Under the pieces are notes generated by a model. That model saw nothing but the letters and a program-made list of their open reading frames with translations, ran no database searches and was not told the origin of the DNA. DNA of 42,755 bases from Campylobacterales bacterium (GTDB lineage: Bacteria; Campylobacterota; Campylobacteria; Campylobacterales; Sulfurimonadaceae): positions 1 through 42,755 of the forward strand of contig JACUTT010000019.1 of the NCBI GenBank assembly GCA_014859655.1, in the 5' to 3' direction. Both the position numbers and the translations under genes were made by a program. Below are positions 1-42,755 of the stretch, piece by piece. Numbering within the stretch: position 1 is the stretch's first letter; each line of letters begins with the position of its first letter.

Positions 1-55
1 GATGCCATAGCTTACATGAACTCCTTGTAGTTCCATAAATCATCATTTCCCAATC

Positions 56-81
56 ACTGTTGGGGACAACTGTTGGGGACA
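56..81. repeat. 13-bp tandem repeat, two copies
   Basis: The unit actgttggggaca occurs twice head to tail with no spacer (56-68 and 69-81). It sits directly against the stop of a transposase remnant read on the minus strand. It may be debris from a mobile-element end, but no specific element could be identified. Confidence 0.6.
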
Positions 82-83
82 GG

Positions 84-206
84 CTACTTAAAAGCATCCT
101 CACGTTTGAATACTCCAAGCATATTGCGAAGTAGTGTCTGTTCAGAAGCACCTTTTCCGTGATAAGGACTCACACATGCATCCATGAGTGATCCTGTTGA
201 TAGGGA
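84..206 (-). pseudogene. IS4-family-like transposase remnant
   Basis: Read on the minus strand this short frame ends in TAG at 84-86. It contains SLMDACVSPYHGKGASEQ followed by TLLRNMLGVFKREDAFK. This matches the catalytic-core region of IS4-type transposases, where a G-x-(L/V)-x-D-x-x-x-x-P-Y-x-G-K-x-x-(G/S)-E segment precedes LLR and a downstream aspartate. Only about 41 codons survive; the N-terminal region, the rest of the DDE core and both IS ends are missing. The frame runs a few codons further upstream (to about 221) without obvious homology. It is a dead fragment and indicates past transposition at this site. Family assignment is from motif recognition only. Confidence 0.6.
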
Positions 207-321
207 GAAAGAAAAAAGGACAGGCTAGAATGGCACTTGCTTAAGGTGAAAATTATAAAAGTTAGCGAGATGTTATAGTTCGAATACAACTGACTTTTCA
301 ATTTCATCAGTAAGAGATTTA

Positions 322-358
322 GAGGTGACAAGTATAAATAATTTTCTCTTTTCTCGGC
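322..358. repeat. 37-bp direct repeat, copy 1
   Basis: The segment beginning gaggtgacaagtataaataa recurs at 2037-2073 in the same orientation with a single T/C difference. The two copies bracket about 1.7 kb carrying the toxin-antitoxin pair, the uppP fragment and the endonuclease fragment. The rest of 207-510 is AT-rich and holds no gene I can support, only the promoter of the toxin-antitoxin pair. Confidence 0.85.
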
Positions 359-470
359 GTTGCATTTATGGGTTGAATTGGCGTATAACTTGAAATTTTA
401 AAAGGAATAAAATTATTTTACATGACTAGGCAGTTCTACAAGTTTTTCAATTTCATTAGCAACGGTGTGT

Positions 471-503
471 TATAATAATCTCACGATAAATTAAATTTAA
501 AGG
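471..503 (+). promoter_or_regulatory. Probable promoter -10 and RBS of the toxin-antitoxin operon
   Basis: A perfect TATAAT lies at 471-476, and an AAGGA ribosome binding site at 499-503 precedes the antitoxin ATG at 511. No good -35 box is visible, which is normal for Campylobacterota sigma-70 promoters. Confidence 0.5.
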
Positions 504-510
504 ATTTAAA

Positions 511-756
511 ATGCACTCTTTAGTATTAAATGTAGATGACAGTTTTTATAATCAGTTGCTATCTTTTTTAAATCAAAATAAGCCGCAAGTAAACATACTT
601 GAAGATATAGAAGATGACGGATATCCATCAATCTCAAACGATGAAGCAAGAACAAGAGTAAGTGCCGCGGTAGAAGAATATAGAAGTGGAAATATGAAAA
701 CAGTGCCTTATGCTCAAGGTATGGATGAAATTGATAAGTGGCTAAATAACCTTTAA
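511..756 (+). CDS. Putative antitoxin of a RelE/ParE-type pair
   Basis: This 81-residue acidic protein begins at an ATG eight bases after AAGGA. It has no domain I can name. It is called an antitoxin because its stop codon overlaps the start of a RelE/ParE-like toxin by one base (TAATG), the usual order and coupling for type II systems. Residues 30-40 are very acidic (ILEDIEDDGY). The C-terminal half (residues 44-81) looks helical and could be the toxin-wrapping tail. By family precedent the N-terminal part would bind the operon's own operator. Function rests on context, not on recognised homology. Confidence 0.55.
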   Translation: MHSLVLNVDDSFYNQLLSFLNQNKPQVNILEDIEDDGYPSISNDEARTRVSAAVEEYRSGNMKTVPYAQGMDEIDKWLNNL

Positions 757-1028
757 TGAGGATAGAAAAAAATCCATCTTTTAATAATAAGCTTTTCTCT
801 ATTTTAAAATATATCGCCACTAACAACCCTGCAAATGCTAAAAACTTCAAAAAAGAATTAGACAAAAAAATAACCGCTCTTGCAAATATGCCTTTTAAAT
901 ACAGGCAATCAATATATTATGATGACATGAATGTCAGAGATTTAGTTTTCAAAGGCTACACGGTGCCCTATATTATAGACAATGAGACCATAGTTATCAT
1001 TGATATATTTAAGTGGGAAAATAGATAA
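756..1028 (+). CDS. RelE/ParE-family toxin
   Basis: This 90-residue basic protein has the RelE/ParE layout: two N-terminal helices with lysines, a central segment with a conserved leucine and proline (ALANMPFKYRQS), then beta strands ending in the typical IVIIDIFKWENR tail. Family members are either ribosome-dependent mRNA endonucleases (RelE-like) or gyrase poisons (ParE-like), and the sequence alone does not decide which. Length is normal and the frame intact, so the toxin could be active. It is translated from an ATG overlapping the upstream antitoxin stop. The pair sits among mobile-element debris and is AT-rich compared with the core genome to the right, consistent with horizontal acquisition. 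Confidence 0.75.
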   Translation: MRIEKNPSFNNKLFSILKYIATNNPANAKNFKKELDKKITALANMPFKYRQSIYYDDMNVRDLVFKGYTVPYIIDNETIVIIDIFKWENR

Positions 1029-1141
1029 TGCAGCTGTTCTGTCAATAGAGCATTTTTGGATATCTGATCTGTGGCTGCTGTGAAGCGACTGTTCAAAAAG
1101 GAGATGAACCCCCTGAACTTTGCAGTATCAGGGTACTTTAT

Positions 1142-1228
1142 CTATAATATTTTTTTGCTAAACGAATAGAAAAATGCTTCAAGAGATTCGCTTAAGCGGC
1201 TGATTGCGTTAATTGCTTTTACTGCCAT
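1142..1228 (-). CDS. 28-aa microprotein, distal diverged copy
   Basis: A 28-codon frame on the minus strand starts at ATG 1228-1226, six bases after AAAGGA, and ends at TAG 1144-1142. A second copy at 2271-2357 has the same length. The two share 19 of 28 residues, including RLSESLE at 11-17 and SKKIL at 24-28. Differences are mostly conservative (V/L, I/L, A/S, F/L), several codons differ silently, and no indel or stop breaks either frame. That pattern suggests selection on a peptide. It looks like one amphipathic helix with an acidic centre and a basic end. It lies downstream of a uppP fragment, as the other copy lies downstream of intact uppP. No known family was recognised. Confidence 0.5.
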   Translation of the reverse strand: MAVKAINAISRLSESLEAFFYSFSKKIL

Positions 1229-1236
1229 TTTAGATC

Positions 1237-1268
1237 CTTTGCGGGCACAATATATCTTGTCCGCAAAG
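1237..1268 (-). promoter_or_regulatory. Hairpin overlapping the RBS of microprotein copy 1
   Basis: ctttgcgg (1237-1244) is the exact inverse of ccgcaaag (1261-1268), and four further inner pairs are possible. In the minus-strand RNA the 3' arm runs into the AAAGGA of the microprotein, so folding would partly bury the ribosome binding site. An equivalent hairpin precedes the second copy. Confidence 0.5.
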
Positions 1269-1291
1269 CTTAAAGCAAATTTTATCCCAGA

Positions 1292-1393
1292 CTAGAGCTC
1301 TACCCCGAAGATGCCAAAGAGGATGCCCGAGGCGATCAGATAGATTCCGAATGGGGTGAAGTTATAGCGCGAAACGATGGCCAGAAAGCGTTT
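1292..1393 (-). pseudogene. uppP: 3' fragment of a second, diverged uppP
   Basis: The minus strand encodes about 33 residues ending in TAG. They match the C-terminus of the intact UppP at 2423-3193 almost perfectly (for example SRYNFTPFGIYLIASG against SKYNFTPFGIYLIASG). Many third positions differ, so the fragment is not a recent copy of the neighbouring gene. Homology stops sharply near 1393, where the HNH-endonuclease fragment starts on the other strand. The piece retains the last transmembrane helix only and cannot function. Together with the downstream microprotein copy it shows that a uppP-microprotein locus from another lineage, or an old tandem duplicate, was truncated here. Confidence 0.85.
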
Positions 1394-2009
1394 TAGCAAA
1401 AACGCTTGTGTAGCCTACAGCATAGCAAATCAATATATGAGCGGCACAGTAAATCGTCAAGATTATCTACAGACGGCTATTGACTGGATTGCGCAAAAAG
1501 ATAGCACTACCATAGAAAACTATATGGCAACCCATCAACATGAGCCTAACGCCAATGAATTGTGGCTCTATTTCAAAAGTGTTATAGATTGGGTAGGTGC
1601 GGTATTTCCAATATATCGAAAAGAGATGAAGGGGATAGCGTGGGGAATTTTATACAATGAGTTCAAAGATGATAAAAGCTTAGACCCTAAGACATTGGAA
1701 GCCAAAATAGCAACACTCATGCAAGATGAGGATGTGGGTAGTAAAAAAGGAATATATGAATATTTGCTAACAGGCAAGGAAAAACATCTCAATATACGAA
1801 CATTTAGCGACAAACAAAAAAGAGAATCATATGAAAGGCAAAAAGGAATTTATCCGGTGTGTGTAAAAAATAAAAGTGACAAAACTCAGTATGAACTAAA
1901 CGAAATGGAAGCCGACCATATAACTCCTTGGCATGAGGGTGGAAAAACTGAAGCAAATAATTGTCAAATGTTATGCAAACTGCACAATAGGATGAAATCG
2001 GGAAAATAA
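1394..2009 (+). pseudogene. C-terminal half of a DUF262/HNH endonuclease
   Basis: The encoded segment matches the C-terminal half of DUF262-type proteins with an HNH nuclease domain. It includes the region NELWLYFKSVIDWV, a GIYEYLLTGKEKHLNIR strand and a terminal HNH motif (MEADHITPWHEGGKT, then NNCQMLCKLHN). The N-terminal DUF262 ParB-like nuclease/NTPase half is absent. The frame is open back to an ATG at 1377, but 1377-1393 is antisense uppP sequence, so that start is accidental. The family's first CxxC pair reads YPVC instead of CPVC, losing a structural cysteine. Relatives include GmrSD-type modification-dependent restriction enzymes. Probably inactive. Confidence 0.7.
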
Positions 2010-2036
2010 AGATTAGGGGTCGATTGATTAGGGGGT

Positions 2037-2073
2037 GAGGTGACAAGTATAAATAATTTTCTCTTTCCTCGGC
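2037..2073. repeat. 37-bp direct repeat, copy 2
   Basis: Same orientation and sequence as 322-358 with one mismatch. It lies 27 bases after the endonuclease fragment's stop codon. Confidence 0.85.
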
Positions 2074-2233
2074 ATCTTCGAGGGAAGATTCCCAATCAAG
2101 TTGGGCACCACAGGCATTCCCTTTGGTCAAATGACGAGAGGTTGGGGTTGGAAATTACGAGAGGAAAATTTTCTGTTTTCTAATGAAATAATGAGGGGTG
2201 ACACGAAAGAAGCGGGAGAGATAGAAGGGTCAG

Positions 2234-2258
2234 CCGTAAAGTGTTTACAGCTTTACGG
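2234..2258. repeat. Inverted repeat between direct repeat and microprotein
   Basis: ccgtaaag (2234-2241) and ctttacgg (2251-2258) form a perfect 8-bp stem with a 9-base loop, extendable by agcc/ggct across a small bulge. No T-run follows, so it is not a standard terminator. Bases 2074-2233 hold nothing else that I recognise. Confidence 0.4.
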
Positions 2259-2270
2259 GGCTGGTCGTGT

Positions 2271-2357
2271 TTATAATATTTTTTTGCTTAACGAACATAA
2301 AAATGATTCAAGTGATTCGCTCAAGCGGTCAATGAGATGAAGTGCTTTTAGTGCCAT
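2271..2357 (-). CDS. 28-aa microprotein, copy downstream of uppP
   Basis: This 28-codon minus-strand frame starts at ATG 2357-2355, seven bases after AAAGGA, and ends at TAA 2273-2271. It lies 65 bases downstream of the uppP stop on the same strand, so it may be the last cistron of the uppP transcript. It aligns end to end without gaps with the copy at 1142-1228 (19 of 28 identical; RLSESLE and SKKIL conserved). It begins MALKALHLIDRLSES and is rich in leucine and serine, compatible with an amphipathic, possibly membrane-surface helix. Function is unknown. Alternatives are a small toxic peptide held in check by the RBS hairpin, or a UppP partner. Confidence 0.55.
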   Translation of the reverse strand: MALKALHLIDRLSESLESFLCSLSKKIL

Positions 2358-2366
2358 CTTAAAATC

Positions 2367-2397
2367 CTTTGCGGGCTCGATATGAGTTGTCCGCAAG
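2367..2397 (-). promoter_or_regulatory. Hairpin overlapping the RBS of microprotein copy 2
   Basis: tttgcgg (2368-2374) pairs with ccgcaag (2391-2397) in a stem of about six to seven pairs, and ctc/gag can pair inside. As in the first copy, the 3' arm in the minus-strand RNA runs into the AAAGGA of the microprotein. The inner sequence differs between copies while the outer stem is kept. Confidence 0.5.
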
Positions 2398-2422
2398 AAC
2401 TATAGCAAATAGTATTCCATTC

Positions 2423-3193
2423 TTAAAGCTCTACCCCGAAGATGCCGAAGAGGATCCCCGAAGCGATGAGATAGATGCCGAAGGGGGTGAAGTTGTACTT
2501 TGAGACGATGGCCAAAAAACTCTTGACGGCCAGCCATCCGACGACAAAGGAGACGATAAACCCCACCAGCAGCATAGAGGCTCCGTCGAAGGTAAGGCTG
2601 CTGTACTCTTTGAACAGGGTGTAGCCTGAGGCCGCGGTCATCGTCGGTATCGCTAGCAAAAATGAAAAACTCATCGACACCTCACGTTTCATCCCCAGAA
2701 GCATTCCCCCCAAAATCGTACTTCCCGAACGTGATATTCCCGGGATCAAGGAGAGGGCCTGGAAAAATCCGACGAAGAGCGCCTGCTTATAGCTCACCTC
2801 TTCAAGCTCAAAGGTATGATGCCCCCTTCGCGTGTAGATAAACTCCAGGATCAAAAAGAAGACACCCGTTGCGATCATCCATAAGACGATGCTGTTGGCT
2901 GAAAACATCACCTCGATCTGTTTATGGAAAAGAAGACCGATGATACCGGTGGGGATAAAGGCGACGATGAGTTTTTTCCAGATCTCAAGACTCTGGAAAA
3001 GGGTGCTATAGTAAATGATCATGATCGAAAAGATAGGCGCGATCTGTATGATGATGTTAAAAGCGTTCATAAAATCGTCTTGCGCCACCCCCATCATCTG
3101 CGAGGTCAGTGCGATATGCGCCGTGGAAGAGACGGGCAAAAACTCGGTAACCCCTTCAACTATGCCTAAAATAGCCGCTTCATAAAGTGTCAT
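2423..3193 (-). CDS. uppP: Undecaprenyl-diphosphatase UppP (BacA)
   Basis: This integral membrane phosphatase dephosphorylates undecaprenyl diphosphate to recycle the lipid carrier for peptidoglycan and surface glycans. Both family motifs are intact: EGVTEFLPVSSTAH near residues 13-26 and PGISRSGST near 151-159. About eight hydrophobic segments follow the usual pattern and the length (256 residues) is normal. I choose the second ATG (3193) because AAGGA at 3199-3203 is five bases upstream of it, while the ATG at 3199 overlaps that site. A TATACT element lies upstream at about 3275 on the minus strand. A diverged 3' fragment of the same gene lies at 1292-1393. Confidence 0.95.
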   Translation of the reverse strand: MTLYEAAILGIVEGVTEFLPVSSTAHIALTSQMMGVAQDDFMNAFNIIIQIAPIFSIMIIYYSTLFQSLEIWKKLIVAFIPTGIIGLLFHKQIEVMFSANSIVLWMIATGVFFLILEFIYTRRGHHTFELEEVSYKQALFVGFFQALSLIPGISRSGSTILGGMLLGMKREVSMSFSFLLAIPTMTAASGYTLFKEYSSLTFDGASMLLVGFIVSFVVGWLAVKSFLAIVSKYNFTPFGIYLIASGILFGIFGVEL

Positions 3194-3360
3194 AATCATC
3201 CTTGATAGTGTGTTGGACTTCGTGCATAAATCTTCACGCCTGGCGCTGTGCAGGAAGTCTGTTGATGTAAGTATAGTTAAATTTTGGTCCAGACCGATAT
3301 TTTTAATCGTTTATAAGTGTACAATTTAAGAATGCAAACATCTGAACAAATCAAGTACCG

Positions 3361-3727
3361 GCATTTATCGCGGACTGCCATTTGGGGAAGCTGGCAAAAT
3401 ATCTTCGTTTCATGGGGTTTTTAGAGGTGCCCTAAAGAGGGACACACCATTCTGGCGCGCGACAGGGGGCTTTTTGAGCGAAAAAAGGCAGAATGTTTTG
3501 TGATCACCTCGCACAAGACGCAAGAGCTGCTGCACGAGCTCATCAAAGCCTTTGCGCTGAAAAAATACCGCCTCCCTTGCAGCCGCTGCATTGTCGGCAA
3601 CACGCCCCTGCAGAGTACAGACAAGCAGAGCATCCTTCACAGGCTTCGGCCAAAGGTCATTGCCTGCTTTTCGCATTTCGAGATCTGCAAACAGTGTGAG
3701 CGCATCTACTGGCACGGTGACCACTGA
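3361..3727 (+). pseudogene. Disrupted Mut7-C family gene
   Basis: Two pieces of one Mut7-C protein (PIN-like RNase domain followed by a zinc ribbon) lie in different frames. The first (3361-3420) reads AFIADCHLGKLAKYLRFMGF, the usual domain start. The second (3437-3727) reads EGHTILARDRGLFERKKAE, runs on to the zinc-ribbon cysteines (CSRC, then CKQC) and ends in RIYWHGDH. Between them, where about 17 residues are normally found, is a short repeat-element end (copy A) that brings an in-frame stop. The first piece also lacks a start: a TGA lies seven codons upstream and no ATG/GTG intervenes. The gene is dead, probably through insertion and imprecise loss of the element. Confidence 0.8.
3414..3433 (+). 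repeat. Dispersed palindromic element, copy A (one end)
   Basis: Contains ggggtttttagaggtgccct, shared with copies B (9458-9498), C (35776-35804) and D (42708-42742). Only one end is present. The junction with the Mut7-C gene is ambiguous by a few bases because ATG GGG TTT belongs to that gene's MGF. Confidence 0.7.
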
Positions 3728-3900
3728 AGGCTTTTTTGCAGAAGCTTTTGGCTTCGGTCTGAGCGTGTAAGGTTTTTAGGGTAGCTCTTTAAAGAGATTT
3801 ATTATCTTCTAACTATCTTTTGGATAAAATTGCGCCCGTATGTTTAAAAAATGAGTTTTTAGGACTTCTGTTTTAAACACACTATCAACAAAGGAACGTG

Positions 3901-5027
3901 ATGCTACTTTTTACACCCGGACCTACCCCCGTACCAGAATCCATCCGACTAGCAATGGCGGAGCCGACAATTCACCACCGTACCCCGGAATTTGAGGCGA
4001 TCTTCAAAGAGACAAGAGAAGAGCTTTTCAAGCTCTTCGGTACCGACGAAGTGATCATGCTCGCTTCCAGCGGAACAGGTGCAATGGAATCGGCAGTGAC
4101 AAACCTCTGCCACCACACCCTGCTCAACATCAACTCCGGTAAATTCGGCGAGCGTTTCGGCAAGATCGCGCAGGCAAATGGACTGGGCAGTGTCGAGCTT
4201 AAGTACGAGTGGAATACCCCGGCCAATATCGAAGATGTGCTTGAGGCCCTGGCCAAAAACCCTGCTATAGACGCGCTTGCCATCCAGATCTCCGAATCTG
4301 CGGGCGGACTTCGCCATCCTGTCGAAGCCATTGCCGCCGCGGTGAAAAAAGTACGTCCCGACATCATGGTCATTGCGGATGGGATCACTGCCATAGGTGT
4401 TGAGAAGATAGACGTGAGCAACATCGACGCCGTGCTGGCGGGAAGCCAAAAAGCCCTGATGCTTCCTCCTGGACTCTCTATTTTGGGACTGAGCAAGGCG
4501 GCCATCGAGAAGATCGGAAAAGGAAAAGGCTACTACTTCAACCTTGCCACCGAGATCAAAAACCAGCGTGCGAACACGACGGCATGGACAGCCGCGACAA
4601 CCTTGACGATCGGCCTGCTTGCCGTACTCAAACAGATCGACGCAGAGGGTGGACTTGAGCAGCTTTATATGAATACGCAAAAACGTTCGGCTGCGGTGCT
4701 GGGCGCCTTGGAGGCTCTTGGTCTGAGTTCTTACCCGCAAACGCCTGCGCTTTCTATGACGACGATCATTGACGATGATGCCTCAAAGATCAGAAATATC
4801 CTCAACAGCGATTTCGGCGTGAACGTCGCCGGCGGGCAGGACCATCTCAAGGGTAAGATCTTCCGTATCAACCAGATGGGTCTGATTAAACCTTATGAGA
4901 TCTCCTGGGTCGTCAATGCGGTAGAACTGGCCTTGGACAAAATGGGACGCAGAGTCTATGATGGGACAGCCAATAAAATTTTCAATGAACTCTATTTTTC
5001 ATTGACAAATCAGGAAGATATAAAATA

Positions 5028-5028
<1 letters not shown>
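3901..5028 (+). CDS. Class V PLP-dependent aminotransferase
   Basis: This is a fold-type I, class V aminotransferase of the serine/alanine-glyoxylate and phosphoserine-like group. The opening FTPGPTPVPESI and the SSGTGAMES cofactor-binding segment are typical. The PLP lysine is in GSQKALMLPPGLSIL at about residue 181-195. The substrate is not settled by sequence: serine, alanine, glyoxylate or purine-derived ureidoglycine are all known in the family. ATG 3901 is chosen over the in-frame GTG at 3898 because AAGGA at 3891-3895 is five bases before the ATG. Its stop overlaps the next start by one base (TAATG), so it is the first gene of an operon with the HisZ-like gene and purA. Confidence 0.85.
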
Positions 5029-7144
<2,116 letters not shown>

Positions 7145-7201
7145 AGCAAAAAGAGGAGCGCAGATGTTTGTACGATCCTCTTCTTCACTAGAGTCTTCTA
7201 G

Positions 7202-7627
7202 ATGAAGACCCAATACACCTCCTTGGTTAAACTCAAAAAAGATCGCCTCGATATGATGGAAAGAGCAGTCCAGAGCTGCCATCACACCATCTTTCAGATA
7301 CAGCAGAAGATCAAAACGGCGACAGAAGAGCTGCGTGCTATAGCGCTGCCGCAAAAAGGGGACTTCTCTCTCTACCGCCAGATACAGCTTTTGAAGCAAA
7401 GAGTGCTTGATGAGATCTCTTTTAACAAGCACAATCTCGTCGCAGCGGAAAGTGCACTGATAAAAGCAATGCAACAGCTCAAAACTGCTAATATCGAATA
7501 CGAAAAATTCATGTATCTTGAAACAACAGAGATAGAAAAAGTACTAAAAGCAGAAAAAATAAAAGATGCAAAAGAGCTTGATGAAATTGCTTTGATGGGT
7601 TTTAATAAGAGGAAAAACGATGCGTAG
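7202..7627 (+). CDS. fliJ: FliJ-like flagellar export chaperone
   Basis: The 141-residue protein is almost entirely predicted coiled coil, as for FliJ, the stalk-like protein that links the flagellar export ATPase FliI to the gate. Sequence identity in this family is low. The call rests on size, coiled-coil character, the N-terminal LVKLKKDRLDMMERAV typical of FliJ, and position between purA and a MotE-like gene, the same order as the Helicobacter FliJ homologue HP0256. No Shine-Dalgarno is obvious before the ATG, and short inverted repeats lie at 7151-7182 and about 7189-7200. It overlaps the next gene by eight bases. Confidence 0.65.
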   Translation: MKTQYTSLVKLKKDRLDMMERAVQSCHHTIFQIQQKIKTATEELRAIALPQKGDFSLYRQIQLLKQRVLDEISFNKHNLVAAESALIKAMQQLKTANIEYEKFMYLETTEIEKVLKAEKIKDAKELDEIALMGFNKRKNDA

Positions 7628-8141
7628 AGTTTTAAGGATTTGTCTTTATCTTTGCATGGCAAGTCTAAGTGCAGAAGCAAAAAGTGAACTATACGACTGT
7701 ACCAAGATCTTTGAAGAGCGTAAGCAGGAGCTTATCTTGGAGCTTGAGCGCATTGATGAGCAGGAGCAGGCGCTCAATGCACTCAAAGAGGCGACCGAAG
7801 AGCTGCTGAAGAAAAAAGAGGCAAAGCTCTCGCAAAAAGAGCAGACCTTAAGTGTGCAAGAAGCTGAACTAAAAGCGCGCGAGGAAGAGGTCTCCAAGAT
7901 GTTGCAGAAAAACGAAGAGACGCTCAAAGAGCTTAAAGAGCAGAAGATGAACAAGGTGTCGCAGACCTATGCCAAGATGAAAGCCGCCTCGGCTGCTGAA
8001 GTCTTGAGCAAGCTTGATGTGGAAGAGGCATCTGCGATCCTGACAACACTAAAACCGACAACCATGGCAAAGATCTTCGGCAAGATGGAAGCCAAAAAAG
8101 CATCCGAAATAACACAATTTATGACTAAGGCAGAAAAATGA
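7620..8141 (+). CDS. MotE-like flagellar protein (PDP family)
   Basis: The protein has an N-terminal signal peptide (about residues 1-20, ending SLSAEA), a long charged coiled coil (about 30-115) and a C-terminal MgtE_N-like helical domain (about 118-173). That domain contains LSKLDVEEASAILTTLKPTT and ASEITQFM. This is the layout of MotE-type periplasmic proteins (PDP family), which in Campylobacterota and Rhizobium support the flagellar motor; MotE acts as a MotC chaperone. Its start lies inside the fliJ-like gene and its stop overlaps the globin start (ATGA), so the three genes are co-translated. Residue positions are approximate. Confidence 0.65.
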   Translation: MRRVLRICLYLCMASLSAEAKSELYDCTKIFEERKQELILELERIDEQEQALNALKEATEELLKKKEAKLSQKEQTLSVQEAELKAREEEVSKMLQKNEETLKELKEQKMNKVSQTYAKMKAASAAEVLSKLDVEEASAILTTLKPTTMAKIFGKMEAKKASEITQFMTKAEK

Positions 8142-8599
8142 GCTTAAACCTGGAAATCACAAAAGGAACATGGGGAGAGCGCCCCCCTGTGACAGTGCCG
8201 CATCCTGGATTTTATCAGGAGGTGGGTGAGGAGCGTTTCAGAGAGTTGGTCTATATGCATTATGAATTGATCCGCGTCAGCGACATCGCATATCTGTTTC
8301 CCATCAACGACGAGGATGATTTTGAGCAGGCCAAGATCAATGCCGCTGACTACCTTATCCAGATCTCAGGCGGCCCGGACTACTTCAACCAGCACCGCGG
8401 TGAACCGCAGATAGTAGGACGTCACTCGCCTTTTAGAATAGACGAGCCTGCCCGCCACAAATGGCTGGAGCTCTACACTATCATTCTTCCCGGCCTTGTG
8501 GAAGAGGGGATCACCGAAGAGTATGTGCAGTCGTTTTGGGACTATCTCACCATCCACTCCATGTGGATGGTCAACACACCCAGCCGACAGAATTCTTAG
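8138..8599 (+). CDS. Truncated-haemoglobin-like globin
   Basis: The 153-residue protein carries the group II/III truncated haemoglobin signature: ISGGPDYFNQHRGEPQIVGRH, with the proximal histidine in RHSPF, then RHKWLELY with the conserved G8 tryptophan, and a C-terminal FWDYLTIHSMWMVN. Related globins such as Campylobacter Ctb bind oxygen or NO and help respiration at low oxygen or resist nitrosative stress. This copy has an extra N-terminal segment of about 25 residues. Its ATG overlaps the stop of the MotE-like gene, an unexpected operon partner. Heme ligation is inferred from the motif only. Confidence 0.75.
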   Translation: MSLNLEITKGTWGERPPVTVPHPGFYQEVGEERFRELVYMHYELIRVSDIAYLFPINDEDDFEQAKINAADYLIQISGGPDYFNQHRGEPQIVGRHSPFRIDEPARHKWLELYTIILPGLVEEGITEEYVQSFWDYLTIHSMWMVNTPSRQNS

Positions 8600-8632
8600 T
8601 CTTAGGAGTCTTGAAATAAGAGCTTTGGCCGC

Positions 8633-8941
8633 TTAGTTGCCGCAGCTCGCCCCGCAGCATTTTGCCGCGCTTGCGTCAAACTGCAGGGTCACCTCAAAAT
8701 GCCCCTCTTTGGCCTCCTGCGTAAAGCCGTATGCGCGGTACGAAGCGATATTTTTAAGGTTTATAGCCTCTTGTTCGCTTGCAGCGATCATTTTCAGAGT
8801 GTTATCGCGGTAGCTGTTTAGCGTCGATTTTAGCTGATGCATGGCATCGGGTATCGGAGGGTTTCGGCGGCTGTCAAGCGGCATCCCCCGGGTATCGAGT
8901 ACCCCGTCTTTGAGATTGAGAGGTGCCTGGTATTCGCTCAT
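8633..8941 (-). CDS. TusA/SirA- or DUF2249-like small protein with C-terminal cysteines
   Basis: The 102-residue protein shows a TusA-fold pattern: LDTRGM, then PPIPDAMHQLKSTLNSY, then an AYGF-x-EAKEGHFEVTLQF C-terminal strand. In TusA the active-site cysteine starts a CPxP motif; here the matching place reads PPIP, so the sulfur-carrying cysteine is missing. All three cysteines are instead in a C-terminal CCGASC tail. It is encoded six bases downstream of an FTR-like gene on the same strand, so the two are almost certainly co-transcribed. A role in thiol redox or sulfur transfer is possible but inferred. DUF2249 is the main alternative family. Confidence 0.5.
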   Translation of the reverse strand: MSEYQAPLNLKDGVLDTRGMPLDSRRNPPIPDAMHQLKSTLNSYRDNTLKMIAASEQEAINLKNIASYRAYGFTQEAKEGHFEVTLQFDASAAKCCGASCGN

Positions 8942-8947
8942 CAGACG

Positions 8948-9259
8948 TTAGGATGAGGCTTTCCAGCCGGCCTTGTCGAGATCGGGACTACCGAAAAGTG
9001 CGCAGTGACATGTACCGTACTCTTTGATCTCATCGTCGATGAATTCGCAGGGGCACATCATCTTTTTGTCAAGCTCGGCATCGCCAGAGGGCTTAAAACA
9101 AGGACAATAACGTTTTGCGAAGGTCGCTTCCATCTCGCTCAGCCATACCTCAAGATTGGTTGACATCATCCAGCTCGGGTTGAGGGCGTAGTTCTTCTGC
9201 GTCGTGTATTTTTGGATCCACTTATGCTGTTTTTTCACCTGCACGTGGTATTGCCACAA
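8948..9259 (-). CDS. Ferredoxin:thioredoxin reductase catalytic-chain-like protein
   Basis: The defining cysteine pattern is present: YCPC near residue 52, MCPC near 69 and GTCHCALFGSPD near 84. In FTR these bind a [4Fe-4S] cluster and form the redox-active disulfide that passes ferredoxin electrons to thioredoxin. The upstream helix HKWIQKYTTQKNYALNP also fits. The open frame begins at TTG 9259 with a poor ribosome binding site. A strong AAGGAG with ATG lies 33 bases upstream in the same frame but is separated by a TAA (9265-9263). Translation may start at the TTG or at a GTG further in, or the gene may carry a nonsense mutation. No variable FTR chain is in the window. Confidence 0.75.
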   Translation of the reverse strand: MWQYHVQVKKQHKWIQKYTTQKNYALNPSWMMSTNLEVWLSEMEATFAKRYCPCFKPSGDAELDKKMMCPCEFIDDEIKEYGTCHCALFGSPDLDKAGWKASS

Positions 9260-9262
9260 GCT

Positions 9263-9303
9263 TTAAAAAAAGCCTATCATCATCGCAAACATTGTTATCT
9301 CCT
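9263..9303 (-). other. Strong RBS and 9-codon leader in frame with the FTR-like gene
   Basis: AAGGAG at about 9298-9303 is followed by ATG at 9292 and nine codons (MFAMMIGFF) before TAA at 9265-9263. Two codons later, in the same frame, is the TTG taken as the FTR-like start. This is either a translated leader coupled to the reductase or the real gene start cut by a stop. Confidence 0.5.
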
Positions 9304-9362
9304 TTTGAAGAGGGTAGTATGGCCCCAAAAAAGATAAAATGAGCGACTTTTCTCCTTTTCTA

Positions 9363-9464
9363 TTACGGCTTGCTTTCGAGTACGAAGGATATTTTTGCGT
9401 TGATGTGGTAGGAGATGATTTTCTTTTTGTCTACCTTGGCTTCCATGTTTTCAATGTAGGGCAC
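9363..9464 (-). pseudogene. 3' fragment of a dodecin gene
   Basis: The minus strand encodes VPYIENMEAKVDKKK, then IISYHINAKISFVLESKP and a stop. This matches the C-terminal half of dodecin, a small flavin-binding dodecamer whose members end with a NMxAxV-x-x-G-K-I-x-x-Y-x-V-x-x-K-x-x-FVL pattern. The N-terminal half (about 35 residues with the VIE start and helix) is missing: the frame runs straight into the palindromic element (copy B) at 9458. The gene was therefore truncated at this element and is unlikely to be functional. Confidence 0.65.
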
Positions 9465-9498
9465 CTCTGAAGGCAGTTGGTTTTTTTAGAGGTGCCCT
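9458..9498. repeat. Dispersed palindromic element, copy B (both ends)
   Basis: The arms agggcacctct (9458-9468) and agaggtgccct (9488-9498) are perfect inverted repeats around a 19-base centre. Read on the minus strand the element gives CTAAAAAAACCAACTGCC, closely matching copy D (42708-42742). TA dinucleotides flank both sides. It looks like a minimal inverted-repeat element or two abutted insertion-sequence ends. Confidence 0.8.
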
Positions 9499-9529
9499 AT
9501 AAATGTTAATCAATTCTTGGCTAAAGGAT

Positions 9530-10654
9530 TTACTCCCGATAAGCGGGAAGGACAATGGTAAACTGCGCTCCGTTCCCGACATTTTCTACGGCTATATCCC
9601 CCTTCATCCGCTTCAAGATCTTCTTTACGATGTAAAGCCCTATACCTGTACCCTTGTCGGCTTTGGTGCTGAAGCTATTTTCAAAGACCTTATCTATCGG
9701 CGATGAGGAAATCCCGCCTGCATTGTCTGTGATCTTGATCTCAAGATGACCCTTTTTGCTAAGCGTTGAAATTTTTATCTCACGTTCTGTTCCGCTATTA
9801 TTGGCATTAAAAGCGTCTCTTGCATTTGTCAGGAGGTTTAGAAGCACCTGTTTGAACTCGTTTTCACTCCCCTTTATGGAGATATCTGCTGTTTCGAGTG
9901 CGCAGGAGACCTTAATGCGGTTGACGGTCAGGTCGTCTTTGAGCAAGGTCAAGATCTCATTAATGGCACGCAAAGGAGAAAAGGAGGTATTCAGATCAGC
10001 CGGACGCAAAAAGTTTTGAAATGAGGTGACGGTGGTGTTCATAAACTCCGTCTGTCTGATAATGCCGGAGATCTTCTCTTCGAGTTTGGTCTTGTCGAGG
10101 TTTCTTGCGAGGCTCATCTGCATATATTGCGCCGCGAGAGAGATTGCGTTGAGGGGTTGTTTCCACTGGTGGGCAATGGAATTCATCAGTTCTCCTATGG
10201 AGGCGAGCTTGCTTTGGTAGATCAGTAGCTCTTCGTTTCTTCTTTGCAGCTCTTTTTGAGGAGTAATATCTTTTTGAAAAGAAACAAAATAGTTTATCTT
10301 ACCTTCATCATCGAAGATAGGTGAGATGTTCCACTCAACATCATAGGCCGAACCGTCTTTTTTGTAGTTGACTGTAGCGCCATGAAAATGTTTGCCCGTA
10401 TTTAGGCACTCTTTGAGTCGTGCAATCTCATTGAAGTCTGTTTCTGAGCCCTGCAGTATCTTTGGGTTTTTCCCGAGTATATCTTTGCGAGAGTAGCCGG
10501 TCATAGCACAAAAGGCAGCATTGACATAGACAAAAATAGGATTTTTCACATCCCCTGTTGTAATAACAACTGCATTAAAACTGTTCTCCAATGCCAAAAG
10601 CGAGAGCTGCCCCAAGGACTTCTCTATCTGAGCGGGTATGTTTTTAGTGTTCAT
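9530..10654 (-). CDS. PAS-domain sensor histidine kinase
   Basis: Domains in order are an N-terminal PAS (about residues 20-135), a HisKA dimerisation helix and a HATPase. The PAS contains GYSRKDILGKNPKILQGSE, close to a LOV domain but with proline where LOV has the flavin-binding cysteine. The H-box IAHQWKQPLNAIS carries the phosphorylated histidine. The HATPase has its N box at LLTNARDAF, G1 at DNAGGIS and G2 at GTGIGLYIVKKI. There is no membrane segment, so the kinase is cytosolic. No response regulator is adjacent. ATG 10654 is preferred over 10675 because GGAA precedes it at normal spacing. The stop lies 32 bases from repeat copy B. Confidence 0.85.
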   Translation of the reverse strand: MNTKNIPAQIEKSLGQLSLLALENSFNAVVITTGDVKNPIFVYVNAAFCAMTGYSRKDILGKNPKILQGSETDFNEIARLKECLNTGKHFHGATVNYKKDGSAYDVEWNISPIFDDEGKINYFVSFQKDITPQKELQRRNEELLIYQSKLASIGELMNSIAHQWKQPLNAISLAAQYMQMSLARNLDKTKLEEKISGIIRQTEFMNTTVTSFQNFLRPADLNTSFSPLRAINEILTLLKDDLTVNRIKVSCALETADISIKGSENEFKQVLLNLLTNARDAFNANNSGTEREIKISTLSKKGHLEIKITDNAGGISSSPIDKVFENSFSTKADKGTGIGLYIVKKILKRMKGDIAVENVGNGAQFTIVLPAYRE

Positions 10655-10955
10655 ATGTTTCCATTTGATCGTCATATTTATTTATCAAAAGTCTGTATTT
10701 TATCACAATTCCCAAATTCAACCAATAAGTGCCCTAAATTGTAAAGAGAAAAGATTTATCGATCTAATGTTGGACATCTGCTAGCGTTGGCGGCAAAGCC
10801 ATGATAGAAAACTGAACAAGGCACTAATGCGATAGTTCGCAATTTTAAAGCATAATCAAATTTTTACCTTAGATAGGGTAAAATTACTAAAATAAAACTA
10901 AAGTGGCCGGCTATGGTCGATATCTCTTTAGTAAAATCATATTGAAGGCGCTTGT

Positions 10956-11507
10956 ATGAAGGTAAAACTGCAACACACTCCCCACATTGCACAAAAAGTA
11001 GCGATTGAACTGAATAAAAGCGGTCTTGTCAGAATGACAAAGGGCCTTGAGCCTGTTGCAGCAGAAGCCAAAAAAGTACTTGATGAGAGCGTTAAGCAAG
11101 AAGCTGCCCTTGAAGAGAAAGTGCACGAGATACTTGAGGCAAACGAAGATGCTATAGATGAGCAAAATGTTGATGACAGACAGCTTTTCTTTATGATCAA
11201 GAAGAAGATTGCGCCGGAATTCGGTGTTATTCTCTCCTATGAAGACCGTTTTTCCGACCTTGCCCACAAGATCCTGGACGAGCTTTATGAAGAGGACCTT
11301 ATCCATTACGAGATCGAAGAAATCCGCATTAAAAACGTTATTTTCAATGCGATGACCTCATTTATCAAAGACAATGACACGATAGAAGATGCGGTATACG
11401 AGAAGATCAAATCCTTTAAGCGTGAGGTCATACCGGGCACGGATGATTACGAGATCTTGCATGAAAAACTTTACAAAGAAGAGCTTATTAAAAGAGGAAT
11501 GGCGTAA
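10956..11507 (+). CDS. DUF507 family protein
   Basis: The 183-residue acidic helical protein matches DUF507. It begins MKVKLQHTPHIAQKVAIEL, has repeated amphipathic helices and ends in a DYEILHEKLYKEELIKRGM segment. Its function is not established. It lies one base upstream of carA, an order also seen in Helicobacter (HP1236/HP1237). Upstream, 10676-10955 holds no gene; it contains an imperfect hairpin (ttttacc ... ggtaaaa near 10862-10883) followed by AT-rich sequence that probably includes the promoter. Confidence 0.85.
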   Translation: MKVKLQHTPHIAQKVAIELNKSGLVRMTKGLEPVAAEAKKVLDESVKQEAALEEKVHEILEANEDAIDEQNVDDRQLFFMIKKKIAPEFGVILSYEDRFSDLAHKILDELYEEDLIHYEIEEIRIKNVIFNAMTSFIKDNDTIEDAVYEKIKSFKREVIPGTDDYEILHEKLYKEELIKRGMA

Positions 11508-11508
11508 G

Positions 11509-12636
11509 ATGCAAAAGGTATATATCTATCTTGAAAACGGGACATATTTGGAAGCGGACAGCTTTGGTGTGCAGACGACATCAGTCGGCGAGATCGTATT
11601 TAACACCTCGTTGACAGGGTATCAAGAGATCACCTCAGACCCCTCTTATGCCGGACAGTTTGTCACCTTTACGATGCCCGAGATTGGAAATGTCGGCGTG
11701 AACAGCGAAGATATGGAGAGTAAAAGTGCTTTTGCGAAGGGGATCATCGTCCGTTCCTACCAGGATCGATACTCCAACTTCCGCGCTGAAGGCTCTTTGG
11801 AAAACTTCTTGAAAGAGCAGGGTGTTATGGGAATCTGTAACATCGATACCCGCTATCTGACGAAGATGCTGCGCGCTGAGGGTGCGATGATGATGATCGC
11901 ATCGACGCAGATCTCCGACAAGGCGGAACTTAAAAAACTGCTTGACTCCTCGCCGCGTATCGAAGAGGTGAACTACATCGAAGAGGTGAGCACCAAGGTG
12001 GCCTACACGCACACAAGCGGCACTTACAACGGAGTGAGGTTCGAGTACAACGAAGCGCCGACGCCAAAAGCGAAGATCGCCGCCATCGATTTCGGCATAA
12101 AGCGAAACATCCTCAACGAGCTTACCCAGGCCGGCATGGAGGTTGAAGTGCTGCCAAACAACTTTGACGCAGACACCCTGATAGCACGTGTTGAAGCCAA
12201 AGAGCTTGACGGCGTCTTCCTCTCAAACGGCCCGGGAGATCCTTTGATGCTTAAAAAGGAGCAGGAGCAGATCAAGAAGCTTATTGCCGCAAAGGTGCCG
12301 ATGTTCGGCATCTGTCTGGGCCATCAGCTTCTCTCCATCTCCCACGGCTATGACACCTTCAAGCTGAAATTCGGCCACCACGGCGGAAACCATCCGGTCA
12401 AAAACGTGAAAACTGGCATGGTTGAGATCACAGCACAAAACCACAACTACAATGTGCCTGAAAATATCACCGAGATCGCCGATGTGACGCATATCAATCT
12501 CTTTGACAACACGATCGAAGGACTGAAGTACAAAAACAGCCCTATCTTCTCTGTTCAGCACCACCCTGAAGCCAGCCCGGGACCAAAAGAGAGTGCCTAT
12601 ATCTTTTCCCAGTTTCTCTCGATAATGGGAAAATAG
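11509..12636 (+). CDS. carA: Carbamoyl-phosphate synthase small subunit
   Basis: CarA is the glutaminase subunit that feeds ammonia to CarB for carbamoyl phosphate, the precursor of arginine and pyrimidines. The N-terminal CPSase_sm_chain domain starts at MQKVYIYLENGTYLEADSFG. The C-terminal class I glutamine amidotransferase has the nucleophile in MFGICLGHQLL and the His-Glu pair in SVQHHPEASPGP. The 375-residue length is normal. The ATG at 11509 is one base after the DUF507 stop. A longer reading from 11389 overlaps DUF507 out of frame and is not used. carB is not in the window. Confidence 0.97.
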   Translation: MQKVYIYLENGTYLEADSFGVQTTSVGEIVFNTSLTGYQEITSDPSYAGQFVTFTMPEIGNVGVNSEDMESKSAFAKGIIVRSYQDRYSNFRAEGSLENFLKEQGVMGICNIDTRYLTKMLRAEGAMMMIASTQISDKAELKKLLDSSPRIEEVNYIEEVSTKVAYTHTSGTYNGVRFEYNEAPTPKAKIAAIDFGIKRNILNELTQAGMEVEVLPNNFDADTLIARVEAKELDGVFLSNGPGDPLMLKKEQEQIKKLIAAKVPMFGICLGHQLLSISHGYDTFKLKFGHHGGNHPVKNVKTGMVEITAQNHNYNVPENITEIADVTHINLFDNTIEGLKYKNSPIFSVQHHPEASPGPKESAYIFSQFLSIMGK

Positions 12637-12748
12637 GACCTCTTCCAAGGCCGAGTGGCTGAGGATTAACACTTCCTTAACACTGCGACGCTATACTTTT
12701 TGAAAACTTTATTCTAATCCACTCGCCTCACTATATCAAGGAATAAAT

Positions 12749-13501
12749 TTGAACTTCTATGAATACGGCTCCTTAGAACTTTTAGCGATTTTGGCCTTCG
12801 GATTTTTCGGCAGTCTTGGCCACTGCATCGGTATGTGCGGCGGTTTTATCGTCTCTTATACGACGGCAAAGATGGGCCCCTCGATGACAAAGAGTTCTCA
12901 GATCAGCGGCCATACCTTCTACAATCTCGGACGCGTAAGCGCCTATACGCTTCTGGGCGCACTCTTCGGATTTTTTGGATCGCTCTGGGACGCGACGCCA
13001 ATGATGCGCATGATCATGTTTGCCTTTGCGGGGGTAATGATGATCATTATGGGGCTTTCGCTCTCGGGTCGTTTGAAGTTTCTGAGCTATATAGAGTATC
13101 CTATCTCACAAAAACTGTGGTTTAAAAAGCTTTTCTTCTCCCAGCTCAACTCAAAATCAAAATTCAGCTTCTACACCCTGGGCACATTGAACGGTTTTCT
13201 CCCCTGCGGCCTGGTCTACGCGATGCTGATTACGGCTATAGCGACAAAATCAGCTCTTTTGGGTGCGGGGGTGATGTTACTTTTTGGACTCTCCACGATT
13301 CCCACACTTTTTAGCCTTGGATTCTTGGTCGGTTTCATTTCTCAAAACCGCTTCCGCCACATAATGATTGAAATATCATCTTTAATTATAGTGATTTACG
13401 GAGCCTGGACGCTCTATAAAGCCTATGCAAACTATCAAGCCTATATACACCCTCAAGAGAAGTTCCCAATGAAATGCGAGAGCGGAAAGTGCGGCGCATA
13501 A
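12749..13501 (+). CDS. TauE/SafE- or DsbD_2-like membrane protein
   Basis: The 250-residue protein has about six membrane segments and two conserved cysteine sites at helix ends: GHCIGMCGGF near residue 26 and NGFLPCGLVYA near 145. This is the DsbD_2 (cytochrome c biogenesis transmembrane) family, often labelled sulfite exporter TauE/SafE. In Campylobacterota such genes sit beside cco genes, which suggests copper or thiol handling for cbb3 assembly; that role is inferred. The C-terminus ends in CESGKCGA, possibly a metal-binding tail. The start is TTG 12749, with AAGGA at 12739-12743 well placed. Confidence 0.75.
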   Translation: MNFYEYGSLELLAILAFGFFGSLGHCIGMCGGFIVSYTTAKMGPSMTKSSQISGHTFYNLGRVSAYTLLGALFGFFGSLWDATPMMRMIMFAFAGVMMIIMGLSLSGRLKFLSYIEYPISQKLWFKKLFFSQLNSKSKFSFYTLGTLNGFLPCGLVYAMLITAIATKSALLGAGVMLLFGLSTIPTLFSLGFLVGFISQNRFRHIMIEISSLIIVIYGAWTLYKAYANYQAYIHPQEKFPMKCESGKCGA

Positions 13502-13624
13502 GAAATTTTTATCTTAACTAAATATTAAGAAAAAATTTTACTTATATCAGCAATATAATTTTTCAATTATTAAGCTTTTTAAAGAATGAATTATGATACT
13601 ATGCTTCTGATTTAGGCTATTTTT

Positions 13625-13671
13625 GTGCCCTGTCGCCTCTGTTTTTGCATATAATTGAGACGACAAGGCAC
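13625..13671 (+). promoter_or_regulatory. Probable ccoN promoter framed by a 15-bp inverted repeat
   Basis: The arms gtgccctgtcgcctc (13625-13639) and gagacgacaaggcac (13657-13671) are inverted repeats matching at 13 of 15 positions. A perfect TATAAT (13650-13655) sits in the 17-base centre. Transcription from it would begin in the right arm, about 50 bases before the ccoN ATG. The placement suits an operator for a dimeric regulator. Confidence 0.5.
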
Positions 13672-13713
13672 GAGAATGCTTAGGCTTTGAATTTAACAAA
13701 AAGGGAGCTATGT

Positions 13714-15189
13714 ATGGAAAATCGTCCATTAGAATACGATTATACAGTCGCTAAGATGTTTTTATTTACGACGATGTTATTCGGATTTATCGGTATGTTG
13801 CTGGGTGTTGTTCTTGCCCTGCAGATGGCGTGGCCAGAGTTTAACACTATCCTCGGTGACACGATGGCGGAGTATATCAACTTCAGCCGTATCCGACCTA
13901 TCCACACTTCGGGTGTGATCTTCGGGTTTACGCTGAGCGGGATATTTGCGGGTTGGTACTATATAGGACAGCGCGTTCTAAAAGTATCGATGGCGGAGTC
14001 GAAGTTCTTGATGATTGTAGGCAAGCTTCACTTCTGGATCTACTTTTTGGCGATCCTGCTAGCAGTTGTCAGCCTCTTTGCGGGATATTCTCAGTCAAAT
14101 GAGTATTCTGAGCTGGAGTGGCCTCTTGATATTGTAGTTGTTGTCTTCTGGGTGCTATGGGGACTTAGCATAGCGGGACTTGTCGGTATTCGCCGCGAAA
14201 AAGCGCTATATATCTCGATCTGGTACTTTATGGCTGCTTTCTTGGCGGTTGCGATGCTCTTTATCATGAACAACATCGTTATCCCTACCTACTTCGTGTC
14301 AGGTGCGGGTTCGATCATGCACGGTGTCTCTGCCTATGCGGGGACTAACGGCGCGATGGTTCAGTGGTGGTTTGGTCACAACGCGGTAGGATTTGTTCTA
14401 ACAGTTCCTCTTGTCGGTATGATCTACTACTTCTTGCCTAAAGAGTCGGGGCAGGCGATCTACTCCTACAAGCTTTCACTTCTCTCCTTTTGGGCATTGA
14501 TGTTCGTTTATGTATGGGCGGGTGGTCACCACCTTCTCTACTCTACGGTACCTGACTGGATGCAGACAATGGGATCGATCTTCTCGGTCATTCTTATTCT
14601 TCCGTCATGGGGTTCAGCGATCAACATGCTGCTTACGATGAAGGGCGAGTGGAAACAGGTTGCTTCCAATCCGGTGATAAAGTTTATGGTCCTTTCATCG
14701 ACTTTCTATATGTTTGCAACGATTGAAGGCCCTATCCAGGCGATCAAATCTGTCAATGCGATCGCGCACTTTACGGAGTGGATTGTCGGACACGTGCATG
14801 ACGGTGCGCTTGGATGGGTCGGCTTTATCATTATGGCGGCACTTTATCATATGGCGCCGCGTATATTCAAGCGTGAGATTTACTCCAAAGCATTGATGAA
14901 TACGCAGTTCTGGATGCAGACACTGGGTGTAATCCTGTACTTCACCTCTATGTGGATTGCGGGCATTACCCAGGGTATGATGTGGCGTGCGGCCGATGAG
15001 TTCGGCAATCTTGCCTACTCGTTTATCGACTCCGTCGATGCGCTTCATGTCTACTACATCATCCGTGCTGTCGGTGGTATCTTGTATCTTGCAGGTTTTA
15101 TAATCTTCATCTACAACATCATCAAAACAATGTCGGCTCGTCCTGTAGAGGAACGAGACCTTCAAAACGCTACGCCTATGGCAGCGTAA
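13714..15189 (+). CDS. ccoN: cbb3-type cytochrome c oxidase subunit I
   Basis: CcoN is the catalytic heme-copper subunit that reduces oxygen at the b3-CuB centre and pumps protons in the inner membrane. Visible ligands are the low-spin heme histidine in RIRPIHTSGV, the CuB-site histidines in WWFGHNAVGF and GGHHLLYSTVPDW, and the heme pair in FTEWIVGHVHDGALGW. About 12 membrane helices span 491 residues. The ATG at 13714 follows AAGGGAG at 13701-13707; an upstream in-frame extension to 13687 lacks a ribosome binding site. First gene of ccoNOQP and accessory genes. Confidence 0.97.
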   Translation: MENRPLEYDYTVAKMFLFTTMLFGFIGMLLGVVLALQMAWPEFNTILGDTMAEYINFSRIRPIHTSGVIFGFTLSGIFAGWYYIGQRVLKVSMAESKFLMIVGKLHFWIYFLAILLAVVSLFAGYSQSNEYSELEWPLDIVVVVFWVLWGLSIAGLVGIRREKALYISIWYFMAAFLAVAMLFIMNNIVIPTYFVSGAGSIMHGVSAYAGTNGAMVQWWFGHNAVGFVLTVPLVGMIYYFLPKESGQAIYSYKLSLLSFWALMFVYVWAGGHHLLYSTVPDWMQTMGSIFSVILILPSWGSAINMLLTMKGEWKQVASNPVIKFMVLSSTFYMFATIEGPIQAIKSVNAIAHFTEWIVGHVHDGALGWVGFIIMAALYHMAPRIFKREIYSKALMNTQFWMQTLGVILYFTSMWIAGITQGMMWRAADEFGNLAYSFIDSVDALHVYYIIRAVGGILYLAGFIIFIYNIIKTMSARPVEERDLQNATPMAA

Positions 15190-15204
15190 GGAAAGGGAGA
15201 TAAT

Positions 15205-15897
15205 ATGTTTCATTGGTTAGAAAAACGCCCATTCTTTTTTGGAGTCGGCATATTTATAGTAATTTCCTTTGCGGGCCTTGTTATGATTGTTCCGCATTTC
15301 GTAGAGCAAGCGCGTCCGGTAGTGGGTACGAAGCCCTACACAACCCTTGAGTTGACGGGCCGTCAGTTGTACATCAGCAACAACTGTGTTGCCTGCCACT
15401 CTCAGCTTATCCGTCCGTTCAAAAATGAGACAGACCGTTACGGTTCTTACTCATTAAGCGGCGAATATGCCTATGACCGTCCTTTCTTGTGGGGCTCTAA
15501 GCGTACAGGACCGGATCTTATGCGTGTAGGAAACTACCGTACAACAGACTGGCATGAGAACCACATGATGGATCCTGCTGCGGTTGTTCCGGGCTCGATT
15601 ATGCCGGCATATCCGTGGATGTTTACGAACACAGCGGATGTCGATACGGGCTGGGCAGAAGCGGAGACGGTTCGCGTGGTCTTCAATGTTCCTTACAATA
15701 AAGACATTCCTTTGATGGATGGTTCGGTTGTACAGGTTCCATTGGCGTCAACAGTCGAAGGCGGCCGTGCTGAAGCACTTATTGAAGCACAGGCGGTCGC
15801 TGCTGAGATGAAAAACCAAGATGTCAAAGATGCTGTCGCTGCAGGAAAAATTCCTGAGATTGTAGCATTGATCGCATATCTGAACGCATTGAAATAA
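15205..15897 (+). CDS. ccoO: cbb3-type cytochrome c oxidase subunit II
   Basis: CcoO is the membrane-anchored monoheme cytochrome c of the cbb3 oxidase that passes electrons from CcoP to CcoN. One N-terminal membrane anchor (about residues 8-30) is followed by a single CVACH heme site near residue 62 in NNCVACHSQLIRPF. A methionine-rich stretch with PGSIMPAYPWM supplies the likely sixth ligand. At 230 residues it is a standard length. It starts 15 bases after ccoN, with GGAAAGGGAG upstream. Confidence 0.97.
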   Translation: MFHWLEKRPFFFGVGIFIVISFAGLVMIVPHFVEQARPVVGTKPYTTLELTGRQLYISNNCVACHSQLIRPFKNETDRYGSYSLSGEYAYDRPFLWGSKRTGPDLMRVGNYRTTDWHENHMMDPAAVVPGSIMPAYPWMFTNTADVDTGWAEAETVRVVFNVPYNKDIPLMDGSVVQVPLASTVEGGRAEALIEAQAVAAEMKNQDVKDAVAAGKIPEIVALIAYLNALK

Positions 15898-15898
15898 C

Positions 15899-16135
15899 AT
15901 GTTTGGATTGACTCTGGGAGAATTTCAGGCATACGGCTATTTCGCCTTGACGACCTTTGCTGTCGTGATGCTGTACGGGTATATTTATCACCTCTACAGT
16001 TCCGAGAAAAAAGGGACAAAAGATTACGAAAAGTATAGCAATATGGCGTTGCATGATGAGATTACGGATGAGTTGGTTGAAAAAAAAGAAGAGGATTCAA
16101 AGACTGAAGACTCTAAACAAGATAGGGAGACATAA
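15899..16135 (+). CDS. ccoQ: CcoQ-like small cbb3 oxidase subunit
   Basis: The 78-residue protein has one membrane helix (about residues 9-30, GYFALTTFAVVMLYGYIYHLY) followed by a highly charged tail, the CcoQ layout. CcoQ stabilises the oxidase, particularly against oxygen. It lies one base after ccoO and its stop abuts the ccoP ATG. Confidence 0.85.
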   Translation: MFGLTLGEFQAYGYFALTTFAVVMLYGYIYHLYSSEKKGTKDYEKYSNMALHDEITDELVEKKEEDSKTEDSKQDRET

Positions 16136-17179
16136 ATGAATAAGTTAGTCATTTTTGGTATCGTACTTGTACTTGTACTGACACTGGGTACCTACTCGGT
16201 CGTTGGCGAGATGATGGGTGGCGATATCGTTAACATACTGGCACTCGCAGGTGCGGCGGCTATTGCAATTATCACGGTGTTTGTTGTATTAAAATACGTC
16301 AAACAGATGCAAAACGATGTGGCAACAGGTGAGCTTCTTGAAGAAGATTGGGGCGGCATACGCGAACGCAATAATGAACTCCCAACCGGATGGGCGGTCA
16401 CTATGATCCTCATCATGATATGGGGTATGTGGTATATGACCCTGGGCTACCCAGTTCAGTCTTATTCGCAAATCGGCGAGTACAATGAAGATGTTGCGGT
16501 TGCTAATAAAAAAGCGGAAGATAAGTTCGCCACGATGACAGAGACGCAGAAACTTAATATGGGTAGCGGCATCTTTAGTATTCAGTGTGCGCCTTGTCAC
16601 GGTCCTCAGGGCACCGGCCAAGAGAACTATACGACAGGACAGCTTACTGCTGAGGATTTGACCTCACGCAAGATGAGCAAGACCTATGTCGAGAAAGTGA
16701 TCCGCGAAGGCTCAATGCAGCTTGGGTATGAAGACGGAATGCCACCTTTTATGCTCTCAGACGATGCTGATATCGCTGCTGTTTCAGCCTATGTCAGTGC
16801 GGGCTTTAAAGACGCAGAAGGTTCGAGTACGGGTAGAGACCTTTTTGCATCCGCATGTTCCTCATGCCACGGGGCACCGCTTGAAGCGGGTGTCAAAGGC
16901 TACAAGAGCTACGGCGAGAAGCCGGATTCTGACGCAACAGGTGTAGAGGGTTACTCTGAAATGTGTGAAGGCGAAGACTGTATCGGAAGAGGTATGTCGG
17001 GCGTTGCTCCAAGTCTAAAAGCCTACAACTCCTGTCTGGTAGAGAAGCTTCTTCGAAACGGAATGAAAAAAGGCGAGATCGGTGTCATGCCAGCCTTTAA
17101 AGAGTTGTTGACGCCTGCTCAAGCCGAAGCGCTGGGTCTTTTTGTTCAGCACGGCACAGCTACAGAAATTACAGAGTAG
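16136..17179 (+). CDS. ccoP: cbb3-type cytochrome c oxidase subunit III
   Basis: CcoP is the diheme cytochrome c that receives electrons from soluble cytochrome c or the bc1 complex. Two N-terminal hydrophobic segments (about residues 5-25 and 30-52) precede an N-terminal FixP domain with a further helix (WAVTMILIMIWGMWYMTLG). Two heme sites follow: CAPCH near residue 151 and CSSCH near 240. Between the second heme and the C-terminus is an insert with two cysteines (MCEGEDC) that may form a disulfide. Length is 347 residues. The ATG is immediately after the ccoQ stop, with an AGGGAG ribosome binding site inside ccoQ. Confidence 0.97.
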   Translation: MNKLVIFGIVLVLVLTLGTYSVVGEMMGGDIVNILALAGAAAIAIITVFVVLKYVKQMQNDVATGELLEEDWGGIRERNNELPTGWAVTMILIMIWGMWYMTLGYPVQSYSQIGEYNEDVAVANKKAEDKFATMTETQKLNMGSGIFSIQCAPCHGPQGTGQENYTTGQLTAEDLTSRKMSKTYVEKVIREGSMQLGYEDGMPPFMLSDDADIAAVSAYVSAGFKDAEGSSTGRDLFASACSSCHGAPLEAGVKGYKSYGEKPDSDATGVEGYSEMCEGEDCIGRGMSGVAPSLKAYNSCLVEKLLRNGMKKGEIGVMPAFKELLTPAQAEALGLFVQHGTATEITE

Positions 17180-17188
17180 GGGGAAGAT

Positions 17189-17404
17189 ATGGAACACAGA
17201 AGTATTTTTGCACTAAACGGTATCACAGGTATGTTGATCGCAACGGTCTTGCTCCTTGCCGTTGAGGGGACCCTTGTATTCTTGGCGATAGGTGCGCAAC
17301 ACAGCGAAGCTCAGGAGTACTACTACATCGAAGATGCTAAGAGCATTAAGATGATCAGTACAGAAAATGCCTCTCATATGAAGCTGCTGAAGGACAAACA
17401 ATGA
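17189..17404 (+). CDS. DUF4006 family small membrane protein
   Basis: The 71-residue protein begins with a short NALNG-like stretch (FALNGITGMLIATVLLLAVEG) and one membrane helix (about residues 12-34). It ends in a polar tail containing YYYIEDAKSIKMIS. It matches DUF4006, found in Campylobacterota just after ccoP. An assembly or stability role for the cbb3 oxidase is likely from position only. Its stop overlaps the start of a 31-codon gene (ATGA). Confidence 0.8.
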   Translation: MEHRSIFALNGITGMLIATVLLLAVEGTLVFLAIGAQHSEAQEYYYIEDAKSIKMISTENASHMKLLKDKQ

Positions 17405-17496
17405 AATTAGATGTCATTATTACTGTAGGTCTTCTTCTTATGGCCGCCTATACCCTATATGCAGTGACCATCGGTGGTCACCTCTTTGTCGGTTAA
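17401..17496 (+). CDS. 31-aa single-helix membrane microprotein in the cco operon
   Basis: ATG at 17401 overlaps the DUF4006 stop in an ATGA. The frame encodes 31 residues: MKLDVII, then a hydrophobic run through about residue 25 (TVGLLLMAAYTLYAVTI), ending GGHLFVG before TAA. It resembles the tiny single-span subunits that stabilise terminal oxidases (the CydX or CcoS/CcoH type), but no family was recognised. The tight coupling to DUF4006 and a position before two further cbb3-related genes support a real gene. Too short for routine gene calling. Confidence 0.65.
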   Translation: MKLDVIITVGLLLMAAYTLYAVTIGGHLFVG

Positions 17497-17506
17497 GGTG
17501 CTCTTT

Positions 17507-18142
17507 GTGAAGACCTTGCGAGGGCTTTTGGCCCTCACGCTCTTGTTTACACTCTCTTTGCAGGCTGATTTTATTGTCGTCGACGAAGTGGTGAAAATCG
17601 AGGCATTTAACGAGCAAGTTGAACCGATGGGAAAAGAGCTCTCACAAAAGACAGGGATCAATCTCTACATGAGCCTTATCAAAGAACTTGAGAACAAGCA
17701 AAGCATAGTGGAGTACCAAAAGAGCTTGATGGCCTCGCTGAAACAGCCCGCCGTTTTGCTCAGCTTTGTCGAGAGTGACAAACAGGTACAGATCTATGCC
17801 GAAGACAAATCTCTGTATGAGACCTTTGATAAAGATCAGATCATGGATCCACTGGCGATATGGCCCTTTTTTAACGGGGCGATCATCCCGATACTGGGTG
17901 CGAAAATAAAAGATATGCCGGCAAACGAAAAGTATGCAGCGGCGATGTTTAACGGCTACGCAGAGATCTCAGAGCAGATTGCCGCTTCTAAGGGTGTTGT
18001 CCTGGAAACGGCAGTCGGCAATACCAACAAAAACATCTACAAACTGGTGATCTCTCTTCTCTTCTTTGTCTCGGCATTTACCGTGATAAAATTGATCTAC
18101 GACTACAAAAAAAGAAAGCGGGAAAAGAATGAATCTCTCTAG
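17507..18142 (+). CDS. Exported, membrane-anchored protein of the cco operon, unknown function
   Basis: The protein of 211 residues has an N-terminal signal peptide (KTLRGLLALTLLFTLSLQADF) and a soluble region of about 150 residues. Near the C-terminus is a membrane helix (LVISLLFFVSAFTVIKLIY) with a basic cytoplasmic end (KKRKREK). The soluble part resembles a small TPM-like fold only loosely, and I do not assign a family. GTG at 17507 is chosen because AAGG at 17495-17498 is eight bases away and it gives a clean signal peptide; the frame is open back to 17474. Its 3' end overlaps the FixH-like gene by 14 bases. A role in oxidase assembly is suggested by location only. Confidence 0.65.
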   Translation: MKTLRGLLALTLLFTLSLQADFIVVDEVVKIEAFNEQVEPMGKELSQKTGINLYMSLIKELENKQSIVEYQKSLMASLKQPAVLLSFVESDKQVQIYAEDKSLYETFDKDQIMDPLAIWPFFNGAIIPILGAKIKDMPANEKYAAAMFNGYAEISEQIAASKGVVLETAVGNTNKNIYKLVISLLFFVSAFTVIKLIYDYKKRKREKNESL

Positions 18143-18686
18143 CGGAAAACAGTGGCCTATCGGTGTTTCGGCAGCCATCATCTTTATCGTTATCGCTTGT
18201 GCGGCGACGATCTATGTGGCACTTCTTCAGCCTGTTCAAGAAGATGCGGACCTTATGCGCGACTACCATAGTCTCGATGCCAATGTCAACGAACTGATTG
18301 CCGCGAAGATAGCTTTTGACAAGAAGTACAGACTCAGCTATATCGGTGATGGGGTCTCGCAAGTGGGAAGCCGTCTGGCTTACCGCATTGAAGACAATGA
18401 AGGCCGTGCGGTAAATAGCGCCGATATAAAGCTTATTATCACCCGTCCGATACGCCTAAATGACAATATGGACCTCGCTGCGCCGCGTATCGAAGAGGGT
18501 AACTACTATTTTGATGACGTGAAGGTGCCGCATGCGGGACGCTGGAACATTTTGGCCAGGGTCTGTGTCGAGCAGGAGTGCCGCCATATGAACCTCCAGT
18601 CCGACACCATGCAAGAAAATGTTTTCGAATACGGTCTGGATAAACCGATGCGAAATGCCAAAGCAAATGCAGGACGCTCGCTATAG
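18129..18686 (+). CDS. FixH-like protein
   Basis: This 185-residue protein has a short cytoplasmic start, one membrane helix (about residues 9-33, WPIGVSAAIIFIVIACAATIYVAL) and a periplasmic beta-rich domain. That is the FixH layout, including the YHSLDANVNEL segment after the helix and the terminal HAGRWNILARV-type strand. FixH/CcoH proteins help assemble the cbb3 oxidase together with the copper transporter CcoI. Two cysteines in CVEQEC may bind copper or form a disulfide. It overlaps the upstream gene by 14 bases and is the last clear gene of the cco operon. Confidence 0.75.
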   Translation: MNLSSGKQWPIGVSAAIIFIVIACAATIYVALLQPVQEDADLMRDYHSLDANVNELIAAKIAFDKKYRLSYIGDGVSQVGSRLAYRIEDNEGRAVNSADIKLIITRPIRLNDNMDLAAPRIEEGNYYFDDVKVPHAGRWNILARVCVEQECRHMNLQSDTMQENVFEYGLDKPMRNAKANAGRSL

Positions 18687-18725
18687 GAGTTCATGCATCA
18701 GTTTTTTAGTCCGCAGGAATAATAT

Positions 18726-21059
18726 ATGACTATTCTCCCCACCTCACGCGCTATCCGTTCACGCCTGCTCAAAGAGCAGGAGCAGGACGGATTTTTACCC
18801 TCATATATCACGATGTCGGAGTTTTTGCAGCGCGCACTCGTCGTCGAGGGCTATGTCCGCGTCGATGAGGATACCCGCACACTTCTGCTTCTAGAGGCCT
18901 CGGATTTCAAGCAGTTTTCCGCTCTTCAGATCGAGCGTAATTTCTTTACCTTCACCCAAAACTCCTCCTATATCTTCCGTTTTTTTGAAGAGCTCAGCGG
19001 CGAACTACTCGAGATCAATGCCCTTGATATGGCAGATACCTACGGGGACTACGAAGAGCATATTGAGATACTCAAAGAGCTCTATGCGCGTTATGAGAAG
19101 CTCTGCGAAGAGAAAAAGATACTTGATCCCATATTTCTGAGTAAGAAGTACAGACTGAACGAAGCCTATGTCCGCTCTGCGCAGGAGATAGAACTCTATG
19201 TTGAGGGGTATTTGACCAACTTCGAGTTGAAGATACTTACAGAGTGCGCGCAGATCGTTCCGCTGCGGCTTCACTTTTACGCCAACCGTTTCAACACGAA
19301 GATGCAGGAGAAGCTAAAAGCCCTCTCTGTCGCCGTTGTGAGCGACAAAAACCAGACGATAAACCTGAGTAGACTTACTATCGAGACCGTGAGTGCCCTG
19401 AAGAAAGAGTACGAGATAAGCTGTGAGAGTTTTTCACAAAGAGTGCTGCAGGTCGCCTTCATTAAGCAGAAGGTCTACGAGTTCACCCAAAAAGGGATAA
19501 AGGCGGAAAACATTGCCGTGATCTTGCCTGATGAGAGCTTTGCTCAGCATCTTCGCCGCTTTGATACCAAATGCAATTTCAACTTCGCGATGGGAGAGAG
19601 CCTTGTTTCATCGACCTTTGTCCATGCCCTCAACGCCGTCACAGAGTATCTTGACACGCCGAGCGTGCAGAACAGAAGCCGCATCAACCGCATCGGTGCA
19701 GAACTTGTCGAGGCCTTTGCAGGCGTCTACAAGGCGGACGTGGACGGACTTGATTTTCGCTCCCTTCTTCAGCCCTTTATGGAAAAAGAGAAGAACAAAG
19801 CAGTACTCAAGATCATCGACGAGGAGCTTTTCTATTTTGATAAGTTGCTGGGAATACTACAGGGAAGCTCTTTCAAATCGGCCCTTCATCTTTTCATCAA
19901 CCGACTTAAAAACCGCAGTACAGACGATGTACGCGGTGGAAAGGTCACCGTGATGGGAGTTTTGGAGACGCGTATGGTGGCCTTTGAAGGGGTCATTGTC
20001 GTGGATTTCAACGAAGGCACGGTGCCGCGAAAAAGCGAAAAAGATCTCTTCTTGAACTCCTCAACACGCATAGCGGCGGGACTCCCAGGTGCGCAGGAGA
20101 GAGAGGCGCTGCAGAAACTCTACTATAGCAGCCTCTTTATGCGCGCTCGCCATGTGGCCATTTCCTATGTCGACTCGGCCGAGAGCCTGCCGTCGCGCTT
20201 TTTGACGCAGCTTGGCATTGCGACGACTTCTGTGTATGAGGAGGAGCAGTGGGCCGGCATCCTTTTCGAGCAGACAGCGCGCGAAAAGCTGCATGAGCAG
20301 AAGATAGAGTGTGCCTATGACTTTACCGAGCACGCGCTCTCCGCCACGGGCCTGAAAAGTTTTCTCACCTGCAAACGCAGGTTCTATCACCGCTATATCG
20401 ACGGACTGCAGGAGCATCAGATCGAAAAAGATCTACCCCAGGAGCATGAGATAGGAACGGCCCTGCACGAGGCACTGAAAAAGGTCTACGAAGAGAAGAG
20501 CCGCTATAGCAACGCACAGGAGCTAACAAAAGCAATTTCAGCTGCTTTGAAAGAGAGTGCGGCGGACACGGTGCTTGACCGCTACCTGCAAAAGATCTGG
20601 ATACAGCGGCTGGAACCCTTTGTTGCCTCCGAGATAGAACGCTTCAAAGAAGCGGAGGTGCTCTCTTGTGAAAAGAGGCTCTCTGCCGAGGTCTGCGGCA
20701 TCCGTCTAAGCGGACAGATCGACCGCATAGACCGCACGCTCGAAGGGCTTGAGGTGCTCGACTATAAAAGCGGAAACTACCCCATTTATACCGCGCGTAC
20801 GGTTGATAAAGCGACTGACTTTCAGCTGGAGTTCTACTACCTGCTGGCGAAAAACGAGGGAGAGGTAAAGGCCTGCGGCTATTACGACCTCAAAAATGGA
20901 AAGATCATCCCTGAGGAGCTGCTGGAGAAAAAACTTGAGCTTCTTTACGAACATCTGCACGGGCTTCGCGAGACAAAGTTCTTTGATTTTGAAAAAACAG
21001 ACGAGATCAAAGAGTGCCGTTTCTGCCCCTACACCCACCTCTGCGGAAGGGAATTATAA
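18726..21059 (+). CDS. addB: AddB-like PD-(D/E)XK nuclease subunit
   Basis: This 777-residue protein is the AddB partner of the AddAB helicase-nuclease, which processes double-strand ends for recombination. It starts TILPTSRAIRSRLL. The N-terminal two thirds have an inactivated helicase-like fold. The C-terminal third carries a RecB-type nuclease: LSATGLKSFLTCKRRFYHRYI, the EIGTALHEALKK strand and the catalytic LEVLDYKSGNYP. The iron-sulfur cysteines appear as CKRRF upstream and CRFCPYTHLC at the end, as in AddB. It is shorter than Firmicute AddB but usual for Campylobacterota. Its stop overlaps a short frame of doubtful meaning, and addA follows after about 160 bases. Confidence 0.88.
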   Translation: MTILPTSRAIRSRLLKEQEQDGFLPSYITMSEFLQRALVVEGYVRVDEDTRTLLLLEASDFKQFSALQIERNFFTFTQNSSYIFRFFEELSGELLEINALDMADTYGDYEEHIEILKELYARYEKLCEEKKILDPIFLSKKYRLNEAYVRSAQEIELYVEGYLTNFELKILTECAQIVPLRLHFYANRFNTKMQEKLKALSVAVVSDKNQTINLSRLTIETVSALKKEYEISCESFSQRVLQVAFIKQKVYEFTQKGIKAENIAVILPDESFAQHLRRFDTKCNFNFAMGESLVSSTFVHALNAVTEYLDTPSVQNRSRINRIGAELVEAFAGVYKADVDGLDFRSLLQPFMEKEKNKAVLKIIDEELFYFDKLLGILQGSSFKSALHLFINRLKNRSTDDVRGGKVTVMGVLETRMVAFEGVIVVDFNEGTVPRKSEKDLFLNSSTRIAAGLPGAQEREALQKLYYSSLFMRARHVAISYVDSAESLPSRFLTQLGIATTSVYEEEQWAGILFEQTAREKLHEQKIECAYDFTEHALSATGLKSFLTCKRRFYHRYIDGLQEHQIEKDLPQEHEIGTALHEALKKVYEEKSRYSNAQELTKAISAALKESAADTVLDRYLQKIWIQRLEPFVASEIERFKEAEVLSCEKRLSAEVCGIRLSGQIDRIDRTLEGLEVLDYKSGNYPIYTARTVDKATDFQLEFYYLLAKNEGEVKACGYYDLKNGKIIPEELLEKKLELLYEHLHGLRETKFFDFEKTDEIKECRFCPYTHLCGREL

Positions 21060-21221
21060 TGTCAAATAGAAATATAGTGCGGTTTGACTGCACGTGGGCC
21101 TCATGCCAAATGAAACTAAGCGTTAGCGTAGAGAAGGGGAGCTTTACTGAAGAAACTTTCTGCATTAGCAGAAACGCTTTCGCTAGTTTTGCTCGCCGTA
21201 GCGTTAAGCCGAAGGCCTAAG
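21060..21221 (+). other. Hairpin-rich spacer between addB and addA
   Basis: Inside an otherwise tight operon this 162-base spacer has a perfect hairpin tttctgc-atta-gcagaaa (21157-21174) and two related motifs, aagcgttagcgta and tagcgttaagc. A 53-codon frame from an ATG at 21059 (overlapping the addB stop) crosses it but has no recognisable protein features. It may be an inserted repeat or a regulatory segment. Confidence 0.4.
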
Positions 21222-23927
21222 ATGTTCATTGATTTTCATGCCTATGAGGCGAGTGCGGGAAGCGGCAAAACCTTTTCTCTGGTCGTACGCTATTTGAGCC
21301 TGCTTTTTAGCGGGGAAAAAGCGGAGAAGATCCTGGCTCTGACCTTCACCAATAAGGCCGCCAACGAGATGCACGAGCGCATTCTTAACACCCTTGTCGA
21401 CCTTGAAAACAAGAGAGAACTTGCCGAGATAGCGAAGGTGCTCGAGTGTTCGAGAGAGGAGATCTTAAGCCAGCGCGATGCGGTCCTAGGTGCGCTTTTG
21501 AATGCGGACACGAAGGTGATGACCCTGGACAAGTTCTTTGCCCGGATACTGCGCAAGTTCTCTCTTCATGCGGGTTTGATGCCCAACTTCTCCACCTTTG
21601 AGTCCCAGCACGAACTCAAGGTGATGGCACGGTTTTTAAACCTGGTGGATGTGCAGGGAAAAGAGGAGGCGCTGATAAAGCTCTCCCTTCTGGCCTCCAA
21701 GCGCCTTGCTGACATCTTTTCACTCTTTGACGAGCTCTATGCGAAAAAGAAGGAGATGGCCCACCTGAGCTATAGCGCGCAGGCTTTTCTCCCTTATGAG
21801 CAGAGCGTTATGAAAAGCTTCCAAGAGCTACAAAGTCTGCTCTTTGCCACACAGATCGGACCGCGCGGCAGGGCAACTATGGAGCTTGAGAGCATCGATG
21901 AACTTCTGGAAAAATCATGGATAGAAAAAGAGAGCCTGGAATATTGGGACTATAAAAAATATTTTATTCCGCGCATGGACGAGCTGCTTAGTGAGATAAA
22001 AGAGGGTCTGAGAGCCTATATGCAGGCCAAAGAGCAGCATCTTCTGGGCGAACTCTTTTCGCTTCTGGACACCTATATCGAGGCGAAGATGCGCGTGGCA
22101 AAGGAGGATGACGAGCTGAGCTTCGATGACATCACCTACCTGGTCTTCTATCTTCTTAAAGAACGCATCGACAGCGAGTTCTTGTACTTCAGGCTTGACG
22201 CGAAGATCAACCATCTGCTTCTGGACGAGTTTCAGGACACCTCCGTCATCCAGTTTGAGATCCTGCGTCCCATCATCGAAGAGATGATCTCAGGCAAGGG
22301 GAGCAAGGAGCGAAGCAGTCTCTTCCTCGTCGGTGACGTGAAGCAGTCGATCTACCGTTTCAGAGGCGGTAAAAAAGAGCTTTTTTACGCCGTGACGGAC
22401 CATTTCGATGTCAAGGTCGACCAGCTTCTCACCAACTACCGCAGCGAAAAAGAAGTCGTCGAGTTCGTCAACGAGGTCTTCAGCGGCAAGATCAAAGGCT
22501 ATCTTCCCCAAGAGGTCAAAGCAGGTGCTATAGGCGGTCATGTCGAGGTCGTTATGGACGAGGAGGTGCTCTTACGGATGGTTTCTGTCGTCAAAGAGCT
22601 GCTTGAAAATGGCGCGGACATGAACCAGATAGCGGTACTGACGGCGACCAACGCCGACGGTGCCAAGGTCGAGGAGATCTTGAAGGGCGAAAATATCGAG
22701 GTCGTGACAGAGACAACCTCCAAGCTGATCAACCAGAAAAACATACGCGCCCTGATCGAGTATCTCAAATACAGCTACTTCAACCAGAAAATCTACGCGC
22801 GGAACTTTTTTTCGTTGATCGGACAGAAGCCGGGCAGGCTATCTGCCTGCGATACGAGCAGCAAAGATCTCAGCAGCGCGCTTAAAAAAGTCATCATGAA
22901 GTACAGGCTCTATGACGGGGATATGAATATCTTCAGTTTCTTGGACAAGCTCAGCCGCTACAAGGACATCGAGGCCTTTTTGTTCGAGTATGAGCGTCTC
23001 GACGCCAGCGCGGCACAAAAAGAGCTGAGCGGGGTGCGGGTATTGACGGTGCACAAATCCAAGGGGCTCGAGTATGAACATGTCATCGTGCTTGACCGCC
23101 TTGGAAAGGGGAGTGCTGACACGAGTCCCATCATCTACGAGTATGAGGGGATTAATCTACACCGGATCTACCTGCGGATGACCAAGCGCGCGAGCCTGGA
23201 TGCGGAGTATGCGCAGGCGATAGAAAAAGAGAAACAGCTGAGCAAAGAGGACGAACTCAACGCCCTCTACGTCGCCTTTACCCGCGCAAAAGAGAGCCTC
23301 TTTGTCATCCACAAGTCTAAGGATTCGAAGTTTGAAGCGCTGGGGTTGAGTCCTTCGGTGCGCGGAAAGGCAGCGCTTTATACCAGGCCGGTAATGCCAC
23401 AGATACAAAGCCGGCCGATCTCCTATAGCGACATCTACTACGGTACGCAAAGCGACCTGCTCAGCCAGGCCAAAGAGGAGACGCAAGAGCACAAGGCAAT
23501 CCAGTTCGGTGTGGCGATGCACTACACGCTAGAGATGATGGCAGAGTTTACGCCCAGTTCTCTTCAGGCCGCTCTGTACACGTCAAAGAACCGTTTTGGC
23601 GCCCTGCTGAGCGAGGAGGAGTTTGGCTCGATAGAAAAGCGTATCCATGCCATGCTTCATGACGAGAAATTTGTGCAGCTCATAGAGGGAAAAGTATACA
23701 AAGAGAAGGCGATCTCTTTTCAAAAGGAGCTGCGCTACATCGACCTGCTGGTCGAAAAAGAGCAGGAGTGGATAGTCATCGACTACAAATCGGCAATGAC
23801 ATACACGCAGTCGCATCTAAAACAGGTGAGTTTTTATAAAAAAGCGATTTCATCGATCACGTCGCAAAAGGTGAGGGGATACATCTGCTATCTGCTCGAA
23901 GAGGGGCTCACGCTCGTTGAAGTATGA
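21222..23927 (+). CDS. addA: AddA-like UvrD/Rep-type helicase-nuclease
   Basis: This 901-residue protein is a superfamily 1 helicase with a C-terminal RecB-type nuclease, the partner of the upstream AddB. Motifs in order: Q/Walker A at residues 9-17 (EASAGSGKT), motif Ia (ALTFTNKAANEM), Walker B LLLDEFQDTS, motif III VGDVKQSIYRFRGG, motif IV LLTNYRSEKEVV, motif V LTVHKSKGLEYEHVIVLD and motif VI ALYVAFTRAKE. The nuclease motif is EWIVIDYKSAM near residue 860. ATG 21222 is chosen because AAGG lies about six bases upstream and the conserved EASAGSGKT follows at once; the frame is open to 21189. Confidence 0.92.
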   Translation: MFIDFHAYEASAGSGKTFSLVVRYLSLLFSGEKAEKILALTFTNKAANEMHERILNTLVDLENKRELAEIAKVLECSREEILSQRDAVLGALLNADTKVMTLDKFFARILRKFSLHAGLMPNFSTFESQHELKVMARFLNLVDVQGKEEALIKLSLLASKRLADIFSLFDELYAKKKEMAHLSYSAQAFLPYEQSVMKSFQELQSLLFATQIGPRGRATMELESIDELLEKSWIEKESLEYWDYKKYFIPRMDELLSEIKEGLRAYMQAKEQHLLGELFSLLDTYIEAKMRVAKEDDELSFDDITYLVFYLLKERIDSEFLYFRLDAKINHLLLDEFQDTSVIQFEILRPIIEEMISGKGSKERSSLFLVGDVKQSIYRFRGGKKELFYAVTDHFDVKVDQLLTNYRSEKEVVEFVNEVFSGKIKGYLPQEVKAGAIGGHVEVVMDEEVLLRMVSVVKELLENGADMNQIAVLTATNADGAKVEEILKGENIEVVTETTSKLINQKNIRALIEYLKYSYFNQKIYARNFFSLIGQKPGRLSACDTSSKDLSSALKKVIMKYRLYDGDMNIFSFLDKLSRYKDIEAFLFEYERLDASAAQKELSGVRVLTVHKSKGLEYEHVIVLDRLGKGSADTSPIIYEYEGINLHRIYLRMTKRASLDAEYAQAIEKEKQLSKEDELNALYVAFTRAKESLFVIHKSKDSKFEALGLSPSVRGKAALYTRPVMPQIQSRPISYSDIYYGTQSDLLSQAKEETQEHKAIQFGVAMHYTLEMMAEFTPSSLQAALYTSKNRFGALLSEEEFGSIEKRIHAMLHDEKFVQLIEGKVYKEKAISFQKELRYIDLLVEKEQEWIVIDYKSAMTYTQSHLKQVSFYKKAISSITSQKVRGYICYLLEEGLTLVEV

Positions 23928-24053
23928 AGCCAGAAGTAAAAGCTTATGCGTATCTTAATTTAAGCTACAAATCAGCTTATAACTGTATACTTTCGCCACT
24001 AATTAAGAGAGCGGATATCTGCTTTCCATTATAAAACTCACTAAGGACATAGG

Positions 24054-24476
24054 ATGAAATTTACTAAAATTGCATCTCCTGAGCAGATCGAACAGAAGTG
24101 GATTCTTGTCGATGCTGAAGGAAAAACTTTCGGTCGTCTTATCACAGAAGTAGCAACAAGTCTTCGTGGTAAAAACAAGCCGTATTATACGCCAAACATA
24201 GACTGTGGTGATTATGTTGTCATCATCAATGCTTCTAAAGCTAAGTTTAACGGTGCGGGAAAAATTGCTAACAAAGAGTATTTCTCACACTCAGGCTACT
24301 TCGGTAGTACAAAAAGCGTTAAAATGACAGAACTTCTTGGCAACAACCCTGAAAAACTGTTCAAACTTGCAACCCGCGGTATGCTTCCAAAAACAAAGCT
24401 TGGCCGTGCAATGCTTAAAAAATTAAAAGTATATGCAGGTGCAGAGCACCCTCACTCTGCACAGCTTTCTAAGTAA
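24054..24476 (+). CDS. rplM: 50S ribosomal protein L13
   Basis: The 140-residue protein has the L13 signature: an N-terminal WILVDAEGKTFGRLITEVA, the central KPYYTPNIDCGDYVVIINA, and MLPKTKLGRAMLKKLKVYAGAEHPH near the C-terminus. It binds 23S rRNA early in large-subunit assembly. It is the first gene of the conserved rplM-rpsI operon. A TATACT-like -10 lies near 23988, and GGACATAGG precedes the ATG. Confidence 0.98.
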   Translation: MKFTKIASPEQIEQKWILVDAEGKTFGRLITEVATSLRGKNKPYYTPNIDCGDYVVIINASKAKFNGAGKIANKEYFSHSGYFGSTKSVKMTELLGNNPEKLFKLATRGMLPKTKLGRAMLKKLKVYAGAEHPHSAQLSK

Positions 24477-24485
24477 GGATAGAAA

Positions 24486-24875
24486 ATGGCAAAAACTTAT
24501 GCAACTGGTAGACGTAAATCGTCTGTCGCTAAAGTATGGTTAACTCCAGGTTCTGGAAAAATCACGATCAATGGTCTTTCTATTGATGCATGGCTAGGTG
24601 GACTTGAAGCGAAGAAACTTCGTGTAATGCAACCCCTTAACCTAACAAAACAAGCGGAGTCTGTAGACATCGTTGCCCAAACTCTTGGCGGCGGTTTCTC
24701 AGGACAAGCGGACGCACTACGCCACGGGATCTCTCGTGCGCTGGTAAAGTACGATGAAAGCTTCCGTGCTATTCTTAAGCCTGAGGGCATGATGACACGT
24801 GACTCACGTGTTGTTGAACGTAAGAAGCCAGGTAAGCGTAAAGCTCGTCGTTCTCGTCAGTTCTCTAAGCGTTAA
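24486..24875 (+). CDS. rpsI: 30S ribosomal protein S9
   Basis: The 129-residue basic protein begins [21 protein letters not shown] and ends with the family tail [17 protein letters not shown], which reaches the P-site tRNA. It lies nine bases after rplM with AAGGATAGAAA before the ATG and is followed by an intrinsic terminator. Confidence 0.98.
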
Positions 24876-24888
24876 TCGTTTTACTTTC

Positions 24889-24926
24889 AAAGATGCACTC
24901 GCATCTTTGGATTTCTTCTTCTTTTT
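24889..24926 (+). terminator. Intrinsic terminator of rplM-rpsI
   Basis: A perfect 8-bp stem aaagatgc-actc-gcatcttt (24889-24908) lies 13 bases after the rpsI stop and is followed by a T-rich tract (ttcttcttcttttt) at about 24912-24926. Confidence 0.75.
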
Positions 24927-25073
24927 CCCAACCCATCTTTTTTATGTGCTAAATTTTATATTTTGTTCAATTATATTGAATGTATCTGTTACTCGTTTAT
25001 GCGATATACTTACTCATGTAAATGCGCAATCTCTTAATAGAAGAGTAAAAACAGACCAGAAACAGGAGTGAAG

Positions 25074-25835
25074 ATGAGCAGTAGAAGAGGAAGTCTTGGA
25101 ATGAAGAGTGTTGTATTGAGCGCTGCTATAGCCGTGTTATTCAGCGCAGGCGCAGTCGCTTCGGAGCACAAGACGCATGATGAGAAACACTGGGAATACG
25201 GAAAAAACGGTCCAGCGCATTGGGAGGAGTTCTCCAAGACATGCGGCGAAGGGCATGCACAGTCACCGATCAATATCATCCCGGGAAAGACGTTATCGAT
25301 CAGCCATGAGTATGAACTTCATCTGGACGAGGATGTGCACACGACGGCAGGGGTCATTGACAATGGCCACTCTATCAAGGTCACGCCAAAAACAGGCGGC
25401 AAACTTGAGTTTCATGGCGAGACCTTTCATCTGCTCCAGTTTCATTTCCACGGAAAAAGCGAACATACGATAGACAGCAAACGCTATGACCTGGTGGCGC
25501 ATATGGTACACCAAAACCCCTTGACAGAGCAGCTTGCAGTGATCGCCGTCTTCTTTGAAGAGGGAAAAAATAATCCGCTTCTCGATAACATTATCGGCAA
25601 TGTCGGCAAGACTATCCGTATCGACCCGCAGGATCTTCTGCCCGAAGACACAGCGCACTACTATCACTACATCGGCTCACTGACGACGCCGCCGTGTACA
25701 GAAAATGTGCAGTGGTATCTTCTAAAGACACCAGTGAGTGCCTCCAAAGACCAGATCGAGGCCTTCCGCAAATATTATGTGGACAACGAACGTCCGGTGC
25801 AAGAACTTTTCGACCGCCAGATCGAGGCAAAATAG
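25074..25835 (+). CDS. Alpha-type carbonic anhydrase, periplasmic
   Basis: It interconverts CO2 and bicarbonate with a catalytic zinc. The protein of 253 residues has a signal peptide (about residues 10-28, ending AGAVAS). Alpha-family motifs are visible: HWEYGKNGPAHWEEF, SPINI, the zinc histidines in LLQFHFHGKSEH and VAHMVH, and SLTTPPCTENVQWYLL. One cysteine pair (TCGEGH and PPCTE) probably forms the family disulfide. ATG 25074 is used because AGGAG at 25064-25068 is five bases upstream; the frame also opens at GTG 25068. It stands alone between rpsI and a peptide-binding protein. In relatives it supports CO2 fixation or acid tolerance. Confidence 0.93.
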   Translation: MSSRRGSLGMKSVVLSAAIAVLFSAGAVASEHKTHDEKHWEYGKNGPAHWEEFSKTCGEGHAQSPINIIPGKTLSISHEYELHLDEDVHTTAGVIDNGHSIKVTPKTGGKLEFHGETFHLLQFHFHGKSEHTIDSKRYDLVAHMVHQNPLTEQLAVIAVFFEEGKNNPLLDNIIGNVGKTIRIDPQDLLPEDTAHYYHYIGSLTTPPCTENVQWYLLKTPVSASKDQIEAFRKYYVDNERPVQELFDRQIEAK

Positions 25836-25914
25836 GGAAAAAGGGGTGAAAAAAACGCTCTTTTTGCTTTTTGCCTCCCTTGGGTTATAATACGCCTAAA
25901 AAATTGGCATTTTA

Positions 25915-27420
25915 ATGAAACAGCTCCTTCTTCTCTGGCTTGTCTGCCTATCGCTTAGTGCGTCCACTCTCCACCTCAATGCTTCGAGTAATCCTTCGCG
26001 TCTGAATCCGCTTCTGGCTACGGATGCGGGAAGCTCCGAGATCGCAGCTTTTATCTTCAATGCACTGGTAAAATACGACAAAGAGGGAAAAGAGATCATC
26101 GGAGACCTGGCCGAGACCTACGCTTTCAAAGATGAACGGACACTGATCTTTAAGCTCCGCAAAAACGTGAAGTGGCATGACGGCCATGCGTTCAGTGCAG
26201 AGGATGTGCTCTTTACTTTTGAACTTATTCACTCGCCAAAGGTCGTTACCCCCTATACTTCAACCTTCCGCATGGTAGAATCGGTCAAGATCCTGGACCA
26301 CTACACAATAGAAGTTGTCTATAAAAAGCCCTATTTTAAAGCGCTGGAAACCTGGATGATGCAGATCGTTCCCAAGCATATCCTGGAAAACGAAGAGAAT
26401 ATCATGGGCTCTTCGTTCAACACAAAGCCTGTAGGAACGGGCCCCTACAGGCTCAGCAAACTCGAATTCTCAAAAAACATAGAACTCGACGCCTTTGATG
26501 CGTATTTTGAGCACCGCCCCTATATCGACAGGATCATCTTTCATGTGGTGGCCGATCCGACGACCCGCTTTTTGATGCTCAAATCGCATCAGATCGATGT
26601 AGGAAGCCTGGAGCCTATGCAGTTGCAGCGGCAGGTCGATGAGAAGTTCTATGACTACTACCAAAAGATCGAACAGATCTCGCACTCTTACACCTATCTC
26701 GGCCTTAACCTAAAAAGCGAGAAGTTCAAAGATCCGCGTGTACGCGAGGCCCTCTCACTGGGCATCGACCGCCAGGAGCTTGTGGATATATTGTTTTTAG
26801 GCCATGCAGAGGTCTGTACCGGCCCATTTTTGCCCGGAGGAGCGGCGTTCAACGAGAAGGTCAAGGCTCCCCAAAGAGATGTTGAAAAAGCGAAGAGACT
26901 TCTGCTGGAGGCGGGCTATAGTAAAGAGAAGCCCTTCGAGTTTGAGATAGCGACCTCCAACGCATCCGAAGTGCGCCCTTATGCGGCAGAGATCATGCAG
27001 CATCAGCTGGCAAATATAGGTGTTAAGGTGCATCTGCGCGTGATGGAGTGGCAGGCTTTTTTAAATACCGTCGTCTTTGCGCGAAAATTTGATGCGGTGC
27101 TTCTGGGTTGGTCGCTCTCCTTGAGCCCCGATCCCTATCTGGTCTGGCATTCGGACAACGATAAGCCGGGCGGCTTTAATTTCATTGGCTATAGAAACGA
27201 GAAGGTGGACGCTCTGATTAAGAAGGCGGAAGGCATTATCAACAGAGAGAAGCTGGCTGAGGTCCAAAAAAAGATCTTCAAAGAGCTGGTGGATGACAAT
27301 GCGTATCTCTTTTTGTTTATCCCCAGCAGTATCAGTGTAATCAATAAAAAGATCTCACCTATAGAACCTGCTGTCAACGGTTTTTGGCACAACCAGATAG
27401 AGTGGACAATAGCACCCTAA
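25915..27420 (+). CDS. Periplasmic peptide-binding protein (SBP_bac_5)
   Basis: The 501-residue protein belongs to the DppA/OppA-type substrate-binding family. A signal peptide (residues 1-16, ending LSAS) precedes LNPLLATDAGSSEIAAFIFNALV. The hallmark WHDGHAFSAEDVLFTFE follows near residue 82, then TGPYRLSKLEF and a C-terminal lobe with LVWHSDNDKPGGFNFIGYRN. Binding proteins of this family deliver di- or oligopeptides, nickel or other ligands to ABC permeases. No permease or ATPase gene is next to it, so the partner is elsewhere. A short AT-rich region with TATAAT near 25887 lies just upstream. Confidence 0.88.
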   Translation: MKQLLLLWLVCLSLSASTLHLNASSNPSRLNPLLATDAGSSEIAAFIFNALVKYDKEGKEIIGDLAETYAFKDERTLIFKLRKNVKWHDGHAFSAEDVLFTFELIHSPKVVTPYTSTFRMVESVKILDHYTIEVVYKKPYFKALETWMMQIVPKHILENEENIMGSSFNTKPVGTGPYRLSKLEFSKNIELDAFDAYFEHRPYIDRIIFHVVADPTTRFLMLKSHQIDVGSLEPMQLQRQVDEKFYDYYQKIEQISHSYTYLGLNLKSEKFKDPRVREALSLGIDRQELVDILFLGHAEVCTGPFLPGGAAFNEKVKAPQRDVEKAKRLLLEAGYSKEKPFEFEIATSNASEVRPYAAEIMQHQLANIGVKVHLRVMEWQAFLNTVVFARKFDAVLLGWSLSLSPDPYLVWHSDNDKPGGFNFIGYRNEKVDALIKKAEGIINREKLAEVQKKIFKELVDDNAYLFLFIPSSISVINKKISPIEPAVNGFWHNQIEWTIAP

Positions 27421-27440
27421 ACACAAAAAAGGAAAAAAGT

Positions 27441-28082
27441 ATGACAATACTATTTGATTTAGACGGAACACTGATCGATTCAACGGAGGCGATCTTGGAG
27501 AGTTTTCATCACTCTTTTGAGTTTCACAATCATCACCACTACAGCGATGAAGCAATAAAAGCATTGATCGGACACCCCCTTGATGTGATGTATAAGGAGC
27601 TGGGAATCGATGAAAGAAGAGTGTGGGATTTTGTCGATACCTACAAAGAACACTACCGAAAGATCTCCACAGAGAAGACAGTGTTACTAGAATACGCACA
27701 TGAAGCAATACAGGAGGCGGGAAAAATCGCACGTTTGGGGGTAGTAACGACTAAAACAGGTCGCTATTCACGCGAACTTTTAGAGTATTTCGGTCTGATG
27801 GATGCCTTTGAAGTACTCATCGGCAGAGAAGACGTCACCAACCCAAAACCGCACGCCGAGCCAATACATAAGGCAATGGGCATCATGAATTGTAATAGCG
27901 CCGAGTGCTGGATGATAGGCGATACGCGCCTTGACATCGCTTCGGCGCAGAGTGCGGGCATCAAATCGGTGGCGGTGACTTCGGGCTATGATAAGTATGA
28001 GCAATTATTGACATTAACTGATAATATCGAAAAGAATGCGCTCGATGCGGTACGATACATCGCCAAAGCCAGAGAAAAATAA
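27441..28082 (+). CDS. HAD-family phosphatase, phosphoglycolate phosphatase-like
   Basis: The 213-residue protein has all HAD motifs: nucleophile DLDGTLIDS at residues 6-14, motif II in VVTTKTGRYSRELLEYFG, lysine in NPKPHAEP and motif IV in MIGDTRLDIASAQSAG. The cap is helical (C1 type), as in Gph. Substrates are often phosphoglycolate, nucleoside monophosphates or pyrophosphate, and sequence does not decide. ATG 27441 has GGAAAAAAG before it; an alternative reading from 27384 would overlap the binding-protein gene. It lies 20 bases downstream of that gene. Confidence 0.88.
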   Translation: MTILFDLDGTLIDSTEAILESFHHSFEFHNHHHYSDEAIKALIGHPLDVMYKELGIDERRVWDFVDTYKEHYRKISTEKTVLLEYAHEAIQEAGKIARLGVVTTKTGRYSRELLEYFGLMDAFEVLIGREDVTNPKPHAEPIHKAMGIMNCNSAECWMIGDTRLDIASAQSAGIKSVAVTSGYDKYEQLLTLTDNIEKNALDAVRYIAKAREK

Positions 28083-28215
28083 GCGTAACAGGAGTTCATT
28101 TGGATAGCGAAATCTGTTAAACTCCATTTAAGAGCGACTTATATAGAATACGAAATATATATAGATATCAGTATTATTATATAAGAGTATTTACTGACTA
28201 AATTAGGGAGAATGC

Positions 28216-28773
28216 ATGTTTGAGATCAGATGGCACAGTCGTGCTGGACAGGGTGCTGTAACAGGTGCAAAAGGTTTGGCAGAAGTTGTGTCTACGACCG
28301 GAAAATTCGTACAGGCATTTGCATTTTACGGGTCGGCTAAGCGTGGGGCAGCGATGACGGCATACAACCGTGTATCTGACAAGCGCATTATAAATCATGA
28401 AAAATTTATGAGCCCGGAATATGTATTGATCATTGATCCGGCGCTTATTCATACGGCTGATTTCACAGCAAATGCCAAAGAGAATACAAAGTACATTATC
28501 ACTTCTCACCTGAACAAGGAAGATCTGGTCAAGTCCCAGCCTAAACTTGAGGGCAAAGAGGTGTATGTTGTGGATTGCATGAGCATCGCAATGGACACGA
28601 TAGGCAGAGCTATTCCAAACACGCCTATGCTAGGTGCTTTGATGAAGATCTCAGGTATGTATGAGATAGACTTCTTCAAAGAGAGTATGCTGAACGTACT
28701 TAGAAAATTCCCACAAAAAATCATCGATGCGAATATGGCTGCAATCCAGCGCGCATATGATGAAGTAAACTAA
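28216..28773 (+). CDS. porG: Pyruvate:ferredoxin oxidoreductase gamma subunit
   Basis: The 185-residue protein is the gamma domain of 2-oxoacid:acceptor oxidoreductases. It starts MFEIRWHSRAGQGAVTGAKGLAEV and has AFYGSAKRGAAMTAYNRVSD, the typical CoA-binding region. With the next three genes it forms the four-subunit enzyme that converts pyruvate and CoA to acetyl-CoA, CO2 and reduced low-potential carrier, and can run in reverse for CO2 fixation. GGGAG precedes the ATG. The 130-base upstream gap is very AT-rich with TATATA-like elements near 28157-28185, likely the promoter. Called porC in Helicobacter nomenclature. Confidence 0.93.
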   Translation: MFEIRWHSRAGQGAVTGAKGLAEVVSTTGKFVQAFAFYGSAKRGAAMTAYNRVSDKRIINHEKFMSPEYVLIIDPALIHTADFTANAKENTKYIITSHLNKEDLVKSQPKLEGKEVYVVDCMSIAMDTIGRAIPNTPMLGALMKISGMYEIDFFKESMLNVLRKFPQKIIDANMAAIQRAYDEVN

Positions 28774-28782
28774 GGAGATAGG

Positions 28783-29181
28783 ATGGCTGAAAACAGAGGC
28801 TGGGATGAATTTGACGCTGGTGCGATCTTATTCACGTTTAACGAAAAAGTAGACAATATAGCAACAACGCTTGCAGAAGATCGACCATACTCTTCATCTA
28901 GCTCATTTACTGCTAGTGTAGGTGACTGGAGAATCGAAAAACCGATTTTCAATAAAGACTACTGTATAGACTGTCAATTCTGCTGGATCTATTGTCCGGA
29001 TGTTTCTATTATTGCACGCGACAAGAAGATGATCGGTATCGATTTTGATCACTGTAAAGGGTGTGGGATCTGCGTTGAAGTATGTCCTACAAACCCAAAA
29101 TCACTGCTAATGTTTGGTGAGCACTTGGATGATGACGAGTGTTTGGCAAGCTGGCCTGAAAAAGACGAGAAGGAAGTATAG
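28783..29181 (+). CDS. porD: Pyruvate:ferredoxin oxidoreductase delta subunit (2[4Fe-4S] ferredoxin)
   Basis: The 132-residue protein carries two ferredoxin cluster motifs: CIDCQFCWIYCPD near residue 66 and CKGCGICVEVCP near residue 91. It wires electrons out of the catalytic subunit. The first motif has the CxxCxxCxxxCP spacing with a WIY insertion typical of POR delta chains. A WRIEKPIF segment precedes the clusters. It begins nine bases after porG and ends immediately before porA. Confidence 0.93.
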   Translation: MAENRGWDEFDAGAILFTFNEKVDNIATTLAEDRPYSSSSSFTASVGDWRIEKPIFNKDYCIDCQFCWIYCPDVSIIARDKKMIGIDFDHCKGCGICVEVCPTNPKSLLMFGEHLDDDECLASWPEKDEKEV

Positions 29182-30402
29182 ATGGCAGAGAAAATAGATC
29201 TTCTGGAGACAGAAGTATGGGATGGAAATATGGCGGCAAGCCAGGCAATGCGCCAAGCACAAATTGATGTTGTCGCGGCGTATCCGATTACACCTTCTAC
29301 TCCAGTAGTTGAAAACTACGGTAACTTTTTGGCCAATGGCTACATCGACGGCGAATTTGTAATGGTCGAGTCTGAGCATGCGGCAATGTCAGGCTGCATC
29401 GGTGCATCTGCTGCAGGTGGACGTGTTGCTACAGCAACCTCTTCTCAGGGTTTTGCCCTTATGGTAGAGACGCTTTACCAGGCATCGGGCATGCGTCTTC
29501 CTATCGTCTTGAACGTGGTAAACCGCGCACTAGCAGCACCTCTTAACGTAAATGGCGACCACTCTGATATGTACCTTGGTCGTGACTCAGGCTGGATTCA
29601 GCTCAATGCCTATAACGCACAGGATGCCTATGACTTGAACCTGATCGCATTCAAAGTTGCTGAAAACCACAAAGTACGTCTTCCGGTCATGATCCACCAG
29701 GACGGCTTTATGACTTCTCACACAGCCGAAGGCGTTAAAACGCTTCAGGATGAGGAGGCGTATGCATTTGTTGGCGACTTCAAACCGATGAATGCAATGC
29801 TTGATTTTGAAAAACCGGCAACCTACGGTGTTCAGACAGAAGAAGACTGGCACTTTGAGCATAAGGCACGTCAACATAATGATCTTATGACCAAGGTCTA
29901 TCCTGTTATGGAAGAAGTCTTTGCTGAGTTCGAAAAGAAAACAGGACGCAAGTTTGATCTTGTAACCAACCATAGACTTGACGATGCTGAAGTCGCTATC
30001 GTTGCGATGGGTACGACAGTCGATACCGCAATGATGGTTGCCGACCAGCTTCGTGAGAAGGGCATAAAAGCGGGCGTTATGGGGATGCGTGTTATCCGTC
30101 CATTCCCGTTTGCAAAAATTGCTGAAGTTCTTTCAAATGTCAAAGCCGTCTGCTGCATGGACAGAAGCTCACCAGGTGGAGCTCCGGGCATGCTGTATAA
30201 TGAGATCTCAGGTGCTCTCTATAACTCGGCTAAGCGCCCTGTTGTAACAGGCTATGTTTATGGTCTTGGTGGCCGCGACATGACGGTAGAGTATTTAAAA
30301 GGCATCTTTGCAGATGGTCTTGAAAATGCAAAAGCGGGCAAACCGACGACACCATTACAACAGTTTATCGGCGTTCGTGGTCCGAAACTGAACTTCCTAT
30401 AA
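29182..30402 (+). CDS. porA: Pyruvate:ferredoxin oxidoreductase alpha subunit
   Basis: The 406-residue protein has the pyrimidine-binding TPP domain start (NMAASQAMRQAQIDVVAAYPITPSTPVVE) with the conserved YPITPSTP. It continues with EHAAMSGCIGASAAGGRVATATSSQG and a transketolase C-terminal-like domain (MGMRVIRPFPF, MDRSSPGG). It makes up the active site with PorB. ATG abuts the porD stop. The size and order match the Helicobacter four-subunit enzyme. Confidence 0.96.
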   Translation: MAEKIDLLETEVWDGNMAASQAMRQAQIDVVAAYPITPSTPVVENYGNFLANGYIDGEFVMVESEHAAMSGCIGASAAGGRVATATSSQGFALMVETLYQASGMRLPIVLNVVNRALAAPLNVNGDHSDMYLGRDSGWIQLNAYNAQDAYDLNLIAFKVAENHKVRLPVMIHQDGFMTSHTAEGVKTLQDEEAYAFVGDFKPMNAMLDFEKPATYGVQTEEDWHFEHKARQHNDLMTKVYPVMEEVFAEFEKKTGRKFDLVTNHRLDDAEVAIVAMGTTVDTAMMVADQLREKGIKAGVMGMRVIRPFPFAKIAEVLSNVKAVCCMDRSSPGGAPGMLYNEISGALYNSAKRPVVTGYVYGLGGRDMTVEYLKGIFADGLENAKAGKPTTPLQQFIGVRGPKLNFL

Positions 30403-30412
30403 GGAGAAGACA

Positions 30413-31369
30413 ATGAGCGAAATTAAAAAGATAAAAAATCTAAAAGAGTTTTCTACTTCTGCAGACAGATTTGAAGGAGCAAACCTTTTATGTCCGGGAT
30501 GTGCCCACTCTATTATCGTACGTGAAGTACTCAATGCTACCAATGATGACCTAGTTATAGGTGCTTCAACAGGCTGTCTGGAAGTATGTACAGCGGTATA
30601 TCCATACACATCATGGGATGCTTCGTGGATCCATATCGGATTTGAAAACGGCTCAACTGCGGTTGCCGGTGCTGAAGCGATGTACAAGGCGCTTAAAAGC
30701 AAGGGGCGTCTGCCTCAGCCGGACCGTACGCCTAAATTTGTCACCTTTGCCGGTGACGGTGCAACGTATGACATTGGTTTTCAGTGGATCAGCGGATGTT
30801 TCGAGCGTGGCCATGACATGATGTATGTCTGTCTTGACAACGAGGTCTACGCCAACACGGGTGGTCAGCGTTCGTCTTCTACTCCGGTAGGCTCATCAAC
30901 AACGACAGCACCTGCGGGACGCGTCTCTTACGGTGAGAAAAAAGAGAAAAAAGATATGATCGCTATTATGGCAGCGCATGGCTCCCCTTATGTAGCGCAG
31001 GTTGCTCCGAACAAGTGGAAAGACATGGTCAAAAAGATCCAGCACGGTTTCCAAGTAGAAGGACCTGTCTTTATCAATGCGATCTCTCCGTGTACAACAG
31101 AGTGGAAGTTTGCTCCTGAAGACACAATGATGATTACAGACCTTTCGACAGACTCTTTGGTCTTCCCTCTTTACGAGATCATTGACGGACACGAACTGAA
31201 CATCACTTACCGTCCGAAAAATGTCATTCCAGTTGTCGACTATTTGGGTGCGCAGGGGCGTTTCAAGCACCTCTTCAAACCTGAAAACAAACATATCCTT
31301 GACGGTTGGCAGACACGTGTCGACCGCAACTGGGAACTGCTGCAGCGACGCGAAGAAGCTAGAGTTTAA
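30413..31369 (+). CDS. porB: Pyruvate:ferredoxin oxidoreductase beta subunit
   Basis: The 318-residue protein binds thiamine diphosphate and a proximal [4Fe-4S] cluster. Visible cluster cysteines are in LLCPGCAHSII near residue 23-27, and further cysteines follow in TGCLEVC and SPCTTEWKF. The TPP motif is GDGATYDIGFQWISG with the paired NEVYANTGGQRSS. It starts ten bases after porA behind AAGGAGA and is followed by a strong terminator, ending the operon. Confidence 0.96.
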   Translation: MSEIKKIKNLKEFSTSADRFEGANLLCPGCAHSIIVREVLNATNDDLVIGASTGCLEVCTAVYPYTSWDASWIHIGFENGSTAVAGAEAMYKALKSKGRLPQPDRTPKFVTFAGDGATYDIGFQWISGCFERGHDMMYVCLDNEVYANTGGQRSSSTPVGSSTTTAPAGRVSYGEKKEKKDMIAIMAAHGSPYVAQVAPNKWKDMVKKIQHGFQVEGPVFINAISPCTTEWKFAPEDTMMITDLSTDSLVFPLYEIIDGHELNITYRPKNVIPVVDYLGAQGRFKHLFKPENKHILDGWQTRVDRNWELLQRREEARV

Positions 31370-31377
31370 TATTCTTT

Positions 31378-31410
31378 CCCGAAGAGGCTTTGGCCTCTTC
31401 GGGCTTTCTT
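31378..31410 (+). terminator. Intrinsic terminator of porGDAB
   Basis: A perfect 11-bp stem, cccgaagaggc (31378-31388) against gcctcttcggg (31393-31403) with a four-base loop, is followed by ctttctt. It lies nine bases after the porB stop. Confidence 0.85.
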
Positions 31411-31516
31411 AGTACCCTTAATTCTCCCCCATCTATTTTTTTATTTCCCAATTCTATTAGGCCCGGTTTAAAATTAATCTGCTACCATTGTGGTACTTAA
31501 TTTCGAAGGAATAATT

Positions 31517-32026
31517 ATGCCATTATTAGACAGTTTTACCGTTGACCATACCGTCATGAAAGCCCCGGCAGTACGCCTTGCCAAGAAGATGAAAACCCCC
31601 GCGGGGGATGACATTACCGTCTATGATCTCCGTTTTTACGAACCGAACAAGGAGATGATGAACGAGACGGGTATCCACACGCTTGAGCACCTCTTCGCAG
31701 GCTTCATTCGAAATCACCTTAATTCAGACAAGACAGAGATTATCGATGTCTCGCCTATGGGCTGCCGTACCGGTTTTTACATGAGTACGATCGGCTCTCC
31801 GAGCGAAGAAGAGGTCGCAAAAGCGTGGATGGAAGCGATGGAGGATGTCAAAAAAGTCCAAAAACAGAGCGACATCCCCGAACTCAACATCTATCAGTGC
31901 GGCACCTACAAGATGCACTCACTTGAAGATGCAAAAAAGATCGCAGACGATATGCTCAGCCGCCATATCGGCGTGATGGATAATGATGCTATCAAGCTTG
32001 ACCTCTCTAAGGTAGGACAGGTCTAA
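31517..32026 (+). CDS. luxS: S-ribosylhomocysteine lyase LuxS
   Basis: LuxS cleaves S-ribosylhomocysteine to homocysteine and DPD, the precursor of autoinducer-2, within the activated methyl cycle. The metal ligands are H54 and H58 in GIHTLEHLF and C128 in IYQCGTY. Catalytic C83 is in PMGCRTGFY. The 169-residue length is normal. ATG 31517 follows AAGGA at 31506-31510; a longer in-frame reading from 31490 lacks a ribosome binding site. It overlaps the next gene by one base (TAATG), so the two following unknown genes are probably co-expressed. Confidence 0.96.
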
Positions 32027-32328
32027 TGTTTATTCTGCTACCGATGGATAGCGATGACGTTCAAGAAGCCAGTCTGGTTGCTTTGGACGATGTGAAAAAG
32101 TGGGCTCTGCTGAACATAGAAGAGGGGCAACTTGTCGAGGTGACGCATTATGACGACCGAAGCGAGATCAGCGAGTGGGTTGAAGCGTTGATTGTCATCG
32201 ACGAGTCACAGAACGTGAGCGAATTTCTCGAAGAGCAGATGATGGTTCTTATCGCGCATGCCCAGCGTAATATCGATGATATCGTCGAAGCCTATCTATT
32301 CAGAGAACTCCATGAGATGCTTACCTAG
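32026..32328 (+). CDS. Unknown 100-aa protein in the luxS operon
   Basis: I do not recognise this gene with confidence. The protein is acidic and begins [20 protein letters not shown], with alternating strand and helix character (WALLNIEEGQLVEVTHYDD; EALIVIDES). It ends in a helical VEAYLFRELHEML. The pattern recalls the RNase H-like fold of the NifX/NifB-C (dinitrogenase cofactor-binding) superfamily, but no cofactor motif is visible, so this is a weak suggestion. It overlaps the luxS stop by one base and is followed nine bases later by another unknown gene. Confidence 0.6.
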   Translation: MFILLPMDSDDVQEASLVALDDVKKWALLNIEEGQLVEVTHYDDRSEISEWVEALIVIDESQNVSEFLEEQMMVLIAHAQRNIDDIVEAYLFRELHEMLT

Positions 32329-32337
32329 AGCGTGTAA

Positions 32338-32832
32338 ATGATGAACAAATCGCAGAGTGAGTTTCTGGAGTTGGTCAAGTTGACCCCTGCGGCACGGGTA
32401 CTGGAGGTAAGTTCGCATGCGGATGAGCTCAGCCTCGCACTGGCCGAACATCTCAGCACCGCTGGAGGCGAGCTCCACCTGCAGCTCTACCCCGGTATTC
32501 ACCAGATCCCCCTGTTTGAACATGTCAAGGCAAAGGAGCTTACAAACTTCTCCGTTCCTTTTCAGGGCGCGGCGCGCGAATACGCGACCGTCATCTTGCG
32601 CGACGTGCTCGACCTGCATGAGCATCCTGACCGTCTCGTCAAGATCGCATATAAGGTACTGCTCAACGCCTCAGAGCTCATCATCGTGCAAAAAAAATCC
32701 ACCATGGAGCTTGAACAGATGCTTAAGTTTATGCACCAGAACGAGTTCCGTGCAGCAAATGACATTGATATCTTCGAGGAGTATTATGTTGTTGTGGGAA
32801 AGAAGATGCATATGTGGGGCAATGGGCTGTAA
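32338..32832 (+). CDS. Degenerate SAM-methyltransferase-like protein, unknown function
   Basis: The 164-residue protein has a Rossmann-like order with a motif-I-like strand (ARVLEVSSHADELSLAL). It continues with YATVILRDVLDLHEHPDRLVKIAYKVLLNASELIIVQ, which resembles the late motifs of class I methyltransferases, and a C-terminal strand FEEYYVVVGKKMHMW. The usual glycine-rich E/DxGxGxG is absent, so cofactor binding is doubtful. It is the third gene of the luxS operon. The pairing with LuxS, which recycles the SAM by-product, is suggestive but not proof of function. Confidence 0.55.
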   Translation: MMNKSQSEFLELVKLTPAARVLEVSSHADELSLALAEHLSTAGGELHLQLYPGIHQIPLFEHVKAKELTNFSVPFQGAAREYATVILRDVLDLHEHPDRLVKIAYKVLLNASELIIVQKKSTMELEQMLKFMHQNEFRAANDIDIFEEYYVVVGKKMHMWGNGL

Positions 32833-33013
32833 AGTATTTTAGTATAAATAATGTATTTGACGTACACATTTATCCTCCAGCCAATATCTGTATCTTATTT
32901 TAAAGATACGCATAATTGGACAGAGCATCTTTTGACTTTTACTAAATCCAGACCCTTTTAATAACTTGTTTATCTCGTTTTTTTTCAAAAATCAGACATC
33001 GATAACTCAATTT

Positions 33014-33070
33014 TTGATAATTATCATAGAAGAAAAAAGCTTAATTATTTATAATATTGATTATCATTAT
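33014..33070. promoter_or_regulatory. Two candidate Fur boxes
   Basis: ttgataattatcat (33014-33027, with the perfect palindrome gataattatc) and ttgattatcattat (33057-33070) both resemble halves of the Fur consensus GATAATGATAATCATTATC. The rest of 32833-33089 is AT-rich and has no other gene. The nearest downstream start is a 26-codon frame at 33090. Confidence 0.55.
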
Positions 33071-33089
33071 GTTAAAATAAGGAGCAGTT

Positions 33090-33170
33090 TTGAAGTATCT
33101 ATTGTATAAACTGCTTGCAAGCAGACGGCTGTTTCATGCTAGAAGACCTCTAAATAGGCACGTCAAATAA
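33090..33170 (+). CDS. Possible 26-aa ORF behind Fur boxes, perhaps a truncated gene
   Basis: AAGGAG (33079-33084) is followed five bases later by TTG 33090 and 26 codons beginning MKYLLYKLLASRRLFHARR. The last 21 bases overlap the 3' end of pirin on the other strand. The first part could be a gene start whose remainder was lost when the pirin segment came to lie here. A perfect 14-bp palindrome, ctgcttgcaagcag (33111-33124), lies inside. No family was recognised; the case for translation rests on the ribosome binding site and the iron boxes. Confidence 0.35.
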   Translation: MKYLLYKLLASRRLFHARRPLNRHVK

Positions 33171-33854
33171 CAAAATCTTGGACGCCTCAAGCGCCAAAAG
33201 AGGGTGTTCTTCCTTGTCGGTGATTTGAAGTTCATCTCTTGAATCAAGCGTATGAGAATTTATCTGAACCCTGCCTTCAATAACAAAGAGCAGTCGCCCA
33301 TGATCTGGGGCGACAGGAGGAATTGAAATCGTTTTGCCGCTCTTAACTTCAGCCGAATAGATGGCCGCATCTTGTCGGATGGAAATGGAGTTCTCACGTC
33401 CGTCTGCGCTGACTAGCAAAAGCCATTTATCGTTCTTGTCATGAGAAATAAAGTCGCGTTGCGCGTAGAAGGGTGTGCCGCCTTTTTGGTTCGGACGTAT
33501 CCATATCTGCAGCAAGGCTGTAGAGTCATCTTTACTTGCGTGTTCAGAGTGGTGTACGCCAGAGCCTGCGCTCATGTACTGGATCTGCCCCGCGGTGATG
33601 AGGCCATGATTGCCCTGTGAATCACGATGTTCAAGTGCGCCTTTGGTCACAATGGAGATGATCTCCATATTTTGATGCGGGTGCATTCCAAACCCCTTTC
33701 CAGCCTCGATGGTGTCATCATTGATGACGCGCAATGCTCCAAATCCCATACGTTGCGGATTGTAGTACTCGGCAAATGAAAAACTAAAACGGCTGTGAAG
33801 CCAGCCATGTTCGGCTATCCCGCGCTCTGCGGCACGATGAATTTTAAATGACAT
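33150..33854 (-). CDS. Pirin family protein
   Basis: The 234-residue protein is a double beta-barrel cupin of the pirin family, similar in length to YhhW. It carries FSFAEYYNPQRMGFGALRVIND and the metal ligands in GMHPHQNMEIIS (two His) and GSGVHHSEH. Pirins bind Fe(II), and some have quercetinase activity or act as redox-sensing regulators. The actual role here is unknown. It is transcribed towards the iron-box region. AAGGAAAA precedes its ATG on the minus strand. No partner gene is adjacent. Confidence 0.9.
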   Translation of the reverse strand: MSFKIHRAAERGIAEHGWLHSRFSFSFAEYYNPQRMGFGALRVINDDTIEAGKGFGMHPHQNMEIISIVTKGALEHRDSQGNHGLITAGQIQYMSAGSGVHHSEHASKDDSTALLQIWIRPNQKGGTPFYAQRDFISHDKNDKWLLLVSADGRENSISIRQDAAIYSAEVKSGKTISIPPVAPDHGRLLFVIEGRVQINSHTLDSRDELQITDKEEHPLLALEASKILLFDVPI

Positions 33855-34054
33855 AATTTTCCTTTTTTATGATGAACTATGTTTAAGAACACGATAATAC
33901 TAATTAGTGATGGTGTCAAGGGCAAAAATGAAATTACTGCCTATTTTGGTTTGAGAAGATATAATTTGCCACTATAAACTGCCTGTATATTCTAAATAAG
34001 TGAGAAAATAATGACCAGCAATAAAATTTTTATCTGCGTAAACGGGAACCAGGC

Positions 34055-34819
34055 GTGCAACTGAAGACGCCTACGTTTAAGAGTGCACAGCATCAGGAGA
34101 TACGCAGCGACGACGGCTCTTTTACCGCCTATAGCGTGGAGTATGATGAGCACTACCACTCCACAAAAGACGGGGCGCTGAACGAGTCGCTGTGCAAGCA
34201 TGTCCTTCCCGCGCTCGCACATACCCATGACCAAGAGGAGATCGTCATTCTCGATATCTGCTTCGGCCTGGGATTCAACACCCTGGCCACCTTGCATGCC
34301 CTAAAAGGGAGCGGGAAAAAGGTGAGGATCTACTCACCCGAGCTGGACGAAGAGCTTGTCCGTTCGTTGGAGAACTTCGTCTATCCAAAGGAGTTTGAAG
34401 CGTTCAAAGCGGTCATTCTTGCCTTGAGCCGTGAGCAGTATTATGCCAGTGAGAATGTGGAGATCACCCTTGTCCTGGGTGACGCGCGCGAGTTTGTCAG
34501 AGACACAAAAGTGAAGTTCGACATTGTCTATCAGGATGCCTTCAGCCCCAAGAGCAACCCGCTGCTCTGGACAAGCGAGTATTTTAAAGACATCAGCACT
34601 CTCATGAAGCCCGATGCCATCCTCACGACCTATTCGATCGCTTTGCCGACGCGTATCGCGCTGCATGAGAACGGTCTGAATGTCTATCTTCACAAGGGCG
34701 AGGGGTTCAGAAGTGCGACGATAGCCTCGAAGTCGGTATCTTTAGAGTATGAAAAGGTAGACGTAGAGCACAAGATGCGCTGCAATCCGGAGGTGACTTC
34801 GCTCAAAGATCCGCAGTAA
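34055..34819 (+). CDS. MnmC-like tRNA-modifying methyltransferase, single domain
   Basis: The 254-residue protein matches the methyltransferase (DUF752/MnmC-m) half of MnmC. It starts TFKSAQHQEIRSDDGSFTAYS and has the glycine-rich ILDICFGLGFNTLATL motif I and the catalytic-region VYQDAFSPKSNPLLWTSEYF. In E. coli this half methylates nm5U34 of tRNA to mnm5U. The FAD oxidase half that makes nm5U from cmnm5U is absent. The start is GTG 34055 with a weak ribosome binding site; a 17-codon frame (34011-34064) overlaps it. mnmG, acting earlier in the pathway, is 2 kb downstream. The 200-base gap before it has no other gene. Confidence 0.85.
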   Translation: MQLKTPTFKSAQHQEIRSDDGSFTAYSVEYDEHYHSTKDGALNESLCKHVLPALAHTHDQEEIVILDICFGLGFNTLATLHALKGSGKKVRIYSPELDEELVRSLENFVYPKEFEAFKAVILALSREQYYASENVEITLVLGDAREFVRDTKVKFDIVYQDAFSPKSNPLLWTSEYFKDISTLMKPDAILTTYSIALPTRIALHENGLNVYLHKGEGFRSATIASKSVSLEYEKVDVEHKMRCNPEVTSLKDPQ

Positions 34820-34823
34820 ACGA

Positions 34824-35093
34824 CTACTTCAGCTGCCGGTTCTCGATCTTCATCAGCCAGGAGAAGAGTTCCGCAACGCCCTGGTAGAGGCGCGGCGGGA
34901 TCTCTTCGTGCAGATTGAGATTGAGAAGCGAATCGACAAGGGCCTGATTTTGAAAGATGGAGATGTCGTGCTCCTGGGCGAGGCGGAGGATCTTTTCAGC
35001 CACTTCGCCTTTTCCCTTGGCGATGAGCTGCGGGGCAGAGCGCTTCTCCTGATCGTACTTGAGCGCAGCGGCTTTGAGGGGCGGTTTGTTCAT
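34824..35093 (-). CDS. FlhB C-terminal-domain-like protein
   Basis: The 89-residue protein corresponds to the cytoplasmic C-terminal domain of FlhB/YscU. It begins KAAALKYDQEKRSAPQLIAKGKGEVAEKI, matching the FlhB part just after its autocleavage site, and ends LFSWLMKI. The NPTH self-cleavage motif and the four membrane helices are missing. Such stand-alone proteins (FlhX, or FlhB2 in Helicobacter) can substitute for the cleaved FlhB C-terminus in flagellar export. It lies 18 bases downstream of ribE on the same strand. Confidence 0.85.
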   Translation of the reverse strand: MNKPPLKAAALKYDQEKRSAPQLIAKGKGEVAEKILRLAQEHDISIFQNQALVDSLLNLNLHEEIPPRLYQGVAELFSWLMKIENRQLK

Positions 35094-35111
35094 CTTTGTG
35101 TGCCGCGCTGC

Positions 35112-35726
35112 TTAGTAGAGCGCGCTTATTTTGTCGACCTGGTCCCAGGAGAGGGAGGCTTTTTTTTTGGGGTTGAAGAGGTGGTAGATGTAGCGGGCGA
35201 ACATGTCGGTTTCGATGTTGACCTTATGTCCGATGCTATAGCTACCAAAAAGGCTCTCTTTGAGCGTGTGGGGGATGATGGTGAGCCGAAAGCCCGTTTG
35301 TGTCGTCTCGTTGATGGTCAGACTGACGCCATCCACCGTAACCGAGCCCTTGGGCACCAAAAAGCGGCGTTGCTCCGGCGGGATGGAGATAAAAAAATCA
35401 ACAGAGTTGCCATTGTTCGTGATCTTTTCCACGACGCCGATGCAGTCCACATGGCCCTGCACGATATGCCCTTCAAAGCGCGCACCCATCTGCATCGCAG
35501 GCTCGATGTGCACGGCTCCTTTGAGGTTTTCTACGGCGATGTGGGTTTGGGTCTCAGGCGAGAGTTCAAGTACGAAGGCACCCGAAAGTACTTTTACAAC
35601 GGTCAGACAGGCTCCGTTGACGGCGACAGAGTCACCGATATTGGGCGTGTAGACGGCTTTTAGAGTCAGCGCGTTGTTGCTGTAACTTTGAACATGTGCC
35701 ATTTCTCGGATAAGACCTGTAAACAT
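35112..35726 (-). CDS. ribE: Riboflavin synthase
   Basis: It dismutates two 6,7-dimethyl-8-ribityllumazine to riboflavin. The 204-residue protein has the two homologous lumazine-binding barrels: MFTGLIREMAHV with NGACLTVV in the first, and FEGHIVQGHVDCIGVV then GSVTVDGVSLTINE in the second. The C-terminal helix ends in KKASLSWDQVDKISALY. Start and length are standard. It lies upstream of the FlhB-like gene on the minus strand. The symbol ribE (alpha type) is used as in most Gram-negatives. Confidence 0.95.
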   Translation of the reverse strand: MFTGLIREMAHVQSYSNNALTLKAVYTPNIGDSVAVNGACLTVVKVLSGAFVLELSPETQTHIAVENLKGAVHIEPAMQMGARFEGHIVQGHVDCIGVVEKITNNGNSVDFFISIPPEQRRFLVPKGSVTVDGVSLTINETTQTGFRLTIIPHTLKESLFGSYSIGHKVNIETDMFARYIYHLFNPKKKASLSWDQVDKISALY

Positions 35727-35775
35727 TTGACCTCTTCTGTTTTGGGTGTGGTGACTTTTTTACAAGTCTAGCATA

Positions 35776-35804
35776 AGGGCACTTCTAAAAACCCTAACTG
35801 TCTT
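35776..35804 (-). repeat. Dispersed palindromic element, copy C (one end, diverged)
   Basis: agggcacttctaaaaaccct then aactgtctt matches copy D with about four substitutions. It lies between the divided ends of ribE and the Sel1 gene and breaks no recognised gene. TAA precedes it, similar to the flanks of the other copies. Confidence 0.7.
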
Positions 35805-35818
35805 GGGCTCAAAAAGCC

Positions 35819-36502
35819 TTAAAAGACGATCTTGCCCTCGCTTTGGAGCTTGGCAATGATGTTTTTGGCTTTTTCATGACCGCCATAGGCGGCTTTTCGG
35901 CAGAGCTCAAGCGCCTTCTCCTGATCCGCTTCGCAGCCGTGCCCCTGGTCATACATCTGCCCCAGATTGTACTGGGCGGTAGAAATATTGGCCTCGGCGG
36001 CTTTTTTGAAGAGGTAAAAGGCCTTGTTGTAATCCATAGGAATGCCGTGGCCCTCTTTGTAAAGAACGCCGAGGTTGTTGAAGGCTTCCATATTGCCGCG
36101 TTTGGCCGCCTCTTCGTACCAAAAGGCCGCTTCTGAGAAGTTCTGGATGCAGCCTAGACCCTTTTCGAGCATCATCGCCGTCTCATACTGTGCCTGAGGG
36201 ACCTCTTTGATGGCGGCGCGCATAAAGTACTCATGCGCCTTGAATATATCGTGCGAAAGCCCTTTTCCGTGCATCATCAAGACGGCGATATTATACATGG
36301 CCAGTGGGTGTTCCTGCTCGGCCGCCAGCGTGTACCAATGCGCCGCTTTGACGATATCTTCGGGCGTTCCCTGGCCGTTTTGGTACATGTAGCCAAGGCT
36401 GGCCTGAGCGGCGGCATTCCCCTCAAGGGCCAGTTCGCCATAGAGGGAAAAAGCTTTTTCGTAATCGGCTTGGTTATAGGCGTTATGTGCAAGTTGTATC
36501 AT
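35819..36502 (-). CDS. Sel1-like tetratricopeptide repeat protein
   Basis: The 227-residue protein is a run of six Sel1-like repeats of about 36 residues, each of the form A-x-x-x-LG-x-M-Y-x-x-G-x-G. Examples are AQASLGYMYQNGQGTPEDIVKAA, AMYNIAVLMMHGKGLSHD and AFNNLGVLYKEGHGIPMD. There is no signal peptide, so it is probably cytoplasmic, unlike the secreted Helicobacter cysteine-rich proteins, and it lacks their paired cysteines. Such repeats are protein-protein scaffolds. Partner unknown. Confidence 0.88.
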   Translation of the reverse strand: MIQLAHNAYNQADYEKAFSLYGELALEGNAAAQASLGYMYQNGQGTPEDIVKAAHWYTLAAEQEHPLAMYNIAVLMMHGKGLSHDIFKAHEYFMRAAIKEVPQAQYETAMMLEKGLGCIQNFSEAAFWYEEAAKRGNMEAFNNLGVLYKEGHGIPMDYNKAFYLFKKAAEANISTAQYNLGQMYDQGHGCEADQEKALELCRKAAYGGHEKAKNIIAKLQSEGKIVF

Positions 36503-36586
36503 AAGATCTCTTCGTTTTTTGGTGAATTATAATCAAAAGCAGGTTATAAAAGCATTTAAAAATTAGCCTGGTACGGTACTTAAGAA

Positions 36587-36772
36587 TCAGCGCCGCGTCT
36601 TGTCACCGCCGCGCTTTTCCTTCTTTAGTTTTGAGATGACCTCCATCAGACGTGCTTTTTCCGCCAGATGGTCATCACGGGTCAGGTGCTCGTCGCTTCC
36701 ATCGATCTGCGGATCGTAGACCATGATCTTGGGGACATAGTCCGCGTATTTACCTTTTTTCGGTTCTGACAT
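36587..36772 (-). CDS. Small charged hypothetical protein
   Basis: The 61-residue protein begins MSEPKKGKYADYVPKIMVYDP and ends in a basic lysine/arginine tail (KLKKEKRGGDKTRR). It is hydrophilic and mostly helical in the second half. I choose ATG 36772 because AAGG lies eight bases upstream and the conserved-looking KYADYVPKI follows; the frame is open to 36886. No family recognised. It is divergent from mnmG. Confidence 0.55.
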   Translation of the reverse strand: MSEPKKGKYADYVPKIMVYDPQIDGSDEHLTRDDHLAEKARLMEVISKLKKEKRGGDKTRR

Positions 36773-36931
36773 GGGTTCAGCCTTTATTTTGATAGGTAGC
36801 TGCATTATATTAAATATTCTTTTAAATAATGAAATGGGTTCGCCATTTAGTCTGTAATGAGGCTTGACAGGGTATAATTGCAGCAAAATTTACTTTCTCA
36901 ACCTTTGAAATAGGTTTAGGACAGGTGCAAT

Positions 36932-38845
36932 GTGAAATATGATGTAATAGTTGTGGGCGGAGGGCATGCGGGTGTTGAAGCAGCGCTGGCCTGTGCACGG
37001 ATGGACCAAAAGACGCTTTTGATCTCGATGTTGGCTGAAAATGTGGGCGCTACCTCGTGCAACCCCGCCGTAGGCGGTTTGGCGAAGGGGCACCTGGTAA
37101 AAGAGCTCGATGCTCTTGGCGGAGAGATGGGCCTGATTACCGATGAGGCAGGCATACAGTTTCGTATCCTGAATGCGGCAAAAGGACCGGCGGTACGCGG
37201 TACACGCGCACAGATCGACATGGATAAGTACCGTGTCATCGCGCGTAACCTGACGCTTACCACGCCAAACCTGGCACTTTTGCAGGAGACGGTGGACAGC
37301 CTTATCCTTGAAGGTAACAGCGTTGTCGGCGTCAAAACGGAGTTCCTGAACGAGTTTTATGCCTCCAAGGTGATCCTGACCACAGGCACCTTTTTGCAAG
37401 GTGTTATCCACATAGGCGAGATGACGCACGAGGCGGGACGTTTCGGAGAGTTCTCGGCGAAAAAGCTGGGGCTTCAGTTGCGCGAACTTGGTCTGGATGT
37501 GGGACGTCTGAAAACGGGCACCTGTCCGCGCGTCGACAGCTCAAGCATCGACTTTTCAGTGATGGAGAAGCAGGCGGGCGATGAACTTCCTACACCCTTT
37601 AGTTTCCGCACCGACAGGGAGAGCTTCAAAAAAGAAAAAAAACAGCTCCCCTGTTTCATTACCTACACCAACGAGACGACGCACAAAATCATCGAGTCAA
37701 ACTTCTACCGCGCCCCGCTTTTCAGCGGGCAGATCGAAGGGGTAGGGCCGCGCTACTGTCCGAGCATTGAAGATAAGATCAACCGTTTCAGGGACAAAGA
37801 GCGCCACCACCTCTTCATCGAACCGCAGACGATGGAAAACACCGAGTGCTACATCAACGGGATGAGCACCTCTTTACCGCCGGATGTGCAGCGCGACATG
37901 ATCCACTCGGTGCAGGGAATGGAAAACGCACGGATTGTGCGTTACGGCTACGCGATCGAGTATGACTATGTCAATCCGACCGAACTGACCCACACCCTGC
38001 AGACAAAAAAGATCCGCAACCTCTACCTGGCGGGGCAGATCAACGGAACAACGGGCTACGAGGAGGCAGCAGCGCAGGGGCTGATGGCAGGGATCAACGC
38101 CGCGCTTGCCAACCAAGACAAAGAACCTCTGATACTGCGCCGCGACGAGGCCTACATTGGGGTAATGATCGACGACCTTGTCACCAAGGGAACAAAAGAA
38201 CCTTACCGTATGTTTACCTCGCGCGCGGAGTACAGGCTCTTGCTGCGCGAAGAGAGTGCGGATCTGCGTCTGAGCGGCTACGGGCATGAACTGGGACTGA
38301 TCTCGGATGAGGTCAAGATGGCCGTTGAGCTTAAAAAAGCGCAGATTTCTTTGGGGGTGAGCTACCTCGAGATGCGCGAATGCACCCCGAGCAAAGAGTT
38401 TTTACTCTTTTTGAGCGAGATGGACGAGGAGCTTATCAACGACAAGACGCTCGCGATCAACATTGCTGCGCGCAAAAGCTTCACGCTGGAGAAGCTTCTC
38501 AAGCTGGAGCCGCGCATCGCGGAGTTTAGCGAGTATGTGCAGGAGCAGATCCTTGTCGAAGCAAAATATGCCCGCTATATCGAGAAACAGCATCAGGACA
38601 TCGAAAAGATGAAAAACCTGATGCACGTCAAGATTCCCGAAAACTTTGACTTCGCATCGGTCAAGGGGCTAAGCAACGAGATGGTGGAGAAGTTCGGAAA
38701 GTTCAATCCGCCGACCCTGCAGGCCGCTTCACAGATCAGCGGCGTAACCCCCGCCGCCGTCGAGATTCTGCAAATCTACATCAAGATGGAAGAGAATAAA
38801 AGACGTTCGCAAAAGGGTGCTTTTTCACCCAGCACGCCCAACTGA
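36932..38845 (+). CDS. mnmG: tRNA uridine-5-carboxymethylaminomethyl modification enzyme MnmG (GidA)
   Basis: MnmG with MnmE installs the (carboxymethyl)aminomethyl group on C5 of wobble U34, using FAD and methylene-THF. The 637-residue protein has the FAD GGGHAG at residues 8-13 and [17 protein letters not shown]. It also has the second GidA signature [12 protein letters not shown] and [17 protein letters not shown]. The GTG start at 36932 has a weak ribosome binding site (AGGACAGG about ten bases upstream). The C-terminal helical domain is complete. A GT-like hypothetical gene follows after 14 bases. Confidence 0.97.
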
Positions 38846-38859
38846 AAAAAAGGAAGAGC

Positions 38860-39726
38860 ATGAAGAGAATATTTTATTATGCGCATACGGGACACCGCAT
38901 CGGACTGGACCGTTTTCACCGCGCGGCCGCGATCATCAAGGCTCTGGGGGAGTTTGAGATCACTCTGCTTACGAGTGACTACCGCATTGCACAGATCGCA
39001 CACACCTACGGGATAAAGCGTTCCGTGGGTGTGGACGTCGTCCGCAATATTCCCCAGATCGCAAGCAACGGGGATATTTTGATCTTTGACTCCGCCGAGG
39101 CAAACCCGGCGATGCTGGCCGATATGCAGCGCTTTTTCTCTGTTTTTATCCGCATCAGCGATGACCCGGAAGATCAGGTCTATCCGGGGGAGTATCTGAT
39201 CAATCCCTATATCAAGGACGAGAACTGCTGTAACGCACTCGCCGTCGACCCTCTCTACTTTTCGCCCCGGGAAAAAAAAGAGGAGAAGGTCTTCTTCTTT
39301 GGCGATGATGATTACGAAGAGGATCTCTTCAAGCACAAGGCAACGCTCGAGGCCAGCAGGCTCAAACTTCTTCTTGGCTTTTACTTTTTCGTCAACTACG
39401 AAGAGAAGCTAAAAGACGCCTTTACGGAGCTGATCGAGCCTGAAGAGTATCAGGAGACGATTCTTGGAGCAAAACTTTTTGTGACCTGTTCTCCTATAGC
39501 AGCCCTGCAGGCACTGGCAAGCGGTTCCCGCCCCATCTATCTTCAGCGGGAGGATTACACGAAAGAGTTTTTGCCGCTATTTGAGCGGCTGAATATTCCC
39601 TGTGCGGATTTTGCCGACAAGGAGGCTCTGGAGTCACTGATCAAAGCCAATCCATCACATCTGTATCACACGTTTGAAACAAGTGCGGTTGAGGTGGCAG
39701 ATTTCATCAGGAAACTCCTGAGTTAA
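38860..39726 (+). CDS. Glycosyltransferase-like hypothetical protein
   Basis: The 288-residue protein begins MKRIFYYAHTGHRIGLDRFHRAAAIIKAL, which resembles the N-terminal Rossmann half of GT-B or PseG-type proteins. It has a later FVTCSPIAALQALASGSRPIYLQ segment like the donor-sugar half, where a conserved Ser/Gly loop precedes a proline. No catalytic residue can be named, and the middle part is very acidic. It is 14 bases downstream of mnmG behind AGGAAG. Function unknown; a nucleotide-sugar-related enzyme is the best guess. Confidence 0.6.
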   Translation: MKRIFYYAHTGHRIGLDRFHRAAAIIKALGEFEITLLTSDYRIAQIAHTYGIKRSVGVDVVRNIPQIASNGDILIFDSAEANPAMLADMQRFFSVFIRISDDPEDQVYPGEYLINPYIKDENCCNALAVDPLYFSPREKKEEKVFFFGDDDYEEDLFKHKATLEASRLKLLLGFYFFVNYEEKLKDAFTELIEPEEYQETILGAKLFVTCSPIAALQALASGSRPIYLQREDYTKEFLPLFERLNIPCADFADKEALESLIKANPSHLYHTFETSAVEVADFIRKLLS

Positions 39727-39826
39727 TTCGTTGTTAAAGCATATTTAACTATCATATGCAGACTTTAAAAAAAGAAGCTACTGCCGATAAAAGCAGGGTG
39801 GTTGTAAACTATAAAGCGAGAATGAA

Positions 39827-40351
39827 ATGGAAAATAATAGCAGACGCGGTTTTATGGGAAAAGCCTTCGGCGCCGTTGCCGGGGTAGGTGCTGTCGGTTC
39901 ACTGATAGCCATGAAGCAGACTTGGGATCCTCTTCCTAGCGTCAAGGCAGCAGGATTTAGCACGATCGATCTCTCCTTGATCCCTGAAAATGAGCTAGTT
40001 GTCGAAAAATGGAGAGGCAAACCGATCTTTATTTTGAAAAAAACAGCAGAAATGGTCGCTTCGCAAGAATCTGAGGATGCGGCGCGTGACATTATCATCG
40101 GCGATGCGCACTATCTGGTCGTTATCGCTCTGTGCACGCACCTGGGATGTATTCCGGCCTACAGAGATGCGAAAAAAGATTTCAAATGCGCCTGCCACGG
40201 GGGAGAGTTCAATGTCTCCGGCAGAGTGACAAAGTCACCGCCTCCAAGCCCGCTTGTCATTCCTCCCTATAAGCTCGACGGTCACATCGTTCTTCTGGGG
40301 GAAGAAGGTCCTGAATACAAAAAAATGAAAGAAGCGGGCGTAGTCGCTTAA
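39827..40351 (+). CDS. petA: Ubiquinol/menaquinol:cytochrome c reductase Rieske subunit
   Basis: This is the 2Fe-2S subunit of the bc1 complex. The N-terminus NSRRGFMGKAFGAVAGVGAVGSL is a twin-arginine signal that stays as the membrane anchor. The cluster is bound by CTHLGCIP (near residue 103) and CACHGGEF (near 123), one Cys and one His from each. A PPPSPL loop follows. The 174-residue length is usual. It is the first gene of petABC, 13 bases before petB. A weak GAATG-adjacent ribosome binding site (GAGAATGAA) precedes the ATG. Confidence 0.95.
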   Translation: MENNSRRGFMGKAFGAVAGVGAVGSLIAMKQTWDPLPSVKAAGFSTIDLSLIPENELVVEKWRGKPIFILKKTAEMVASQESEDAARDIIIGDAHYLVVIALCTHLGCIPAYRDAKKDFKCACHGGEFNVSGRVTKSPPPSPLVIPPYKLDGHIVLLGEEGPEYKKMKEAGVVA

Positions 40352-40363
40352 GAAAGGGAATAA

Positions 40364-41581
40364 ATGGCACATTTTGAAAAAGCAACCGGTATGCGCGACT
40401 GGCTTAATCAGCGTTTAGCGATTGACAAGGTCGAAAAGGTGATGGCATCGGAGTATTGGATTCCGAAAAACATCAACTTCTTGTGGGCTATGGGGATGGT
40501 TCTTGCGATCACCTTTGCACTGCTTCTGGTTTCGGGCATCTTCTTGCTGATGTATTATCAGCCGAATGTCGAAACCGCATTTGACAGCGTCAACTATACC
40601 ATCATGCAAGAGGTCGAGTTCGGCTGGCTATGGCGTCATGTCCACGCGGTAGCGGCCTCGGTGGTCTTTTTGATCATCTACATCCACATGCTTACAGGCA
40701 TCTACTACGGCTCTTACAAGAAGGGGCGCGAGATGATCTGGATCTCAGGAATGCTTCTTTTTGTGACCTTCTCGGCAGAGGCATTTAGCGGCTACATGCT
40801 TCCGTGGGGACAGATGTCCTACTGGGCGGGTATGGTTATCACCAATCTTTTTGCCGCCGGTTCCTTGGAGCTTAACGGCGTTGTCGAGTGGATCCGCGGG
40901 GATTATGTCCCTGGACAGGCCTTCTTGGGACGTTTCTTTATGCTGCATGTGCTTCTGTTGCCACTGGCGATCATCGCACTGATCGGCATCCACTTCGCGG
41001 CACTTCGCATTCCGCACGTCAACAACCAAGACGGTGAAGAGTTTGATTTCGATGTCGAATCTAAAAAGTATCTCGCAGGCAAGAAAAAAGAGTCAAAGGT
41101 TATCCGTTTTGCCAATGACTTTATGAGCAAGGATATGTTTGTTGTGAGCATCTTCTTAATGTTCTTTTTCTATCTTGTTTTCTGGCAGTACGGCTTTGCG
41201 ATGGACCCTGTCAATTTTGATCCTGCAGATGGACTGGTAACACCGGCGCATATCTACCCGGAGTGGTATTTCTTGTGGTCGTATGAGATCCTTCGTCCCT
41301 TCTCGCGAGATGTGGGTCTTATCGCCTTCGCTTTCGCCCAGGTGATCTTTTTTGCCCTTCCGTTTTTGGACCGCAGCCCGAATGTGGCCGCGGCAAACAG
41401 ACGCGGTATCGCCTTTGCTCTGTGGTTCTGGCTGATGGTCATCGACCTTATCGTGCTGACCGCAATGGGCAAGCTGCCTCCAGAGGGGATCTTTAACGAT
41501 ATCGGCCTCTATGCGGCGCTTGGCTTCTTTGTTTTGTGGATAGCGCTTCCGATCATTACAAAATTTGAAAAAAAACTATAA
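40364..41581 (+). CDS. petB: Cytochrome b subunit of the bc1 complex
   Basis: The 405-residue membrane protein has about eight helices. It holds two b hemes through histidines in LWRHVHAVAASVVFLIIYIHML and in MLHVLLLPLAIIALIGIHFAALRIPHV. The Qo-site motif PEWYFLW is present in TPAHIYPEWYFLWSYEILR. The N-terminal FWALGM-like region reads NFLWAMGMVLAITFALLLVSGIF. Length and order match other Campylobacterota. GAAAGGGA precedes the ATG. Confidence 0.95.
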   Translation: MAHFEKATGMRDWLNQRLAIDKVEKVMASEYWIPKNINFLWAMGMVLAITFALLLVSGIFLLMYYQPNVETAFDSVNYTIMQEVEFGWLWRHVHAVAASVVFLIIYIHMLTGIYYGSYKKGREMIWISGMLLFVTFSAEAFSGYMLPWGQMSYWAGMVITNLFAAGSLELNGVVEWIRGDYVPGQAFLGRFFMLHVLLLPLAIIALIGIHFAALRIPHVNNQDGEEFDFDVESKKYLAGKKKESKVIRFANDFMSKDMFVVSIFLMFFFYLVFWQYGFAMDPVNFDPADGLVTPAHIYPEWYFLWSYEILRPFSRDVGLIAFAFAQVIFFALPFLDRSPNVAAANRRGIAFALWFWLMVIDLIVLTAMGKLPPEGIFNDIGLYAALGFFVLWIALPIITKFEKKL

Positions 41582-41591
41582 GGGCTTAGAG

Positions 41592-42656
41592 ATGAAAAAA
41601 GAGTTATTGATTTTAGCCGTTGTTGTTGCTTTTTCGCTTTTGACCTACTGGCTGGTTGAGCCTTATGCGCACAGTGTTATGCACCCGCATGTTCAAAACA
41701 GAGGTTTCCAGTATGACGGAACAGCAGATATCGAAGAGATGCAGAACAAGATCTCTGCATTAAACGAGAGCAAAGCCGCTGAAGAAGCAAAAGAGATGAG
41801 AGACCCGAAGGCCATTGCAAACATTGAAGCCGATCTTGTAGCTGCAAAAACTAGGCTGGAGACGAAGATATCTTTCTGGAAGGATATCAAGCGTATTGCA
41901 GCCTTGCCTATCGACATCAACCTTACAGCAGGCGAGGCGGCCTATCAAAACTGTCTGGGCTGCCATATGGAGGGTGCTGCTGCTATGGGCGGGGTTATAC
42001 CTCCACGGCTTGAAAGCGCCGGCGCGATCTATGACCGCAACTATCTGATTGGGCTCATCAAAGACCCGGCAATGGTCTCGAATGTCGATCACAAGTTCTC
42101 CATTGTTCGCCACCACGAGATGGAGAGCGTCAAGTACATGGTTTCTACGGATGAGGATATCGTCAATGTAATCGCCTATCTTCAGTCCATCGCGCCAAAG
42201 GCAGAAGAGATCACGCCTAAGGTCGCCTTTGAAGATTCATGCGGCCGTTGCCACTCTGTAAAATACAAGGCGTGGACGGTGATCGGAGAAAAACCAAGGT
42301 TCAAACTCAAAAAAGATGACTTTGCTTTTGAGCTTAAAAAGTATGAGTATGAAGAGGGATTGACCCAGTATATGGGCAAGCTTCCTCCTGACCTCTCTAT
42401 GTATATCCGTTCACGCGGGCCGGAGTATATCTCAGCATTTATGGAAGACCCTCAGCAGCTTCTTGCCGGCACCTCAATGCCGCGCGTCGGCATCAATGCC
42501 GACACAGCCGAAAAGGTCGTGGAGTATCTCGTAGAAGCGGGTGATCCTAAGCATGAAGAGCGTGATCGTATCGGTATGTACGTGATGATATACATGATCT
42601 TTTTCGTCATCGCAGCCTATCTGTGGAAACGACAGATATGGAAAGATCTACACTAA
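41592..42656 (+). CDS. petC: Diheme cytochrome c subunit of the bc1 complex
   Basis: The 354-residue protein is the cytochrome c1 equivalent of Campylobacterota and carries two c hemes: NCLGCH near residue 121 and SCGRCH near residue 219. It has an N-terminal signal/anchor (residues 3-19) and a C-terminal membrane helix (MYVMIYMIFFVIAAYLW). Between the anchor and first heme is a helical, charged stretch (about residues 40-85) likely to be coiled coil. ATG 41592 is chosen over TTG 41565, which lies inside petB, because AAGGG precedes it by seven bases. It passes electrons to soluble cytochrome c or CcoP. Confidence 0.94.
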   Translation: MKKELLILAVVVAFSLLTYWLVEPYAHSVMHPHVQNRGFQYDGTADIEEMQNKISALNESKAAEEAKEMRDPKAIANIEADLVAAKTRLETKISFWKDIKRIAALPIDINLTAGEAAYQNCLGCHMEGAAAMGGVIPPRLESAGAIYDRNYLIGLIKDPAMVSNVDHKFSIVRHHEMESVKYMVSTDEDIVNVIAYLQSIAPKAEEITPKVAFEDSCGRCHSVKYKAWTVIGEKPRFKLKKDDFAFELKKYEYEEGLTQYMGKLPPDLSMYIRSRGPEYISAFMEDPQQLLAGTSMPRVGINADTAEKVVEYLVEAGDPKHEERDRIGMYVMIYMIFFVIAAYLWKRQIWKDLH

Positions 42657-42692
42657 TCAAAGCGCCTTGGCGTTTTGATCCCCCCTTTTTTA
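42656..42692 (+). terminator. Intrinsic terminator of petABC
   Basis: The 11-bp stem atcaaagcgcc/ggcgttttgat (42656-42666 with 42669-42679, one G-T pair) begins at the petC stop. It is followed by six C and then six T residues, a clear rho-independent terminator. Confidence 0.8.
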
Positions 42693-42707
42693 AATCTTCA
42701 TTATTTA

Positions 42708-42742
42708 AGGGCACCTCTAAAAACCCCAACTGCCTTCAGAGG
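42708..42742 (-). repeat. Dispersed palindromic element, copy D, at the window's right edge
   Basis: agggcacctctaaaaacccc followed by aactgccttcagagg matches copy B's minus strand over about 32 bases. The window ends 13 bases later, so whether the second arm or a longer mobile element follows cannot be seen. Confidence 0.75.
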
Positions 42743-42755
42743 GAAAAAGAGAGAT

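Follow-up and report, generated by a model that had tools for sequence, protein, structure and literature searches.

The window analysed here, a 42,755-nucleotide stretch of a Campylobacterales genome (G000), carries a gene that probably encodes an unannotated, RpoN-dependent flagellar microprotein of 28–30 residues, belonging to the middle tier (rod, hook and minor flagellin) of flagellar genes in Sulfurimonadaceae-type Campylobacterota. In that case, one unannotated and widely conserved gene joins a well-studied regulon; its 28–30 codons are short enough to escape annotation pipelines.

The gene is present in the window in two copies on the minus strand, located exactly at 1142–1228 and 2271–2357 (stop codon included), with translations MAVKAINAISRLSESLEAFFYSFSKKIL and MALKALHLIDRLSESLESFLCSLSKKIL of 28 codons each. 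An earlier note on this DNA had described two frames of equal length with AAAGGA ribosome-binding sites, nine residue differences and no indels, and every one of these features is confirmed; 19 of the 28 residues are identical. The main copy (2271–2357, 28 codons and TAA), with the Shine-Dalgarno AAAGGA read from the sequence at 2365–2370, is positioned directly 3′ of an intact uppP of the BacA family (2423–3199, minus strand, PF02673, E 1.6e-68), its syntenic upstream neighbour. It is the vertically inherited copy, and it is matched in its own genome by the profile of the family with an E of 3.9e-16. The second, diverged copy (1142–1228, 28 codons and TAG) has its AAAGGA, likewise read from the sequence, at 1235–1240. 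The 90-nucleotide blocks holding the two copies share 81% identity and are parts of a larger diverged repeat that also takes in the last 39 codons of uppP. The placement of each copy downstream of uppP, as the earlier note had it, therefore holds for the main copy, whereas the second follows only a diverged 3′-end fragment of uppP (1295–1411, minus strand, codons 220–258, 79% identity) that is carried with it. The pair differs at 5 synonymous and 11 non-synonymous positions (pS 0.29, pN 0.17), which is only suggestive of coding status and not decisive.

A translated search of 150 relatives, of the kind the earlier note had proposed, identified homologues that follow uppP and have no frame-breaking indels. 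All five sampled genomes of the same genus contain an indel-free 28-residue homologue of the main copy, 68–313 nucleotides downstream of uppP and preceded by an AAGGA-type Shine-Dalgarno sequence. A profile enlarged in two rounds (A1 to A3 to A4) and run on 200 genomes of the family Sulfurimonadaceae detects the microprotein in 92 of them, with E values as low as 1e-17 per genome and, with few exceptions, a single copy per carrier. The size of the protein is nearly fixed, since 75 of the 87 collected members have 30 residues, four have 29, and eight have 28. The C-terminus almost always reads LExSFYxLSxKxL followed by the stop codon, E19, S26, K28 and L30 are nearly invariant, and a strong Shine-Dalgarno sequence precedes most members. 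In 30 disjoint, independent pairs of members, pS is 0.39 and pN is 0.12. The resulting pN/pS for the annotated frame, 0.31, is below the 0.75 ± 0.07 of a null with randomly positioned differences (z = −6.6), and the five other reading frames of the same pairs give 0.42–1.51. The comparison of relatives thus bears out the suggestion that selection acts on the peptide: the frame is clearly under protein-level purifying selection, and it is almost certainly a real protein-coding gene.

The microprotein belongs to no known family, as the earlier note had supposed; Pfam, NCBIfam and Rfam contain no family that matches it. Searches of plasmids, and scans of viral contigs with strict degenerate patterns, returned no matches. 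A syntenic homologue is present in a second family (G091), where it has a Shine-Dalgarno sequence, the neighbouring rdgB and a sigma-54 promoter. It is the only match outside Sulfurimonadaceae with this combination; most of the other weak profile matches are noise or unproven, and the out-of-family matches from searches with a single peptide and with the first profile proved on inspection to be noise or unsupported. In a genome of another family (G329), a 31-residue frame preceded by a Shine-Dalgarno sequence ends in a similar C-terminus, LIYKFGDKVL, with homology unproven. It is situated between an S24-type repressor gene and oadG-like and oadA genes, and has neither a sigma-54 site nor the rdgB synteny.

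The interpretation of the microprotein is changed by its promoter, which was missed in the first reading. The motif was first seen when the upstream sequences were read together, and was then searched for in the 150 nucleotides before the start codon of 93 members. The core GG-N10-GC is found in 91 of the 93, including both window copies and all 91 members at the uppP–rdgB locus; the two exceptions are the two members located elsewhere. The more specific GG-N8-TTGC occurs in 87 of the 93 members, compared with 1.4 in shuffled sequences and none in reverse complements. The main copy has its sigma-54 (RpoN) promoter, TGGAATACTATTTGCTA, at 2403–2419 on the minus strand, with the GG..GC core (2405–2418) 47 nucleotides before the ATG, and the corresponding core of the second copy, GGGATAAAATTTGC, at 1275–1288 on the same strand, is 46 nucleotides before the ATG. 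The consensus of the members is given as TGGAAY-N6-TTGCTT or TGGAAYA-N4-TTTGCTT. It is of the same motif class as the sigma-54 consensus GGaa-N6-tTGCTt established by differential RNA-seq in Campylobacter jejuni (PMC3847290), and it also fits GGxxxxxxxxTTGCTT, the motif cited for the small RNA FlmE (PMC11187230). The promoter is retained where uppP is missing or located elsewhere, and in the second family (G091), and it is absent from all 18 regions downstream of uppP that lack the peptide. In G388, where the locus is decaying and the peptide frame is shortened to 17 codons, the GC element reads AC. The gene is very probably under RpoN control, as judged from this motif.

A short sigma-54-driven transcript could function mainly as an RpoN-dependent small RNA, with the frame incidental or secondary, and C. 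jejuni produces an RpoN-dependent flagellar small RNA (PMC11187230). Some codons of the microprotein are also strongly preferred, such as the terminal TTA-TAA found in 46 of 87 members. However, purifying selection specific to the frame, the fixed length of the frame and the strong Shine-Dalgarno sequence in most members make this improbable; moreover, the window has no match in Rfam, and pairing of the Shine-Dalgarno sequence is no greater than in shuffled leaders (0.40 and 0.43, respectively). A 5′ hairpin sequestering the Shine-Dalgarno sequence (CTCCTTT..AAAGGAG), spotted by eye, was rejected on the same pairing values and because its 5′ half is upstream of the predicted start site of transcription.

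The promoter class of the microprotein recurs elsewhere in the genome, mainly before flagellar genes of the middle tier. The strict pattern TGGAAYN5TTGCTW, scanned across the genomes G000 and G088, has 9 and 13 sites, respectively, compared with 5 and 1 for the reversed-pattern control. The microprotein gene is itself a target in both genomes. The other eight sites of G000 all precede flagellar or LPP20-type genes, namely those for a FlgB-like rod protein, a flgF/G-type rod protein, flgE, flagellin, flgL, fliW, flgH and an LPP20 lipoprotein, and seven sites of G088 precede flgB-, flgF/G-, flgL-, flgI-, flgH-, flagellin- and LPP20-type genes; some of these targets in the two genomes are named by sequence resemblance, without a Pfam match. 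Two further sites of G088 precede a DnaJ-domain gene and a gene for a putative outer-membrane protein, and some of its sites are located inside open reading frames and are probably due to chance. In C. jejuni, sigma-54 serves mainly flagellar biogenesis (PMC3847290, PMC3930126). FlhA accompanies the microprotein gene in 91 of its 92 carriers, and 82 of the 108 genomes without the gene have FlhA (Fisher p 4e-7, with phylogeny as an uncontrolled confounder); the one carrier without a match to FlhA, G460, is an 82% complete genome. Nearly all carriers are thus flagellated. These observations make a flagellar role of the microprotein likely.

Many flagellated genomes, those of genus g14 among others, lack the microprotein gene; therefore, it is not essential for flagella. 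None of the inspected loci has the gene beside a flagellar gene. It is possible to envisage an RpoN-regulated microprotein that serves not the flagellum but, for instance, the envelope or metabolism; the DnaJ-domain and outer-membrane protein targets in G088 and the existence of flagellated genomes without the gene would agree with such a role. By contrast, flagellar genes make up the majority of strict-motif targets, and nearly every carrier has FlhA, which leaves this explanation unlikely.

The ancestral and still usual order of genes at the locus is agt<, uppP>, microprotein gene>, rdgB< and mfs> (arrowheads give orientation; the Ham1 identity of rdgB is confirmed), and of the 86 mapped loci, 81 have the microprotein gene downstream of uppP. 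This arrangement had given rise to the proposal that the peptide acts with UppP in the recycling of undecaprenyl phosphate, or at the membrane near UppP. However, the two genes dissociate in both directions, and a functional link is not supported. In G015, a 100% complete genome, a search at E ≤ 1e-3 finds no uppP, although rdgB still has the peptide gene next to it; in G052, G462 and G437, uppP is on a different contig from the peptide gene, which is still at rdgB. Conversely, some genomes keep uppP and rdgB merely 42–53 nucleotides apart, without the peptide. The microprotein also has a sigma-54 promoter of its own. A joint action with UppP is consequently very unlikely, and the association is, on this comparison of gene orders, one of synteny and not of functional partnership. 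Rather than being a partner of uppP, the microprotein is probably a flagellar protein that has been overlooked.

The second copy has approximately 80% nucleotide identity to the main copy and likewise to the corresponding locus of the congener G004, whereas the region of the main copy is 89% identical to that locus. The second copy therefore most likely arose by import from a different lineage within the genus and not by duplication in place. The same small gene, with its promoter, Shine-Dalgarno sequence and reading frame, would have been acquired from a related lineage together with a scrap of uppP. The tail of this uppP abuts the 5′ cut end of a truncated gene for a type II restriction endonuclease with an HNH domain (1377–2009, plus strand), which covers positions 166–372 of a 372-position model and is likely to be a pseudogene. 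A 37-base-pair direct repeat (322–358 and 2037–2073) brackets the truncated restriction enzyme, the putatively imported microprotein copy and a ParE-type toxin gene (756–1028). Directly upstream of the toxin gene is an antitoxin-like open reading frame of 81 residues, and the pair spans 511–1028. A third copy of the repeat is present on another contig (G000:C9:41485–41518), approximately 3 kb from the flgB promoter.

The microprotein is predicted to form an amphipathic helix. The AlphaFold2 model, calculated from an alignment of 54 sequences, is a single helix spanning residues 3–29 with a mean pLDDT of 80.6, and the periodicity of hydrophobicity along the alignment columns peaks at 100° per residue, as in an amphipathic helix. 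Such a helix would fit docking to a protein or a position on the membrane surface better than crossing of the membrane. A small amphipathic peptide that G000 encodes in two copies, besides a probable homologue within a phage-like contig, could in principle be a type I toxin or otherwise membrane-active, and the earlier note had considered a small toxic peptide. The members differ in several respects from the hydrophobic, membrane-spanning peptides of type I toxins: among the 87 members the longest nonpolar run is five residues, the net charge averages +2.4 (range −2 to +7), and the Shine-Dalgarno sequence is not sequestered. Furthermore, many species have the gene at the same position, usually as a single copy, under a flagellar-type promoter, and a toxic function is thus highly improbable. 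A TATAAT at the 3′ end of the gene, considered in a loose scan as an antisense promoter, constitutes weak evidence, because it is created by the AT-rich codons for KKIL and stop.

The flagellar microprotein may be produced and act as follows. Upon completion of the flagellar export apparatus, the RpoN holoenzyme would fire the microprotein gene together with flgB, flgE, flgF/G, flgH, flgI, flgL, flagellin and fliW. The transcript of approximately 130 nucleotides would be translated from the strong Shine-Dalgarno sequence into one amphipathic α-helix, the conserved C-terminal face of which (L18-E19, F22-Y23, S26, K28 and L30) might dock on a protein that takes part in assembling the flagellum or in regulating this assembly. 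The docking of the helix to a flagellar partner is a tentative proposal, for which FliW/CsrA, FliS, FlgM/FliA, the export gate and FlgR are candidate partners. A search that starts from the promoter could reveal further flagellar microproteins in Campylobacterota.

The probable homologue on the phage-like contig, MAKIIKKANSLFDRFENAVYKLSQQIL, is encoded at G000:C47:37912–37995 (E 0.005). It has no sigma-54 promoter, overlaps the 3′ end of an upstream phage-type gene, and adjoins genes for an integrase and ParA. The 47-kb contig resembles a phage-plasmid, with a P22-type portal, terminase, capsid, CI-type repressor, integrase, ParA and a reverse transcriptase, the last suggesting a diversity-generating retroelement. 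A bolder and rather doubtful extension is that the helix of 28–30 residues constitutes a new flagellar component or checkpoint, expressed together with the rod-hook tier in Sulfurimonadaceae and their neighbours, and that the phage-plasmid, a temperate element of the same host, encodes a mimic of it, perhaps altering the flagellation of lysogens.

Genes for peptides of approximately 30 residues are known from Campylobacterota in the AapA-type type I toxins of Helicobacter. Unlike these, the microprotein gene lacks sequestration of the Shine-Dalgarno sequence, and has a sigma-54 promoter and a fixed chromosomal locus. Like the transcript predicted for the microprotein gene, the small RNA FlmE (CJnc230) of C. 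jejuni is short, depends on RpoN and belongs to the middle tier of flagellar genes. FlmE is encoded downstream of flgE and overlaps a predicted open reading frame, and yet it is non-coding according to ribosome profiling (PMC11187230), which is a caution against presuming translation of the microprotein. By contrast, the microprotein gene displays selection at the codon level and has a different location. In promoter and in the short distance from promoter to start codon, the microprotein gene resembles the RpoN-dependent middle flagellar genes of Campylobacterota, such as flgB, flgE, flaB and fliW. The microprotein differs from their products in its length of 28–30 residues, in not being a structural protein and in having no sequence family, and its gene stands alone in the interval between uppP and rdgB, outside the flagellar clusters.

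Follow-up and report, generated by a model that had tools for sequence, protein, structure and literature searches.

A single interrupted gene at the locus

The stretch of DNA analysed here (the window, 42,755 nucleotides) carries two small open-reading frames close together on the minus strand, ORF 1 at 9259..8948, encoding 103 amino acids, and ORF 2 at 8941..8633, encoding 102 amino acids. Direct reading of the sequence placed both within a single frame of 219 codons plus stop that runs from 9292 to 8633 on the minus strand, matching uninterrupted homologues in frame and length. Upstream of the TTG that appears to start ORF 1, the frame reads MFAMMIGFF-TAA back to an ATG (9290..9292) that aligns with the homologue start MLxMMIGFF and has a Shine-Dalgarno-like AAAAGGAG and a spacer (ATAACA) ahead of it. 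In-frame TAA codons interrupt the frame twice, at codon 10 (9265-9263), where nearly all homologues have lysine and other residues are rare, and at codon 115 (8950-8948) in the inter-domain linker, where homologues mostly have lysine or glutamine and rarely anything else; the junction of the two halves reads KASS-TAA-RLM. The N-terminal half (8951..9259) is a catalytic domain of the ferredoxin-dependent reductase type, and the C-terminal half (8636..8941) reads LDTRGMP...NPPIPD, corresponds to a cysteine-less TusA fold in an AF2 model of an intact homologue, and ends in a 12-residue tail that closes with KCCGASCGN.

The original prediction had described two partner genes six bases apart, one encoding a TusA-like protein with PPIP at the active site and a CCGASC end, and each of these features is present in the sequence. 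The genes themselves are the two halves of one gene, which is fused in all 41 relatives. Since the gene is fused elsewhere and the stop is in frame, the six bases between the ORFs are two sense codons that follow that stop, and what looked like an operon of two small genes is a single gene with interruptions.

On the 5′ side of the gene, the neighbouring frame is reduced to a truncated C-terminal remnant on the minus strand (9367..9448, MEAKVDKKKIISYHINAKISFVLESKP), which we take to resemble dodecin and which shows an 82% match to the sister genome G024. It is truncated by a short palindromic element at 9457..9499 with about 40 partial copies in the genome, many of them at contig ends, and this element looks like an insertion sequence (IS) end or a MITE that breaks the assembly. 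The element reads AGGGCACCTCTGAAGGCAGTTGG...AGAGGTGCCCT, and ends of it also lie at 3423 and 42708. In G024, the dodecin-like counterpart seems to have in-frame stops upstream. The locus is in flux.

The gene is fused in its relatives

The frame is a single uninterrupted ORF in 41 of 41 distinct homologues that were read over their full length, most of them from Sulfurimonas, Sulfurovum, and Helicobacteraceae metagenome-assembled genomes (MAGs), with two from Bacteroidota. A family search across 151 genomes returned 20 other loci, and at each of them the region of ORF 2 lay in a long frame with an N-terminal domain of the ferredoxin:thioredoxin reductase (FTR) type, the fusion proteins being ~ 205-219 amino acids long, starting [MV][LIF]xMMIGF and continuing via ...GWKASSKRLMSEYQ.... 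A scan of GTDB r220 gave 39 loci, a set that partly repeats the records of the family search. They come from Sulfurimonas, Sulfuricurvum, Sulfurovum, Helicobacteraceae, and a small number of further MAGs, Bacteroidales among them, and all of the full-match loci were fused. When the phylum was surveyed, the domain was present in just 10 of 397 good genomes, nine of which have it in frames of 211-286 amino acids as compared to 104 in the window. The pairing of the two sequences, which had been put forward as a test of the original prediction, is thus conserved in a form stronger than adjacency, and a TusA-like protein lacking the CPxP cysteine and linked to an FTR-type reductase, as that prediction had proposed, is found family-wide.

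The fusion gene is rare and sporadic, extending through Campylobacterota and sporadically into Bacteroidota, and it is always fused except in the window copy and in one broken copy from Bacteroidales. In the latter (L073:8001-8390), the middle of the gene is missing, making it a second copy that was broken independently. A fusion gene whose product is 69% identical to that of the homologue L035 was also found on a contig filed as Anaerolineales (L046:442-1059, JANTFU010000083.1), reflecting either transfer or mis-binning. Neighbouring genes vary from locus to locus, with no conserved operon context across the loci compared and no pointer from the neighbours at these loci to a substrate of the fusion. 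Carriage by viruses or plasmids was considered and rejected, as the viral contigs searched held no relative of the fusion and one Sulfurovum plasmid held just a distant FTR domain (28.6% identity over residues 14-104).

An N-terminal domain of the ferredoxin:disulfide reductase type

ORF 1 scores 65.5 bits for the Pfam family FeThRed_B (PF02943), whose cut-off is 22, and homologues score 63-69 bits. The six cluster and active-site cysteines (CPC/CPC/CHC) are kept in the window and in 41 of 41 relatives, bearing out the prediction of an FTR catalytic chain with intact cysteines. Among solved structures, the nearest sequences were 4tpu (E = 6.9e-12) and 7pwe (E = 3.7e-11), as compared to E = 0.16 for the plant and cyanobacterial FTR, and the predicted fold ranked these in a similar way, with Z scores of 8.8 for 4tpu and 9.5 for 7pwe versus 6.8 for the plant-type FTR. 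Both comparisons, of sequence and of modelled structure, place the N-terminal domain in the ferredoxin:disulfide reductase (FDR) type, nearer to FDR than to plant-type FTR. FDRs are archaeal and bacterial iron-sulfur enzymes related to the FTR catalytic chain, and a thioredoxin-like protein of M. acetivorans is a substrate that one of them reduces (PMC6262447).

The FDR of Methanosarcina acetivorans (4tpu) and the glutaredoxin/FDR of Desulfotalea psychrophila (7pwe) likewise combine a CPC/CPC/CHC domain with a second small domain. In the fusion described here, the partner is a cysteine-less TusA fold instead of rubredoxin or glutaredoxin, and the window copy has two stops. The catalytic chain of the plant and cyanobacterial FTR shares the Pfam family and the six cysteines with the fusion, whereas its sequence is more distant, and its variable chain (FeThRed_A, PF02941) has no gene in the window genome, in a search that was positive for the control, Synechococcus elongatus.

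The C-terminal domain has a predicted TusA fold

No Pfam or NCBIfam match was obtained for the ORF 2 protein. The best result for the TusA profile PF01206 was on one homologue (E = 0.013, 15.7 bits versus a cut-off of 28.6), with none for the window protein, and the YedF profile gave a sequence link to the C-terminal domain at E = 0.07. The DUF2249 profile (PF10006) left the window protein unmatched and gave no match to the fusion genes at E = 1e-3 or better. Assigning the domain to DUF2249 or to TusA by sequence was rejected, since profile-profile alignment by HHalign was too weak for either (probability about 5%), and a fold model was used instead.

For L035, an intact relative, AF2 gave a model with a pLDDT of 89 and a pTM of 0.85, in which the C-terminal domain shows the TusA arrangement of strand-helix-strand-helix-strand-strand. 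The top fold matches of residues 128-207 were SirA, TusA, and TsuB (Z = 5.0-5.8 over 70-73 residues, rmsd 2.2-2.4), led by the SirA-like 3hz7 (Z = 5.8 over 71 residues, 2.2 Å) and followed by E. coli TusA (3lvj, 5.2) and TsuB (5.1); these Z scores are moderate, the next-ranked other folds reaching 4.1. TusA kinship is, therefore, a fold-level assignment that depends on the model, and of the TusA/DUF2249-like identity originally proposed for ORF 2, the TusA fold is upheld by the model while no sequence profile scores above its cut-off and DUF2249 is unmatched.

The position of the CPxP cysteine is occupied by L, M, or P in 42 of 42 rows of the alignment, with the register set by eye from the PxP motif, and among the 41 relatives no cysteine of the TusA-like domain is conserved apart from the last cysteine of the tailed subset. 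Around the former CPxP site lie the invariant polar residues D140, R143, D149, H152, Q153, and K155. When the TusA-like half of the window was modelled alone, confidence fell to a pLDDT of 62 and a pTM of 0.48, a comparison that is not strictly like for like, since the model of the lone domain used the window sequence and that of the fusion used L035; due to this low confidence, the fold search relied on the fusion model. That the loop with the invariant polar residues is modelled confidently just when the FDR domain is present suggests that this face packs on the FDR domain.

TusA and SirA carriers (PF01206; 3hz7, 3lvj, and YeeD/TsuB 8k1r) share with the fusion a predicted fold over ~ 71 residues and an LDxRG...PxP-like register. 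Unlike them, the fusion has no CPxP cysteine in any of the 41 relatives, carries an additional conserved D140-R143 stretch and PD..HQ.K, and matches their sequences below every cut-off. DUF2249 also resembles TusA, has no CPxP cysteine, and shows an LDVR...PxP pattern; its separation from the fusion lies in the profile and profile-profile results given above.

The cysteine tail is not a general feature of the family

The original prediction had proposed that the FTR-like protein reduces a mobile CCGASC tail on a separate TusA-like partner, forming a thiol or persulfide relay, and had named conservation of this tail as a test. The FTR cysteines are intact, the tail is predicted to be disordered (pLDDT < 50 in the AF2 model of L035), and the last cysteine (SCGx) is kept in 10 of 10 tailed relatives, all of which fit such a relay. 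Against it, the CC pair occurs in none of the 41 relatives, 31 of which have no tail at all, the tail-less relatives conserve their FDR and TusA-like domains just as well, and the relatives are fused rather than paired. Given that the CC pair is found in no relative, that most relatives have no tail, and that the domain has no other conserved cysteine, a cysteine relay is not the general function of the family. The tail thus fails the test set for it, and the survey of homologues largely refutes the proposed relay, which we regard as very improbable. In one group of relatives, a tail with a single cysteine could still play a part.

The interruption is best explained by recent loss

Reassignment of the stop codon was rejected as an explanation for the two interruptions, as TAA is an ordinary stop that ends 25 of the 40 large ORFs in the window. 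The sister genome G024 is collinear with the window, with 86-89% nucleotide identity in both flanks, and has ~ 67 bp at this site compared to ~ 770 bp in the window; no trace of the fusion gene was found there, and the other members of the genus are also without it. On the branch leading to the window copy, the ratio of nonsynonymous to synonymous changes was 23:41, compared to 18:26 for the closest intact relative, so there is no excess of amino-acid change (pairwise dN 0.08-0.13, with dS near saturation); together with the retention of all six catalytic cysteines, this speaks against simple decay. As little relaxed selection is visible, selection would have acted on the gene until a short time ago, and the interruption is either recent or a split that is tolerated. 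Loss that happened very recently would leave the ratio unchanged, and a rough calculation, which takes the synonymous branch length as ~ 1, expects 20 changes under constraint, and is good to an order of magnitude only, puts the unconstrained period at ~ 2-3% of the window branch at most.

That no relaxed selection is visible also fits an intact gene in which both TAA codons are errors of sequencing or assembly. The draft assembly is fragmented into 85 contigs, the sequence at the first site is a homopolymer (GGCTTTTTTTAAAGC), and the letters found at the first stop are the same as would result from insertion of a T in a T6 run together with deletion of a G. Two errors would be needed in one 660-bp gene, however, when the seven syntenic neighbour genes are clean and open and the other large ORFs of the window are open as well, and at the second site the differences from the relatives are substitutions that lie in no homopolymer, making error an unlikely explanation, though one with some weight. 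A tolerated fission into a two-cistron unit fits the selection result as well: translation would begin at the ATG (9292), restart at a TTG or GTG for an FDR half that ends at 8948, and restart again at an ATG, after which the halves would reassociate. Both stops fall outside the folded domains, one at codon 10 and one in the linker, and an ATG 6 nt past the second stop corresponds to the nearly invariant Met118 of the family, which fits such a split as well. Yet the conserved N-terminal helix (MMIGFF) is lost through the first stop, the TTG and GTG starts that are left have no visible Shine-Dalgarno sequence, a split occurs in none of the 41 other full-length copies, and the TusA-like half modelled poorly on its own; we consider fission to be rather improbable.

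Very recent loss of the fusion gene fits these observations better than either a tolerated split or sequence errors, and the window most likely holds a dispensable accessory gene that has recently become a pseudogene. With two stops in the frame, the intact fusion would not be made here, and even the reductase half may be missing, so that the fusion product is probably absent from this organism.

Proposed role of the fusion in intact relatives

FTR-type [4Fe-4S] reductases fused to rubredoxin or to glutaredoxin are known, and these wire ferredoxin straight to thiol chemistry. The combination of an FDR domain with a TusA-like domain is a new architecture within this known kind (FDR-rubredoxin, Grx-FDR). 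In the literature searched, coverage of which was incomplete, nothing was found that associates FTR with DUF2249, with TusA and fusion, or with Campylobacterota, and the FDR and TusA-fold fusion family appears to be undescribed, with an earlier description elsewhere possible.

In intact relatives, electrons would pass from ferredoxin to the [4Fe-4S] cluster of the FDR domain, which may then cleave a disulfide or persulfide bound or delivered by the TusA-like domain. The TusA-like domain, predicted to pack on the FDR domain, would serve as a docking or substrate-binding module rather than as a sulfur carrier, a role suggested by the conservation pattern and by the predicted models. Taken as a whole, an interrupted FDR-TusA-like fusion that is a recent, dispensable pseudogene, with a TusA-like domain that docks and does not carry sulfur, is the reading we favour and hold to be reasonably probable. 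More speculatively, and in our view unlikely, the cysteine-less TusA fold could capture a persulfidated sulfur carrier or a low-molecular-weight polysulfide for the [4Fe-4S] site, where ferredoxin would reduce the bound sulfane sulfur directly, with the SCGx tail acting as an extra thiol shuttle in one group. Under the favoured reading of docking, an always-fused TusA fold that does not carry sulfur, in Campylobacterota related to sulfur oxidisers, suggests that a ferredoxin-driven reductase can use this fold for docking.

Two other FDR-type genes are intact in the window genome, one stand-alone and one fused to a rhodanese domain. The FDR-rhodanese fusion (L033:1447-2175; contig C63, ~ 74,886-75,614) encodes 242 amino acids and scores 108 bits for FeThRed_B and 48 bits for Rhodanese. 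It resembles the fusion studied here in combining an FTR-type domain with a sulfurtransferase-related domain, and differs in being an intact gene at another locus whose rhodanese keeps the loop cysteine (CHVGSRS). Of the two fusions, this one is the stronger candidate for an enzyme of this organism that acts on persulfides with electrons from ferredoxin. An FTR frame of similar size is present in the sister genome G024.
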